Shown here in pieces: positions 1 to 64,000 of a stretch of DNA of 64,000 nucleotides. The number at the start of each line of letters is the position of its first letter. The first letter of the stretch is position 1. Under the pieces are notes generated by a model. That model worked only from the letters and a program-made list of their open reading frames with translations, was not told the origin of the DNA and made no database searches. The translations under genes were made by a program, and so were the position numbers. Origin of the DNA: Paraniabella ginsengisoli (GTDB lineage Bacteria; Bacteroidota; Bacteroidia; Chitinophagales; Chitinophagaceae); the NCBI RefSeq assembly GCF_022513635.1, contig NZ_JAKWBL010000004.1, positions 868,001 through 932,000 of the forward strand. Direction: 5' to 3'.

Positions 1-49
1 TTGATAAGCTTGGTTTTCGATTGGGAATGCAATCATAAAGTCATTGCTA

Positions 50-457
50 CTATTCTTCGGGATACGCATTCCCTTTATGACAAGTGTTGCAACTTATTCT
101 AGTTAAGTATGCAGGATGAATTTTGGTATCGTAATTAAAATAATTTTTGTTCAGATCAATTGTCAGGCGCATCATCCTACGGCCTTCTTCTTTAACAGGG
201 TTATCATCCGAAGCAAAATTCAATGTGGTATCGCCGTTTTTAATTTCCTGAGTGTGGCAAAAATCGCAGGTTACACCCAACCCTTTGTTGTAAGTTTCCA
301 TCAGGCTGTCCAGCTTTTCGTCACTTATATTGGCAGGCAGTACTTTTAAATTTCGTTGTTTAGCAGGATTTGTATTTATAAATCCAACCAGTAGCAAACA
401 GGCGATCAACACCATAACAAAGGGCAATTTTTTCGAAGCATATAGCAATTTACACAA
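50..457 (-). CDS. Small diheme c-type cytochrome
   Basis: Probable exported electron-transfer protein of 135 residues. An N-terminal hydrophobic stretch (about residues 13-27) acts as signal or membrane anchor. Two haem-binding CxxCH motifs are visible, CDFCH near residue 64 and CNTCH near residue 122. The layout resembles the small Bacteroidota cytochromes related to the photosynthetic reaction-centre cytochrome family; that family link is from memory, the two haem motifs are seen directly. It is divergent from the following oxidoreductase gene. The start could also be the internal Met at about residue 15, which would leave a cleaner signal peptide. Redox partner unknown. Confidence 0.8.
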   Translation of the reverse strand: MCKLLYASKKLPFVMVLIACLLLVGFINTNPAKQRNLKVLPANISDEKLDSLMETYNKGLGVTCDFCHTQEIKNGDTTLNFASDDNPVKEEGRRMMRLTIDLNKNYFNYDTKIHPAYLTRISCNTCHKGNAYPEE

Positions 458-506
458 AAACAGTCATGCAATTGTCATTCGCAATTACAATACCCCGCTA
501 AAATCT

Positions 507-514
507 TACCTTTG
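507..514 (+). promoter_or_regulatory. Candidate -7 promoter box of korB
   Basis: TACCTTTG matches the Bacteroidota -7 consensus TAnnTTTG and lies 20 nt before the korB start codon. A good -33 TTTG at the right spacing is not obvious, so this is a partial match. Confidence 0.4.
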
Positions 515-534
515 CACTCGATTTTAATTTAAAG

Positions 535-1560
535 ATGTCAGAAGTTTTAACGCCCACATTAACAGCAAAAGATTTCGCTACAGACCAGGAAGTACGTTGG
601 TGCCCCGGCTGCGGTGACTATTCTATATTGGCCCAGGTGCAAAGAATTATGCCCGGCCTTGGTATACCAAAAGAAAACATTGTATTCATTTCCGGTATTG
701 GTTGTAGTAGCCGTTTCCCGTATTACATGAATACTTACGGCATGCACTCCATTCATGGGCGTGCTACTGCCATTGCCAGCGGTTTGAAAGCGGCAAGGCC
801 AGAGCTAAGTGTTTGGATCGTAAGCGGTGACGGCGACAGTTTGAGTATAGGAGGCAATCATACCATACATTTGTTGAGGCGTAATTTGGATGTTAATCTA
901 TTAGTATTTAATAATCAAATCTACGGGCTTACCAAAGGTCAATATTCTCCTACTTCAGAAGAAAATAAAATAACCAAGTCTACGCCATTTGGCAGTATCG
1001 ATCATCCTTTCAACCCGGCAGCTTTGGCATTAGGCGCTGATGCTACTTTTGTAGCAAGAACGATGGATCGCGACCCTAAACATATGCAGGCGATGTTGTT
1101 AAGAACAAATGCGCATAAGGGAGCCTCTTTCCTTGAAATATACCAGAACTGTAATATATTCAATGATGGTGCTTTCGAAGTTTTTACGGAAAAATCTTCA
1201 AAGCCAAATGAAACCTTGTTTTTAGAACAGGGTAAGCCATTGATATTTGGAGCAGAAAATAACAAAGGATTGAGGCTTGATGGGTTTAAACCACAGGTTG
1301 TAACTATTGGCGAAGGTTATAGCGTTGATGATCTTTGGGTGCACGACGAACGTGATATATACAAAGCGCAGATTCTTACGCGCATTTTTGATGACCCATC
1401 AATAGAAGGGCATTTACCAAGGCCGTTCGGTGTGTTTTATGAAACGGATCGTCCTTGTTACGAGGAAATGATGAAGCTGCAACTGGAAGATGCTATAGCA
1501 CGTAAAGCTCCTGATCTGAACGCTTTGTTGAGAGGTAAAGAAACCTGGACGGTACAGTAA
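535..1560 (+). CDS. korB: 2-oxoacid:ferredoxin oxidoreductase, beta subunit
   Basis: Beta subunit (341 aa) of a ferredoxin-dependent 2-oxoacid oxidoreductase, which oxidatively decarboxylates a 2-oxoacid (2-oxoglutarate or pyruvate) to the acyl-CoA using thiamine diphosphate. Visible signatures are WCPGCGDY near residues 22-29, GIGCSSRFPYY near 54-64, and the thiamine diphosphate motif GDGDSLSIGG followed by NNQIYGLTKGQ. Length is normal for the family in Bacteroidota. The alpha subunit normally sits directly upstream on the same strand; here the upstream gene is a divergent cytochrome, so the partner must be elsewhere. Substrate (2-oxoglutarate versus pyruvate) cannot be settled from this sequence. 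Confidence 0.9.
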   Translation: MSEVLTPTLTAKDFATDQEVRWCPGCGDYSILAQVQRIMPGLGIPKENIVFISGIGCSSRFPYYMNTYGMHSIHGRATAIASGLKAARPELSVWIVSGDGDSLSIGGNHTIHLLRRNLDVNLLVFNNQIYGLTKGQYSPTSEENKITKSTPFGSIDHPFNPAALALGADATFVARTMDRDPKHMQAMLLRTNAHKGASFLEIYQNCNIFNDGAFEVFTEKSSKPNETLFLEQGKPLIFGAENNKGLRLDGFKPQVVTIGEGYSVDDLWVHDERDIYKAQILTRIFDDPSIEGHLPRPFGVFYETDRPCYEEMMKLQLEDAIARKAPDLNALLRGKETWTVQ

Positions 1561-1564
1561 AGGA

Positions 1565-1649
1565 TAGTTGATAAGTTAAGAGGTTGACAAGTTGACAATG
1601 GATTAACTAATCCTTTTTAACTTATAAACTTTTCAACTTGTCAACCTGC
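1565..1649. repeat. Imperfect inverted repeat between korB and tsaC
   Basis: Two arms built from GGTTGACAAGTTGA (about 1582-1597) and its complement TCAACTTGTCAACC (about 1633-1646) enclose an AT-rich loop. The transcript could form a hairpin after korB. Similar low-complexity spacers occur at 30.7, 33.4 and 39.2 kb. Confidence 0.6.
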
Positions 1650-1665
1650 AAAGTTTTTAACTTTG
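1638..1665 (+). promoter_or_regulatory. Promoter of tsaC
   Basis: TTG (1638-1640), 17 nt, then TAACTTTG (1658-1665) fits the Bacteroidota promoter pattern. Transcription would begin close to the ATG at 1672, so the message would be almost leaderless. This argues against the upstream in-frame TTG at 1663 as start, since it lies inside the -7 box. Confidence 0.5.
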
Positions 1666-1671
1666 CATTGT

Positions 1672-2277
1672 ATGCTTCTTCAAATCCATCCCAAAGATCC
1701 ACAAGATCGTTTAATAAAACAGGTTGCTGAAACATTAAGGAATGGAGGCATCATTGTTTATCCAACAGATACTATTTATGGATTTGGTTGTGATATTTAT
1801 CAAACCAAAGCTGTAGAGCAAATTTGCCGCATCAAACAAATAGATCCGAAAAAGGCGCAGCTATCTTTCGTTTGCTGCGATTTAAGCCATCTAAGCGACT
1901 TTGCACGGCAAATATCGAACACTACTTACAGGGTTTTAAAAGATCATCTCCCTGGGCCCTACACTTTTATTTTACCCGCCAGTAAACAAGTACCAAAGAT
2001 TTTACAAAGTAAAAAAGACACGATTGGTTTGCGTATCCCCGATAATAAAATAGCGCTGTCTTTGGTAAAAGAGCTGGATCACCCTATTTTAAGTACAACA
2101 TTACCTGGCGACTTTGTTGAAGATTATACCGACCCTGAAATCATTTACGAAAAATATAAGAATCTTGTAGATATTGTAATCGACGGAGGTCCGGGAGGAA
2201 GTGTTCCTTCAACTATTATCAATTGTGTTAACGATGATTATGAAGTGATAAGACAGGGCGCTGGAAAATGGGAGTAG
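1672..2277 (+). CDS. tsaC: L-threonylcarbamoyladenylate synthase (Sua5/YciO/YrdC family)
   Basis: About 201 residues. Makes threonylcarbamoyl-AMP from threonine, bicarbonate and ATP, the first step of t6A37 modification of ANN-decoding tRNAs. The YrdC nucleotide-binding motif is clear: GGIIVYPTDTIYGFGCD near residue 26, KQIDPKKAQLSFVC, the LPGPYTFILPAS segment, and a C-terminal GGPGGSVPSTIIN stretch. It lacks the extra C-terminal domain of full Sua5, so it is the short YrdC/YciO type. ATG 1672 is chosen because the upstream in-frame TTG overlaps a promoter box. It is convergent with acpS, 13 bp away. Confidence 0.9.
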   Translation: MLLQIHPKDPQDRLIKQVAETLRNGGIIVYPTDTIYGFGCDIYQTKAVEQICRIKQIDPKKAQLSFVCCDLSHLSDFARQISNTTYRVLKDHLPGPYTFILPASKQVPKILQSKKDTIGLRIPDNKIALSLVKELDHPILSTTLPGDFVEDYTDPEIIYEKYKNLVDIVIDGGPGGSVPSTIINCVNDDYEVIRQGAGKWE

Positions 2278-2290
2278 GGAATTTATGGTC

Positions 2291-2665
2291 TCACACTTCA
2301 ATAATTACGACAGCAGCGGCGATATTTTTCAAATGACTTACAGAGATTTTGACTTTTGTAAGATCAAGATGATTTAATGTTTTAGCGGTTTCGCCAGCTA
2401 AATGAAGTTCTGGCTTTCCTGCATCGTCTCCTAAAATTATGATTTCTTTATAAGCGGTGCCTTGCGCCCAACCGGTTCCCAATGCTTTAAAGAATGCTTC
2501 TTTGGCGGCGAACCTCGCAGCATAATGTTCATATTTATGGGTTTTAGGTTCGCAGTATTCAATTTCCTTTTCAGCAAAAACAAGTTCCCGAAAACCTTGT
2601 TCTTTCTCGATCTTTTGCTGTACTCTTTCTACTTCAATTACATCAAGTCCAATACCCGAAATCAT
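2291..2665 (-). CDS. acpS: Holo-[acyl-carrier-protein] synthase
   Basis: Transfers 4'-phosphopantetheine from CoA to a serine of acyl carrier protein, activating it for fatty acid synthesis. 124 aa is the normal AcpS length. The N-terminal GIGLDVIEVERV carries the metal-binding Asp, and FAAKEAFFKALGTG carries the second conserved acidic residue and lysine. The ending VSHLKNIAAAVVIIE is typical of the family. It is the last gene of the leftward rpmH-rnpA-yidD-acpS run, separated from yidD by a short AT-rich gap. Confidence 0.95.
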   Translation of the reverse strand: MISGIGLDVIEVERVQQKIEKEQGFRELVFAEKEIEYCEPKTHKYEHYAARFAAKEAFFKALGTGWAQGTAYKEIIILGDDAGKPELHLAGETAKTLNHLDLTKVKISVSHLKNIAAAVVIIEV

Positions 2666-2702
2666 TTTGACATTTTATTTAAAATTGAATATTTTATATT
2701 TT

Positions 2703-2933
2703 TTACGGTACCGGATCATATCCGCTTCCTCCCCAGGGATGACAACGGGATATTCTTTTGACAGAAAGCCAGAAACCTTTAAAAATACCATGCTTTTTGA
2801 AAGCTTGCAATGCGTAATGTGAACAAGTGGGTGTGTACCGGCACTTAGGCCCCAACCAGGGAGAAATAACCCACTGGTAGATTTTTATTAAGGCGATAAA
2901 GGGCCAGCTAAGTATCCTCAACACTTTTTGCAT
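2703..2933 (-). CDS. yidD: Membrane protein insertion efficiency factor YidD
   Basis: 76-residue peripheral membrane protein thought to assist YidC/SecYEG-dependent insertion. The family core is obvious: [20 protein letters not shown] followed by [11 protein letters not shown] and the [13 protein letters not shown] end. Conserved cysteines are present in CRYTPTC and in SRCHPWG. It overlaps the 3' end of rnpA by 26 bp, indicating translational coupling, and lies in the widely conserved rpmH-rnpA-yidD order. Confidence 0.95.
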
Positions 2934-3309
2934 GTAAGCTTTTCAGTAATTTCCGTAAAGCTACTCCCACATTTTCATATAATGTGGCATAAGTGGGAAG
3001 TTCTTTTCCGGTATATAAAATAAACACCGATAAAGAGTTTTGCATTTGTAATATATAGTCATTAAGCGGATGCTGTTGCAAGCGGTAAGCCTCTCTTAAC
3101 AGGCGCTTTATACGGTTGCGGTCTACTGCTTTTTTAAAATATTTAGTTGTTAATCCCACGCCACATTTTACTTCAGAAAGAACGGCTTCTTCGTTGAGAT
3201 ATACGATTCTTATATTTTCGGCGCGTACGTTTTTCCCTTCAGCAAATATTTGCTGAAGTTTCTTTCGGCTTTTTAGCCGTTGTGATTTTGGAAAAGAATA
3301 CTGTGACAT
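2908..3309 (-). CDS. rnpA: Ribonuclease P protein component
   Basis: Protein subunit (133 aa) that helps the RNase P RNA bind precursor tRNA for 5' maturation. Signatures: [17 protein letters not shown] at the N-terminus, [20 protein letters not shown] around residues 50-70 with the RNR motif, then LLREAYR. Placement between rpmH and yidD confirms it. The RNase P RNA itself was not seen in this window. Confidence 0.95.
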
Positions 3310-3367
3310 ACTACAAAAATAGCCCCGAAAAACGGAGCTACTAATAATTTTGTGTGCTGTATAAAGC

Positions 3368-3523
3368 TTACTTCAATCTGCTTTCGTCAGATACAGTAAG
3401 TTTTTTACGGCCTTTTGCACGGCGGCTCGCTAATACTTTGCGGCCATTAGCAGTTTGCATACGTTTGCGAAAACCATGAACAGTTTTACGGCGACGGCGA
3501 TGCGGTTGAAAAGTACGTTTCAT
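3368..3523 (-). CDS. rpmH: 50S ribosomal protein L34
   Basis: 51-residue ribosomal protein, very basic, beginning [13 protein letters not shown], followed by [20 protein letters not shown] and [14 protein letters not shown]. The frame is intact from ATG at 3523 to TAA at 3368. L34 heads the leftward rpmH-rnpA-yidD-acpS run and is preceded by a good promoter at 3629-3658. Confidence 0.97.
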
Positions 3524-3628
3524 AATATCTTAATTTTTCACTTTTTTTGAATTAATAGCATGGGAGAACATGCAGGTTCAATTTTCTTCACAGAAGATCA
3601 CCACATCTCCTGTTTGTGAAAGGGACGG

Positions 3629-3658
3629 CAAAGGTAAGGAAAAGTTGAAAAGTTCAAA
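3629..3658 (-). promoter_or_regulatory. Bacteroidota-type promoter upstream of rpmH
   Basis: On the minus strand TTTG (3655-3658) is followed after 18 nt by TACCTTTG (3629-3636), a close match to the Bacteroidota promoter. A second TACCTTTG lies a little further upstream. The leader to rpmH is about 100 nt. Confidence 0.65.
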
Positions 3659-3693
3659 GGTAAATTACAGAAAATTTAGAAACTGAGGCGATA

Positions 3694-4060
3694 TTAGGCC
3701 TTAATTAGAATTAAATCCAGCTCTGATATTTTTGAAAACCCCTTATCGGCGGTAACTAAAGGAATACCGTAAACCAAAGAAGTTGAAGCAATAATTGAGT
3801 CAGGTAGTTTTATATTGTACTTTCTTTTCAGCTGAATTGTCTGTTCTTTAATTTTTTTGTTCCAGTCTATTTCAAAACAGTCATCAAGAAGCAACCTCAA
3901 CTTAGTCTCTTGGGAGGTAGTTATTCCACTAAAACCCAAAAAGTTCAATTTCGGAAATAAAGGAAATGCCAAAATCATACTGAAGGAAGTCTTCAATTAT
4001 CTTATTCCCCTCATGTAAATAAATTAAAAAATTGGTATCCGCAATAGAATCAATCTTCAT
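3694..4060 (-). CDS. PIN-domain toxin (VapC-like), frame broken
   Basis: Predicted PIN-domain ribonuclease of a toxin-antitoxin pair. The N-terminus MKIDSIADTNFLIYLHEG carries the first acidic PIN residue in DTNFL. The C-terminal half carries LPDSIIASTSLVYGIPLVTA with further acidic residues and the final FSKISELDLI segment. The two halves are in different frames; adding one base to the T5 run near 3945 joins them into about 121 residues. It overlaps the upstream antitoxin by 11 bp. The cellular target is unknown. Confidence 0.7.
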
Positions 4061-4216
4061 TTTCTCTTACAGCGATTTGATATTTTAGGCCGTCAATTTT
4101 CCGCTTTAGCTTACCAAAATGTTCAGCTAAATTTCCTTTTTTGTTGCTTTTTTCAGCTTCTTTGTAAGAATTTTAGATATATCCTTGGAATTATTTTTAT
4201 CAATGACTACTGTCAT
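4050..4216 (-). CDS. Antitoxin partner of the PIN toxin, frame broken
   Basis: Small protein starting MTVVIDKNNSKDISKIL. After a frame break in an A6 run near 4130 it continues with KGNLAEHFGKLKRKIDGLKY and ends REND-like just inside the toxin start. The two-part make-up (short N-terminal binding segment, then a lysine-rich helix) and the stop/start overlap with the PIN gene are typical of antitoxins. About 55 residues when reconstructed. Family name not certain. Confidence 0.55.
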
Positions 4217-4301
4217 GTTCTTTGTTTTACTTAAATCGAATTTATAATTAATTAATTGCCGACTTTGTCAATTCAGGAAGCCTCGGCCAATTGATTATTC
4301 A

Positions 4302-5125
4302 TTATAAACCGACATGCTCGCTTTGTACCGATGCTCCAAAAAATAGAGAAGCGTGGCTGTCAAAATCTTCAATCGAATCAGTAGTAAAAAATTGCAAACT
4401 ATTATTTTTACTACACTTTTCATTGATTTTCGGGTGGCGAAGCAGGTAATCGGCGAGGCTTTTTGCAACAATTTCGCCTTGTGATAATAGCTTTACCTGT
4501 ACTGGCAGATATTCCTGTATCTGCTTTCGCATTATTGGATAATGAGTACACGCCAGCAAAACCACATCGATGTTATCTCCTTTATGGAAAAGATTATGCA
4601 GATTTTTTTTATAAAATGATGTGTACCTGAATTATCCATTTCATTGTTTTCGATGATAGGAACCCACATGGGACAGGCTTCCTGATAAACGGTAACCTCA
4701 GGAAAAAACTTAGCAATTTCGATAGGATAAGATTCGGAGCCGACTGTACCTTTGGTTGCTAATATTCCAACCTCTTTGGTTTCGGAGTATTTGCCAATGA
4801 CCTCAGTTGTTGGCCTGATAACACCCAATACTCTTTTTTCAGGAGCTATTACTGGTAAATCGTTTTGTTGAATAGTACGCAGCGCCTTAGCCGAAGCGGT
4901 GTTGCAGGCAAGGATCACTAAATGGCAACCTTGAGCAAAAAACCACTTAACCGCGTCTAAGGTGTATTGATAAACAGTATCGTAAGACCTTGTACCATAG
5001 GGTGCGCGGGCATTATCACCAAGATACATGAAATCATATTCCGGCAGATGCGCTACCAGTTCTTTTAAAACCGTTAACCCGCCGTAACCAGAATCAAATA
5101 CGCCAATTGGGGCTGCTTGTTGCAT
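4302..5125 (-). CDS. murI: Glutamate racemase, frame broken
   Basis: Interconverts L- and D-glutamate to supply D-Glu for peptidoglycan. The 5' part (from 5125) shows GVFDSGYGGLTVLK, the YLGDNARAPYG motif and the first catalytic cysteine in ILACNTAS. The 3' part shows the second catalytic cysteine in LLACTHYPIM. The halves are joined if the A8 run at 4603-4610 (T8 on the + strand) had nine bases; the reading would then continue through an HNLFHKGDNIDVV-like stretch. MurI is essential in nearly all walled bacteria, so the break is almost certainly a sequence error. Reconstructed length, about 275 aa, is normal. Confidence 0.92.
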
Positions 5126-5148
5126 GCATTGTAGTTATATACCAAAAA

Positions 5149-5185
5149 TAAAAAACCGTCCTGATTTGGACGGTTTTTTATTTAT
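5149..5185 (-). terminator. Rho-independent terminator after the ompH genes
   Basis: Stem AACCGTCC / GGACGGTT with a four-base loop, flanked by an A run on one side and a T run on the other, so it can work in both directions. It lies between the downstream ompH gene and murI and separates the two transcription units. Confidence 0.8.
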
Positions 5186-5199
5186 TATAATGTTATGTA

Positions 5200-5751
5200 T
5201 TAATTTTTAGGAACTGGGGCTGCGCCGCCTGATGGTGCACTACCTTCTGGATTAACCTTTATGCCTAATTTAGTAGCAATAGGAAGGCTTAAATTATCGC
5301 TATCAGGAGCAACAACAAAGGCCTCTTGAGTTAGCACGTAAGTGTATCCTTTTTCTTTTGCGTAAGCGTTTACTGCATCCATTACTTTTTTGTAAAGTGG
5401 GTTGAATAATTGCGCTTGTTTACCTTGAGATGCCTGACCAGCAATTTGCTGCCAGTTGCCAAGCGTTTCACCAAGTTGAGCTAAGTCTTTTTGTAATACT
5501 TGCTTTACAGAAGCCACTGTAGTTTTCTTTAAAATACTATCCTTTTCTTGGTATTCCTGGTATAATCTTGTATAAGTACCACCAATGGAATCCTGTTGCC
5601 ATTTTTCAAGGTCTTGCTGTACTTTTTGAGCTTCAGGAAGATTATATACTAAAGCTTCGACATTCACATATCCGATTTTCTGTGCATTGGCTGAGAACAT
5701 GCTAACCATAACCAGGCCTAATGCAATTGCTAGAAATTTTACCTGTTTCAT
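5200..5751 (-). CDS. OmpH/Skp-family periplasmic chaperone (second copy)
   Basis: 183-residue exported protein of the Skp/OmpH family, trimeric chaperones that hold unfolded outer membrane proteins for BamA. A signal peptide MKQVKFLAIALGLVMVSMFS ends near NAQ. The mature part starts KIGYVNVEALVYNLPEAQ and has a long charged helical region typical of Skp tentacles. The end is a short Pro/Gly/Ala-rich tail (about residues 170-183). It lies directly downstream of the other ompH copy and ends at a terminator. Confidence 0.85.
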   Translation of the reverse strand: MKQVKFLAIALGLVMVSMFSANAQKIGYVNVEALVYNLPEAQKVQQDLEKWQQDSIGGTYTRLYQEYQEKDSILKKTTVASVKQVLQKDLAQLGETLGNWQQIAGQASQGKQAQLFNPLYKKVMDAVNAYAKEKGYTYVLTQEAFVVAPDSDNLSLPIATKLGIKVNPEGSAPSGGAAPVPKN

Positions 5752-5855
5752 CTGTTTGTTTTTTCTTTTTGCTCAGATGTAATTACGCTTCACTTTCAAA
5801 CTGAAAACGACAGCATTATTTCATTTTTGAGTTTTGTGTTTATTTTTTTAAAAAT

Positions 5856-6368
5856 TTACTTAAGTCGTAATTCCCTGAGAACATCTTCACTCTTGTCCAA
5901 CTTAGGGTCGGCAAAGATAATAGATTTGCCCTCACTTTTATCGAAAACCAAATCGTACCCATTTGCCTTTGACAACTTGTTAACAGCATCAGCAACTTTT
6001 TTCTGTAAAGGCTCCATTAGTTCCTGTCTTTTCTTAAACAGATCTCCTTCAAAACCAAAGCGTTTCTTTTGCAGATCGCGTAATTCTTTCTCTTTGTTAA
6101 AAAGTTCGTCTTCCTTTTGTTTTTTTAAATCTTCACTCATCATGGTTTCTTCCGCCTCGTAATCGCTATATAATTTATCTAACACTGCTTGTTTGGTATC
6201 AATGTCTTTTTGCCATGTAGCCGCCTGTGCATCCACTTGCTTTTGAACCTGCTTAAACTCTGGCATTTTATCAAAAATATACCTGGTGTCTATAACCGCA
6301 TATTTCTGTGCGTAAGAAAAGGTAGCGGCCAAGCATAACATCAGCGTAAGAACAAATATTTTTCGCAT
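5856..6368 (-). CDS. OmpH/Skp-family periplasmic chaperone (first copy)
   Basis: 170-residue Skp/OmpH homologue with signal peptide MRKIFVLTLMLCLAATFSYA. The mature sequence begins KYAVIDTRYIFDKMPEFKQV, then a strongly charged coiled-coil with many K, E, D and Q residues (about 45-125), then the closing YDLVFDKSEGKSIIFAD segment of the family. The gene follows bamA in the same direction, the standard Bacteroidota order bamA-ompH-ompH. The two copies share family features but differ in sequence. Confidence 0.9.
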   Translation of the reverse strand: MRKIFVLTLMLCLAATFSYAQKYAVIDTRYIFDKMPEFKQVQKQVDAQAATWQKDIDTKQAVLDKLYSDYEAEETMMSEDLKKQKEDELFNKEKELRDLQKKRFGFEGDLFKKRQELMEPLQKKVADAVNKLSKANGYDLVFDKSEGKSIIFADPKLDKSEDVLRELRLK

Positions 6369-6476
6369 AACTAAAATTTGATGGATTTTTAAATTCGAGA
6401 TTATGTGGTTGACGTTTTAAATCTACAATCCGTTGCTTTAACTCCCTCTTCTTTAGAGATGGGTAGAGCGAGGCCA

Positions 6477-9207
6477 TTATTCCGGTTCAAATCCTAACAT
6501 GAACGTGAATTTACCAGCTCCTTTTATTCCACCGCCCGGTGTTAATCTATCTAAACCAATACCGTAGTCAAAACCTAAGAGGCCAAACATAGGCAGATAA
6601 AACCTCATACCTAAACCTACACTGCGGCGTAATTTAAAAGGATTGTAATCTTTGTAATCCTTCCAACCATTGGCTGCTTCAAAAAAGGCCAGACCAAAAA
6701 TAGTACTGCTTGGTTGGTTACCAATGGGTAACGAAGTTCTGCCTGGTATTTATTGAAAATAATAAAGAAGTTGTTAAAATCCTGTGAGTTTGTGTTGTCC
6801 GGGTTAATAGTAGGATCAGAGGTATTATAAATAGGATAGCCTCTATGCGCTATGATGTCGAAACCTGTAAGTGAGAAGGTATTGTTCAAACCCGCATCAC
6901 CTAGCTGAAACCGTTCAAACGGAGAATAATTCAGTTCCGGATTGTATTTACCCATGAAACCATATTTAGCAGCAAGCTTCAATACAAACTGCCTGTCTTT
7001 GTTTTCACCCTTGCCTCTGCCCAATGGCACATACCAGGTGGAGTTAAAACGCCATTTGTGATATTCTACGTTTTTATACTGATCTCCTGCCCCACCTAAT
7101 AAAGAGTAGGGAGGAGTTGCCTGCACGCTAAACATCAGGTCGCTACCACTACGTGGGAAGATAGGATCGGACACTGAGTTACGCTGGATTGCAATTTTTA
7201 AGCTTAGGTTATTGGAAATACCCGTATTAAAAGGCAGATTATAGGACCTACCCATATTCTTTACATTATAACGTGTTAAAGCTGCCGTATAAGTCATGTA
7301 AAAATAGTCATCAGGCCAGTTTAACTGTTTTCCTAAACCGATAGAAAATCCATTCACCGTTAAAGATGTATCCCGGGAATACTGATATCGCCCGGTGCTG
7401 TAGAAGCTACCAAAATTCGGGTTATAATACTTACTGTTATTATAAGAAAGTATCAAAGAATTTCTTTTTTACCACCTAACCAAGGCTCTGTAAATGAGAA
7501 GTTATAGGAGCGGAATGCGCGTCCGTTAGATTGTACACGTAAACTTAACTTTTGTCCGTCACCAACAGGTAGTGGATCCCAGGCTTGTTTTTTCCAGATA
7601 TTCTTGATGGAAAAATTGTTGAAAGTAACACCCAGTGTTCCGGTAAGTCCAATACCACCACCCCAACCCGCAGAAAGCTCTAACTGGTCAGAAGATTTTT
7701 CCTTAAGATTCCAGTTAATGTCTACAGTACCATCATTTTGATTAGGTACTGGCTGAGGACTGATCGATTCCTGCTCAAAATAGTTTAAAGCGTTCAACTC
7801 ACGAACAGTACGCATTAACGCACTTTGGCTATACAGCGCCCCTGGATAGGTACGCATTTCTCTTCTTATAACATGTTCCTTGGTGCGTTCGTTACCGCGG
7901 AGATTTATATTTTTAATACGCGCCTGTGGCCCTTCAATGATCCTTATTTCATGATCAATGGTGTCGTTACGAATACCCATTTCTACAGGGGTAACCTGAA
8001 TAAATAAATAGCCTTTATCTCTGTAAAAAGTTTGAATATCTGCAGCGTCCTGGCTTTGTTCAATACCCAAAGCCTTGTTCAAAGTGCTGGCATTATAAAT
8101 ATCGCCTCTGTTAATATTTAATATCTGATTTAATAAAGTATCACTAACAACAGAGTTTCCTTTCCAGGTAGTAGTTCCAAAATAATATCTGCGACCTTCT
8201 TTCACTTTGATGTCGATGTACATTTTGTCGTCTTTTATCGACTGTGTATCAGCTAATATTTGTGCATCTCGGTAGCCTTTTTCGTTAAAATAGCCGAGCA
8301 CTTTCTCTTTATCCTCAACATATTTTTTCTGATTGAATTTAGATGAAGAGAAGAATTTGAACCTAAAGTAGGGGTCTAATGCTTCCAGCGACTTAGTACC
8401 GGAAAGAAATCCCCAGTCGCTCATATATTCTCCAAAGTTGTAATGGTTAATAGGGCCATAAGTGCTAACATAGTTAGAAGGGAACAGGGTCATTTTAGTC
8501 ATCTCCTTCGTTCCTTTCATTTGTTTCTTCAGCTTAACGCTTCTTACGTTTTCGTTCCCAAAGAAGTTGATGGCATCAATCTTTACTCTTTTACCTTTAT
8601 TTACCTTGATAAGAAGAGAGTTAGAGTTTTTAAATACAGGATCTGGTTTTTCGATCAGATCTACTTCTATGCCATGAAAACCTTTTTCTTCATAAAAGGA
8701 TCTGACAACATCTATAATATTACGTCTTGTATTTTCTGAAAGAATTGTTGTTTGTTTGGCAATAGCTGTTTTTTTTACCAATTCTTCCTGTTCTGTTTTT
8801 TTAACGCCTTCAAATTTAAAGTCGCCCAGCCTTGGCATTTCTTTTACAGCAACTTCAATACTTATATTGTCAGCAATAATATTTGTAACATAAATCTGAA
8901 TATCGGCAACTAATTTTTGTCTCCACAGATTTTGTATCGCACGAGAAAAAACATCAGAGCCCGGATAAACAAACTTTTGCCCCTTTTGTAAACCGGCTAC
9001 AGACAATATAATTGTAGAGTCCAGGTAGTTAGCTCCTGTAACTTTCAGGTCGGCTATTGTATATTCTTTGGGCTGTCGGGGGTTTTGCCATTCCTGCATT
9101 TCGGGCGAAAGTGCCTGATTTGGAAGGGTATCGGTTTGAGCAAAAACACAGTTTACCGTTGTTAATGATATGATTGTAGCACAAAACCTGTTAAGAAGAA
9201 AACGCAT
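6477..9207 (-). CDS. bamA: Outer membrane assembly factor BamA, two frame breaks
   Basis: Central subunit of the BAM complex that folds beta-barrel proteins into the outer membrane. From 9207 the protein has a signal peptide, POTRA repeats (about residues 50-420, e.g. VKEGRRYYFGTTTWKGN), and a C-terminal 16-strand barrel ending with the aromatic-rich FMLGFEPE. The frame breaks at 7465-7470 (an A6 run that needs seven) and near 6711-6715 (a missing C restores NPSSTIFGLAFFEAANGW). After both corrections the gene reads through to TAA at 6477, about 910 aa, normal for Bacteroidota. Placement between uppS and ompH supports the call. Confidence 0.93.
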
Positions 9208-9493
9208 AAGGGATTTAAATATCGGTAATCAATTTTGTTTTTGCAAAAGCAGGAAGTTATTATTTATCACCACACTATTACACTATTCCTATTGCGGCGG
9301 CAAATTAAAGGTAAAAATTGGAAAACTCATGTTAAAATAGACAACCACACGATGGTAGCCTTAAAGCACTTTGGTTTATTGTAAAAATTTATCGGTATAT
9401 TTTTAATTTTTCATAGTCCGGTAGCATTTCAAAGCAAAAAATATATATTTTAAACGGAGAAGAAATGTATATTTTTAGGCTTTATTTCACATT

Positions 9494-10245
9494 TTAACTT
9501 ACTTCATTTATTTGTTTGGAAGTCTTTCCGAACCGACGCTCCCGCCCCTGATAGTCGATTAGGGCTTCATACAAATTATTTTTTCTAAATTCAGGCCACC
9601 TTACATTAGTAAAATAGAGTTCTGCATAAGCCAGCTGGTATAGTAAAAAATTGCTGATGCGATACTCCCCACTGGTACGTATCATAAGTTCAGGATCTGG
9701 AAAATCACTCGTACAAAGATATTTTTGTAATATATCCTGATCAATGGCCTCGATCTGTAGACGATCATTTTTTACTTCATTGGCAATACTTTTCACTGCA
9801 TTCAACAGCTCCCACCACCGCTGTAACTAAGTGCCATAACCAAATTCAATCCACTATTGCCAGCAGTAATTTCCAATGCTTCGTTCAATTCCTGTTGCGC
9901 ATAAGCGGGCAACATGCTCATATCGCCAATTACACGCAATCGTATATTATTTTTATGCAAAGTTTCCACCTCTTTTCTAATGGTAGAAACCAGCAATTCC
10001 ATCAGGCCAACAACTTCATATTCAGGCCTGTCCCAGTTTTCGGTACTAAAAGCGTAGAGCGTTAAATATTTAATGCCGATCTCTGCGCAGCCTTCCACAA
10101 TATCGCGTACGCTTTCAACGCCGTGATAATGACCAAAAAGACGATCCTCTCCCTGCTCCTGTGCCCAGCGCCCATTTCCATCCATAATGATGGCAATGTG
10201 CCGTGGCAGTTTTTCTTTATCAATATGATCTATTAATGTATCCAT
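9494..10245 (-). CDS. uppS: Isoprenyl transferase (undecaprenyl diphosphate synthase), frame broken
   Basis: Cis-prenyltransferase that builds undecaprenyl diphosphate, the lipid carrier for peptidoglycan and other glycans. Signatures: HIAIIMDGNGRWAQ near residue 18, the LTLYAFSTENWDRP motif, and in the 3' part PELMIRTSGEYRISNFLLYQ and the YFTNVRWPEF motif. The two parts are in different frames; one inserted base near 9813 restores SYSGRWELLNA. Start ATG 10245 (MDTLIDH) fits the family better than the upstream in-frame Met at 10266. It precedes bamA in the same direction. Confidence 0.92.
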
Positions 10246-10266
10246 ACCATTTGAAAGCGGCGACAA

Positions 10267-10806
10267 AAGTAACTAATATCACGAAACGCCCCATAAAAAT
10301 ATATACGGACGAAGTGAGCCGTAAGTATTTGCATATGGGAAAACCTATTAGCGTCGTCATCTCGTGCGGAGTGAAACGAAGCCGAGAACTCCTTGTTATT
10401 TAGGAGACTGCCCACTATTTTTTGCTTATGGCAAAACTTCGGTCGGAATAACGCATTATTTTAAAACCCATTTTTGTAAAAAGCCCTGCTATTACTTCAT
10501 TAGTTCAACGGCTTAATTACCGAAAGCCTTTACGGAACTACAGCAAGATTTGTTTCTAACGTAATCCGCGTACTGCCCAAAAAGTGGGCGGCGGGTATTT
10601 ACCATTTATTAGGAAAAGAATGAGGCGATTGAAGAAGTATTTAATGTGAGTCTTTATTTCTTTATGAAATGCTATAGAACCATCGACAACAGTCATTCCG
10701 ACCGTAGCGAAGCGAAGTGGAGGAATCTTCTAAAATGGTAAAGACGCCTCGACTACGCGACGTTTAACATGGAGTATCAAATACAAAGACCCAAAACTCG
10801 CGTTAT
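10267..10806. other. Gene-poor region with degenerate repeats and a possible ORF remnant
   Basis: 540 bp without a convincing gene. It holds a copy of a common Bacteroidota intergenic repeat at about 10688-10725 (core CATTCCGACC...GGAGGAATCT) and a weaker relative at about 10358-10392. A + strand open stretch at about 10505-10612 reads GLITESLYGTTARFVSN... and ends HLLGKE-stop; it has no start and no recognised family, so it may be a gene remnant or chance. Confidence 0.5.
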
Positions 10807-12357
10807 TTAATATTTAGCCGGGGTACCAGCTTTTGGAATTGCCTTTCTGATAAACTCCCGTAAATGATCGGTGCTTGTTTTTAAATCCTGTTTTCTTAAG
10901 TACATCATGTGGCCACTTCTGTAACCTTCCCAACTGATCCTTCCTTTTAATTTCCCGGCAGGATCCATTTGCCATAAATTATATTTTGCATTGAAATAGT
11001 CGCAAGCGCCATCGTAATAACCCGATTGCACCAGCAAATGCAGATAAGGATTGATCGCCATGGCCTGGCGCAGGTTCTCTCCGGTCTGATTGTTTTTATT
11101 ATCCCACGGATGGACATTGCCAAACATCATATACGGAAAGTCGGTTTTATAGTTCAACTCATTTTTCAAATACATGTTGATCGGCGGTGTAAATGAATGT
11201 AGCCAAGAAGTAAGTTCGGCGTTAAAATCAGGACTTTCACCAGCATTCTGTTTGTCGATGCCTTTATACCTTGAATCGAGCCGGCCGATGGTGAACCCTT
11301 CATTGCGCAACAACTCTTTCCAAAAAAGATTGGTGCTGATCGAAAGATTATTTTGTAAGATGACTTTTTCTGAAATACCAGAATAGCGCGCCATTTTAGA
11401 GGCCAGGGTTTGCTTGGCCGCATCGTCTAAAAGGCTTCCTTTATTAAGCGCAGGAAGCAGCTCATTCATGGTGAAGTTTTCTACTTCCGGCAACATGGCT
11501 GTCAAATCTTTTTGTTGCAGATCAGCCGGTTGTTTTTTATGATACCAGGCTGCGGCTGCATAATAAGGTAATAACAATGCAGCGTCCGTTGCGGTTCCTC
11601 TTTCTATTCCCAGATCGGTTGGCGATACCAATACAACACCGTTTAAATACATCCAATGCGATTGTTGCAGTTCTAATGCAAGTCCCGAAACCCGCGTGGT
11701 TCCATAACTTTCGCCGATCAAAAATTTGGGAGAAGCCCATCTGTCGTATCGGTTTACAAAAGAGTTAACCCAATCACCTAAATATTTGATATCAGCATTT
11801 ACTCCAAAAAATTTGTCCTTACTAACATCCTTGCCAACGATTCGGGAATAGCCCGTATTAACCGGATCTACATATACAATATCTGTAGCATCTAAAATGG
11901 AATATGGGTTTTCGGAATAACCATAAGGCTGTACCGGATAACCTTCTTCATCAATATTTAAAAATGCCGGACCCGTATAACCAATATGCATCCACACCGA
12001 AGCGGAACCCGGTCCGCCATTAAAAGAAATAGTGAGCGGCCTGGTACTTTTATCTTTTATATCCGTTCTCTCATAATATACAAAAAACACACCCGCAATA
12101 GCTTTGCCATCTGCATCCCAAACAGGCATCGTTCCTGTTGTTGCTTTATAGGGAATGGATTTACCGTTGATAGTAACGGTATGATTGGTGACTACTACTG
12201 CATCAGGATTAAACTTTAAATCGGGTGAAACAGATGATGTGTTTGGCTGCACATTATCTACTGTCTTTACAACAGATTTTGATTTGCCATCCTGTGATTG
12301 CGCCGCAGCACACATTGTTACTGCACAAAGCAGAAGCGTAGTAATATTTTTTAGCAT
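10807..12357 (-). CDS. S10-family serine carboxypeptidase-like peptidase
   Basis: 516-residue exported peptidase of family S10. Signal peptide MLKNITTLLLCAVTMCAAAQ. The N-terminal region has the ISFNGGPGSASVWMHIGYTG oxyanion motif and IVYVDPVNTGYS. The nucleophile serine lies in LIGESYGTTR (about residues 216-225), the catalytic aspartate probably in SGYYDGACDYF, and the histidine in SGHMMYLRK near the end. All three triad regions are present and in order, so the enzyme is probably active. Natural substrate unknown. Stands alone between two intergenic repeat regions. Confidence 0.9.
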   Translation of the reverse strand: MLKNITTLLLCAVTMCAAAQSQDGKSKSVVKTVDNVQPNTSSVSPDLKFNPDAVVVTNHTVTINGKSIPYKATTGTMPVWDADGKAIAGVFFVYYERTDIKDKSTRPLTISFNGGPGSASVWMHIGYTGPAFLNIDEEGYPVQPYGYSENPYSILDATDIVYVDPVNTGYSRIVGKDVSKDKFFGVNADIKYLGDWVNSFVNRYDRWASPKFLIGESYGTTRVSGLALELQQSHWMYLNGVVLVSPTDLGIERGTATDAALLLPYYAAAAWYHKKQPADLQQKDLTAMLPEVENFTMNELLPALNKGSLLDDAAKQTLASKMARYSGISEKVILQNNLSISTNLFWKELLRNEGFTIGRLDSRYKGIDKQNAGESPDFNAELTSWLHSFTPPINMYLKNELNYKTDFPYMMFGNVHPWDNKNNQTGENLRQAMAINPYLHLLVQSGYYDGACDYFNAKYNLWQMDPAGKLKGRISWEGYRSGHMMYLRKQDLKTSTDHLREFIRKAIPKAGTPAKY

Positions 12358-12427
12358 GAGGGTTCAATTAAAATTGTTGTACCAAAACGCAATTTCAATA
12401 ATATTTATTTTGTTACCAGCTACAGAA

Positions 12428-12472
12428 TAGATGGCATCGATCTTGCCACGCTCGTTTTATCGTTCCGATTAT
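12428..12472 (+). repeat. Dispersed intergenic repeat, partial copy
   Basis: Contains ATGGCATCGATCTTGCCACG and TTTATCGTTCCGATTAT, modules also seen at about 49.6 kb and 50.9 kb. Part of the dispersed family described at 31480, 40116 and 46535. Confidence 0.5.
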
Positions 12473-12626
12473 ATGTCATCCTATTTATTTTCCGCAACCG
12501 GAAGCTACGCATCTGGCTATTGTAGTTCAGCTCCTTCGGAGCTGTCTGAAACATTGAACCCGAAACTTATTAACCAGTCAAACTTCTTTCACATTATCAC
12601 ATTGGCTAATTAGCTAATTATTTCTC

Positions 12627-13814
12627 CTATTTCAACACACCCAATTCTTTACCAATTTTAGTAAACGCAGCTATCGCCTTATCCAAATGTTCCTGCTCAT
12701 GCGCAGCACTAAGTTGCACACGAATTCGAGCCTGTCCTTTTGGAACAACCGGGAAGAAAAAGCCGATAACATACACGCCTTCTTCCAGTAGTTTAGCGGC
12801 GAAGTCTGCCGCCAACACTGCATCGCATAGCATAATGGGAACAATAGGATGATCGCCGGGCTTGATGTCAAAACCTGCCGCTGTCATTTTTTCCCGGAAG
12901 TATTTGGTATTGTATTCCAGCTTATCGCGCAAATGGGTAGAAGCCGAAAGCATATCCAATACTGCAATGGAAGCACCTACAATGGAAGGAGCTACCGTGT
13001 TGCTAAATAAGTAGGGGCGCGACTTCTGGCGCAGCATATCAATAATTTCTTTTCTGCCGGAAGTAAATCCACCTGATGCACCGCCTAAAGCTTTGCCCAG
13101 TGTTCCGGTAATAATATCAATCTTGCCCATTACGCCGCGATATTCGTGTGTACCGCGTCCCGTCTTTCCTAAAAAGCCAGATGAATGACATTCGTCAATC
13201 ATTATAACGGCATCATATTTTTCTGCCAGTTCAACAATTTTATCTAATTGCGCAATCGTGCCGTCCATGCTGAAAGAACCATCGGTTACGATGATCCGGC
13301 TGCGACAACCGGCAGCTTCCTGCAATTTAACTTCCAGATCCTGCATGTTATTATGTTCGTAGCGAAAACGCTGCGCCTTACAAAGCCTTACGCCATCAAT
13401 AATGCTGGCATGGTTTAATGCATCAGATATAATAGCATCCTGATCGTTAAACAACGGTTCAAAAACTCCACCGTTTGCATCGAAAGCTGCTGCATACAAT
13501 ATGGTATCTTCTGTTCCTAAAAATTCAGATATTTTTCTTTCAAGTTCTTTATGAATATCCTGTGTGCCGCAAATAAAACGTACACTACTCATACCGTATC
13601 CGTGTGTTTCAATGGCAGCATGAGCTGCTTTGATCACATCAGGATGAGAAGAAAGGCCGAGATAATTGTTGGCACAAAAGTTCAATACTATTTTGCCGTT
13701 CACTTCAATTTCTGCCCCTTGCGGACTGTTGATCACCCGTTCGTTTTTATATAAACCGGAGGTCTTGATTTCTTCAACTTCACCTGCTATTCGTTGGGTA
13801 AATGTTTCGTTCAT
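12627..13814 (-). CDS. kbl: Glycine C-acetyltransferase (2-amino-3-ketobutyrate CoA ligase)
   Basis: PLP enzyme of threonine breakdown: cleaves 2-amino-3-ketobutyrate with CoA to glycine and acetyl-CoA. Of the alpha-oxoamine synthase family. Visible motifs: [16 protein letters not shown] near residue 44, the [11 protein letters not shown] motif, [19 protein letters not shown], and the PLP lysine in [15 protein letters not shown]. The [16 protein letters not shown] start at 13814 matches the usual Kbl N-terminus; the in-frame extension to 13859 is not family-like. About 395 aa. No threonine dehydrogenase gene is next to it. Confidence 0.93.
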
Positions 13815-13938
13815 AATGTTTTTATTATTGGAATGAATACAAAGCTGACACTTATGCAAATAAAACGCTTTTTTGATAACGACATTATAACAAACGATTG
13901 CGCAGAGGGGATTTCTCTTATAAATTCAAATCGTTTGT

Positions 13939-14002
13939 CCCCGCAGATTTTCGCTGATTTTTTCTGCATGGATTTGCGGTTAAAATCTGTGCCTATCTGT
14001 GG
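13939..14002. repeat. Low-complexity intergenic repeat (CGCAGATTTTCGCTGATTTT type)
   Basis: A string of related short units (GCAGATTTTCGCTGATTT, TTGCGGTTAAAATCTGTG, CCTATCTGTGG). I recognise this as a widespread intergenic repeat type in Bacteroidota; function unknown. Confidence 0.5.
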
Positions 14003-14006
14003 TGTA

Positions 14007-15117
<1,111 letters not shown>

Positions 15118-15128
15118 AACTCTTCTTC

Positions 15129-15224
15129 TATTCACCAAAAATACGAATATTTGGTGAATATATTCACCAAAAAGCACAATATTTGGTGAATACGATCCCT
15201 GAAAATACTAATATTTGGTGAATA
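15129..15224. repeat. Three tandem 32-bp palindromic units upstream of the DUF4143 ATPase
   Basis: Units at 15129-15160, 15161-15192 and 15193-15224. Each full unit is TATTCACCAAA, a 10-bp centre, then TTTGGTGAATA (perfect 11-bp inverted arms). The third unit keeps only the right arm. The 32-bp period is exact, about three helical turns. The array ends 11 bp before the ATPase start, so it looks like a multi-site operator or protein-binding array. Confidence 0.9.
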
Positions 15225-15237
15225 GAGAATTTGGGAT

Positions 15238-16399
15238 TTACTTTTTTTCGTTGTGGGAACGACTGCTTTAGACACAAGTTTGTCTCCAAACCGGGTTTTG
15301 ATATCATCAACCGCTTTGTATAGATTCAGTTTATTGTGCTGGTCGTTGAAAAGATTCATTTGCATACCACTATCTACCAATTGGCTGAAACGCACGCCAA
15401 TAAGCCGAACCGGCCGTCCATGTTGATAAACCCTGTCAAATATTTCTTTGGCTTTCTCAATCAATTCATCATCTAATGATGTATAAGGAATGGTTTCCTG
15501 CTTATTGGTGGTTTCAAAATCGGCATATCTGAGTTTTACAGTAAGACATCCTGTAAGCTTCTCATCTTGTCTAAGGTCGAAAGCATTCTTTTCAGTAAGC
15601 CTCACCAATTGGCTGTGTAAAAAGTCAACACTAGTTTGGTTTTCATGAAAAGTAGTTTCATGGCTCATACTTTTCTGGATCCATTCCGTTTCAAGCTCAG
15701 CGCTGCCAATGCCATGTGCCTTGCGCCAGAGATCACGGCCCCATTTACCTAATTTTTTTCTAAAATTTCAACAGGAGTGTGGGCAATGTCTTTGATGGTA
15801 TGCAAACCAATTGCCCTTAGACGAGGTTCAGTTTGTTTACCTATGCCATTTATTTTTTCAATGCCTAAGGGCCATAAAAAATCTTTCTCTTTACCATGCG
15901 GTATTTCCAGGAAGCCGTTTGGTTTGGCTTCGTTAGTAGCCATTTTGCTGATAAATTTGGCAGATGAGAGCCCGCAACTTATAGGTAATCCGGTTTCTTT
16001 AATGATATATTCTCTTAGGCCTTGTGTGTATTTACTTACATTAAAAAACTTATCCATGCCGGTAAGGTCGCAATAGAATTCATCTATGGAGGCTTTTTGA
16101 AATAAAGGGACTTTAGCCGCAATTATATCCGTTACCATTTTTGAATAGAAACCATACTGCTGATAAGTTCCTTTTAAGACAATCGCCTGCGGACAAAGCT
16201 TCATTGCTGTAGCCATTGGCATTGCAGAATGAACGCCAAACTTCCGGGCTTCGTAACTGCAGGTGGATACCACGCCGCGGCTGGCGGTTCCGCCAACAAT
16301 TACAGGTTTGCCTTTTAGTTCGGGTTTTAATAATAGTTCTACCGAAACAAAAAAAGAATCTAAATCAAAATGGGCGATGTATGATTTTTGCTCATTCAC
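15238..16399 (-). CDS. dinB: DNA polymerase IV (Y-family), frame broken
   Basis: Error-prone translesion polymerase. The 5' part starts MNEQKSYIAHFDLDSFFVSV, with the first catalytic aspartates, and contains YEARKFGVHSAMPM and KASIDEFYCDLTG with the second catalytic pair. The 3' part, in another frame, has the little-finger domain (RPVRLIGVRFSQLVD) and ends after a KAVVPTTKK stretch. Restoring one base in the A7 run near 15757 joins the parts (ILEKKLGKWGRDLWRKAHG). A second missing base in the A7 run at 15242-15248 would give KKK-stop at 15238, avoiding an odd read-through into the palindrome array. Reconstructed length is about 388 aa. Confidence 0.9.
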
Positions 16400-16477
16400 T
16401 TGTCAAAATTAATTTTTTAATTTGGTGTTGCTATTGAAATCATAACTCCGTTATAGTTTTTATAAACTGCTACAAAG

Positions 16478-16813
16478 ATGAAATTAACTACATTTATATT
16501 CTGCATTTCAGTTCTATCTATTTCCTGTAATAAGGAATCTTCTAATTTAGATAATTGTGATGCCTATGCTATTCAAAAAATGGAATCGGAAGGTTATGTA
16601 AAAATAAAAGGTAGGGAAGATTCGCCGAATAATTATTCTGATCTCTCTAAGGGGTATTATAAACAGCAGGTAGTATATGTTCAAAATGGTTATTGCGGTT
16701 TAGCCTGCGAAGTGGTACCCAGGTTTTTTAATTGCGATGGAGCGCAAGTAGATGTTGATGCATCAGCAATTAAAACCATTCAACCACTTGGGTATTTTGT
16801 GTACCAACCTTAG
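16478..16813 (+). CDS. Small putative lipoprotein, unknown function
   Basis: 111 residues. The N-terminus MKLTTFIFCISVLSISCNKE ends in a lipobox-like SISC, so it is probably a lipoprotein. The mature part has four further cysteines (DNCD, GYCGLACEV, FNCDG), which could pair in disulfides. No family recognised. Convergent with the DinB-like gene at 16831. Confidence 0.65.
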   Translation: MKLTTFIFCISVLSISCNKESSNLDNCDAYAIQKMESEGYVKIKGREDSPNNYSDLSKGYYKQQVVYVQNGYCGLACEVVPRFFNCDGAQVDVDASAIKTIQPLGYFVYQP

Positions 16814-16830
16814 CAATAAAAACCTGAGTT

Positions 16831-17307
16831 TTATTTCCTTATTTCAAGGTATTTTTTAATCATTACTATTTGCCCTAAATGGTAGTGTACATGCTCTACC
16901 TGTCCCTGAAAGTTTTTATAAGCGCTTGTGTGGCCAGTTAATATGGGGCTAAATAAGTTACCCTCGTCATAACCCTCAATAACGGTTTCCAATTCTCCTG
17001 CGGAATGAAGATTGTCTTTCTTCAAAAGAAGCCATTCGTTTTCATTAGTTATGGGTGGAACGTTCATTCCATTTTCTTTATTGATCGTTGAAACAATACC
17101 TCGTCCGCGTTGTGCTACAACCCTGTTCCAATAGCTAATATGATGTAACAACATAGCTATGCTATTTGGTGAAAAAGAAGTTTTAGCTATTGCTTGTTGC
17201 CAACTAATATCTTTTATAGTATCTGTGATATTTACATCGGTCCAATTGCCGCCGCGATGTACGTCTAAAAGGTGTTGTGCTATGTGATGTTTAAAGCGCA
17301 TACTCAA
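16831..17307 (-). CDS. DinB/DfsB-family four-helix protein (putative metal-dependent)
   Basis: 158 residues with the character of the DinB-like superfamily (not the polymerase): LLHHISYWNRVVAQR near residue 53 and HVHYHLGQIVMIKKYL at the C-terminus supply the histidines that usually bind a metal. Members include thiol-dependent transferases and damage-inducible proteins of unknown activity, so no substrate can be named. The gene is 34 bp downstream of rimM in the same direction. Confidence 0.7.
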   Translation of the reverse strand: MSMRFKHHIAQHLLDVHRGGNWTDVNITDTIKDISWQQAIAKTSFSPNSIAMLLHHISYWNRVVAQRGRGIVSTINKENGMNVPPITNENEWLLLKKDNLHSAGELETVIEGYDEGNLFSPILTGHTSAYKNFQGQVEHVHYHLGQIVMIKKYLEIRK

Positions 17308-17341
17308 ATGTACAATGTAACTTCAAGCAGTATTTATAATT

Positions 17342-17874
17342 TTAAGCTAAATAAATATCCAGCAATCCGTCAGGCAGTGTTACATGCAGCGTTTTAGTTT
17401 TAGTATCAGCTTTTACTAGTGTTTCTTCATGCAGGGGGATCAACACTTCTTTTTCCTGAATATGTAAGCGACACAAAATCTGGTGCGGTTGTTCTATAAT
17501 TTCTTCGATGGTTCCAAGTTCTTTTCCATTATCATTAATTGTGTAACCAATAAAACTAATAACGGCATTTTTAGCAACATGTTTCTCAAAATCTGCGGCT
17601 TTTAACCACACTTCTTTTTGAATTAAAGGCTTTGCCACTTCTATGCTATCAACACCTTCTAGCTTAATAAAAGTTTCAGTATCTGTTTTTATTTTTGCGG
17701 TTTCTAGAAACCATGGCAAATAGCTACCTGTTTTGTCTTTTATAAAAAAGCTTTCAGATCTTTAAGCGCCGTTTTTTTGCCCAGGGCATGTTTTAGCACC
17801 ACGTCTCCTTTAAGGCCGTGCGTACCTGCAATTTTGCCAATGCTTATGTATTCTGAAATAGTTGATTGTGACAT
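17342..17874 (-). CDS. rimM: Ribosome maturation factor RimM, frame broken
   Basis: Assists 16S rRNA processing and assembly of the 30S head by binding S19. From ATG 17874 it reads MSQSTISEYISIGKIAGTHG then LKGDVVLKHALGKK, the typical RimM N-terminal barrel. The C-terminal PRC barrel lies in the other frame (DSIEVAKPLIQKEVWL, FIGYTINDNGKELGTIEE, IPLHEETLVKAD). A missing base in the T6 run at 17744-17749 explains the break. Directly downstream of rpsP, the usual gene order; trmD does not follow here. Confidence 0.92.
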
Positions 17875-17896
17875 AATGGATACAAAATAAAGGAAA

Positions 17897-17940
17897 ATAA
17901 AAAAGCGACCCGGATTCTCATCAGGATCGCTTTAATTTTT
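17897..17940 (-). terminator. Hairpin terminator between rpsP and rimM
   Basis: On the minus strand AAAGCGATCC pairs with GGGTCGCTTT around a short loop and is followed by a T-rich tract. It would terminate or attenuate transcripts after rpsP. Confidence 0.7.
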
Positions 17941-17955
17941 TGTTCCGTAAGCTAA

Positions 17956-18434
17956 TTATGCTTCACTACCTTCAGCGTTATTAGCTTCAGGTGCAGAAGT
18001 TTCAGCCTTTGGTTCAGCTACTTTGCGGGGAGCAGCACTTCCAACTCTGCGTCTAGCTTTTCTTTCGTCCATAGCTTTCTGCTGGCGTCTTTTAATGTGC
18101 TCTTCATGCTCTGCGCTCCATGTTGTGAATTTCTGCATTGCTGCAGTTTCATCAAACAGACCCAATTTCACACCACGTAGTAAATGCTTCAGGTATAATA
18201 CACCTTTAAAGCTAAGTATGCGGCGAACAGTATCAGTAGGTGTAGCACCTTTGTTCAACCACTCCAACGCTTTTTGACGATCCAACTCAATAGTAGCAGG
18301 AATTGTCAATGGGTTGTAAGTACCTAATTTTTGAATGAATTTTCCGTCACGAGGACTTCTTGCATCAGCAATAACAATGAAGTAAAAAGGTCTTTTTTAG
18401 AGCCGTGTCTTTGCAATCTAATTTTAGCTGCCAT
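17956..18434 (-). CDS. rpsP: 30S ribosomal protein S16, frame broken
   Basis: Start ATG 18434 gives [14 protein letters not shown], the family N-terminus. After restoring one base in the A6 run (T6 at 18393-18398) the protein continues [20 protein letters not shown] then [20 protein letters not shown]. The C-terminal part is an extension rich in K, R, then A, E and P (about residues 95-159), as often in Bacteroidota S16. S16 is essential for ribosome assembly, so the break cannot be real in a living cell. Clear sign of a base-call error. Confidence 0.95.
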
Positions 18435-18617
18435 TTTAAATAGAAATTTAAGGCGTTAAAAAATAATTATTAAATCCAGACCAACAAGGTTTTTGTCCAG
18501 TTGATTTGGGGGTCAAAGGTATGTAAACTTTTATGTAACTGCAAACATAAAATGCTCAAAAAAATAATAATTGCAGTTTTTACAATTCATTATGATTTAT
18601 GTTTTTTAATGAAATAC

Positions 18618-19961
18618 TCAGAAGGGTTTTTTCATCCCACCCAATCCACCTGGCATCATTTTTCCAAAGGCGCCCATCTTATTCATATTTTTCATCATAT
18701 CGCGCATTTGCTCAAATTGTTTCATAAAAGCATTCACTTCAGCAATGTCTTTACCGCAACCTTGTGCAATGCGTTTACGACGGCTACCATTGATAAGGTC
18801 TGGATTAGAACGCTCTTCAAGCGTCATTGAGTCGATGATGGCTTCGATGCCTTTAAAGCTGTCGTCACTAATGTCAAGATCTTTAATCTGTTTACCCACA
18901 CCGGGGATCATACCCAACAGGTCTTTCATATTACCCATTTTTTTGATCATTTCAAGCTGGGCTTTAAAGTCGGCAAAATCAAATTTATTTTTACGGATCT
19001 TGCTTTCAATCTTCTTTGCTTGTTCTTCGTCAAACTGTTGCTGGGCGCGTTCTACAAGCGATGTGATATCGCCCATGCCCAAAATACGTTGCGCCATTCT
19101 TTCCGGATAAAAAACATCTAGCGCATCCATTTTTTCGCCGTTGCTAACGAATTTAATGGGTTTGTTAACGGTATATTTAATTGAAATAGCTGCACCACCA
19201 CGTGTATCGCCATCGAGTTTGGTAAGCACTACGCCGCTAAAGTCGAGCCTTTCGTTAAATGTTTTCGCTGTATTTACTGCATCCTGGCCGGTCATGCTAT
19301 CTACCACAAAAAGAATTTCCTGTGGGTTTACTGCATTTTTAATGTTGGCTACCTCGTTCATCATTTCCTCATCTACCGCAAGGCGTCCGGCTGTATCTAT
19401 AATGACAACGTTTTTGTTTTTGCTTTTTGCGCTGGCAACTGCTGCTTTTGCAATGCTAACCGCGTCTTTATTTTCCGGCTCCAAATGCACTTCAACACCA
19501 ATCTGCTCGCCAAGTACGCGGAGCTGTTCCATCGCCGCAGGCCGGTAAATATCTGCAGCTACTAACAAGGGGTTAAGGCTTTTTTGGGATTTAAGATAAT
19601 TGGCCAATTTCCCGCTGAAAGTGGTTTTACCACTACCCTGCAAACCTGCTATCAAAATAATTGCGGGGTTGCCTTTAGCATTAAAAGGCGCTTCTTCTCC
19701 GCCCATTAATTCTGCCAGTTCGTCCTTTACGATTTTTACCATTAACTGGCCGGGACTAACCGCGTTAATTACCTTTTCGCCAACGGCTTTATCTTTTATT
19801 TTATCGGTAAATTCTTTGGCTATTTTATAGTTTACGTCGGCATCTACCAAAGCGCGGCGTATTTCTTTTACAGTGGTTGCAATATTAAGTTCTGTAATTC
19901 TTCCCTGGCCTTTTAGGTTTTTAAAGGCGCTGTCTAATTTATCCTGTAAGTTGTTAAACAT
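18618..19961 (-). CDS. ffh: Signal recognition particle protein Ffh (SRP54)
   Basis: GTPase of the signal recognition particle that delivers ribosomes making membrane proteins to FtsY. 447 aa, intact. N domain first, then G domain with GLQGSGKTTFSGKLA (about residues 106-120), DTAGRLAVDEEMM, and TKLDGDTRGGAA. The M domain at the C-terminus has GMIPGVGKQIK and a methionine-rich tail. SRP RNA was not located in the window. Confidence 0.97.
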   Translation of the reverse strand: MFNNLQDKLDSAFKNLKGQGRITELNIATTVKEIRRALVDADVNYKIAKEFTDKIKDKAVGEKVINAVSPGQLMVKIVKDELAELMGGEEAPFNAKGNPAIILIAGLQGSGKTTFSGKLANYLKSQKSLNPLLVAADIYRPAAMEQLRVLGEQIGVEVHLEPENKDAVSIAKAAVASAKSKNKNVVIIDTAGRLAVDEEMMNEVANIKNAVNPQEILFVVDSMTGQDAVNTAKTFNERLDFSGVVLTKLDGDTRGGAAISIKYTVNKPIKFVSNGEKMDALDVFYPERMAQRILGMGDITSLVERAQQQFDEEQAKKIESKIRKNKFDFADFKAQLEMIKKMGNMKDLLGMIPGVGKQIKDLDISDDSFKGIEAIIDSMTLEERSNPDLINGSRRKRIAQGCGKDIAEVNAFMKQFEQMRDMMKNMNKMGAFGKMMPGGLGGMKKPF

Positions 19962-20004
19962 GTGTCTATTTTATTAAAAACGGAGTGCGAAGATAGATAA
20001 TAGT

Positions 20005-20059
20005 CGGGAAGGCGGGAAGTGAGAAAGTCAGGAAGGTGGGAAGTGAGAAAGTTGGAAAG
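20005..20059. repeat. Direct repeat, two units of about 24 bp
   Basis: The unit GGAAGGYGGGAAGTGAGAAA plus GT(C/T) occurs twice in tandem. Purine-rich intergenic repeat of unknown role, next to a dispersed repeat copy. Confidence 0.6.
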
Positions 20060-20078
20060 ATAATCGTCGTTTATGCAG

Positions 20079-20132
20079 GATGCCATTTATTCCACAGATG
20101 AAGTAATTGCGACGCAATACCGATGCCATATA
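20079..20132 (-). repeat. Dispersed intergenic repeat copy (reverse orientation)
   Basis: On the minus strand it reads TGGCATCGGTATTGCGTCGC, then ATTACTTCATCTGTGGAATA, closely matching the copies at 40116 and 46535. Same family as 31480. Confidence 0.75.
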
Positions 20133-20249
20133 TTGACAGATTGGAGCATCATATTATCCCTGTTTCATGAGGGTTTTAAAAAATAAATTTTGTTTGTTTG
20201 ATAAATTTTATATAATTGCGACTTATTGAGCATTAATAATTACGTGAAG

Positions 20250-20626
20250 ATGAGTAAACAGAAGTTCACATTGGAGTATCCCGTTCGCTGCTCCCCAACT
20301 ATATTGTACGAGTTTTTAGCAACTTCAAACGGGTTGGGGAATGGTTTGCCGAGCACGTGGAAGATCGTGACGGTAAATTTTATTTTGGCTGGAACGGAAC
20401 CTACGAAGAGGCTGATGTTCAGGAGCAGGAAACAGAAAGTTTTATCCGATTTCATTGGACGGGAGCGCCTAAAGACGAGTTTTTTGAATTCAGGATAGAT
20501 AAATCAGAAATTACTAATCAAACTATTTTGATCATTACTGATTTTGCTGAAAAAAGAGAAATTAAAGACCAGACCCAGCTTTGGGATTATCAGGTAAAGG
20601 ATTTATTTCACCGTTTGGGAAATTAG
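20250..20626 (+). CDS. START-like domain protein (SRPBCC fold), frame broken
   Basis: About 126 residues after correction. It starts MSKQKFTLEYPVRCSPTILY, then after one missing G in the G4 run near 20337 continues EWFAEHVEDRDGKFYFGWNG, ESFIRFHWTGAPKDEFFEF, and ends KDLFHRLGN. This is the short START-like protein common in Bacteroidota; its ligand is unknown. ATG 20250 is chosen over 20226 because family members begin MSKQKF. Single gene, monocistronic. Confidence 0.8.
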
Positions 20627-20693
20627 CTGTTAGTTGATAGCTGACAGATGACTGAAAGAGGGATAATCCTCAACACTCATTACTCATTATTGA

Positions 20694-21299
20694 CTATTCT
20701 TTAACGATATTGATCAGCAATTGAAATTGCTGCATCAGGATTTCTATCGAAGTCTCAATATTTTCTATGCTTGTGCTGACAGCCATTTTAATAAAGTGTG
20801 CTTGCTTTATTATTTCTTCAAATTCTTTATTATCCATATTTTTTAATGAAATATATGATGCGCTGGAAACATCGTGTACCCATTCATCGCCGTTGTAACT
20901 GATGGCAAATTGATTGCTTTGGAACAGGTGAAATGATTGTATCAATTTTTGAGAGAAGTGTTGCTTCCATTTCCCTGATACGTGAAGCGTAGTGCTGAAT
21001 GAGCGGCCCCACCAAAACAGGGTTCGGATGGCAAAAATATTTTCTTTGGTAAAACAGCGTGGGTTGTCCAGAACGATCCATGGAAGCCCCAGATAATTTT
21101 CGCCGCGCGAAATTTTACCACCAGGTTTTAATACTTCGCCAGGTAGTGAGGAAGTTTTTACAACAGTTTGTTGCCAGGCGCAAAGCTCTTCAAATACATT
21201 TTTTATGTGCTTAAGTATTTCATTCTTTGTTAAAATCCATTCGGCGTTGGTAACAAGCGCAATATGCTGGGGCGAAAGCTGTAATTTTGCTGATTGCAT
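20694..21299 (-). CDS. Conserved hypothetical protein
   Basis: 202 residues, starting MQSAKLQLSPQHIALVTN. Aromatic-rich centre (GENYLGLPWIVLD, TLFWWGRSFSTTLHVSGKW) and a helical C-terminus. No signal peptide or membrane helix. I recognise no family. The open frame extends upstream to 21590, but that part is the complement of lptF, so the start at 21299 is used. It is divergent from lptF with about 25 bp between starts, so the two share a very small control region. Confidence 0.7.
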   Translation of the reverse strand: MQSAKLQLSPQHIALVTNAEWILTKNEILKHIKNVFEELCAWQQTVVKTSSLPGEVLKPGGKISRGENYLGLPWIVLDNPRCFTKENIFAIRTLFWWGRSFSTTLHVSGKWKQHFSQKLIQSFHLFQSNQFAISYNGDEWVHDVSSASYISLKNMDNKEFEEIIKQAHFIKMAVSTSIENIETSIEILMQQFQLLINIVKE

Positions 21300-21324
21300 T
21301 CGGTAAAGATATACTATTAGGAAG

Positions 21325-23065
21325 GTGAAGAAGTTAGATAAACTAATCATAAAAGCTTTTATTGGTCCGTTTGTGGCCACTTTTTTCATTACCCTTTTTG
21401 TGCTTATCATGCAGTTTTTTTGGCTGTGGATAGACGACTTTGTGGGTAAGGGATTGGATGCTGGTACCATTTTTAAATTTATTTGGTACCAAAGTGCTGC
21501 GCTTATTCCGTTAGCGCTTCCGCTTTCTGTATTGCTGTCGTCACTTATGACCTTTGGAAACCTGGGAGAAAGTTTTGAATTGGTGGCCATTAAATCAGCA
21601 GGGATTTCTTTATTGAGGTTTATGCGTCCGCTTTTTATTGTGGCAAGCTGTATTGCTTTTGGCGCATTCCTGTTTTCAAATTATGTAATCCCAATAGCAA
21701 ACTTAAAATCGCGCACATTGCTAGCCGATATTGTATTAGCAAAACCGGCTTTTGCTATTAAGGAAGGCGTTTTTTTTGATGGCATTGATAAGTTCGCCAT
21801 CAAGATTGGTAAAAAAGAAGCGAACGACAGTATTATAAGAGATGTGATCGTTTATCAAAGCGAAGGTAGAAATGGCCTTCAGGATAATTTTCTTGTGGCT
21901 AAAGACGGCGTGATGAAACCTTCTGCAGATAAGCGCTATCTGGATATTGTATTTAAAAATGGTTGGCGGTACGAAGAACGTGGTAACCGGGGAGATTCCT
22001 CCACCGAATATGTAAGGCTTGGTTTTAAGGAGTATAAAATGCAAATGGACATTAGCGCATTCAACTTTAAGAAGTCTGACGACAGTGCCAATGTTAACAA
22101 TGAGAAGATGTACAATATGCGGCAGCTGGACGTTGCGATAGACTCCCTGTCTAAATTTACTGAAGACATTTCCAGCAATTTTGAAAACAATATGTTTTCA
22201 AACCTTATCATTTTAAACTATAAAGACAGCGTAGTTAAAGGTGTAAAACTGCCCGACTCAATATTGAACTTTAAGAAAAATATTGAGATTTATATGAACC
22301 CTAAAAAGGATTCTGTAAAAAAGTAAAAGATTCTTTAGCTACAGTTAAAGCCAGAAAAGATTCAACAAAGCTTGCTGCAAAAAATGAAAGATTAAGAAAA
22401 GCGAAACGGAAATCAAGAGCCACAGGTAAACCTTCCACTGATTCTGCCCTTACTAAAAATCCGCAAACAGATACCGCAAAAAAAGCGGGTATTGATACAA
22501 CTAAGAAAGCCAAAGCAGACAGCACTAAAAAAGATAGCACTGCTAAAATTATTGCACCCCTAAAAAAATCAAAAAAGATCCAAACAGCTTTGATGCACTT
22601 ATTCCAGACAGTGCTCGTGAGCAAATACGGGATAGGGCAATAAACAATTTGGAGAGTTTGAAAAGCAATCTTGAGATGAATGGAAGCAATATTGTTGAAC
22701 AGGAAAAAACATTACAGAAGTATAAAATTGAGTGGCATGATAAAATAACATTGGCGCTGGCTTGCTTAGTGTTATTTATGATAGGTGCGCCGCTTGGGTC
22801 TATTATACGAAAAGGCGGGCTGGGAATGCCGATGATATTTGCTATTATCTTTTTCATGGTTTTTTATTTTGTAAGAACGCGGGGGCAGAAGCTTGCCCGC
22901 GAAATGGAAATGAGCGCCTTTACCGGCATGTGGCTGGCTATATTTGTATTAACACCCATAAGTATTTTCCTTATTTACAAAGCCATGCACGACTCTAACT
23001 TATTCAATAAAGAATTCTATACAAGGCTTAAGCGTAAACTATTAAAACGATTGGGGAAGGAGTAG
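21325..23065 (+). CDS. lptF: LptF/LptG-family lipopolysaccharide export permease, two frame breaks
   Basis: Inner-membrane subunit of the LptB2FG exporter that extracts LPS from the inner membrane. GTG start at 21325 gives MKKLDKLIIKAFIGPFVATF. Three N-terminal membrane helices are followed by the periplasmic domain (to about residue 330). Three more helices follow at the C-terminus (ITLALACLVLFMIGAP, MPMIFAIIFFMVFYF, MWLAIFVLTPISIFLIY). Frame breaks at A6 runs near 22318 and 22570, each needing seven. Between them lies a Lys/Asp/Ser/Thr-rich linker of about 85 residues (22320-22575), unusual for the family. Reconstructed length is about 580 aa. Confidence 0.9.
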
Positions 23066-23070
23066 GGAGT

Positions 23071-23133
23071 AATGAATAATGAATAGTGAATAATGAATAA
23101 TGAATAGTGAATAATGAATAGTGAATGATGAAT
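23071..23133. repeat. Nine tandem 7-bp units (RRTGAAT)
   Basis: Units read AATGAAT or AGTGAAT, with a last GATGAAT, nine in a row without interruption. A reverse-complement related stretch (ACTATTCCCTATTCACC) follows at about 23147-23163, so the RNA could fold back. Lies between lptF and the CDF gene. Confidence 0.9.
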
Positions 23134-23314
23134 CCTACTTGCTACTTACTATTCCCTATTCACCCTTTCTGTCAACTTATACGAAACGGATGTTTATTTT
23201 AGACCAAATTTTCTTCGTATAATGCCGATGTGACAGTTGTTTAGACCGATGAGATTGGTCTATTACAAATGTCCAATCGGTATTACATCTTTCAACTTTT
23301 CAACTCTCAACTAT

Positions 23315-24331
23315 ATGAAGCAAACGGCTCCACAGCGGCAGAATTTCAGAATGCAAAGATGGGTGGCAGTGGTTTCGGTTGTTTTATTGGCAGTAAAATT
23401 TGTTGCTTATTATTATACATCATCTGTGGCTGTTTTGACAGACGCCATGGAAAGTATTGTAAACGTAATAGCTGGTCTGATAGGTCTTTATAGCTTATAT
23501 GTTGCAGCACAACCAAGAGATCAGAATCATCCTTACGGACACGGCAAAGCTGAATTTTTGTCTGCTGCAATCGAAGGTATTTTAATCGGCATTGCAGGAA
23601 TTTTTATTTTATATGAGGCCATATATAAACTTGTCTTTCCAGAAGCCATAAAAAAAACAGATATAGGAATTATTTTGATAGGAGCAACGGCTGTGATCAA
23701 TTATGCATTGGGTGTTTTTTGTGTTCGCCTTGGCAGGAAAAATAATTCTTTGGCGCTTGAAGCCAGTGGAAAACATTTACAAACAGATACCTATTCAACC
23801 ATCGCTGTAATTATTGGATTGATCATTATGCATTTTACGCAATTAATATGGGTTGATGCTGTTGTTGCTATTTTGCTGTCGCTTTTTATTATCTATACAT
23901 CTTATCATATAACCAGAAGATCGATAGCCGGAATAATGGATGAAGCAGATACAAGCCTGCTTACAGATATGGTCGATTTAATTAACCGCAACCGAAGCAA
24001 TAACTGGGTAGATATGCATAACCTGCGCGTGATTAAATATGGCAGCATTTTGCATATTGATGCACATCTTACTGTGCCCTGGTATTTTACAGTAAAGCAG
24101 GCGCATCATGAAGTAGATATTTTTTCTGACCTGATCCGAAAAAATTATGGTGCTTCTTTGGAATTATTTATTCATTCTGACGGTTGCATCGAAGGGCCTC
24201 AATGCCCTATTTGTATCAATGCAGACTGCCCGGTACGTAAACAAGTTTTTACAAAGAAAATAGAGTGGACACTCGAAAATGTTTTAAAAAATAAAAGACA
24301 TAATACTCAAACTACATCATTAATTTTGTAG
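23315..24331 (+). CDS. Cation diffusion facilitator (CDF) family efflux transporter
   Basis: About 338 residues. Exports divalent metal (usually Zn, Co, Fe or Cd) in exchange for protons. Four or more N-terminal helices with VLTDAMESIVN (metal-site aspartate in the second helix) and HPYGHGKAEFLSAAIEG in the loop. A later helix carries WVDAVVAILLS. The C-terminal cytoplasmic domain contains HIDAHLTVPWYF and ends with a cysteine-rich CIEGPQCPICINADCPVRKQ stretch that may bind metal. ATG 23315 (MKQTAPQRQNF) is preferred over the upstream in-frame 23237. Confidence 0.88.
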   Translation: MKQTAPQRQNFRMQRWVAVVSVVLLAVKFVAYYYTSSVAVLTDAMESIVNVIAGLIGLYSLYVAAQPRDQNHPYGHGKAEFLSAAIEGILIGIAGIFILYEAIYKLVFPEAIKKTDIGIILIGATAVINYALGVFCVRLGRKNNSLALEASGKHLQTDTYSTIAVIIGLIIMHFTQLIWVDAVVAILLSLFIIYTSYHITRRSIAGIMDEADTSLLTDMVDLINRNRSNNWVDMHNLRVIKYGSILHIDAHLTVPWYFTVKQAHHEVDIFSDLIRKNYGASLELFIHSDGCIEGPQCPICINADCPVRKQVFTKKIEWTLENVLKNKRHNTQTTSLIL

Positions 24332-24334
24332 ACT
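24321..24334 (+). promoter_or_regulatory. Candidate -7 box and operator half-site of the Rrf2 gene
   Basis: TAATTTTG (24321-24328) fits the -7 box. It runs into TTTTGTAGACT, a string also present in the promoter of the TonB receptor at 42038-42047. The overlap suggests self-regulation, but only one clear half-site is present, so this is tentative. Confidence 0.35.
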
Positions 24335-24341
24335 TGTATAT

Positions 24342-24746
24342 ATGCTTACCAAAAAATCGCAATACGCCTTTAAAGCACTGACTTATCTGGCTGATAAGCA
24401 AAAGGATGGTCCTGTGTTGATATCAGAAATATCTCAACAAAAAAATACCACTTAAGTTTTTGGAGAACATCTTGCTTGAACTAAAAAAGCAGAGATACTC
24501 GACAGTAAAAAAGGAAAAGGCGGCGGCTATTTTTTTAAAGTAGATCCTTCTTCTATTAAAATGGCTAAAATAATTCGTTTAATAGATGGGCCGATTGCCA
24601 TGCTACCCTGTGTAAGCCTTTATTTTTACGAGCGATGTAAAAACTGTAATGAAAAGCATTGTGGTTTGCATGATGTAATGGTGCAGGTACGCGATGCCAC
24701 ATTAAGTATTTTAGAAAACCGAACACTGGCTGATTTGAGAGATTAA
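24342..24746 (+). CDS. Rrf2-family transcriptional regulator, two frame breaks
   Basis: Winged-helix regulator of the Rrf2 family (relatives: IscR, NsrR, CymR), about 134 aa after correction. Start MLTKKSQYAFKALTYLADKQ; recognition helix region IPLKFLENILLELKKAEIL; wing GKGGGYFFKVDP. C-terminal cysteines in CVSLYFYERC and CKNCNEKHCG may bind an Fe-S cluster. Frame breaks in the A7 run near 24437 and the A6 run near 24487, each short by one. It stands just before the sulfur locus, so a role like CymR (sulfur control) or IscR (Fe-S control) is a fair inference. Confidence 0.85.
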
Positions 24747-25072
24747 TTTCTTATATTGCGGAAAGATTTGGACAGGTGCTAACTTATTGCTTTAAAAACC
24801 TATTACTGCTTAGCTGTGTTATAACCTTGAAGAATTGCAACTTATGTAAATTACAAATCTAAAGTTATATGAAGAGATAACTCCCCGTATTCTAATTACA
24901 GGTGGCATGCTTGAACGGAACTGTATTCATGACTGTCGCCCGTCTGCTTTTTTGTTAACTGCTTTACTGGTTTTTGCGTAGAACTAAGTAATTAAAGTTC
25001 GTATGTAATTCCAAAAAATCCTATGGATTATTGAATGCTTATGCCATCATGAGAAACTTAAACAACAGCTAT
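24747..25072. other. Intergenic region before the SusC gene
   Basis: 326 bp with no gene. I see no clear hairpin, riboswitch or strong promoter. A loose TTTTTGCGTAGAACTAAG near 24973-24990 resembles the GTAGACT element of the sulfur locus only weakly. Confidence 0.4.
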
Positions 25073-28000
25073 ATGAAGTATTATTTCACATCACTCCAAT
25101 CTGTGTTTTGGATAAAAATAACACATGCAAAACGAACAGCTTTTACAGTTTTTCTTTTTTTATGTCGCTCAGTGCATTTGCTCAAAACAAGTTTTCTGTA
25201 TCAGGTAAAGTCGTCAATAACACAGGACAACCGGCTATTGGTGTTAGCGTTGTTGAAAAGGGGACCCGTGTAGCGACGGTAACTGGAGAGGAGGGTAATT
25301 TTAATATTACAATTTCTTCTGGCAATGCCACTTTAGTGTTTTCATCTGTGGAATATGAAACCAAAGAGGTTGGCGTTAATAGCCAACCCTATATTAATGT
25401 CGAATTGATCAGGAAAGATGGTGGTATGGAAGAAGTAGTGGTTACAGCGCTGGGTATAAAGCGTGAGAAAAAAGCGCTTACTTATGCTTCGCAATCAGTT
25501 GGCGGTGAGGAAATGAGAAAAGCCGCAAACATCAACTTTATGGACGCATTGAGCGGCAAAGCTGCTGGTATAGACATCGCTACCAGTAGTTCGGGTGCTG
25601 GAGGCTCTACGAGAGCTGTTTTACGTGGTAGCAAATCCCTTACCGGGCTTAGCGAGCCTTTGTATGTAATTGACGGTATTCCAATGGTAAACAATAAAGG
25701 CGGACAACCGGGTTCATACGGAGGTACCGATCAGGGTGACGGGCTTTCGGCTATTAATCCTGGCGATATTGAAACCATGACTGTTTTAAGAGGGGCTAAT
25801 GCTTCTATTTTGTACGGAAGCCAGGGCGCTAACGGCGTCGTTATCATAACTACCAAAAAAGGTAAGAATGGAAAAGCCGTTGTAAATTTTAACTCGAACA
25901 CCGTTTTTGACAAGGTTACCAGTTTGCCGGAGTTTCAATATAAATACGGAGCAAGTGGGAAAGACTATAGCTGGGATACAGATGCAGGAAATTATCAAAG
26001 TGGTTATATAGAGGATTTTTTCAAAACCGGCATAAACACAACCAATGGTATTTCTGTAGCTGGTGGCAATGATAAAACTACTGCTTTCTTTTCGTATGGC
26101 AACACTTATGCAACGGGAGTAATGCCAACAAATACTTACAACAGAAATAACTTCACTTTCAATCAATCTACGAAATTATTCGACGACAAAATTACTATCA
26201 GCTCTAATGTAATGCTTAGTTCGGAATTGTCTCGAAACCGCCCTGGTGCCGGATATTATAATAATCCGCTTACCGGATTATATTTATTTGCCCGGGAAAG
26301 AGATTTTGATTATTTCAAAAACAATTATCAGGTATTTGACAGTACAAGGAATTTATACAAAATGAATTGGTATTCTTCCGAAGAAAAACAGAACAATCCA
26401 TATTGGGAAATTAATAAGAACTCCAAGCTTTTTAAAACCAGCCGCTTAATTGCCAGCGTAAAAGTAGCGTACGAAATTGACGATCATTTTAAATTTGAAA
26501 CACGTGGCAATATTGACTATGCAAATAAACTCTTTGACAACCGTTATGCGGCGGCAGGAAACGCAGTAAGTGTAAGCCCTAACGGAAGTTGGAATTATGC
26601 AAAATATAATGATCAGTCGATTTACACAGATGGAATTTTGAGTTATAATAAAGTTTTTGGAAATTTTAGCTTGTCTGCGCTTGCTGGAGCCAGTTATCAA
26701 CGAATGGTTTTTAATGATGGAATGAATGTATCAACCGGCACAGTTGCCTTACAATATCCCAACGTTTTTACCTTTGCTAATATCCCATATAATATAGTTT
26801 TTAATCAAACCATCAATAGGGTTATTAAGCAGGGGCTTTTTGCTAACGCCACCATTGGGTTTAAGGATATGGTATATCTGGATTTAGCAGGCCGTAACGA
26901 CTGGGCTTCTACGCTGGCACTTACCGGCAATCAGTCTTATTTTTATCCGGCAGTTGGTATTTCGGCTATTATAAGCGAGATGTTTGACATGCCCCAAAGC
27001 ATTTCCTTTTTAAAAGTAAGAGCATCCACTACAAAAACAGCGAATGAAGTTCCGTTTAATTCGGTAAATCCTTATAATACTATAGGCGGTGCGGGTGGAC
27101 CAACAGGTATTGGTGGTATTACCAGAAACACGCAAGTGCCTTTTACCAACCTACAGCCAGAGCAAATTACCAGTAATGAGTACGGTCTTGAAATGAGGTT
27201 ATTCAAAAGCAGGCTGGGACTGGACGTTACTTACTATTCGGGCGCAAGCACTAATCAGTTTCTACGCTTACCGGCTCCTTCCGGCTCAGGATTTACCGTT
27301 TATTTTGTGAACGCCGGTAAAATTACCAACAAAGGATTTGAGATTTCGGTAAATGGAGATATCATCAGAAACGACCGCTTATTATGGAGTTCCACGGTAA
27401 ACATGTCGCGCAACATCAATAAAATAGTTGAATTGATTCCATCTAATCCCGATTATCAAGTAGGAGGAAACAGCGAAGGGTTTGCCTCCATTATCAAGGC
27501 AGGTGGTTCTTTCAATGATTTGTACATCTTCAAATTTGCGAGGAACGATGCCGGGCAGATTATTTTGGACGCTAATGGAAAGCCAACAAAGGCGGCTAAA
27601 CAGGAAAAAGTGGGCAATCTAAACCCTGATTTTCTGTTGGGGTGGAATAATACGGTTAACTATAAAAACTTTTCTTTAAGCGCCCTGATAAATGGCAAGT
27701 TTGGTGGAAAAGCATTTTCTAAAACAGAAGCATTCCTCGACTCTTATGGCGTAAGCGAAAGAACAGCTGATGCAAGAGATGCAGGCACCATCCCAATTAA
27801 TGCAATAAAAGGTACAGCTCCTGTTACCTCGATAGAGCCAGCGCTTTACTATTCTACCATTGGCGACAGGAACGGTATCATGGAGCCTTATGTGTTTTCC
27901 AGAACCAATGTGCGTTTAGCCCAGTTGGTTTTGGGGTATAGTTTTGTGATGAAAAATACCGAAGGCTTCATTAAAGACGCTTCAGTTTCGCTTATAGGTA

Positions 28001-28140
28001 GAAACCTGTTTTTCCTTTACAAAAAAGCTCCTTACGATCCAGAACAGGCGATGAGTACCAATATCTTCACACAAGGAAATGATGTATTTGCTGTTCCTCC
28101 AACCAAGTCTTACGGGGTAAGCTTCAAACTTACATTTTAA
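25073..28140 (+). CDS. SusC/RagA-family TonB-linked outer membrane transporter, one frame break
   Basis: Outer membrane barrel that takes up a nutrient with its SusD lid. Signal peptide begins MKYYFTSLQSVFWIKITHAK and ends SAFAQ; the frame breaks in it at the T7 run 25155-25161 (needs eight). Then a carboxypeptidase-like domain (SVSGKVVNNTGQPAIGVSVV), the TonB box/linker EEVVVTALGIKREKKALTYA, and the plug with GVVIITTKKGK. The C-terminal barrel ends SYGVSFKLTF. About 1022 aa. Upstream of a SusD gene and within the sulfur locus, so an organosulfur ligand is possible, but nothing in the sequence shows the substrate. Confidence 0.9.
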
Positions 28141-28250
28141 ATCATTGAGTGATGAATTTTAAAAGATTATTAATGAACACAAATGAAATGAGCCTTCAAA
28201 AAGCGATTAGGCTTTTGCGGCAAATTTTATGTGTTAATAAAAATATACGA

Positions 28251-29818
28251 ATGAAAAAGCTAATTATAGCAGCAACCCTTTTAGTAGCATTGGGCTCCTG
28301 CACAAAAAACTTTGAATCATTTAACCAAAATCCACACGAAATATCTGACGAATCGCTTCGACAGGATTTCAACCTGCTGGGGTCGCCTTTTTCCGGTTTA
28401 ATGTTCAATCTTTTTGGACACCAGATTGAGGAAGATTTATGTTATGATAACTGGATGGGGTATATGGGCACGCCTACGCCTTTCGTAAGTAATGTAAATA
28501 ATACAACGTATTACATACGATGGAATTCTTATTGGAACAGGGTTTACAATAACGTGATGTCCCCTTCCAAGCAGGTAATTGAATTGGCTCAGGCAGATAA
28601 TTTACCGCTCTTCGCCACATGGGCCAAACTTGTCAGAATATTGTCGATGTCTAAATTGACGGCTCTTCACGGACCCGTTATTTACTCTAATTACGGATCT
28701 AGAGAGAATCTCATTCTTTACGACAGCGAATCTGATTTATACAATTTGTTTTTTAAACAGTTAGACTCTATTCAATCCGACTTTGCGGCTAATACAAGTT
28801 ACGGAAGCTTTAAGAAATTTGACCCCTCTTATGGCGGAGATATCAACAGTTGGATGAAAGTAGTTAATTCTCTCAGGCTAAGATTGGCTATGCGCATATC
28901 AAAAGTAGCGCCTGCAATTGCTAAAATACAAGGCGAAAAGGCAATGGACGATCCGGTCTTATAGAAAACAATCAGGATAATTTTAACGTATCGCTTATCG
29001 GAAATAAAATGCCGGTAGCAGTAATCTCATTCGAATGGAATGATACAAGAATGGGCGCGGTAATAGAATCTTATCTTGGCGGACTAAAGGATGGAAGGGT
29101 TTCAAAGTTTTTTTCAACAACTTCTAAAGCCAATCTTTACGCCGATCACTCTTCTTTTCCTTACAAAGGCATTCGCAATGGAGCTTATGTTGATGTTAAA
29201 GATCAACGGGTAGATTTTTCCAGAGTGTCTGAAGATTTTCAAACCATACAAACAAGAAGGGCCTTTACTGCCGCCGAAGTAAAGTTTCTTAAAGCTGAAG
29301 CAGGCCTTAGAGGCTGGGCGGGTGCCGGCGATCCCAAAACCAATTATGAAGACGGGGTTAGGCTTTCCTTTGCTGATTGGGGTGCTGGCGGTGTTGATGC
29401 TTACTTGGCAGATAACACAAGTAAGCCTTGGGATTATGTTGACCCGATAGATGCGCGAAATAATTTTACATCTGCATCTACTGTTACCGTGGCTTGGAAC
29501 AATGCTGATAACAACGAGCTAAAACTGGAAAAAATTATGACCCAGAAATGGATTAATAATTTTACCAACACACTCGAATCATGGGTCGATTTCAGAAGAA
29601 CAGGCTATCCCAAAATTCCACATGTAGCCAGAAACGACAGCAGCCCCGACTGGGGTGTAATTGCAGCCGATCAATGGATAAAAAGATTACCTTTTCTCGA
29701 TGCGGAAAGAACAGGAAACCCCAATGGCGTAGCTGATGCAACCACTAAATTGGGTGCTGGCGCTAAAGACGATATTGCCACCCGTTTATGGTGGGATACG
29801 GGCGGCGCTAATTTTTAA
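28251..29818 (+). CDS. SusD/RagB-family nutrient-binding lipoprotein, frame broken
   Basis: Surface lipoprotein that forms the lid of the SusC barrel. Starts MKKLIIAATLLVALGSC with lipobox LGSC. Contains the usual helical TPR-like part (WNSYWNRVYNNVMSP) and, after the break, FNRR-like ETRRAFTAAEVKFLKAEAGL and the family C-terminal MTQKWINNFTNTLESWVDFR. The break near 28955 is one missing G (DDPG-LIENNQDNF). Reconstructed about 522 aa. It begins 110 bp after susC and ends at a strong terminator. Confidence 0.88.
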
Positions 29819-29849
29819 GTTGGATTTTTTAGGTTAGAAAATAGAAGCA

Positions 29850-29881
29850 GGCCGGGTTAAATTTTTGATCCGGCCTTTTTT
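29850..29881 (+). terminator. Rho-independent terminator after susCD
   Basis: Stem GGCCGG / CCGGCC around an AT-rich loop, followed by six T. Ends the SusC-SusD transcript and separates it from the peroxiredoxin promoter. Confidence 0.9.
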
Positions 29882-29972
29882 AGAGAGATATTGTTCAAGT
29901 AAAATGCGTCCTTCTCATAACCCCCTAAAACTGAATAATCCCTGCCTCAAACCAGCATTTTTTTAATATTAC

Positions 29973-30012
29973 CCTACCAACTTTGTAGGTTTTGAAAAAT
30001 GGCCTATATTTG
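29973..30012 (+). promoter_or_regulatory. Promoter of the peroxiredoxin gene with an overlapping inverted repeat
   Basis: TTTG (29982-29985), 19 nt, TATATTTG (30005-30012): an excellent Bacteroidota promoter. The palindrome CCTAC-N7-GTAGG (29973-29989) covers the -33 box, a good site for a repressor. The same arrangement occurs at 42030-42068. The Rrf2 regulator at 24342 is the candidate binder (inference). Confidence 0.7.
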
Positions 30013-30038
30013 CATTCCACATTTAAAATTATACTATT

Positions 30039-30674
30039 ATGTCATTAAGATTAGGCGATATCGCACCAGATTTTACGGCGCAATCAACAGAGGGTGAAAT
30101 AAAATTTCACGAGTTTTTAGGTGATGGTTGGGGTATATTGTTTTCTCACCCTGCAGATTACACACCTGTTTGTACTACAGAGCTTGGTAAAACTGCGTTG
30201 CTGAAAGAAGAATTTGCAAAACGCAATACCAAAGTTTTGGCAGTAAGTGTTGATCCGCTGGATAGCCACATTGGCTGGAAAGACGATATCAACGAAACGC
30301 AAAACGTATCAGTTGAATTTCCTATTCTTGCTGATCCCGATAAAAATATTGCTACTTTGTATGATATGATCCACCCAAATGCTTCTGAAAAAGCAACAGT
30401 GCGTTCCTTATTCATCATCGGGCCAGATAAAAAAGTTAAACTAATTATCACTTATCCTGCTTCTACTGGTAGAAATTTCACAGAAGTACTTCGTGTGTTA
30501 GATTCGCTGCAACTTACAGCAAATCACAGCGTAGCAACTCCTGCAGACTGGAAGCATGGTGAAGATGTAATTGTGGTACCTGCTATCAGCACAGAAGACG
30601 CTATTAAAAAATTCCCTAAAGGTGTAAAAGAGGTAAAACCTTACCTTCGCTACACTCCACAACCAAATATTTAA
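30039..30674 (+). CDS. Peroxiredoxin, 1-Cys (Prx6) type
   Basis: Thiol peroxidase, 211 aa, reducing hydrogen peroxide and organic peroxides. Starts MSLRLGDIAPDFTAQSTEGE. The active-site cysteine is in SHPADYTPVCTTELG (about residue 46). The Prx6-like tail with DWKHGEDVIVVPAISTEDA and the final KPYLRYTPQPNI distinguish it from 2-Cys types. It stands between susCD and cysH behind a regulated-looking promoter, which links oxidative stress defence with sulfur assimilation. Confidence 0.95.
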   Translation: MSLRLGDIAPDFTAQSTEGEIKFHEFLGDGWGILFSHPADYTPVCTTELGKTALLKEEFAKRNTKVLAVSVDPLDSHIGWKDDINETQNVSVEFPILADPDKNIATLYDMIHPNASEKATVRSLFIIGPDKKVKLIITYPASTGRNFTEVLRVLDSLQLTANHSVATPADWKHGEDVIVVPAISTEDAIKKFPKGVKEVKPYLRYTPQPNI

Positions 30675-30763
30675 TTGGTTGTTAATAATTGATAGTTCAT
30701 TGCTGATGGAACTGTATATTTTAGATAAAGCCATCGCTATGAACTATTAATTATTAAAATAGC
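30675..30763. repeat. Large imperfect inverted repeat between peroxiredoxin and cysH
   Basis: Left arm TTAATAATTGATAGTTCAT-TGC (about 30681-30702) pairs with right arm GC-ATGAACTATTAATTATTAA (about 30736-30757), continuing into GATGG/CCATC. A long hairpin before cysH; similar GTTCATAG hairpin at 39184-39250. Confidence 0.7.
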
Positions 30764-30773
30764 TATCTCGAAA

Positions 30774-31467
30774 ATGTTTACAGAATCTCAAATAAGCGAT
30801 ATCGAAAACGCTTCTCTTGCAGAAGCGATCGAAATGGTATTAAATCAGTTTCCTACAGAAACTGTTTTCCACTTCTTTAGGTCAGGAAGATCAGGTGCTT
30901 ACGCACGTAATTGCCCGAAACAATTTACCGGTAAAAATTTTCACACTCGATACAGGCCGGTTGTTTTATGAACATTACGACCTGCTCGAAAAAACAAATG
31001 CCCGATACAAAACCAATATTCAGGTATATTTTCCTCAAGGTCCCGATGTCGAAAAATTTGTCAACGAAAAAGGCGTAAATGCTTTTTACGAATCGGTTGA
31101 AAACCGCAAGGAATGCTGCTTTATACGCAAGGTAAAACCATTGAATCGCGCGTTGGAAGGAGCAAAGGTTTGGATCACCGGCCTTCGCGCCGAGCAGTCC
31201 GAAAACAGGCAAGACATGAAAATGCTGGAGTGGGATGAAGGCCGCCAGTTATACAAGTTCAATCCTTTAATTCATTGGTCTTACGATCAAATGATCGATT
31301 TTATTAAGGAAAATAATATTCCTTATAATCCGCTACACGACAAAGGTTTTGTTAGCATTGGTTGTGCACCCTGCACCCGCGCTATCGAGCCTGGTGAAGA
31401 TGCACGTGCTGGTCGTTGGTGGTGGGAGGTTTCGCATAAAGAATGCGGGCTTCACGTTAATAGCTAA
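30774..31467 (+). CDS. cysH: Adenylylsulfate/phosphoadenylylsulfate reductase, frame broken
   Basis: Reduces APS (or PAPS) to sulfite using thioredoxin. The 5' part is MFTESQISDIENASLAEA to about residue 30, then a frame change near 30868 before TSLGQEDQVLTHVIARNNLP. Typical motifs: LDTGRLFYEHYD, the ECCFIRKVKPL double cysteine, the GLRAEQS motif, GCAPCTRAI, and the catalytic ECGLHVNS at the C-terminus. The CC + CxxC set indicates a [4Fe-4S] cluster, as in APS reductases. The break is equivalent to two missing bases or one extra. First enzyme gene of the sulfur operon. Confidence 0.92.
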
Positions 31468-31479
31468 AATAATTTTGGG

Positions 31480-31536
31480 CCCGGCTGCAGTGCTACTATC
31501 AGCGTAATTGCGTCGCACTCTTCATCTTCCGGAATA
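31480..31536 (+). repeat. Dispersed intergenic repeat copy
   Basis: Begins CCCGGCTGCAGTGCT, then TTGCGTCGCACTCTTCA and GGAATA. Nearly the same string occurs at 40116-40171, even with the same AAAATAATTTT flank. Placed directly after cysH, as that copy is directly after cysE. Confidence 0.85.
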
Positions 31537-31610
31537 AAGCCCAACAACAATATATCGATTGTCCTCTATTTCTGTAAGGAGATTGGGGCTAACAAAATAA
31601 AAAGAACCAA

Positions 31611-31647
31611 CTCCCCTCTCCTTTTGGAGAGGGGCTGGGGTGAGGTC
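31611..31647 (+). repeat. C/G-rich hairpin repeat directly before cysD
   Basis: CCCCTCTCC-TTTT-GGAGAGGGG is a perfect hairpin followed by CTGGGGTGAGGTC. It ends 7 bp before the cysD ATG. Related copies stand at 34746 and 34850 before cobA. This repeat type is widely seen in Bacteroidota intergenic DNA. Confidence 0.85.
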
Positions 31648-31654
31648 ATAAAAA

Positions 31655-32561
31655 ATGAACAAGTACGAATTAGACTATTTAGAGCAGCTCGAAGCTGAAA
31701 GCATTTTTATTATGCGCGAAGTAGCTGCACAGTTCGAAAGACCAGCTTTGCTTTTTAGCGGGGGTAAAGATTCTATCACTTTGGTGCAGCTTGCAAAAAG
31801 GCGTTCGCTCCCGGCAAAATCCCTTTCCCGTTAGTACATATTGATACGGGTCATAACTTCCCGAAGCGCTTAGATACCGCGATGCATTGGCAAAAGAATT
31901 AGGTGCGGAACTTATTGTGCGTAATGTGGAAGATACGATCAAAGCAAAAAATCTTACCGAGCCAAAAGGTAAATTTGCGAGCCGCAACTGGTTACAAACA
32001 CATACACTTTTAGACACGATTGAAGAATTTAAGTTTGATGCCTGCATTGGCGGTGCCCGGCGCGATGAAGAAAAAGCACGCGCGAAAGAAAGAATCTTTT
32101 CAGTACGCGATGAGTTTGGACAATGGGATCCGAAACTACAACGCCCTGAATTATGGAATATTTACAATGGCCGCATTCATAAAGGTGAGAACGTTCGCGT
32201 ATTTCCCATCAGCAACTGGACGGAATTAGACGTTTGGAGTTATATCAAAAGCGAAAAAGTACAATTGCCTTCTATATACTTTGCGCACGATCGCGAAGTG
32301 TTGGTGCATGAAGGACAATTGATCGCTGTTTCAGATTTTATTACAATAGATGAAACAGATACAATCGTAAACAAAAGAGTACGTTATCGCACGGTTGGTG
32401 ATATGACCTGCACTGCCGCAGTGGAGTCAAACGCCGAAACTTTAGATGAAGTGGTAAACGAAATTATGGCAACGCGTATTTCAGAGCGCGGCGAAACCCG
32501 CATCGATGATCGCGTAACCGAAGCGGCTATGGAAGACAGGAAGAAGGGAGGCTACTTTTAG
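31655..32561 (+). CDS. cysD: Sulfate adenylyltransferase subunit 2 (ATP sulfurylase small subunit), two frame breaks
   Basis: With CysN makes APS from sulfate and ATP. Starts MNKYELDYLEQLEAESIFIM; PP-loop FSGGKDSITLVQLA; then after a break at an A5 run near 31794 KAFAPGKIPFPLVHIDTGHN; after a second break (missing G near 31862) ALRYRDALAKELGAELIVRN. Further family segments: IGGARRDEEKARAKERIFS, RVFPISNWTELDVWSYI, and the C-terminal MEDRKKGGYF. About 302 aa. cysN follows, but a toxin-antitoxin pair lies in between. Confidence 0.93.
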
Positions 32562-32578
32562 TGCGCAGTTAAAATACG

Positions 32579-32586
32579 TATATTTG
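32579..32586 (+). promoter_or_regulatory. Candidate -7 box of the embedded toxin-antitoxin pair
   Basis: TATATTTG lies 17 nt before the antitoxin ATG, between cysD and the pair. Its -33 partner is weak. It would let the pair be transcribed apart from the cys operon. Confidence 0.4.
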
Positions 32587-32603
32587 TGTAAAATGCACGT
32601 GTT

Positions 32604-32852
32604 ATGACGACAAAGCTTACTTTAACAATAGAAAAATCGATAATAGAGCGCGCTAAGGTTTATGCGAAAGGTACACAGCGTAGCCTTTCTGAAATGGTAG
32701 AAAAATATTTGGAACGTGTTACGGATCAGCGTTTGCCGGATGAGGATATTTCGCCCAGGCTTAAAAAAATAGCAGGCAGCTTACCTCTTCCTGAAGAATT
32801 TGACGATAAGCAGGCGCTGGATGACTATTATTCAAAGAAATACAAGCTGTAA
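32604..32852 (+). CDS. Antitoxin (DUF6364-like, ribbon-helix-helix type)
   Basis: 82 residues, starting MTTKLTLTIEKSIIERAKVY, then AKGTQRSLSEMVEKYLE, a typical ribbon-helix-helix N-terminus with acidic C-terminal half (EEFDDKQALDDYYSKKY) that would wrap the toxin. The toxin gene begins 1 bp after the stop codon. The pair is inserted between cysD and cysN. Confidence 0.8.
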   Translation: MTTKLTLTIEKSIIERAKVYAKGTQRSLSEMVEKYLERVTDQRLPDEDISPRLKKIAGSLPLPEEFDDKQALDDYYSKKYKL

Positions 32853-32853
32853 A

Positions 32854-33270
32854 GTGAAGCATATTTTTATTGATACCAATATTATCATCGACTTCGTTTC
32901 ACAAAGAAAACCTTTTGGACTTGCAGCTTTATTGCTCTTTAATTTGGCGGATAAAAAGAAAATAAAACTTTACGCTTCTTCGCATGCAATTGCTACGGCT
33001 CATTATATTTTAAAAAAGGTTTATAGGGAGAGTGAGCTGCGAAAGCTGCTTGATCAGGTGATGGATTATCTCGAAATCATTCCGGTTACGGTTGACATAT
33101 TGAGGAAAGCGGCACGTTCTCAGCACAAAGATTTTGAAGATGCAGTTCAGATTTTATGTGCAGTTACAATAAAAAATGTATTTGCAATTGCAACAAGAAA
33201 TGTAGCTGATTTCACGAAAGCCGGTATTCCAGTTTATACGCCTGATGAAGTGTTAGAATTAATTAAATAG
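32854..33270 (+). CDS. PIN-domain toxin (VapC family)
   Basis: Predicted ribonuclease toxin. GTG start at 32854 gives VKHIFIDTNIIIDFVSQRKP with the first catalytic aspartate. HKDFEDAVQILCAV carries the second acidic cluster and IATRNVADFTKAGIPVYTPD the last. About 138 residues, intact, with every PIN acidic position filled. The upstream in-frame ATG at 32800 lies within the antitoxin gene and is not used. Confidence 0.85.
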   Translation: MKHIFIDTNIIIDFVSQRKPFGLAALLLFNLADKKKIKLYASSHAIATAHYILKKVYRESELRKLLDQVMDYLEIIPVTVDILRKAARSQHKDFEDAVQILCAVTIKNVFAIATRNVADFTKAGIPVYTPDEVLELIK

Positions 33271-33285
33271 AAATATTTATACTTT

Positions 33286-33447
33286 AAAAGGTTCTTTAAG
33301 CGAAACATTAAATCATTTGATGATGCTTTTGACGAAAATTTTATAACAGAAGAACAATTAAAATATTTCAGACATAAAACAACAGAAGTTGAAAAAATAC
33401 TGAATGGTTATATCGCCTGGCTTGAAAGAAAGTCGAAAGAGCGATAA
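33286..33447 (+). pseudogene. 3' fragment of a four-helix-bundle (S23-type) protein gene
   Basis: Reads KGSLSETLNHL, then after a frame change DAFDENFITEEQLKYFRHKT and TEVEKILNGYIAWLER before a stop. This is the C-terminal helix pair of the four-helix-bundle (23S rRNA intervening-sequence) proteins common in Bacteroidota. The N-terminal half is missing, so it is a remnant. It lies right after the toxin and before cysN. Confidence 0.6.
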
Positions 33448-33486
33448 CCTTGTAAACTTATCAACTTGTAAACTTTTCAACGGAAA

Positions 33487-34728
33487 ATGGACATTCTAAG
33501 ATTTATAACAGCAGGTAGTGTAGATGATGGAAAAAGCACATTGATTGGCCGTTTGTTGTATGACAGCAAAAGCATTCTGGTAGATCAATTAGAGGCTTTG
33601 GAAAAACAATCTAAAAATAAAAATGCCGATGGCATTGATCTGGCGCTGCTTACAGACGGTTTACGTGCTGAACGCGAACAGGGCATCACTATTGATGTGG
33701 CCTATCGTTATTTCAATACACCCAAAAGAAAATTTATAATTGCTGATGCGCCCGGCCATGTGCAGTACACCCGCAACATGATTACCGGAGCTTCCAACTC
33801 AAGCCTGATCATTATTTTGATTGATGCGCGTGCCGGAGTTATCGAACAAACTCGTCGTCACTCAATCATCGCATCTTTATTAAAAATGCCGCACGTTGTT
33901 GTTGCAATTAATAAAATGGATTTGGTAGATTTTTCAGAATCCCGTTATAATGAAATTAAGAAGGATTATCAAAAAGTAGCAACGCAACTAGGTTTAAGCA
34001 ATATTACTTACATTCCTATTTCGGCTTTAAATGGAGATAACATCGTAACGCCTTCCGAAAAAATGCCCTGGTATAAAGATCAGCCTTTATTACAGTTTTT
34101 GGAAGAAGTAGAAGTGTCGGAAGATATTAATCATGCCGATCCTCGTTTTCAGGTGCAATATGTTATTCGCCCGCAAACGCAGGAACTGCACGATTATCGC
34201 GGCTATGCCGGTGAAATCGTAAGCGGAGTTTACAAAAAAGGCGATAAGATAACAGTATTACCCGCCGGTATAGAAACCACACTTTCAAAAATTGAAATTG
34301 CAGGCGAAGAAGTGGAAGAAGCATTTGCGCCGCAAGCGGTTGTATTGCATCTGGCTGATGACATTGATACCAGTCGCGGCGACACATTTGTGCATACCGA
34401 TAATCAACCTAAAGTTGAAAGTGAAATTGAAGTGATTCTTTGCTGGTTAGATAATAAACCTTTAGTACAAGGAAATAAATATTTTCTTCAACATAAAGGG
34501 AAATTAGTAAGAGCAATTATCAGGGAAATAGAATACAAGTTAGATGTAAATACATTAGAGCATACAGAAGTTACCGACAATGTAAAACTAAACGAAGTTG
34601 TGAAAGCAAAAATTAAAACAGCCCAGCCACTTGTTTACGATCCGTTTGATAAAATCAGCGATTATGGCAATGCGATATTAGTTGATGAAACCAGTAACAG
34701 CACGGTAGCTGCTGTATTATTGAGTTAA
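33487..34728 (+). CDS. cysN: Sulfate adenylyltransferase subunit 1 (GTPase)
   Basis: EF-Tu-like GTPase that drives APS formation by CysD. 413 aa, intact. Motifs: G1 GSVDDGKSTLIGRLLYDSK (residues 9-27), switch region AEREQGITIDVAYRYF, G3 DAPGHVQYTRNM, G4 NKMDLVDF, and the SALNGDNI G5 segment. Barrel domains follow. There is no APS kinase domain at the C-terminus, so the cell would use APS directly with the Fe-S type CysH, or carry cysC elsewhere. Confidence 0.96.
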   Translation: MDILRFITAGSVDDGKSTLIGRLLYDSKSILVDQLEALEKQSKNKNADGIDLALLTDGLRAEREQGITIDVAYRYFNTPKRKFIIADAPGHVQYTRNMITGASNSSLIIILIDARAGVIEQTRRHSIIASLLKMPHVVVAINKMDLVDFSESRYNEIKKDYQKVATQLGLSNITYIPISALNGDNIVTPSEKMPWYKDQPLLQFLEEVEVSEDINHADPRFQVQYVIRPQTQELHDYRGYAGEIVSGVYKKGDKITVLPAGIETTLSKIEIAGEEVEEAFAPQAVVLHLADDIDTSRGDTFVHTDNQPKVESEIEVILCWLDNKPLVQGNKYFLQHKGKLVRAIIREIEYKLDVNTLEHTEVTDNVKLNEVVKAKIKTAQPLVYDPFDKISDYGNAILVDETSNSTVAAVLLS

Positions 34729-34745
34729 AAAGATGATGCGTTTTA

Positions 34746-34783
34746 CTCCCCTCTCCCTTGGGAGAGGGGCTGGGGGTGAGGTC
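34746..34783 (+). repeat. C/G-rich hairpin repeat after cysN
   Basis: CCCCTCTCCCTTGGGAGAGG hairpin with GGCTGGGGGTGAGGTC; same type as at 31611. Confidence 0.85.
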
Positions 34784-34849
34784 AATAGCGGCGTGTCATC
34801 GTTCCGATTAAAAATGAACAGAGAAAAACATAAAAGAATTGTCTTGGAC

Positions 34850-34884
34850 TTCTCCTCCTCCTCTGGAGGGGGCAGGGGGAGGCT
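34850..34884 (+). repeat. Third C/G-rich repeat, abutting cobA
   Basis: TCTCCTCCTCCTCTGGAGGG then GGCAGGGGGAGGC. A degenerate member of the same repeat type. It ends only a few bases before the first usable GTG of cobA. Confidence 0.7.
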
Positions 34885-34890
34885 GGTTCT

Positions 34891-35711
34891 GTGGTGTTGG
34901 CTGCTGCTGGTCCTGGCGATCCCGATCTGATTACAGTAAAGGCCGCTAATGCTTTAAAAGAAGCAGAAGTGGTATTAATAGACAGATTGGTAAGCGAAGT
35001 GATTTTGCATCGATATGTTTCAGCCAACGCAGAAATTGTTCGTGTGGGAAAAGAATGCCGCAATAATATTTCAACGCCCCAGGAAGTTATCAATCAGCTT
35101 TTGGTTAAATATGCATTACAAGGAAAAAAGTAGTGCGCTTAAAAGGTGGCGACGTTTCCATTTTCTCAAATGTGTTGGATGAATTGCAGGTATTGGTCGC
35201 CAACAAAATTCCTTACGAGATTATTCCGGGCGTTACCGCATCTCTCGGCGCGGCTGCTTATGCGGGCATTCCGCTCACGGCACGCGGCTATGCTACTTCG
35301 GTAAGGTTTCTCACTTATTATAAATCTGATATTGTAACAGACAAGCATTGGCAGGATTTGGCGCAAACCAATGATACGCTGGTTTTTTATATGTCGTCAG
35401 GAACATTAAAAAATGTAGTTGACAAACTCATTCAATTTGGTGTTCATAAAGATGTACACGTTGCTGTTGCAGAGCAGGCCACCACTTGTTATCAGCGTAT
35501 TCATGAATGTAATATTTATGATTACAAAACAAAACTTGAAGGCAAAAAATTCGCATCTCCTTCGCTTGTAATTATTGGTAAGGTAGTTGCCTTGCACCAG
35601 CAATTCAAGTGGTTAAAAAACAGTGAACACGATCAACAATATTTTGTGTCGGTAGGAGAAGGAATTCAAGATATAAACGAACTTAATAAACCAATAAAGC
35701 ATGTTATCTGA
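34891..35711 (+). CDS. cobA: Uroporphyrinogen-III C-methyltransferase, frame broken
   Basis: SUMT: methylates uroporphyrinogen III twice with SAM to precorrin-2, the first committed step to siroheme. Begins VVLAAAGPGDPDLITVKAAN (SAM-binding GPGDP), then NAEIVRVGKE; after a break at the A6 run 35124-35129 (needs seven) VVRLKGGDVSIFSN (the classic RLKGGDP-like motif), PGVTASLGAAAYAGIPLT, and FYMSSGTL. About 273 aa. The start is uncertain: no ATG fits, and the upstream part is repeat sequence. It overlaps cysJ by 11 bp. It supplies siroheme to CysI. Confidence 0.9.
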
Positions 35712-37409
35712 AGATAAACTGCAGAAGATTAAAGATTTTACGTCCACGCTGTCGCGTGAAGAACTGATTTGGCTGAATGGCTATATCGCCGGAAAGGCTG
35801 GTGGCTTGCAGACCACATCAGGCAGCGCAGCCCCGGCTGGTATTGCGAAAAAGATAACGCTGGCGTATGGTACCGAAACGGGGAATTCCAAAAAGCTGGC
35901 TACGCAATTAGCTGGCATTGCAAAGAAGAAAGGCATTGGTGTTAAACTTGCAGGATTGGATCAATATCGGTTTACCGACCTGACAAAAGAAGAATATTTT
36001 TTGTAGTGATCAGTACGCAAGGCGAAGGCGAACCGCCGCTTTTAGCGCAGAAATTTTACGACCAACTTCACGAAACGCAAATGGAGTTGAAGAAAATGAA
36101 TTTCGGTGTGCTGGCGCTTGGGGATACTTCATATGCGCAATTTTGTAAAACAGGTGAAGATGTTGATGCAAGGTTGGAAGCCTTAGGCGCGCATCGCATG
36201 TTGCCTTTAAAAAATGTGATGTAGATTACGAAGAGGATTCTTTGCATTGGATAGATAATGTAGTAACCGCTTTGCAAACAAGCGTTGGCAGTGTGCCGGC
36301 TGTTGCAGCAACATCTGTTGTTGAAGAAAAAAGCCTACCGGAAAAAAGCATTATAAAGGAACAATTGTTACAAACGTTAATTTGAATGATCGCGGAAGTA
36401 ATAAAGAAACCTATCATGTAGAAATCAGCACCGATGAGGATTTAGATTATTTGCCAGGCGATGCGCTGGTATTATTCCACCCAATTGTGATGCTGCGGTG
36501 CAGGAGATTATTACTCTTACAGGCATCGATCCAGAGCTTGAAATACAAACCTCAAAAGTAACTTCATCAGTACGGGAACTACTACAAAAGCATTTGAACA
36601 TTTTATATCCGTTAAAGTCAACTATTAAACAATACGCTACTATTATTACAGGACATGAAATAGCTGAGCAAACAAGGTTAAGCCTTCCCGATCTGTTGAA
36701 ACAATTTCCTGTAAAGGATGCTAAGATGTTTGAAGAAGTGATTAAGATATTAACTGCACAGGCACCCAGACTTTATTCCGTTTCTTCCGCACCAGGAAGC
36801 CATGGTGTGAATGAAATTCATATTACAGTAAGTAAAGATGAGTTTTATGTTGAAGATGAAAAACGCACGGGCGTAAGCAGTGAATATTTTTCTACAAAGC
36901 CCGTTGGTACTGAGTTTGAGTTTTTCATTCAAAAGCAAAAACATTTCCGCTTACCAACTGAAGATAAAGATGTGATCATGATTGGCCCCGGAACCGGCAT
37001 TGCTCCGTTCCGCTCCTTTATTGCGGAAAGAGACGCGCAGGCGGCGAGTGGTCGCAACTGGTTATTCTTTGGTGAACAACATTTCGTAACCGACTTTTTG
37101 TATCAAACCGAATTGCAGGATTATTTACAAACTGGCGCATTAGCCAATTTGGATGTAGCTTTCTCGCGAGATCAGAAAGAAAAAGTATATGTGCAACATC
37201 GCATGAAAGAGAAAGGTGCAGAATTATATGAATGGTTGCAAAATGGTGCATATATGTACATCAGCGGAAAGCGTGAACCAACTAGTAAAGATGTAGAAAA
37301 AATGCTGGTTGATATTTTTAAAGAACACGGCAATAAAAGCGAAGAAGAGGCGGAGAAATATTTACATCAGTTAGTGGAAGAAGGAAGGTGGGAGAAGGAT
37401 GTATATTGA
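35701..37409 (+). CDS. cysJ: Sulfite reductase flavoprotein subunit, four frame breaks
   Basis: NADPH-oxidising flavoprotein that feeds electrons to CysI. N-terminal helical segment, then flavodoxin domain (ITLAYGTETGNSKKLATQLA, VVISTQGEGEPP, NFGVLALGDTSYAQFCKTGE). FAD domain (ETYHVEIS..DLDYLPGDAL, APRLYSVSSAPGSH) and NADPH domain (MIGPGTGIAPFRSFIAERDA, WLFFGEQHFVTDFLYQTEL, YMYISGKREPTSKDVEKML). Breaks: T6 near 35998, a missing T near 36217, A6 near 36331, C3 near 36482, each one base short. About 570 aa after repair. Between cobA and cysI. Confidence 0.93.
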
Positions 37410-37515
37410 GAGACGTTGGAACCATGATTTGTGGGATTAATAGATTAACAGGAACGCTGCGAAGCGGCGGAACAATAATAGCTGTGGATGAAATCCACGG
37501 AAAACAAATAGATTC

Positions 37516-39174
37516 ATGAGCGAACAATCACCAGTAGAGAAAATTAAAATAGCCAGTAAGGGGCTGCGCGGCACGTTAAAAGAAAGCCTGCAGGATAATT
37601 ACACAGGCGCTGTGCGTGAAGATGATACACAGTTAATGAAGTTTCACGGCATGTATCAACAAGATGACCGCGACAGGCGCGAAGAAAGAAGTATGAAAAA
37701 ATTGGAATGGTTGTATTCCTTTATGTTAAGGCTGCGGCTTCCGGGTGGTTTTTTAACGCCGGAGCAATGGATAGCGATGCACCATGTAGCGGGCGAGCAT
37801 TCTACCGGAACGATAAAAATTACAACAAGGCAAACGGTACAATTGCATGGTATTTTAAAGTCGCACATTAAGCCAACCATGCAGTCGTTTAATTTAGCGG
37901 GCTTGGATTCTATTGCCACTTGTGGCGATGTGAATCGTAATGTATGCTGCACTTCCAATCCTGGCGAATCGCCGGTGCATGATGAAGTGTTTCAGTTTGC
38001 TTCAAAGATCAGCGAGATGGCGAAGCCTAAAACCCGCGCCTGGTACGAGATTTGGATTGGTGAAGAAAAAATTGGTGAGAAGGTAGAAGAAGATCCATTG
38101 TATAAAGATCGCTACCTGCCGCGCAAATTAAAAGTTGGCATTGCTGTACCGCCTAATAATGACGTTGATATTTTTATTAACGATATTGCACTGATCGCCA
38201 TCATCGAAAATAATAAATTGATTGGTTTCAATCTCGCTGCTGGCGGTGGTTTGGGCGCCACACATGGCAATCCCAATACTTACGCAAGGCTGGCTACCGT
38301 TTTGGGTTTTGTAGAGAATGATGAGGAAAAAATATTGAAAGCGGTTTACGAAACCATTACGGTGCAACGCGATTATGGCAACCGCAGCGACAGAAAATTA
38401 TCTCGTTTAAAATACACCATTGATAAATTAGGCGTTGATAAATACCGGGAAGAAATTGAAAAGCGTTGTGGCTTTAAATTGGAGCCAGCAAAGCCATTTG
38501 AATTTACTGAAAGGCAGGACAGATACGGCTGGGTGGAAGATCATAAAGGCAATTGGCATTACACAGCGTTTATCGAAAACGGTCGTGTTTTGGATGGCGA
38601 AGGGATTGACCTGAAAAGTTGCCTGTATAAAATTGCGGAAGCTGGCAAGTGTAATTTCCGTTTTACCGCCAATCAAAATGTTATCTTAACTGATATTAAG
38701 GATAAAGATAAAGCGGCAATTGAAACGCTGTTGAATGAATATGGTCTTATTGAACATACCGACAAGGCGGGAGCATTAAGGAAAAACGCTATCGCTTGTG
38801 TGGCATTTAACACTTGTCCATTAGCGTTAGCAGAAGCGCAGCGTTATTTGCCTACGCTTATTTCGAAGATAGAACCCATACTGGAAAAGCATAGCATGAT
38901 TAATGATGATATTATATTGCGCATGACTGGTTGCCCCAATGGTTGTGGCCGTTCTCCAAATGCTGAGATAGGTTTTGTAGGAACAGCTTATGGTAAATAC
39001 AATCTGCATATTGGTGGTGACAGGCTGGGCCAGCGTTTAAACACAAAATATAAAGAAAGCCTTAACGAAGAACAAATATTGGATACTTTAGATGGGTTAT
39101 TCGGAGTTTATCAAAAAGAGAAAAAGGAGAATGAAACCTTTGGTGATTTCTCTTATCGTAAATGGATTCTTTAA
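37516..39174 (+). CDS. cysI: Assimilatory sulfite reductase hemoprotein
   Basis: Reduces sulfite to sulfide with siroheme and a [4Fe-4S] cluster. 552 aa, intact. N-terminal ferredoxin-like domain (RLPGGFLTPEQWIAMHHVAG, TIKITTRQTVQLHGI), CTSNPGESPVHDEV, and the two cysteine pairs for the cluster and siroheme, CVAFNTCPLAL and GCPNGCGRSPNAEIGFVG. The NADPH-type (CysJ-dependent) assignment follows from adjacency to cysJ. Start ATG 37516. Confidence 0.96.
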   Translation: MSEQSPVEKIKIASKGLRGTLKESLQDNYTGAVREDDTQLMKFHGMYQQDDRDRREERSMKKLEWLYSFMLRLRLPGGFLTPEQWIAMHHVAGEHSTGTIKITTRQTVQLHGILKSHIKPTMQSFNLAGLDSIATCGDVNRNVCCTSNPGESPVHDEVFQFASKISEMAKPKTRAWYEIWIGEEKIGEKVEEDPLYKDRYLPRKLKVGIAVPPNNDVDIFINDIALIAIIENNKLIGFNLAAGGGLGATHGNPNTYARLATVLGFVENDEEKILKAVYETITVQRDYGNRSDRKLSRLKYTIDKLGVDKYREEIEKRCGFKLEPAKPFEFTERQDRYGWVEDHKGNWHYTAFIENGRVLDGEGIDLKSCLYKIAEAGKCNFRFTANQNVILTDIKDKDKAAIETLLNEYGLIEHTDKAGALRKNAIACVAFNTCPLALAEAQRYLPTLISKIEPILEKHSMINDDIILRMTGCPNGCGRSPNAEIGFVGTAYGKYNLHIGGDRLGQRLNTKYKESLNEEQILDTLDGLFGVYQKEKKENETFGDFSYRKWIL

Positions 39175-39183
39175 TTGGCAAAT

Positions 39184-39251
39184 AGTTGATGGTTCATAGT
39201 TCATAGCGAAGAACAAACCATTAACCATGATCTATGAACCATTAACTCAAC
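39184..39251. repeat. Inverted repeat between cysI and cysE
   Basis: GTTGATGGTTCATAGTTCAT AG on the left pairs with CTATGAACCATTAAC on the right. Hairpin spacer of the same kind as at 30675. Confidence 0.75.
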
Positions 39252-39255
39252 AAAC

Positions 39256-40100
39256 ATGAACAATAAAAACTTTATTAAACTGTTGTTGCAAAACAATGCC
39301 AAAATAGGTAACCTTCCTGATAAGGATTTAGCACATCAGTTTATCGACGATATTTTTCAGTTTTTGTTTATACCAAAAACAGGCATAAACCAAAAAGAAG
39401 CAGATCTTGAAAAAGGTATGTATGCGCTAAAAAGCCATTTGGCAACATTAATATATGATGTTGTTAATGATGGTGCAAAGTCGCAAACGCAGGCAGAGTC
39501 TTTCTTTGAGGCTTTGCCGGATATTTATGCAACTTTGCAGGAAGATGCTGCTGCATTTGTGGCAAACGATCCGGCAGCATACAATGTGAGTCAGATATTG
39601 CAAGCCTATCCCGGTTTCTATGCTATTGCTGTTTACCGCATTTCAAACCAGTTGCGCAAACAAGACATACGTGGCCTGCCAAGAATTTTTGCCGAATACG
39701 CTCATAGTAAAACCGGAATTGACATCCATCCTTATGCTACCATTGGTAAAAACTTTTTATAGATCATGGCACTGGTGTTGTTATTGGAGAAACATCTGTT
39801 ATTGGAAATAATGTAAGAATTTACCAGGGCGTAACGATTGGTGCGTTCAATTCTGCCAAGGGCAAAAAGAAAACCAAGCGTCATCCAACTATCGAAGACA
39901 ATGTGATCATTTATTCAGGCGCTACTATTTTAGGCGGCGACACTGTAGTGGGCCACGATAGCGTGATTGGCGGTAATGCCTGGATCACATTTAGCGTTCC
40001 CGCAAATTCATTGGTGTATAACCAAAGTGAAGTAGCTGATAAAGAAAGTTTTTCGCATAAGGATTCGGTAAGTAAAATATTGCAGTCTTCTAAGAAATAA
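39256..40100 (+). CDS. cysE: Serine O-acetyltransferase, frame broken
   Basis: Makes O-acetylserine from serine and acetyl-CoA, the carbon skeleton for cysteine. N-terminal helical domain, then [20 protein letters not shown] (active-site DIHP), and after the break the left-handed beta-helix hexapeptides ([55 protein letters not shown]). The T5 run 39754-39758 needs six T to restore [11 protein letters not shown]. About 281 aa. No cysteine synthase gene (cysK/cysM) was seen in the window. Confidence 0.93.
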
Positions 40101-40450
40101 AAATAATTTTATGTTCCCGGCTGCAGTGCTTATGGCATCGGTGTTGCGTCGCACTCTTCAATTGTGGAATATATCTGAACAATTTAGTAGAGGTCGTCAT
40201 TGTGAGCGAAATGTAGTGGAGTTGAACAATCTCCATGTTGTATAAGAGATTCCTCCACTCACGGCTTTCAGCCACTCGGTCGGAACGACTAATGAACACA
40301 GGCTCGCCGTTGCTGTATAACGTAGTGAAGCCAAGCAATCTTTTTCAATATAGAAGATTTCTGATTTGGTTTGCTTGAGCGGCTTTTAATTACACACAAA
40401 TAGTTATCAAACATTCATAATTCTCAACATACTGATAATTCTTCCTCGCC
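40101..40450. other. Intergenic region with two repeat families before the fusion gene
   Basis: Holds a dispersed repeat at 40116-40171 (CCCGGCTGCAGTGCTTATGG, GTTGCGTCGCACTCTTCA) and, at about 40194-40310, copies of the GTCATTCCGACCG...GGAGGAATCTC repeat type in both orientations. No gene. Confidence 0.75.
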
Positions 40451-40511
40451 GCATTCCGGATCTGATGGGGCTGGCAATAATCTGTTCCCGGTTTTTATCA
40501 AGCTGGAGGAG

Positions 40512-42008
40512 TTGAAATTATTGGTGATCGGCGGAGGTAATATTGGTTTGGAAAAGCTACAGGCCGTAATTAAAAATGCTCCGGCCACAGCTGTAAAGTT
40601 GGTTGCAATTGAGATTAGTAATGAGGTTAGAAATTTTGTTGCACCTTATCCAAATATAGTATTGGAAGAAAGAGGGTATGCTAAATCCGACATCAAAGAT
40701 GCAGACCTTGTAATAGCAGCAGTTAATGATTTACAAGTGGCTACTCAAATTAAAGCCGATGCGGACGAATGTGAGAAGCTGGTGAATGTTGCCGATAAGC
40801 CCGAACTGTGCGATTTTTATTTAGGCTCGGTTGTTAAAAAAGGCAATTTAAAAATTGCTATTTCAACAAATGGCAAATCTCCAACCATTGCCAAACGGCT
40901 AAAAGAAACTTTGAACGAAGTTATACCTGATGAAATTGACGAAGTACTCGATAATATGCAGGCCTTACGCAATAAGCTTTCCGGTGATTTCGATCATAAG
41001 CTTAAAGTGTTAAATAACGTAACGAGGTCTTTAGTCGAAAATCCCGATGAAGCATTGCAGGAATATGAAACAGATGCAGCTGCGGCTGAAATAGTTGATT
41101 CTGCTGATGTGGTAGCGAAGGCACAGAAAAGTACCAATTGGTATTTAATAGGTTTAGGTATTATTTTATTAGTAGGGTTAAGTGTTTACGCTTTGTATGC
41201 TTTTGACCTGGTTGATCCGATCCTGCAAACTTTAAATAAAGATCATCATTTATTTTATTGGATGTTGCTTGCGGGTTTTGTTGCTGAAATAGTAGCAGGT
41301 TCAATGGGTATGGGTTATGGTGTTATTTGTACCACTATTTTATTGATGCTGAACGTGCCACCTCCTGTTGTTAGCGCCAGCATTCATTCCGCAGAATCCT
41401 TTACAACAGCAGCAGGCAGTATAAGTCATTTCAAGTTAGGCAATGTAAACAAGAAACTCATAAAGGCCTTGGCTTTGCCGGCTATTATCGGAGCCGTTAT
41501 CGGAGCTTTGCTTCTTAGCTATGTTGGTGAAAAATATGCAGCCATAGTAAAGCCTTTTATTGCGGCCTACACATTATATCTTGGTGTTAGGATATTAATG
41601 AATGTTTTTAAAAGCAAAGACACTGCCCAGCTAAAAATAAACCGTAAGAAAACCAATATTCCTCTTTTAGGCTTAGCTGGTGGCTTTATTGATTCGTTCG
41701 GGGGTGGTGGTTGGGGTCCATTGGTTACCGGAACCTTTATTAAAAACGGAAGAACGCCCCGTTATGTTGTTGGAAGTTCCACAGTGGCGAAATTTATTCT
41801 TACTGTAACAAGCGCAGTTACTTTTATATTTACTATTGGTATTTCTCATTGGAATATTGTAGCTGGCCTTTTAATAGGCGGTATTATAACGGCGCCATTT
41901 TCGGCTATGCTTACATCCAGGCTTCCTGTTAAAAAAATGTTCTTTGTTGTAGGTGTGCTTGTAATTGTGATGAGCCTGATAACCATCAGTAAAGCGCTAT
42001 TTATGTAA
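40512..42008 (+). CDS. Fusion: Met8/CysG-like precorrin-2 dehydrogenase domain plus TauE/SafE (TSUP) permease
   Basis: Two-domain protein of at least 498 aa. Residues 1 to about 200: Rossmann domain LLVIGGGNIGLEKLQAVIKN and the rest of a Met8p/CysG-type siroheme synthase (VNVADKPELCDFYLGSVVKK, AISTNGKSPTIAKRLKETL). This would oxidise precorrin-2 and may insert iron. Residues about 210-498: a TauE/SafE permease with eight or so helices (AEIVAGSMGMGYGVICTTIL, GFIDSFGGGGWGPLVTGTF). The frame remains open upstream and reads NNLFPVFIKLEE, the normal start of the Met8 domain, so the true start lies before 40512 but no ATG is in frame; another base error is likely. Follows cysE in the sulfur locus. 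Confidence 0.9.
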   Translation: MKLLVIGGGNIGLEKLQAVIKNAPATAVKLVAIEISNEVRNFVAPYPNIVLEERGYAKSDIKDADLVIAAVNDLQVATQIKADADECEKLVNVADKPELCDFYLGSVVKKGNLKIAISTNGKSPTIAKRLKETLNEVIPDEIDEVLDNMQALRNKLSGDFDHKLKVLNNVTRSLVENPDEALQEYETDAAAAEIVDSADVVAKAQKSTNWYLIGLGIILLVGLSVYALYAFDLVDPILQTLNKDHHLFYWMLLAGFVAEIVAGSMGMGYGVICTTILLMLNVPPPVVSASIHSAESFTTAAGSISHFKLGNVNKKLIKALALPAIIGAVIGALLLSYVGEKYAAIVKPFIAAYTLYLGVRILMNVFKSKDTAQLKINRKKTNIPLLGLAGGFIDSFGGGGWGPLVTGTFIKNGRTPRYVVGSSTVAKFILTVTSAVTFIFTIGISHWNIVAGLLIGGIITAPFSAMLTSRLPVKKMFFVVGVLVIVMSLITISKALFM

Positions 42009-42029
42009 AATATTTTTTTAAAAATTACT

Positions 42030-42068
42030 CTACTTATTTTGTAGACTAATAAATCCCAATTATATTTG
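42030..42068 (+). promoter_or_regulatory. Promoter of the TonB receptor gene with overlapping inverted repeat
   Basis: TTTG (42038-42041), 19 nt, TATATTTG (42061-42068). CTAC-N7-GTAG (42030-42044) covers the -33 box, the same design as the peroxiredoxin promoter. Leader to the receptor gene is about 250 nt. Confidence 0.7.
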
Positions 42069-42177
42069 CTGCCTCATTCAATGTTTATGTACAAGGAAGT
42101 TATTTTTTCGTGTTGTTGTAGTTCATGTCGAAAGGCGTGGTATTATTTTAATTAGAGAATTAAATAGTGCTTTTTTT

Positions 42178-42213
42178 GATTTATTAGTCTATTGTTTTTA
42201 TAGACTATCTATT
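42178..42213. promoter_or_regulatory. Second palindrome in the TonB receptor leader
   Basis: AGTCTAT-TGTTTTT-ATAGACT (about 42186-42206) is a CTAY-N7-RTAG site like that at 42030. Its left flank GATTTATTAGTC is the exact complement of GACTAATAAATC at 42045-42056, so the two sites can also pair in RNA. Confidence 0.6.
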
Positions 42214-42322
42214 TACCCTCGATCGAATTGTCCTTCGGCCTTTCTATATAATCATCTAAATCATTCCAAAAAAAATAATAACGCAAAGAACAATGAAGTC
42301 TCAAATAAGAAAACACATATAC

Positions 42323-44893
42323 ATGAAAACTATTTCAACCAAACTAAGGCTCACACTGATTTTTTTCTCTTTCCCTTTTATACTTAAAGCTCAACTGGCC
42401 GGTCGTGTCGTAAATGAGAATAATGATGCATTGCCTGGTGCGAGCGTATTAATTAAAGGCACATCACAAGGAGTAACTACGGATACCTCGGGTATTTTTA
42501 CTTTATCACCTGTACCCAAAACACCTTTCACTATTTCAGTTTCTTCTGTTAATTATTCTCCACGAAATATTGTGGTAAGGTCTGTTGAAGACACGCTACT
42601 GATCAGGCTTCAGGTAATATATCAAACCGATACGGTTGTTATTACATCCAGAAGAAGAAGGGAACTTTCGCAAGATGTTCCTATTGCGGTATCCGTTGTA
42701 GGTGCCAATCAAATTGCACAGACAGGTGCGTTTAATGTAAACCGTGTTAAGGAACTGGTACCTTCACTACAATTATATACGTCAAACCCAAGAAATACGG
42801 GTATTAACATACGAGGCTTAGGTTCTCCATTTGGATTAACTAATGATGGTTTAGATCCGGGTGTTGGTTATTATGTAGATGGAGTATATTATGCAAGGCC
42901 TGCTGTTGCAACACTTGATTTTATTGATATCGAACGGTTCGAAGTTTTAAGGGGTCCTCAGGGAACGTTATTTGGAAAGAATACTACTTCAGGAGCTATC
43001 AATATTACTACGAAGAAACCAAGTTTTGTTCCTGGTGGAAACCTTGAAGTGAGTTATGGAAACTTTGGCTATATACAAGCCAAAGCATCGGTAACCGGTC
43101 CTCTTACAAAAAGATTAGCAGCTCGTGTGTCGTTCTCCGGAACGCAGCGTGATGGCGTTGTTAAAAATGTGCGTACAGATAAATACACCAATGATATTAA
43201 CAATCTTGGTTTAAGAGCGCAGTTCCTCTACAATGTTTCAGATAACACGCAAGTAACGTTGGCTGGTGATTATAATAAACAAAATCCCGATGGTTACGCA
43301 CAGGTAGTGGCAGGAGTGGTTCAAACACAAAGACCAGCTTATCGCCAATTTCCTGCAATTATTGCCGATTTAAATTATACATTGCCAAGCACCAATGCGT
43401 TCGATCGTGTAATAGATCACGATACGCCATGGAATTCGGGTAATGAGATCGGTGGAGGTTCTTTGAATATAGATTCTAAAATTGGCCCCGGAACTTTAAC
43501 CGCTACAACCGCTTACCGTTACTGGATTTGGGAACCTTCAAACGATAGAGACTTTACAGGTTTGCAAGCATTGGCTAAATCGCAAAACCCTTCAAAGCAC
43601 AAAAGCATTTCGCAGGAAATAAGATATGCAGGTGAAATTAGTGAACGCTTAAGCGGTGTAATTGGAGTGTATTATATTGGTCAGGAAGTAAAGACAACAG
43701 GTACAGAAGAATCTGGCCGTGACCAATGGCGGTTTTCTCAAAGCTCAACCAGCGAGTTATGGAAAACCCCGGGATTGTTTGAAGGATATGGCATCAAAAC
43801 AAACTCGTCTATTAATTCATTAAGTGCTGCGGTGTTTGCAAACGTTGATTGGGAAGTAGTAAAAAATTTGCATTTATTACCTGGTGTAAGATTGAACTAT
43901 GATGAAAAGACAGTTTCTTACAATCGTGCTATTTATGGTGGCCTTGAAACTACTGATCCTGCACTACTGGCTTTGAAACGCGGTGTTTACAGCGACCAGT
44001 TTTATGAAGCAGACGCTTATGAAAGAAATGCTACTTACCAGGTAACATTAGCATATCGCCCCTCAAGGAGGATTAACACTTTTGGAACTTATTCTACAAG
44101 CTATAAGCCTGTTGGTGTTAATGTAGCAGGATTACCAACAGTGAATAATGAACCTGCAATTGATCTTGCTGTGATCAGGCCTGAATATACCAAGCATTAT
44201 GAAGTTGGTATCAAAACAACACCAACTGACGATATTACTTTCAATATAACAGCACATAATTCCGACATTGAAGATTATCAGACCAATGTACAGTCTGCAG
44301 AACTTGGTGTTAACAGAGGATATATTGCTAATGCCGACAAGGTAAGAGTAAGAGGTGTTGAAGTTGATGCCACATATCGGTTAAACCATCATTTCAACTT
44401 TTATGGTGCACTAAGCTATACAGAAGGTAAATATGTGAAATTTACTAACGCTCCATTACCGTTGGAAGAAACCGGTGCCACAAATTCGGAGGGCGTGCAG
44501 GTTGCATTTAAAGATATTTCAGGCGGTGCATTACCAGGCATTTCAAAATGGGGAGGTTCTGCCGGTGGGGAATACTCAACGCCATCATCTTTGTTTGGCA
44601 GGGCAAACAGGTTTTTTATCGGCCTTGATGCTTTTGCAAGGTCTTCCTTTTCTTCAAGTCCATCACCTTCAGCTTACTTAAACGTAGCCGGGTACGGCCT
44701 GTTTAACGCCAGGCTTGGGTTCAGAGCTATTAAAGGTTTCTCTGCATTTATTTGGTCACGTAATATTTTTGATAAAGATTATTATGAACAATTGCTTCCG
44801 GCTGGTGGCAATGCCGGTCATTACGCAGGTGTGCTGGGCGATCCACGAACTTATGGACTTACTTTAAGCTATACATTTAACGGACGCAACTAA
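42323..44893 (+). CDS. TonB-dependent outer membrane receptor
   Basis: 856 aa, intact. Signal peptide MKTISTKLRLTLIFFSFPFI ending LKAQ. A carboxypeptidase-like domain (LAGRVVNENNDALPGASVLI), then TonB box region and plug (DVPIAVSVVGANQIAQTGAF, RGPQGTLFGKNTTSGAINIT), and a 22-strand barrel ending YGLTLSYTFNGRN. No SusD partner follows, unlike the other two systems. The promoter carries the sulfur-locus palindrome, so uptake of a sulfur compound or of a metal cofactor is a reasonable guess. ATG 42323 fits the signal peptide better than 42293. Confidence 0.9.
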   Translation: MKTISTKLRLTLIFFSFPFILKAQLAGRVVNENNDALPGASVLIKGTSQGVTTDTSGIFTLSPVPKTPFTISVSSVNYSPRNIVVRSVEDTLLIRLQVIYQTDTVVITSRRRRELSQDVPIAVSVVGANQIAQTGAFNVNRVKELVPSLQLYTSNPRNTGINIRGLGSPFGLTNDGLDPGVGYYVDGVYYARPAVATLDFIDIERFEVLRGPQGTLFGKNTTSGAINITTKKPSFVPGGNLEVSYGNFGYIQAKASVTGPLTKRLAARVSFSGTQRDGVVKNVRTDKYTNDINNLGLRAQFLYNVSDNTQVTLAGDYNKQNPDGYAQVVAGVVQTQRPAYRQFPAIIADLNYTLPSTNAFDRVIDHDTPWNSGNEIGGGSLNIDSKIGPGTLTATTAYRYWIWEPSNDRDFTGLQALAKSQNPSKHKSISQEIRYAGEISERLSGVIGVYYIGQEVKTTGTEESGRDQWRFSQSSTSELWKTPGLFEGYGIKTNSSINSLSAAVFANVDWEVVKNLHLLPGVRLNYDEKTVSYNRAIYGGLETTDPALLALKRGVYSDQFYEADAYERNATYQVTLAYRPSRRINTFGTYSTSYKPVGVNVAGLPTVNNEPAIDLAVIRPEYTKHYEVGIKTTPTDDITFNITAHNSDIEDYQTNVQSAELGVNRGYIANADKVRVRGVEVDATYRLNHHFNFYGALSYTEGKYVKFTNAPLPLEETGATNSEGVQVAFKDISGGALPGISKWGGSAGGEYSTPSSLFGRANRFFIGLDAFARSSFSSSPSPSAYLNVAGYGLFNARLGFRAIKGFSAFIWSRNIFDKDYYEQLLPAGGNAGHYAGVLGDPRTYGLTLSYTFNGRN

Positions 44894-44933
44894 TCCCTTT
44901 TAATATAGAATTTTTATTTTGGCAATCGATAAT

Positions 44934-44963
44934 GGCCCGCGCGTTTTTACAGGGGGCTTTTTT
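44934..44963 (+). terminator. Weak terminator candidate after the TonB receptor
   Basis: A short GCCC / GGGC stem with a long loop is followed by six T. Only four good base pairs. Confidence 0.35.
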
Positions 44964-45202
44964 AATGAATTAAAGTGACCGAACCCTTTATGACCGTTGG
45001 AAAAGAGAAAAGTTTAAATAAATAAGGAATAAAAACTTTAATTAAAATTCTTGCAGGAAAACAGTTTTTAAAGCGTCAAAGCATGTATGAAATGGAGCAT
45101 CAAAAAATAATCATTTTCATATTTGAAATTAATGAACATTTTTTATGTGGAAGTCCTCGTCCGAACGGCATTCATCCGGGCGGGCATCCGACCAAAAGAA
45201 TC

Positions 45203-45218
45203 GTCCGCCGCGGCGGAC
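45203..45218. repeat. Perfect 16-bp palindrome GTCCGCCGCGGCGGAC
   Basis: A GC-only core in AT-rich DNA, 18 bp before the next ATG, within a GC-rich patch (45150-45220). Looks like an inserted repeat of foreign composition. Confidence 0.8.
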
Positions 45219-45235
45219 AAACAAAAAATATACGG

Positions 45236-46484
45236 ATGAAAAAATGGATGACGATTTTTTGCTTTATAGTATATCATAGTGCGTTCACACAGGGCGTTGC
45301 TAAAGAGCTATATTTTGAACCTGGTTTTGCTGCTGGTGCCGGTGTATCAAAAGTTTTTGCGGAGGTTAATTATATTCCATTGCAGACCACCAAGAAGAGC
45401 ATTTTTGGTAGGATTAGAAAACTGATCGTATCGGATCAATACTTTATCATCTGGGATGCTGACACAAATTTTATCTATTTTTTTGACAAGACCGGGAAGT
45501 TTATTAAGAAATACAGACCTCCTAACTGTACGATCAAAACAATACAACTCGATAAACGCAGAAATGCCATTTTCATTTCGGGGAGCAATAAGAATTTTGA
45601 TTTTTCACCAGCAGAAATCGAAAAGATGATGGAAGACCCTACCAATGCGTCTTTCGCGCGGTTTACTTGGTCTGCCTATTATGATTTAGCAGATATTCAA
45701 AATGAAAAGGTACAGCGAGTGAAAGATTTTAGTCTTTCATTGGTTTCACCTACCATTTATGTCAATAATTGGTGGGCCTATAGTTATATTTATTCGAACA
45801 GAAAATTTGCTGACACTAAAGATTATGAGTTGAAGGTATATGACGGCAAAAAAATATAAAAACATATTTTCCTTACAATAAAAAGACTGATTCATTTCAT
45901 TATAAGCCAGACCAAATTTCCTTTTTTCCAACTGACGAAAAAGACAAATTGTTATTTACCCGCCCTTACGATTATACCTTTTATCAACTAACACCCGATA
46001 GTGTTACTGCGCTTTATAAATTGATCATGCCTTTGTCCATTTCATTGCCCAAAGCGTTTTTCTCATTTTCTTTCCGTTCTCAAAATGATATCGATCAGTA
46101 TCGTTCCCAAAATGGAAGTTTAGTTTGGGAGTTAGACGATGTTTGGAAGACGAAACAGTACTTATTCTTTACACTTGATTATTATAAGAGTTGGCGTGAA
46201 AAGAACTTTATGTATGATGAAAGTACCGGAAGATTTTACAATACCAGTAAAATAAGCGCTGACAGTACCAACGGTTTTCTACCCGTGCTTCCAGGCGGTA
46301 TTCAGTATAACGATGAAGAATACCTGTATACAAGCACATCTTCTTCATCAATGTTTCAAAGCAAAGATTATAATCAAAAAAAGAACCTCAATACGCACCC
46401 GCTATAAAACAATATTTCGAAACAGGTACCCGTACAGACAATCCGGTTATCATTCAGCTAAAACTTAAAAATAAAATCGGATAA
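45236..46484 (+). CDS. Exported putative six-bladed beta-propeller protein, two frame breaks
   Basis: About 415 aa after repair. Signal peptide MKKWMTIFCFIVYHSAFTQG. Sequence such as VNYIPLQTTKKSIFGRIRKL and IIWDADTNFIYFFDKTGKFI matches the N-terminal pattern of Bacteroidota 6-bladed propeller proteins (BF3164-like). Breaks at the A7 runs near 45848 and 46377, each needing eight; the frame then reads NIKTYFPYNKKTDSFHY and KKEPQYAPAIKQYFETGTRT. Role unknown. An outer membrane protein gene follows 132 bp later. Confidence 0.7.
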
Positions 46485-46534
46485 TCAATGTCATTAACCT
46501 TACGCGCTGCTCCGTTTATGGAAGTTGATAGTAG

Positions 46535-46589
46535 TACTACAGATGACGCTGTGCGACGCAATATCGATGCCACATATTCATCTGCCGGG
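46535..46589 (-). repeat. Dispersed intergenic repeat copy (reverse orientation)
   Basis: Minus strand reads CCCGGCAGATGAATATGTGG then CATCGATATTGCGTCGCAC, aligning along its full length with 40116-40171. It lies just before the next gene and is translated only if an unlikely upstream start is used. Confidence 0.8.
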
Positions 46590-46616
46590 TCAATAAATAT
46601 TTCTTTAGTTAGGATA

Positions 46617-49564
46617 ATGCGTATCTTACTAATTGTTTTTATAGCTCTCATACCTTCTCTATTATTTGCTCAACAGGATACATCTCGCGCGGGTTCCATT
46701 ACCGGTATTGTAAAAGATTCTGCTGATGATTATACGCTGCAATCTGTCACTATTACGTTGTATAAAAAGGCTGATTCATCTCTGCTTGCTTACCAGATAA
46801 CAGGAGAAGACGGATCTTTTAACTTAACGGATATCCCATTTTTTACCCCCGTTTATATTAATTTTTCTTTTACTGGCTATAGTCCTTTTTCTAAAAACAT
46901 AACACTTGATACTGCTAACCGTTTTTATAATTTTAAGAATGTAATGCTACCCAAAAGCCAAGGCTTATTGGATGAAGTTGTGGTAAAAGCCGTGGTTCCA
47001 ATAACGATGAATGGCGACACTTTAGAAATTAATCCGGGGGCATTTAAATTAGATTCGAATGCGGTTGTAGAAGATATGTTGCGGCGCGTGCCAGGGGTGA
47101 CTATGTGGGGTGATGGAACTATTACCGTGAATGGTAAAACTGTTAACAATGTATTTGTAGATGGCAAACCTTTTTTGGTAGTGATCCTGCACTGGCAACG
47201 CAAAACCTACCTAAAAACGCTATTGATAAGATCCAGGTGTATCGTGAAGAAGATTATTCAAAAGAGAATTTGGATGATAATCCTGCTGATTCACTGCTTA
47301 CGATGAACATTAAATTGAAAGAGGATAAGAAGTTTGGATACTTTGGTAAAGTAGGGGCTGGTATTGGAACAGACGATCGTTATGAAGTTGATGGCGCCGG
47401 CTTAACTTACAATAAAAAGATGAGAACCGGTGTCGCCTTTAGTACAAATAATATAAATAAATCTGCCAGTTTACAGGAAATGCTTCGGCAAAGTTCTTAT
47501 CGAAACTATAATCCTAATAACCGGTATGTAGCTGATTTAGGAACTGAAGGCATCAATCGTATTTTATTTGGAGGTGGTTTTATGCAGTATGATTTTTCAG
47601 AAACCGATAACAGCAGGTTGAATAACCAGATAAGAGCGAATTATGAGTTTAGAAATACAAATAATTTTCTGACTTCGGCAACAGATTCCAGGAGGAGCGG
47701 TGATGGCGAGGTATATTTAGAGAATGCGGATCGCGAGAGCAGGGCCACCACTAATGCGCACAGCGCCGGGATAAATTATAATAAGAGAGATCAGGACAAG
47801 GATTTTTCCATTAACGCTAATTTTAATGCGTCTGATAATAATAGAATTTCAAACAACGTTACCAATACTGCGGATGAAGGCGGCAATTTGTTAAGCACAA
47901 GTTCTAAATCCACGGAATCTAAAGGGAATAGCAACGGTTTAGTTTTTTCTACTTCTTTTAGAAATAAAGATGACGATGACCGGAACCTGAAGAGTTTTAG
48001 TCTTAGCTATAATCTTTCCTATGGCGAAAATGAAAGCGAGAGCAGAAGTATAACTGATTTTATTTCCCTCCGGGATGCCAGCCAGAACAAATATTTCAAC
48101 AGGCAAAACAATACAAATTCAAACAATTTTAATAACAGCCTTAATGTTAATTATAATGCACTAAAGCGCTTGTTGTTTGGGAACTTTAACCTTTGGGATG
48201 TTAATCTTGTTGCAACTAATAACGTGAGCTTTTCCAATTCTGACGCAGATAATCGGGTAAGCGATTATGATTCTTTGACTGGTGCGTATATGATAAATGA
48301 TTCTTTAACAAATACGCATCGTGTTACAAGAATAGTTGACAGGCCTTCACTTCGCCTTTCTAAAAATTTCTCCCGGCGCTTATCAGACAGGTTTAACCGG
48401 TATATCAATATTAACGCCAATGTACAAGGACAGTTTTTAAATGAAAAGAATGAGTCAAACTTTTCTTACCGTAACCTTGATCGGTCATATACTTTCTTTA
48501 CTCCATCTGCTTCTGTCAGCTATAACTACCAGCGATACAATAAGTACACTATAGAGATGAGCTTGTCAGGAAATTCTTCTCCCTCAATACCAACAATTGA
48601 TCAAATAAGACCTATTGTAGATACCAGCGCAAACGTTTATAATATTAGTTTAGGTAACCCAAACCTTCAGCCTTATGTTACAAACGCGCTGAGTTTCAAC
48701 TTTAATTACAGACGTGAAGAATCGTCAAAGAAAACAGATTATAATGTAAACCTTTCGGGTAGCGTCAGTGACATTAACGATGCGATTGTAGATAGTAGTA
48801 TTTTTGATAAAGAAAATGCCCGAAGGACTATTTACCTTATTAATATGGATGGCAGGCGCGTTTACAGCGCTAATTTCAGGCTGGGAACTTCTTTTAAAAT
48901 GAAGAATAATAAAGTGTTGCAGTTCAACTATGGACTCAGTTATTCTAACACAACCTCCCCCAACTTCATCGATGGTTTATACTCAGTAGCGCGCGCCAAC
49001 AACATTAATAATAACCTGAATGTGTTTTACACGCTCGGTGATATTGGTACAGTGCAGGTTTCACAAGGCATTCAGTCTGGTGTTACTAAACAGACCAGTG
49101 AAAATCTTGGATCGTTTCGCGCGGTGAACTACATAACTCAGGGAAATTTAAATATCAATCCTCTTAAAAATCTTACCATCAGCAATACCGTAAATTACGT
49201 TACCAACAACACAACCGGACAAGCATCAACCTTATGGAATGCATTTGCAAGCTATAGATTTCTGGATAGCAAGCAGGCCGAGGTTAAACTGTCGGCAATG
49301 GATATTTTAAAGCAGAATAAAAATATTGTAACCAACGCTTCTCTTAACAATTTAAGCACAACGGTATCTAATGGATTGCAGCAATTCTTTATGGTTACGT
49401 TATCTTACTATCCCAGAAAGTTTGGTGGTAGCAGTAGAATACGTAGCAGCGAATCCCGTAGTGAGTCGCGCAGCGAGCGCCGCAGTGATAACGGAGGAGA
49501 GCGAAGATCTGAAAGGCGCTCACAAAGCAGTGGTTCTCGTGGCGGCGGTATGAGAGGACGGTAA
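46617..49564 (+). CDS. Outer membrane beta-barrel protein with carboxypeptidase-like N-terminal domain, frame broken
   Basis: About 982 aa. Signal peptide MRILLIVFIALIPSLLFAQQ, then a regulatory-like domain (GSITGIVKDSADDYTLQSVT) and a plug-like part (EDMLRRVPGVTMWGDGTITV). The frame breaks at the T6 run 47171-47176 (seven restores DGKPFFGSDPALATQNLPKN) and continues in an Asn/Asp/Ser-rich TonB-receptor-like barrel (OMP_b-brl_3 type). The final about 45 residues are low-complexity Arg/Ser/Glu/Gly. ATG 46617 is chosen because the earlier in-frame start translates a dispersed repeat. Ligand unknown. Confidence 0.82.
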
Positions 49565-49609
49565 AAATGGCATTGCGAATTTTTTTGTTGATCAACAATA
49601 AATATAAAT

Positions 49610-49680
49610 CATCGGTATTGCCACGCTCGCTTGTACTGTTGTGCAAATGGCATCCTGCATTAACGACGCAATACCATCTC
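49610..49680. repeat. Dispersed intergenic repeat copy
   Basis: Contains CATCGGTATTGCCACGCTCG and AAATGGCATCCTGCATTAAC then GACGCAATACC, modules shared with 12428 and 20079. Otherwise the 49565-49865 gap shows no gene and no SAM or cobalamin riboswitch that I can recognise. Confidence 0.65.
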
Positions 49681-49865
49681 TCCGACTACCGGTCTTTCCA
49701 ACTTTCCATCTATTCTACAATTTTCCGTACATTTGCATGCGCAGGCGGATTTGTTTATTGTTCACCCTGCATAAAAAATTTGAACTAATAAAACGTTACG
49801 AACCTCCCCCAAGTTCCCACGTTTATACACTGAGTTCATTATTATTGAACCTGAAATTTATTACA

Positions 49866-50891
49866 ATGAGCGCAATAAGAGACTTATTGAACAAGCGCAT
49901 ACTTGTACTCGATGGGGCAATGGGCACCATGATACAGCGCTACAAACTTACCGAGGCAGATTATCGGGGCGATCGGTTTAAAGACTGGCACAGTGATGTT
50001 AAAGGCAATAATGATTTGTTGAGTATCACGCAGCCCGATATTATTAAAGCCATTCATAAAGAATACTTGCAGGCCGGTTCCGATATCATCGAAACCAACA
50101 CGTTCAGCAGCACCTCCATTGCTCAGGCAGATTATGATATGCAATCTCTCGCACATGAGTTAAATGTTGCATCGGTAAAATGCGCACGGGAAGCAATCGA
50201 CGAATTTCTCGCATCGCCAGCCGGAGAAGGCCGTGAAATGGCTTTTGTTGCAGGCGCCATTGGTCCGCTTAATAAAACATTAAGCCTTTCGCCGGATGTA
50301 AACAATCCCGGTTATCGCGCCGTAACATTCGATGAAGTAGTTGCTGCTTATACCGAACAAATACATGCTTTAATAGAAGCCGGCACAGATATTCTTTTAA
50401 TCGAAACCATCTTCGATACACTCAATGCAAAGGCAGCCATATTCGCTGCAAAAAAATATTTTCGCGATCATCCGGGAACAGAAAAAGATATAATGATCAG
50501 CGGTACCATTACCGATGCTTCGGGTCGTACGTTAAGCGGACAAACCTTAGAAGCTTTCTACATTTCTGTAGCACATGCTAATCCGCTAAGCATTGGCTTA
50601 AACTGCGCATTAGGTGCAAAAGATATGCGTGCGCATGTTGAAGAACTTTCTCAAATATCTTCCTGCTATGTATCGGCTTATCCTAATGCAGGTTTGCCTA
50701 ATGCAATGGGCGAGTATGATGAAGAACCAACAGAAACCGCAGCTTTTCTTGACGACTGGGCGAAGCAAGGATTTGTAAATATTGTGGGAGGCTGTTGCGG
50801 CACAACACCCGACCATATTCGAGAAATATCTAGAGCAGTAAAAAGTATAAAACCGCGTGTCTTACCTATTGTAGAAGAAGTTTTAAATTAG
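49866..50891 (+). CDS. metH: Methionine synthase, homocysteine-binding half
   Basis: About 341 aa. Zinc-dependent homocysteine S-methyltransferase domain of cobalamin-dependent methionine synthase. Starts [20 protein letters not shown] (GAMGTMIQ motif), then [20 protein letters not shown]. Zinc ligands: Cys in [12 protein letters not shown] and the pair in [13 protein letters not shown]. It corresponds only to the first module of MetH; the folate, cobalamin and activation modules are in the next gene. The split is natural here: both ends are clean and both frames are intact. ATG 49866 gives the family start. Confidence 0.93.
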
Positions 50892-50895
50892 AATA

Positions 50896-50971
50896 CCAGT
50901 GCTCATGGCATCTTCCTTGTAGCGCGTGTCCGCCGCAGGCTGATCGCAATCATTTTATCGTCCCGATTATT
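50896..50971 (+). repeat. Dispersed intergenic repeat copy between the two metH genes
   Basis: CCAGTGCTCATGGCATCTTC at the left and ATTTTATCGTCCCGATTATT at the right match the modules at 40116 and 12428. It fills almost the whole 91-bp gap. Confidence 0.6.
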
Positions 50972-50982
50972 AATCATCAATA

Positions 50983-53670
50983 ATGTCCGAACAAGTTAAT
51001 ATAAAACCTTATTTGCGTCTTTCCGGTTTAGAACCATTAGTCGTTCGCCCCGAAACCAATTTCATCAACATTGGAGAGCGAACGAATGTAACAGGTTCTA
51101 AAAAGTTTGCGCGATTAATTCGCGAAAATAAATACGAAGAAGCGTTAAGTGTAGCGCGCCAGCAGGTTGAAAATGGCGCGCAGGTTATTGATATCAACAT
51201 GGATGATGCCTTGCTCGACGGTGTACAGGCAATGACAACATTTGTCAACCTGCTGCAAAGCGAACCAGATATTTGCAAAGTGCCATTGATGATTGATTCC
51301 TCTAAGTTTGAAATTATTGAGGCGGGCCTGAAATGTGTACAAGGTAAGTGTATCGTAAACTCCATCTCTTTAAAAGAAGGGGAAGAAAAGTTTATTGAGC
51401 AAGCCATAACCTGCCAAAACTATGGCGCAGCCGTTATTGTAATGGCTTTCGATGAAAAAGGGCAAGCGGATACTGAGGACAGGAAAGTAGAAATATGTCA
51501 TCGTGCCTATAAAATATTAACGGAGCAATTGGGATTCAAAGGCCAAGATATTATTTTCGATCCCAACGTTTTTGCCATCGCTACCGGATTGGAAGAACAT
51601 AATAATTACGGAGTTGATTTTATTAAAGCTACAAAACGTATTAAAGAACTAATGCCTTTAACTGGCGTTAGTGGTGGTGTAAGTAATTTATCTTTTTCAT
51701 TTAGAGGAAATGAGCCTGTACGTGAAGCGATGCATTCTGTGTTTTTATATTATGCTATTAAAGCAGGTATGAACATGGGCATCGTAAATGCAGGTCAGTT
51801 GGTGGTTTACGACGTAATTGAACCGCAATTAAAAGAATTATGTGAAGATGTTATTCTTAATCGGAACAATGACAACAACGAAGCAACGGAAAAATTACTG
51901 GCTTTTGCTGAAACAGTAAAGTCTGAAGGAAAAGTAGAAAAGAAAAATGATGCATGGCGGGAAGCATCAGTTGAAGAGCGGCTGAAACACGCGCTGGTAA
52001 ACGGTATTACGGAATATATTGATACAGATACAGAAGAAGCAAGACAAAAATATCCACGCCCGCTTGAAGTAATTGAAGGCCCGTTAATGGCTGGAATGGA
52101 TGTAGTAGGTGATCTGTTTGGTGCAGGAAAAATGTTTTTGCCACAGGTGGTAAAAAGCGCAAGGGTTATGAAAAAATCAGTTGCCTGGTTAACGCCATTC
52201 ATTGAAGAAGAAAAGCTGTCAAACCCTGCGGCATCTGCTGGTGGAGCGGCAAAAGTTTTGCTTGCAACAGTAAAAGGAGATGTACATGATATAGGTAAAA
52301 ATATTGTAGGAGTTGTATTAGGTTGTAATGGGTATGATGTGATTGATATGGGTGTAATGGTTCCTGTAGATAAAATATTAGATACTGCTGAAAGAGAAGG
52401 CGCAGATATTATAGGTCTTAGCGGTCTTATTACACCGTCGCTTGATGAAATGGTGCATGTAGCGCATGAAATGAAACGCCGCAATATGAAGCAGCCGCTT
52501 TTAATTGGCGGCGCTACTACTTCAAGAATGCATACTGCTGTTAAAATTGCTCCTCAGTATGATAATGGTGTAATGCATATTTTGGATGCATCCAGAAGTG
52601 TAACCGCAGTAAGCACGTTGTTGGGTAAAGAAAAGCTCGTGTTATTACAAAAAACAAAAGATGAATATGACGGTCTTAGAAAGCAGTTTGCCAATAAAAA
52701 TAAGAAGGAATTAATATCTTATAAAGATGCAGTTGCAGCAAAAGAGCAGTTTGATTGGGAAAATTATACACCAGTTAAACCAGCTGTTGATGGAGTAAAA
52801 GTTTTTAAAGATTTTGACCTTGGCGAAATAGCGAAATATATTGACTGGAGCCCATTCTTTATTGCATGGGAAATGCCGGGCCGTTATCCTGAAGTATTAA
52901 GTGATGATAAGTTCGGAGCAGAGGCTAAAAAGCTTTTAGCTGAAGCAGAAAAAATGGTAGAAAGTATTGTTACAGAAAAGTGGTTTACAGCAGATGGTGT
53001 CATCGGTTTTTGGTCAGCCAGCAGTAATAATGCGGATACAATAACTGTTACAACTTCTGATGGTGAAGTGAAATTAGAATCATTAAGACAACAATCTAAA
53101 AAAGCCGCAGGTCATCCGAGCTTTTCGCTTGCGGATTTTGTAAAACCAAGCCAGATCGGGTCTGACTATATGGGTGCATTTGCAGTTACCATACACGGAG
53201 CAAGACAACATATTGATCAATTTGCGGCGGAGTTGGATGACTATAATAAAATAATGGTTCAGGTGTTAGCCGACAGATTTGTAGAAGCCTTTGGAGAATG
53301 CTTACATGAAAAATCGAGAAAGGAATATTGGGGCTATGCAAAGGACGAGGCCCTTTCGAACAAAGATTTGATTTGGGAAGAATATGATGGTATTCGCCCA
53401 GCCCCAGGATATCCCGCATGTCCAGATCATACAGAAAAAATAAAGCTTTTTGACATGCTTAATGTTACGAATAATATCGGCATTTCGCTTACCGAAAGCC
53501 TTGCAATGGATCCACCGGCGTCAGTTTGCGGATGGTATTTTGCACATCCTAAAAGTCATTATTTTGGTTTAGGAAAAATTGGAAGAGATCAACTAGAAGA
53601 TTATGCAAGGCGGAAAGGAATGAATATTGAGGAAGCGGAAAAATGGTTAAGCCCGGTGTTGGAATCTTGA
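50983..53670 (+). CDS. metH: Methionine synthase, folate/cobalamin/activation half
   Basis: 895 aa, intact. Pterin-binding domain first ([31 protein letters not shown]), then the B12-binding cap and the cobalamin domain ([20 protein letters not shown], the DxHxxG motif), then the SAM-binding activation domain ([20 protein letters not shown]). It transfers the methyl group from methyltetrahydrofolate through cobalamin to homocysteine bound by the other protein. Ends the sulfur path started by the cys genes. Terminator at 53712. Confidence 0.95.
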
Positions 53671-53711
53671 TAGTATTAGCAAATTCTTCGAATAGAAAAA
53701 TCGTTATGGAA

Positions 53712-53735
53712 GGGCTTTTTTAAGCCCATTTTTTT
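53712..53735 (+). terminator. Rho-independent terminator after metH
   Basis: GGGCTTTTTTAAGCCC stem-loop, then seven T. Confidence 0.8.
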
Positions 53736-54114
53736 GATATTATTAATATTGATTTAAATCAAGTTTTATTATAAGGCGAATGTTTTGTTAAAATAATATT
53801 TACTATTGCTGAACAGAACTGAGAATACGTGGCTATGAAAACTGTTTTATGAATGCTAAAAGCTAAGCCTAATTTGGATTTCCTAAAAAAACCTATACGG
53901 AAATCTATTCTATAGTCTGCAAATAAAAGTGATGATTCAAACATCTTGGTGGATGGTTAACTAAGGGGTTATGCTTCTATGTTGCCATGTTTTAAAATAA
54001 TCATTCACTTGAATTAAATTAGAAAATATAATAAAATATCTTTTTGATACCAACACGCCGTTTACTGTGAGATGGACGGCGGCTTATAGAATAATTAACA
54101 CAAAACAAACTTTT
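53736..54114. other. Gene-free region before the second SusC gene
   Basis: 379 bp, AT-rich, no convincing gene. TATCTTTTTG near 54038 could be a poor -7 box. No repeat family copy seen. Confidence 0.4.
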
Positions 54115-57100
54115 ATGATGCGAAAGTTTCTATGCTTGGCACTATTAATTATGAGTGCAACCCTTTCTGTTCTTGGGCAAACCCGTCAGGTTACGGGCCT
54201 TGTAGTTTCCGAAAACGACGTCCCTCTTTCCGGTGTTTCAGTAATAGTAGAAGGTCAGGCTACTGCTGCTATTTCTAACGAAGCGGGCCACTTTGCAATT
54301 AATGTTTCACCAAATGCTACGCTCATCTTTACCTACACAGGATATTTAGCAAAAGAAGTTGCAGTAGGCAATAAGGATACTTTGCTTGTAAAAATGCTAT
54401 TAGGCGACAATGCCCTGGATGAAGTAGTGGTAACCGGTATTGGTATAAAGCTCGACAAGCGGATGTACACCGGTGCTACTGCTCAAATTTCGGGAGATGC
54501 CGCACATATAGGTGGGCTTGCAGATCCCAGCCGGGGTTTGGAAGGACGCGTTGCCGGGGTTACTGTTCAAAATGTGACAGGTACTTTTGGTACAGCACCA
54601 AGAATAAAGGTGCGCGGAGCTACTTCTATTTATGGTAGTTCAAAACCACTTTGGGTTATTGATGGTGTGATAGTTGAAGATGTGGCCGATGTTTCTTCAG
54701 ATGCCTTATCTTCTGGAGATGCCCTCACACTGATCAGCTCTGCTGTTGCCGGACTTAACGTTAACGATATAGAGAGCTTTCAAATATTGAAAGATGGCTC
54801 TGCTACTTCTATTTATGGAGCAAGGGCTATGTCTGGCGTGATAGTAATAACTACTAAAAAAGGAAGGAGCGGCAGAAGTTCTTTTAATTATACCAGTGAA
54901 TATACTTACAGAGCCAAGCCCTCTTACAATAATTTCAATATTATGAATTCGCAGGAGCAAATGGCTTTTTACGGAGAGATGAATAGAAGAGGATGGCTGC
55001 GCCTGGCCGAAACATCTACTGCTGCTTCAAGCGGGGTATATGGAAAGATGTACGAGTTGATTAATACGGGCCAACTTCTGAATACTGAGCAATCCAGAAA
55101 TGCTTATCTCCGCGAAGCGGAATATAGAAACACTGATTGGTTTGACGTATTGTTTAATAATAATATTATGCAGAACCACTCGGTTAGCATGTCGTCGGGT
55201 ACCGATAAATCGCAATACTATACTTCTATGAGTGCCATGTTTGATCCGGGATGGACAGCACAAAGCAAAGTTGCCAGATACACGCTTAACGTAAATGCCA
55301 ACTATAATATTTTAAAGAATTTAAAACTGAATATCCTCGGAACAGGTTCGTACCGTGATCAACATGCGCCAGGTACTTTAGGCCAGGCTTTGGATCCTGT
55401 ATCAGGCGAACAGAAAAGAGATTTTGACATCAACCCTTATCTATACGCAATGTACAGTTCGAGAGCCTTAGATAAAAACACTTTTTATACCCGCAATTAT
55501 GCGCCTTTTAATATCCTTAATGAATTGGATAATAACTACATGAATTTAAATTTTGGTGATGCAAAGTTTCAGGGAGAGCTAAAATGGAAGGCAATGCCGG
55601 GTTTAGAGTTTGCTGCTTTGGCTGCCGTTCGTTATCAGGCTACTGCTCAGCAGCACCACGTTTTAGAACAAGCCAACCAGGCATTGGCTTATAGGTGGAT
55701 GCCAACAGCAGCTATAAGAGACGCCAACCCTTTCTTATATAAAGACCCGACTGATCCTTACGCTGTTCCGGTTTCTGTGCTGCCCCAGGGAGGTATTTAT
55801 AACCGATTTGACTATAGGTTTTTTACAAAGGACTTTAGGTTTACTGTAAATTATGATAAAACATTTAATGGAATACACGCTGTTAATGCTTTCGCAGGGT
55901 CTGCTATAAATTCTCTTGAAAGATCTAACACTTGGTTCAGAGGCTGGGGTTTGCAATATGATCTGGGTGAGATACCCTTTATTGATTACCGCGTATTTAA
56001 AAGAGGGGTAGAAGAGAATAGCCCCTATTATTCTATGAAAAATACACGCTCGCGCGAAGCTGCATTTTTGGTATGTTAAATTATACTTTCGATAGAAGAT
56101 ATACCATAAACGGAACTTTAAGATACGAAGGCACCAACAGGCTTGGTAAAACCAGGTCTGCAAGGTGGTTACCCACCTGGAACATTTCGGGCCGGTGGAA
56201 CGTACATGAAGAAAAATTTTTCCAATCGCTTGAGCCTGCTTTCTCCAATTTGGCTTTCCGGGCTTCTTACAGCCTTACTGCCGACAGAGGCCCCTCTGAC
56301 GTAACCAATTCCGAAATTGTTATCAAAAGTTATACCCCTTGGAGACCAACTGCCGGAGACTATGAATCTGGACTAGAAATTGAAACGCTTCAAAACAGAG
56401 ATCTTACCTACGAAAAGAAAAATGAACTGAACCTGGGTTTAGATGCAGGATTTCTAAACAACCGCATCAATTTTAGTGCAGACTGGTTTACAAGAAACAA
56501 TTTCGATTTAATTGGTATTGTAAATACGCAGGGACTTGGTGGCGAAATTTCTAAAAAAGGTAATGTGGCGGAAATGAAATCATCCGGTATTGAGTTAGCC
56601 ATTAGTGCCGACATTATTAAAAAGGATAATTTTTCATGGACATCCAATTTTAATTACACACATCTAACTACTAAGATAACTAAGCTTGAAACGCAGGCAA
56701 GAGTGATAGATTTGATTACTGGGACAGGATTTGCGCAAGAAGGCAGTCCTGCCAGATCGCTTTTTTCAATACCTTTTGTAAGACTTAATAATGAAGGTTT
56801 GCCTGTATTTATTAATGAAGATAATGAAGAAACTACATCTGGTATCTATTTTCAAGAACGTGAAAAAAGGATTTTTTAATATATGAAGGTCCTATTGACC
56901 CTACAGATTTTGGCGGATTCGGTAATATTTTTACTTATGGTAACTGGAGGCTAAATGCTTATATAACCTATTCTGCTGGCAACGTAATAAGATTAGCCCC
57001 TGTTTTCAAAAGTGAATACAGCGAACTTTCGGCTTTGCCTAAAGAATTAGAGAACAGATGGGTGGTGCCTGGCGATGAAAATATAACAAATATACCGGCA

Positions 57101-57415
57101 CTACCAGCCTTGTGGCAAACAAGGGTAGACCCCAATCTCGACTATGCTTACAACGCGTATAACAACTCTACAGCCCGTACAGTCGCAGGAGATTTTGTAA
57201 GGATGAAAGATGTTTCGCTTACTTATAACCTTCCAAAATCAATTATATCAAAATGGAATATGAATTCACTGGGATTGAGGTTTAATGCTACAAACCTGTT
57301 CCTGATATATGCAGACAAGGGCTTGTACGGTCAGGATCCTGAATTTGTGAATGTGGGTGGTGTTGCGGCTCCTATTCCAAGGCAGTACACATTCAGCTTA
57401 AATGTAGGTTTTTAA
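54115..57415 (+). CDS. SusC/RagA-family TonB-linked outer membrane transporter, two frame breaks
   Basis: About 1100 aa when repaired. Signal peptide MMRKFLCLALLIMSATLSVL GQ; carboxypeptidase-like domain (VTGLVVSENDVPLSGVSVIV); TonB box linker DEVVVTGIGIKLDKRMYTGA; plug with GVIVITTKKGRSG; barrel ending PRQYTFSLNVGF. Breaks at a T5 run near 56066 (six restores AAFFGMLNYTF) and an A5 run near 56868 (six restores REKKDFLIYEGPIDP). First gene of a four-gene import locus. Confidence 0.92.
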
Positions 57416-57443
57416 TTCAATCAACTTTATTATTATTCAATTT

Positions 57444-59033
57444 ATGAACAAGATAAAAACAATAAGAACTATAGTGCTTGCGGCTATTGTAGCTTATGGA
57501 ACAGTATCGTGCAATAAGTATCTTGATGTATTGCCCGATAACAGAGCGGAACTAAATACGGAAGAAAAGATTGCTAAAATATTGGTTTCTGCATATCCCC
57601 AGCAGGCCTATATTTTATCAGCCGAAATTTCATCTGATAACGTAGATGATTACGGGGTTGGTAATCCTAATACAGAGAGGTTGTTAGATGAATTATTTTA
57701 CTGGAAAGATGTAACTGAGGTAGATACAGATTCTCCAAAACTATTATGGGAGGCTTGCTACAAGGCAATTGCAAGTGCTAATGAGGCTTTAAATGCTATT
57801 CAGGAATTGGGCAATCCCACTTCTTTGGATGCGCAAAGAGGAGAGGCTCTGGTAGCCCGGGCCTATAACCACTTTATATTGGTAAATATATTTGCGCAAC
57901 ATTACTCTAAGCAACACAGTGCCGCCGATTTAGGTATCACATACATGACTGCCCCTGAGCAAACTTTGAATCCATCTTACAAACGTAATACCGTTGCCGA
58001 AGTTTACGAAAATATAAAGAAAGACCTTGAAACCGGAATACCATTAATACAAGATGGAGTATATGGAAATACCCCTAAGTTTCATTTTAATAAAGCTGCT
58101 GCAAATGCCTTTGCCGCCCGTGTTGCATTGTACACACAGGATTGGGGCAAGGCGGTTTCGTACGCCGATGCTGCAATTGGTATAAACCCCACAGGAAATA
58201 TGCGCGACAATGTAGCTTTAGCAGGTAAAGGTGTGGGTGAAGTTACACCGTTGGCGGCTTTTTATGCTTCCAGTAGCGAAAAGGCCAACCTGCTTTTACA
58301 AACTGCTTATTCTGACGCCGGGTTGATTTTTGGTAATTACTATACGGGTTCAAGATACAGCCATGGTAAAATTGTTTCAGAAAAGGAAACTTTTCTTTCT
58401 AATACTCCATGGGGTACCAGAACGTCATCAGGCTACATTCCTCAAGTTTTTAGATATAGCGGAACCAACATTGATAAACACTTAGTAGCCAGGGTTGCCT
58501 ACTTATTTGAATTTACAGATCCTGTTGCACAAATAGGGTATAGAAGAGCAGTATATGCACCTTTAACAACCGAGGAGGCATTGCTTACTCGTGCTGAGGC
58601 TTATATCATGACTAATCAATATGATAAAGCAGTGCAGGATATGCGTTACTGGGTAAATAATAACTTAGTGACGCCACCCACAACATTTACAGTAGCTTCT
58701 ATCAACACTTGGGCCAATAGCTTGCAATATTATACGCCACAGGCACCAACGCCAAAGAAAAAGCTAAACCCGGAGTTTACCATTGCTGATGCTACTCAAG
58801 AAAATTTGTTGCATTGTGTATTATTTATCAGAAGGTTGGAAACCATGCATACAGGTTTGCGTTGGTTCGATGTAAAGCGTTACAATATCGAAGTGCCAAG
58901 GCGGGTAATTACTTCTGCGGCTGCAGTAGGTTCTGTTGACGATGCAAATGCGCTTAAAATTAGAGATAATAGAATGGCGATACAATTACCTCAGGATGTA
59001 ATTGCCGCAGGGCTTGAACCGAACCCCAGATAA
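57444..59033 (+). CDS. SusD/RagB-family nutrient-binding lipoprotein
   Basis: 529 aa, intact. Signal MNKIKTIRTIVLAAIVAYGT with lipobox TVSC, then NKYLDVLPDNRAELNTEEKI. The TPR-like core has LLWEACYKAIASANEAL and GEALVARAYNHFILVNIFAQ; near the end LLHCVLFIRRLETMHTGLRW FDVKRYN is the family C-terminal motif. Starts 29 bp after susC, so one transcript. Confidence 0.95.
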   Translation: MNKIKTIRTIVLAAIVAYGTVSCNKYLDVLPDNRAELNTEEKIAKILVSAYPQQAYILSAEISSDNVDDYGVGNPNTERLLDELFYWKDVTEVDTDSPKLLWEACYKAIASANEALNAIQELGNPTSLDAQRGEALVARAYNHFILVNIFAQHYSKQHSAADLGITYMTAPEQTLNPSYKRNTVAEVYENIKKDLETGIPLIQDGVYGNTPKFHFNKAAANAFAARVALYTQDWGKAVSYADAAIGINPTGNMRDNVALAGKGVGEVTPLAAFYASSSEKANLLLQTAYSDAGLIFGNYYTGSRYSHGKIVSEKETFLSNTPWGTRTSSGYIPQVFRYSGTNIDKHLVARVAYLFEFTDPVAQIGYRRAVYAPLTTEEALLTRAEAYIMTNQYDKAVQDMRYWVNNNLVTPPTTFTVASINTWANSLQYYTPQAPTPKKKLNPEFTIADATQENLLHCVLFIRRLETMHTGLRWFDVKRYNIEVPRRVITSAAAVGSVDDANALKIRDNRMAIQLPQDVIAAGLEPNPR

Positions 59034-59066
59034 CAAACATTGTAACACCCAATAAAATATTGACTA

Positions 59067-59959
59067 ATGAAAACAATAATTCCTTTTATATTTTGCTGCA
59101 CAATGCTGCTTTTAGCTTCTTGCAGAAAAGAGGAGAAGTTAGACCCCAATAGTGTAGTGATAGACCAGGCTGTTGGTAACCCTAATGCACTAGATAAGTA
59201 TATTTTAAATCAGTACACGCTTCCTTATAATATTGACATTATCTATAAATTTGTTGATGTCGAATCGGATCAAAACTATAACTTAAGTCCGGCTAATTTT
59301 GAAAGCTCTATACGCATGACAAGGCTGATTCAACATTTCTGTATTGAGCCTTATGATGTGGTTACAGGTAGTAAAGAGCATATTAAAACCTATTTCCCAA
59401 AAATTCTAAATTATATTGGTTCTCCCGCATATAGAAACAACGGAACTATAGTTTTGGGTACTGCTGAAGGGGGCGTAAAATAACAATGTACCTGCTCAAT
59501 GAGCTTACAGCATCAACTGCGTCTAATGTTGAATACTTAAATTTCTATTATTTTCATACCATTCACCATGAGTTCGCCCACATCCATAACCAAATAAAGC
59601 CGTACTCTCCGGGTTTTAAAGAAATTTCCGGGCCTGATTATATTCAAGATTCCTGGAGTGATATTTATGATACTGACGAAGCAGCAGCAGCGGATGGCTT
59701 CGTTTCTCCTTACGCCAGTAAAGAAGACAGGGAAGATTTTGTGGAGGTGATGTCTTATTATATTACACTATCGGCAGAAGATTGGGAAGCGCACATCAGC
59801 GCCGGAGGGGATGAAGGAAAAGCTATCATCAACCAAAAGTTGGACATCGTTAAAAAATATTATGAGGATTCCTGGAATATAGATCTGGATGATTTAAGAG
59901 CAGAAATTCTTAGCAGACAAAGCAATCTGGCAAATTTTGACCAATTGGATATTGAGTAA
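59067..59959 (+). CDS. Putative zinc metallopeptidase lipoprotein (HExxH), frame broken
   Basis: About 297 aa. Signal MKTIIPFIFCCTMLLLASC with lipobox. The zinc motif is HHEFAHIHNQ (HExxH) about 20 residues after the frame break, followed downstream by acidic EDFVEVMSYYI that may give the third ligand. The A4 run at 59477-59480 needs five to read GGVKITMYLLNELTAS. It matches the family of substrate import-associated metallohydrolase lipoproteins found next to SusCD. Likely processes a peptide-like substrate at the cell surface, inferred from the family. Confidence 0.88.
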
Positions 59960-60103
59960 TACGAATTATTGCATACCGACTATTGAGTATAAAAAAATTA
60001 ATTTAAATAGTTCAAAAAAGAAATGGGGTATACTATAATCTTTGAGAAAAGATAGATATGTATGTCAATTTCCTTGAGGCTAAAACATAAAATACAAAAA
60101 CAC

Positions 60104-61391
60104 ATGAAAAAATATTTTTTAAACTTTGCACTTTCCTGCTCATCTTGTTTTTGGCAGGCTGTGTTAAAAGTCCTGATGCGTTATTCGATAAAGACAGTGC
60201 AACAAGAGTTGATGAATTTGTGAAAAATGCCCGCTCTGTATTACAGGCAAGCAAAGAGGGTTGGGAGATTCGTTATTTTCCAAGCTCAGATCTCGAATTT
60301 GGCGGATACACCCTTTTTGCCAAATTTACTTCAGATAACGAAGTGACGCTTACATCGGATATAAACGATGAACGTATTACCAGTTCTTACGCCGTTATTG
60401 GCGAAGGCGGCCCCATACTTACATTTGATACCTACAATAAAGTGATTCATTATTTTTCTGAACCTGGTGGAGACAATGGCGAAGGTGCTGTAGATAGCGG
60501 GTTGAAGGGAGATTTTGAGTTTTTAGTGCTGGTAGTAGAAGAGGGGCGTATTGTTTTGAAAGGTAAAAAACGGGAAATACCATCATCATGACAAAAATGC
60601 CATCAACAGGTTACGAAGCCACTGCAGACAGCTATTATGATGCTACCGGCGCGTTTGGAGAATTTACTAATTTCAAATTAGAAACTGTAGCAGATACCAG
60701 TGATCTTACACTTTACTATCATACGTTTCAAGATGCATCTGATGCGAATAGCGATATCATGTCTTTTCGTGTAGTACCAGGAGGACTTGATTTCTATAAA
60801 GAATATGAACTGGCAGGTGTAAAATTTAAAGCTTTATCATTGGTAGCTCCAGCTACTTCATATCCTTTTGGATATTATGAAGACGCTGCTAAAACCTTTA
60901 AAATTGTTCCGGTTGTACCACCTGTAAATGCATGGTTTGTTGCCAATAATTGGGCTTTTGCTTATAGCGGTGTTGGAGTGTTTGGGAAAACTTATTGGAA
61001 TACTTCTAAAGCAAATTTAACAGCTAACGGATATACACTAAACAACTTTAATATTAACGGAAATTATTATAGTTACAAGGCTATAACCTTTGTACTAAAT
61101 AACGGAGCCATACAGGGTGGTGTCACATATAATATAACACCTGTGGCTGGTACAAGAGATGAGGTTTCTTTAAGCTTAGCAGGGGGAATACTTAATCTAA
61201 CTGGTGGTTTCGGTGTCACCCATTGGTCGGCGGGTTTAAACCAGCTAAGTGCTCCTCTTTCTGGTAAAACATTTAGAATAACCGCAAGTACTACAAATAA
61301 GCCTAATGAAATTTTATTAACCGATAAAGCAAATGCGGCTAATACATTTAAGCTTGTGATAGGAACAATATCAGATCCGTTTAATAAGTAA
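60104..61391 (+). CDS. DUF4302-type lipoprotein, two frame breaks
   Basis: About 430 aa after repair. Start MKKYFLKLCTFLLILFLAGC once one A is added to the A3 run near 60121, giving signal and lipobox. Mature part SPDALFDKDSATRVDEFVKN, then ARSVLQASKEGWEIRYFPSS typical of DUF4302. Second break at the A6 run near 60565 (seven restores KGKKTGNTIIMTKMPSTGYE). Role unknown; it is regularly found with the HExxH lipoprotein and SusCD. Confidence 0.82.
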
Positions 61392-61410
61392 AAATTAATT
61401 CATTCAAAAG

Positions 61411-61460
61411 AAAAACCCTCGTCTTTGAGATTAATAATCTTTAGGACGAAGGTTTTTTTA
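61411..61460 (+). terminator. Strong rho-independent terminator of the import locus
   Basis: Long hairpin: CCTCGTC(C)TTTGAGATT pairs with AATCTTTAGGACGAAGG, with an A run before and T run after. Could serve both strands. Confidence 0.9.
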
Positions 61461-61474
61461 TATGAATATACTAT

Positions 61475-61702
61475 CTATTTCAATCTATCAGTTATTGCCC
61501 AAATACAGGCCAGAACTACTAAAAGGTATAAAAGAATAAGCCCTTGTTTAGAAGGAGGTTCTGTTACGAACTTAAATTGTTTATTCTTTTCAAAAAATGT
61601 AGGTCTAAAAACTAAATAAATAAGTTTTAGCGAATAACTAATGGCAGCTATTGAAGAAAAAAATATAGTAAAATAATGCATATGGAGTAATTCAAGTTTC
61701 AA
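61475..61702 (-). CDS. Small membrane protein, unknown function
   Basis: 75 residues with two predicted helices (about 10-32 and 54-70) joined by a charged loop with FFEKNKQFKFVTEPP. No family recognised. It starts upstream of the terminator of the import locus, transcribed leftward, 25 bp after the yqgE stop and on the same strand. Could also be an accessory of that unit. Confidence 0.5.
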   Translation of the reverse strand: MKLELLHMHYFTIFFSSIAAISYSLKLIYLVFRPTFFEKNKQFKFVTEPPSKQGLILLYLLVVLACIWAITDRLK

Positions 61703-61726
61703 TAGTTAGTTCGTATATACAAGATA

Positions 61727-62179
61727 TTAAAATATTATTTCCTCATCCTGTTCCTTTACCACCCAACTACCTTCCGCAATTTCTGATTCCAATTCGCCGG
61801 TATCCCATCCGCAATAACCAACAAATATTTTAATATCTGATATTGTTAGTGTTTTATTGTTGATGTGTTGAATAGCTTCTTTAAAATCACCACCAAAATA
61901 GATATTGTCTGTAACCTGCGTACCGCCGGTTATAAGATCGTTGCGACGATGAATAAAATAAAGATGTTCTTTATCCACCGGACCACCGTCGTATAAAGGA
62001 AAAGCAGGACTGTTGCTGAATTCTACCAATTCATTTATAGGACGGTCAAAAATTTTATTCACAACAAAGCCTAAAGCGCCTTGATCATTATATGCTGCAA
62101 TCAAAACAATGGAATCATCAAAATTGGGATCATCCATATTTGATGAACTGATTAGTATTTTTCCTGGCGCGATATCCAT
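61727..62179 (-). CDS. YqgE/AlgH-family protein
   Basis: 150 residues, slightly short for the family (usually about 180). Shows the start APGKILISSSNMDDPNFDDS, then GALGFVVNKIF, PLYDGGPVDKEHLYFIHRR, and IKIFVGYCGWDTGELESEI. Biochemical role not established. The start is 5 bp beyond the rlpA stop, so co-transcribed with rlpA. Confidence 0.92.
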   Translation of the reverse strand: MDIAPGKILISSSNMDDPNFDDSIVLIAAYNDQGALGFVVNKIFDRPINELVEFSNSPAFPLYDGGPVDKEHLYFIHRRNDLITGGTQVTDNIYFGGDFKEAIQHINNKTLTISDIKIFVGYCGWDTGELESEIAEGSWVVKEQDEEIIF

Positions 62180-62184
62180 AGCTA

Positions 62185-62547
62185 CTATTTCCTCTTCTTA
62201 TATTTTATGGCAACATTTGCAACGCCGGCATTTACCATGTCTAAACGTTTTGCTGCTTTTTTTGTAAGATCAATAATTCTTCCTTCAACAAAAGGCCCTC
62301 TGTCGTTAATAAGAACTTTTATCTTTTTTCCATTATTGAGGTTGGTTACTTTCACTTTAGTACCAAATGGCAATGTTTTATGAGCAGCCGTCATTTTAGA
62401 TTGTTTAAAAACGGCACCGCTGGCTGTTTTCCGACCCACAAACTTATCTGCATAGAAAGAGGCTTTGCCTGTTTCCGTTATTTTTCTGCTACAACTAAAG
62501 AGCAAAAGAGTAGAAAAGATTAATATTATCAGAGCTGTTCTCGTCAT
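62185..62547 (-). CDS. RlpA-family septal ring lytic transglycosylase-like lipoprotein
   Basis: 120 residues. Signal MTRTALIILIFSTLLLFSC with lipobox FSCS. Double-psi beta-barrel: GKASFYADKFVGRKTASGAV, TLPFGTKVKVTNLNNGKKIK, VLINDRGPFVEGRIIDLTKK. The RGP...RIIDLT motif with the catalytic aspartate is present. No SPOR domain, so it probably lacks septal targeting by denuded glycan. Confidence 0.92.
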   Translation of the reverse strand: MTRTALIILIFSTLLLFSCSRKITETGKASFYADKFVGRKTASGAVFKQSKMTAAHKTLPFGTKVKVTNLNNGKKIKVLINDRGPFVEGRIIDLTKKAAKRLDMVNAGVANVAIKYKKRK

Positions 62548-62728
62548 CTTTTTTTAATTTTGTTAACGACCAAAAATAAAGTATAGTTATCACAGTCTGT
62601 ATCGTATTCGGTTTTATTTACTAATCATGCAGATTGAAACAACTTGGATTAACTGCTGTTAACTGCATTGTGTAAGCTAATTTTGCTCAGAGGATAACGA
62701 AGCCCTCTAAAAATCAAATCTGTCAATA

Positions 62729-62995
62729 ATGGAATTTGTAGATGCTTTAGGTTATACAGCCGGCCTTTTAACCACGCTGACTTTTTTACCTCAGGTTATT
62801 AAAACTGTAAAAGAAAAGTCGGCGAAAGATGTTGCCTTAAATATGTTTTTAATTGCGGCAGCCAATCAGATATTATGGATCATTTATGGCGTGCTTAAAA
62901 ACGATCTGGTTATTATACTTACTAATGTTTTGATATTAGGCCTGTCATTAACAATGATCTTTTTGAAATTGAAGTTCGGTCGATCTTCAGTCTGA
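62729..62995 (+). CDS. SemiSWEET sugar transporter
   Basis: 88 residues, three helices, one PQ-loop repeat. The proline-glutamine motif is in LTTLTFLPQVIKTVKEKSAK and a conserved asparagine in AANQILWIIYG. Works as a dimer to let sugars cross the inner membrane. The length is typical. Substrate unknown. Confidence 0.93.
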   Translation: MEFVDALGYTAGLLTTLTFLPQVIKTVKEKSAKDVALNMFLIAAANQILWIIYGVLKNDLVIILTNVLILGLSLTMIFLKLKFGRSSV

Positions 62996-63003
62996 TTGGA
63001 TAT

Positions 63004-64000
63004 TTAAAAATTGAACCGGAGACTACCAAAAATGCCAAAGTTTTTGATGGAAGAAACGGGTTGTTTTTCAGGTAACACCCGCCAGATGAAATCAACTCTA
63101 AACACGCGTAAAATATTATCAACGCCAGTTCCTAACTCAAGATAAGTTTTCCCATCAAGCGATAAGAAATTGCTGCCCTGCTTGTAATTTAGTGATTTGT
63201 TGGCATCGGAAAGCGAGCCCCATAAAGCTTTTACGGTATAAAACTGCCTGAACTTTAGTTTAGGTAAAATCTTAAATATGCCGTTCCCAATATTATGTTC
63301 ATAATTAAGACCCGCAAAACGATCATGTATATACTGATAGCGGATCATAGTATTAAATGCATATTTGTTGTAATAGTATAGTTCATTGCCCGGTGCCACG
63401 TCTAAAAAAGTGTAAGGAGCTGCTCCAAAAGTCTGGCCGGCATATACCTGATAATTAATAATACCAAATGGAGGTGTTTTGATATAATCAGAAACAGCAA
63501 ACAAAACCTTTGAATAATTATACTTACTATTTAAAATGCCTGGAACTGCTTTTGTATATGTGGCTTCCACAATTGGATAAGGACTACCAAGACTTGCTCT
63601 GTAAAAGGTTGATTCCAAAAATTTCTCCAGGAAAGCAAATCTCAATCGAACAGAAAATTCAGTTGTGGTCAATCTTTTTAGCCCTGTTCCAAAAGAGTCC
63701 GCGGGTAACAAATTGGCTAAGGGAGTATACGTTTTATTAGTTGCGGTAGCTTTAATGGAAAAGCCATTACGAAGCTCATTAAAAAATTCAAAACTACCCT
63801 CTTCCAGGTTTATAAACTTCATTGGAATGTTGGGTTTGCGAACGGCAAACGAAAAAATATTATCAGAAGAAATTTCTCCATAATAACGCTGCCCAAAATC
63901 CAGGTCGTTTTTATAAGCCAGAGACCAGTATTGACGCGGATCTTTTTAGGCAGATAGAAAAGTTCGCCCATACCCTTTAGCTTCTTATCGTTAAAACCAT
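63004..64000 (-). CDS. DUF5686-type outer membrane protein, 3' part only, frame broken
   Basis: The reading frame leaves the window. The visible about 330 residues form the C-terminal barrel of the DUF5686/carboxypeptidase-like family (GKTYLELGTGVDNILRVFRV, DFIWRVLPEKQPVSSI, final FGIFGSLRFNF). Upstream, GFNDKKLKGMGELFYLPKK and DPRQYWSLAYKNDLDFGQRY are in separate frames, joined by adding one A to the A5 run near 63946. Convergent with SemiSWEET, 8 bp apart. Confidence 0.8.

Follow-up and report, generated by a model that had tools for sequence, protein, structure and literature searches.

A siroheme synthase-like domain joined to a TauE/SafE permease in the sulfate assimilation clusters of Niabella and other Bacteroidota

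The window, which is the whole stretch of 64,000 nucleotides analysed here, belongs to Paraniabella ginsengisoli, whose genome measures 4.53 Mb and is 92% complete. It contains a sulfate assimilation cluster in which one chain combines a Met8/CysG-type domain, a linker, an extra helix (TM0) and a TSUP permease. The features are listed below by their positions in the window; the enzyme domain is delimited by Pfam and NCBIfam profiles and by fold matches.

30895–34728, forward strand: cysH, cysD (internal stops in its match) and cysN, upstream of the fusion
34867–40097, forward strand: cobA (broken), cysJ (broken), cysI and cysE (broken), the rest of the cys cluster
40404–42008, forward strand: whole fusion frame from stop to stop, 534 amino acids, with the true start between 40404 and 40482
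40482–41039, forward strand: Met8/CysG-B siroheme synthase domain, model residues 1–186, with a Rossmann part, a central part and predicted dimerisation helices
40794–40796, forward strand: Asp codon aligned with the catalytic D104 of CysG
40881–40883, forward strand: Pro codon aligned with P133 of CysG (tetrapyrrole platform)
41040–41123, forward strand: variable and poorly ordered linker, model residues 187–214
41124–41201, forward strand: extra helix TM0 of the structure model, model residues ~215–240
41229–42005, forward strand: TSUP (TauE/SafE) permease, PF01925 at 9.8e-37, predicted as two units
42029–42045, forward strand: palindrome TCTACTTATTTTGTAGA, located after the fusion and before the receptor gene, a possible operator
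42293–44893, forward strand: TonB-dependent outer-membrane receptor, found near the fusion in most relatives as well

A fusion of a Met8/CysG-like part with a TSUP permease in one frame had been proposed in an earlier note made from the sequence alone, and the profile searches bear this out. The enzyme half matches PF13241 (NAD_binding_7) at 74.2 bits (cut-off 22.1), PF14824 (Sirohm_synth_M) at 37 bits (cut-off 25) and TIGR01470 (cysG_Nterm) at 101.5 bits (cut-off 62.3), and the permease half matches PF01925 (TauE/SafE) at 127.3 bits (cut-off 32.6), covering positions 2–235 of the 237 in the profile. The equivalog models PRK10637, PRK06718, PRK06719 and PRK05562 stay below their cut-offs on the fusion. 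The Pfam search gave no match to TP_methylase, the SUMT domain, in the chain, and CobA is encoded by a separate gene. The gene had been placed at 40460–42008; its end is correct, but 40460 does not fall on a codon boundary in the fusion frame, which opens at 40404, after a TAG at 40401–40403, and closes with the stop codon at 42006–42008. The frame contains no ATG, GTG or TTG upstream of its conserved LFPVF block (40482), and the first mechanical start, TTG at 40512, falls within the Met8 domain. The close relatives L004, L005 and L006 have an in-frame upstream TTG (TTG AGC), where the window reads TTA TCA after the stop. Because the window does not have this TTG, the start codon of its fusion is uncertain.

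The gene order cobA-cysJ-cysI-cysE-fusion was also described earlier. The cys setting stands, but cobA, cysJ and cysE are broken, with one, four and one frame changes, respectively, relative to locus L034; cysI and the fusion both align with that locus in a single unbroken match. Ordinary genes with many frame changes relative to L034 are found at 34867–40097 and at 45236–48481, and the assembly of the window looks indel-rich, unless these genes are decaying. Such frame changes in neighbouring genes could raise the suspicion that an assembly or base error joined two separate genes. This was looked for and refuted: the identical in-frame join is found in 16/17 genomes of the genus Niabella (G000–G016; interrupted in G002) and in 74 of 80 loci from a wider scan, leaving an artefact with practically no probability. 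The genus is assigned from the relatives placed in it, which match the window at identities equal to those of named Niabella records.

The domain pair was searched across Bacteroidota, as had been proposed, and recurs in Niabella, Chryseobacterium, Elizabethkingia, Hydrotalea and Rufibacter. Among 59 relatives, single-frame fusions outside the genus are present in eight genomes (G018, G019, G020, G024, G025, G030, G031 and G034). In a sample of 218 Bacteroidota genomes with a completeness of at least 90%, 64 genomes give a match at E 1e-20 or better; 12 single-frame fusions were counted, and the remaining matches are to one half only or to both halves apart. Scanning species genomes gave 222 confirmed loci, of which 80 were retained, all assigned to Bacteroidota from record titles or genus names and mostly from Chryseobacterium. 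The six of these without a single frame comprise four with separate neighbouring Met8 and TSUP frames (L048, L099, L103 and L109) and two that are interrupted (L102 and L107). L048 and L099 are tandem unfused pairs, with a stop between the halves and then a new ATG further downstream. The permease occurs alone in L145, and Met8 occurs alone in L128 and L130. The minus strand at L127:222–968 encodes a free-standing Met8 (249 amino acids) that ends in a single TM0-like hydrophobic stretch and is perhaps the remnant of a split fusion. A single origin of the fusion was considered and set aside: quick trees of 78 TSUP rows and 61 Met8 rows, with Chryseobacterium thinned, have long branches and need 5 (TSUP) and 6 (Met8) changes of the fused label.

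The palindrome TCTAC-N7-GTAGA, which follows the fusion in the window, is found directly 5' of cobA in five loci (L035:2607, L037:2594, L038:2286, L039:2679 and L124:2725) and 5' of TSUP in the split pairs L048:2739 and L099:8548, in the latter as TCCAC-N7-GTGGA. A looser pattern, run on 23 loci, found none in many of them. The palindrome is a possible operator.

The enzyme half resembles CysG of S. enterica and Met8p of yeast in its fold and in keeping D104, P106, P133 and the glycine (NAD) loop of CysG in the alignment; S128 of CysG is replaced by Thr. In fold comparisons, the domain matches CysG (6p5x_B) with Z 17.1 and an rmsd of 3.5 over 160 aligned residues, SirC (3dfz) with Z 15.4 and Met8p (1kyq) with Z 14.3. 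The available text of PMC7018833 reports that CysG D104A abolishes both activities of CysG and that CysG additionally uses R260/R261 of its SUMT part, residues that are absent from the fusion. CysG is fused to a SUMT methyltransferase and Met8p is a single enzyme, whereas here a membrane permease follows. Loss of the catalytic residues in most homologues had been raised earlier as an objection, and it was looked for. Asp is present at the D104 place in 114/116 fused rows with a Met8 score above 150 bits, a set in which certain loci are present twice, and the two rows with Tyr (L018 and L040) are from one genome, G006. Purifying constraint is seen as well, with an omega of the Met8 half of 0.05, 0.08 and 0.09 in the three pairs of relatives with usable dS; dS of the window's own enzyme part is saturated. 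The enzyme half of the window's fusion looks active from these residues.

Like CysG and Met8p, the fusion co-occurs with siroheme reductases. Intact Met8, NIR_SIR and CobA over its cut-off are found in the same 31/59 relatives, and 28/28 others have none of them, in a count that leaves out G006 and the degenerate copies and in which G023, G036, G046 and G053 represent a match without residue inspection and the gene of G002 is interrupted. This was also observed in 36 genomes picked from the 218 (fused ones not searched before, those with TSUP apart from Met8, some with Met8 only and some with neither; Met8 at E 1e-20), where NIR_SIR is present in 22/23 genomes with Met8 and in 0/13 without. 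The sole exception is G127, which has an intact-looking fusion (L163:9675–11159) and neither NIR_SIR nor CobA. G006 amounts to a natural experiment: NIR_SIR is absent, CobA does not reach its cut-off, and in the fusion Tyr replaces D104 and the glycine loop is disrupted. The Met8 half of G006 has drifted, with 49–62% identity to seven others, and its TSUP half stays at 76–82%, as in the range of its sister. The G006 cluster also keeps a CysJ-like frame (L040:6709–7815, 368 amino acids), which matches the C-terminal part of CysJ only.

The precorrin-2 dehydrogenase SirC of B. megaterium, which has the same fold as the enzyme half, leaves iron insertion to SirB/CbiX. CbiX was found in 0/36 genomes of the window's family (G000–G035) and in 5/59 of all relatives, in a search directed at CbiX rather than CbiK. 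Since CbiX is absent from these family genomes, the Met8 domain should insert iron by itself. A second PF01077 frame of 830–846 amino acids, taken for NirB by its length, is present elsewhere in 12/17 genus genomes, that of the window among them; fragments are found in G002, G012 and G013, and none in G006 and G008. In G000, it lies less than 3 kb from a second CobA. No second intact Met8 was found in the 12 genomes that have the second frame. With a second siroheme reductase and no second intact Met8, the enzyme would hardly be dedicated to CysI, and a special link between the two is unlikely.

The structure was modelled from a 39-row alignment rich in Chryseobacterium, and the model is of middling confidence, with a pLDDT of 74.4 and a pTM of 0.49. 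The Rossmann part is well modelled, the dimerisation helices are predicted at low pLDDT, with fold matches that stop near residue 165, and linker residues 197–219 have a pLDDT below 50. The TSUP half is modelled as two units, each with a broken hairpin and three helices. Ahead of the TSUP domain, the model shows the additional helix TM0, which the earlier note had not included. As to the fold of the TSUP half, Rossmann matches took up the lists of fold matches, and the one membrane protein noted there, BacA (5oon, E 0.065), is not significant. TM0 would keep the enzyme domain on the cytosolic side; positive charge sits on those loops that a cytosolic enzyme domain would place on its own side of the membrane. 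By reading of its sequence, the unfused TSUP of L145 also starts with a TM0-like stretch, so TM0 may be older than the fusion and may have permitted it.

The permease half is found repeatedly with genes of sulfate activation and reduction. The order in Niabella is cobA-cysJ-cysI-cysE-fusion and in Chryseobacterium cobA-cysJ-cysI-receptor-fusion. In addition, family f22 and G030 have cobA-fusion-cysH-cysD, and G024 and G025 have cysD-fusion-cysN, which in G025 includes an intervening receptor. In other genomes, a lone TSUP adjoins cysH or cysN. Strong CysD/CysH matches are present in 28/28 family genomes with the window-type TSUP, and the 6 family genomes without such matches do not have this TSUP either; in G023 and G029, the CysD/CysH matches are present and the window-type TSUP is absent. 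In four genomes without NIR_SIR (G006, G035, G069 and G150), TSUP sits with CysHDN. No cys genes were found in the 15.7 kb examined around the G127 fusion or within the 14 kb examined around the G055 TSUP, and in G022 TSUP and the cys genes are on different contigs; this survey of the setting leaves out G042.

TSUP proteins with a comparable setting have been described. The DUF81/TSUP protein CysZ of C. glutamicum is required for growth below 5 mM sulfate, and its gene lies in a cys operon beside the ferrochelatase-like gene cysY, as far as the available text of PMC1266029 goes; the fusion likewise stands within a sulfate assimilation cluster. The cysZ mutant fails on sulfite as well (PMC1266029), so this precedent does not settle the cargo. 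A TauE homologue restores an E. coli delta-cysA strain according to the accessible part of PMC11535334. CysZ and P. fluorescens TK06_RS10770 belong to the DUF81 and TauE family, like the TSUP half; they are likened to it by family name and setting, and no fused enzyme is described for them in the available text. The link to CysHDN, the neighbouring receptor and the published TSUP importers together suggest that the TSUP half is a sulfate importer. The earlier note had named sulfite, sulfonates or sulfate as what this family moves; for the TSUP half, sulfate is, we infer, a more likely cargo than sulfite.

The opposite direction has also been proposed for members of PF01925, and a title in the references of PMC5840216 calls TauE of Cupriavidus necator a sulfite exporter. 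By this account, the TSUP half would export the sulfite made by CysH and protect the cell when sulfite reductase is without siroheme, and sulfite would be the point of the pathway at which Met8 and the permease come together. We regard this as improbable: a TonB receptor, which is an uptake device, is present in the flanks of 72/80 loci, and the available texts of PMC1266029 and PMC11535334 treat the two TSUP proteins described there, which act alongside cys genes, as sulfate importers. The setting and the receptor, in contrast to what is described for the TauE/SafE exporters, suggest import. Retention of the permease without sulfite reductase is compatible with export and import alike. Sulfonolipid synthesis as a use of sulfite in genomes without the reductase was considered as an idea only and dropped; the text of the paper concerned does not contain the word sulfite.

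The receptors in the flanks, most of them at Chryseobacterium loci, are of two unlike types, with 65 and 7 members. The receptor is usually adjacent to the fusion, and in some Niabella it is 2–3 kb away or beyond a second TSUP gene, the B-type gene discussed below; several further genomes likewise have a receptor in the flanks. The two types are represented by window positions 42293–44893, L041:5077–7953 and L126:6998–9988, and both occur within Niabella. A TonB receptor is odd for a small anion and may point to a different cargo, or to iron. In the window's TSUP type, two conserved positions carry Ala and Lys (33/33 rows), where other types have Asp (44/45) and Glu (38/45), so that its cargo or coupling may differ from theirs. 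The two receptor types near the gene in many lineages and these two residues would fit a permease that imports another sulfur compound (a sulfonate, a sulfate ester or thiosulfate) through the receptor. This is again unlikely, given the tie to the genes of ATP sulfurylase, which acts on sulfate, and given that no desulfonating enzyme or sulfatase was seen by eye in frame lists that cover parts of three loci. SulP permeases and the sulfate ABC permease were tried as cargo discriminators and discarded, SulP being near-universal (55/59 genomes) and the ABC permease over cut-off in none (0/59, with weaker matches in 16).

The B-type, a further TSUP whose N-terminal part matches Met8 weakly, is present in 13/17 genus genomes and absent from G006, G007, G013 and G016. 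In the 11 copies examined, which leave out G000 and G012, the D104 place is never Asp, with another residue or no alignment there, and the stretch after the Rossmann half has no Met8 match. The window genome's own copy (C4:1301643–1302850) is split between frames. NAD_binding_7 of Pfam is still detected in both B-type copies tested, L036 and L037, and in a model built from 4 rows (mean pLDDT 43.6) the Rossmann part alone is usable. Six pairs, formed by five sequences, have a usable dS, and two more pairs are saturated; in the six, the B-type Rossmann domain has an omega of 0.19–0.37 (bootstrap bounds 0.11–0.58) and the permease of 0.01–0.07; the domain is therefore under relaxed but real constraint. 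Other degenerate versions are found in G035, which has no NIR_SIR, and in G032, which has an intact Met8 elsewhere.

RCK/KTN domains, of which TrkA, KtrA and KefC are examples, have roles in potassium transporters. As here, a membrane transporter carries or binds a Rossmann domain, but the domains are of different origin and ligand gating is a feature of RCK/KTN. The persistence of a dead B-type domain that is constrained and predicted to fold, together with fold matches of the enzyme domain to the Rossmann domains of TrkA, KtrA and KefC (Z 10.9–11.3), raises the question of whether NAD(H) or a tetrapyrrole in the Rossmann pocket gates transport. The siroheme-making domain would then also gate the sulfate permease, with cofactor supply setting sulfate entry, and the B-type would be a regulatory Rossmann pseudoenzyme sensor. 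We know of no pseudoenzyme sensor of this kind in any TSUP transporter. Several points speak against gating: the linker varies and has little order, the Rossmann fold is a generic one, the two parts also occur unfused, and just 6/12 degenerate rows (one row per genome) retain the loop's third glycine. Regulation of the permease by the enzyme domain, and with it the sensor role of the B-type, is considered quite improbable, and rather more so than export or another cargo.

The reading favoured here, with moderate confidence, is that the fusion is a bifunctional protein of sulfate assimilation, in which a siroheme synthase and a sulfate-importing TSUP permease are joined mainly for co-expression and a fixed stoichiometry. 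The N-terminal domain would be the cell's siroheme synthase, oxidising precorrin-2 with NAD+ and inserting iron, and would supply siroheme to CysI and to the second siroheme reductase. The C-terminal domain would import sulfate for CysDN, perhaps behind the outer-membrane TonB receptor. The two halves would have no common intermediate, and evolution would have split them or lost them separately. Co-expression of two functions in the same pathway would be reason enough for the fusion, since the halves have no metabolite in common, are found apart or singly, and are connected by a loose linker. The analysis shows the architecture, the residues, the co-occurrence, the setting and the constraint, and from these the catalytic activity, the cargo and its direction, the cytosolic placement and the cause of the fusion are deduced. 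The earlier idea that sulfite transport follows CysI assembly finds no support in view of the second siroheme reductase, the permease kept with CysHDN where sulfite reductase is missing, and the loose linker; the simple co-expression fusion named beside it fits better. Among the points against the favoured reading, sulfate could enter by another route, with SulP in 55/59 genomes, and the G127 fusion occurs without the siroheme pathway or cys genes in the 15.7 kb examined.

As stated earlier from the sequence, a functional description seems to be missing: no account of a siroheme synthase-TSUP fusion was found in the literature searched, which omits most subscription journals. The arrangement is unusual in two respects: the one siroheme synthase that was found in the genome is a membrane-held cofactor enzyme, and a permease has retained a dead enzyme. 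For the biology of these bacteria, the fusion indicates which protein is likely to make siroheme in many Bacteroidota, and it offers a candidate for sulfate import in relatives that gave no sulfate ABC permease over cut-off. The intact fusion, the split pair, the dead-enzyme fusion and the lone permease form a natural series that bears on why enzymes become tied to transporters.
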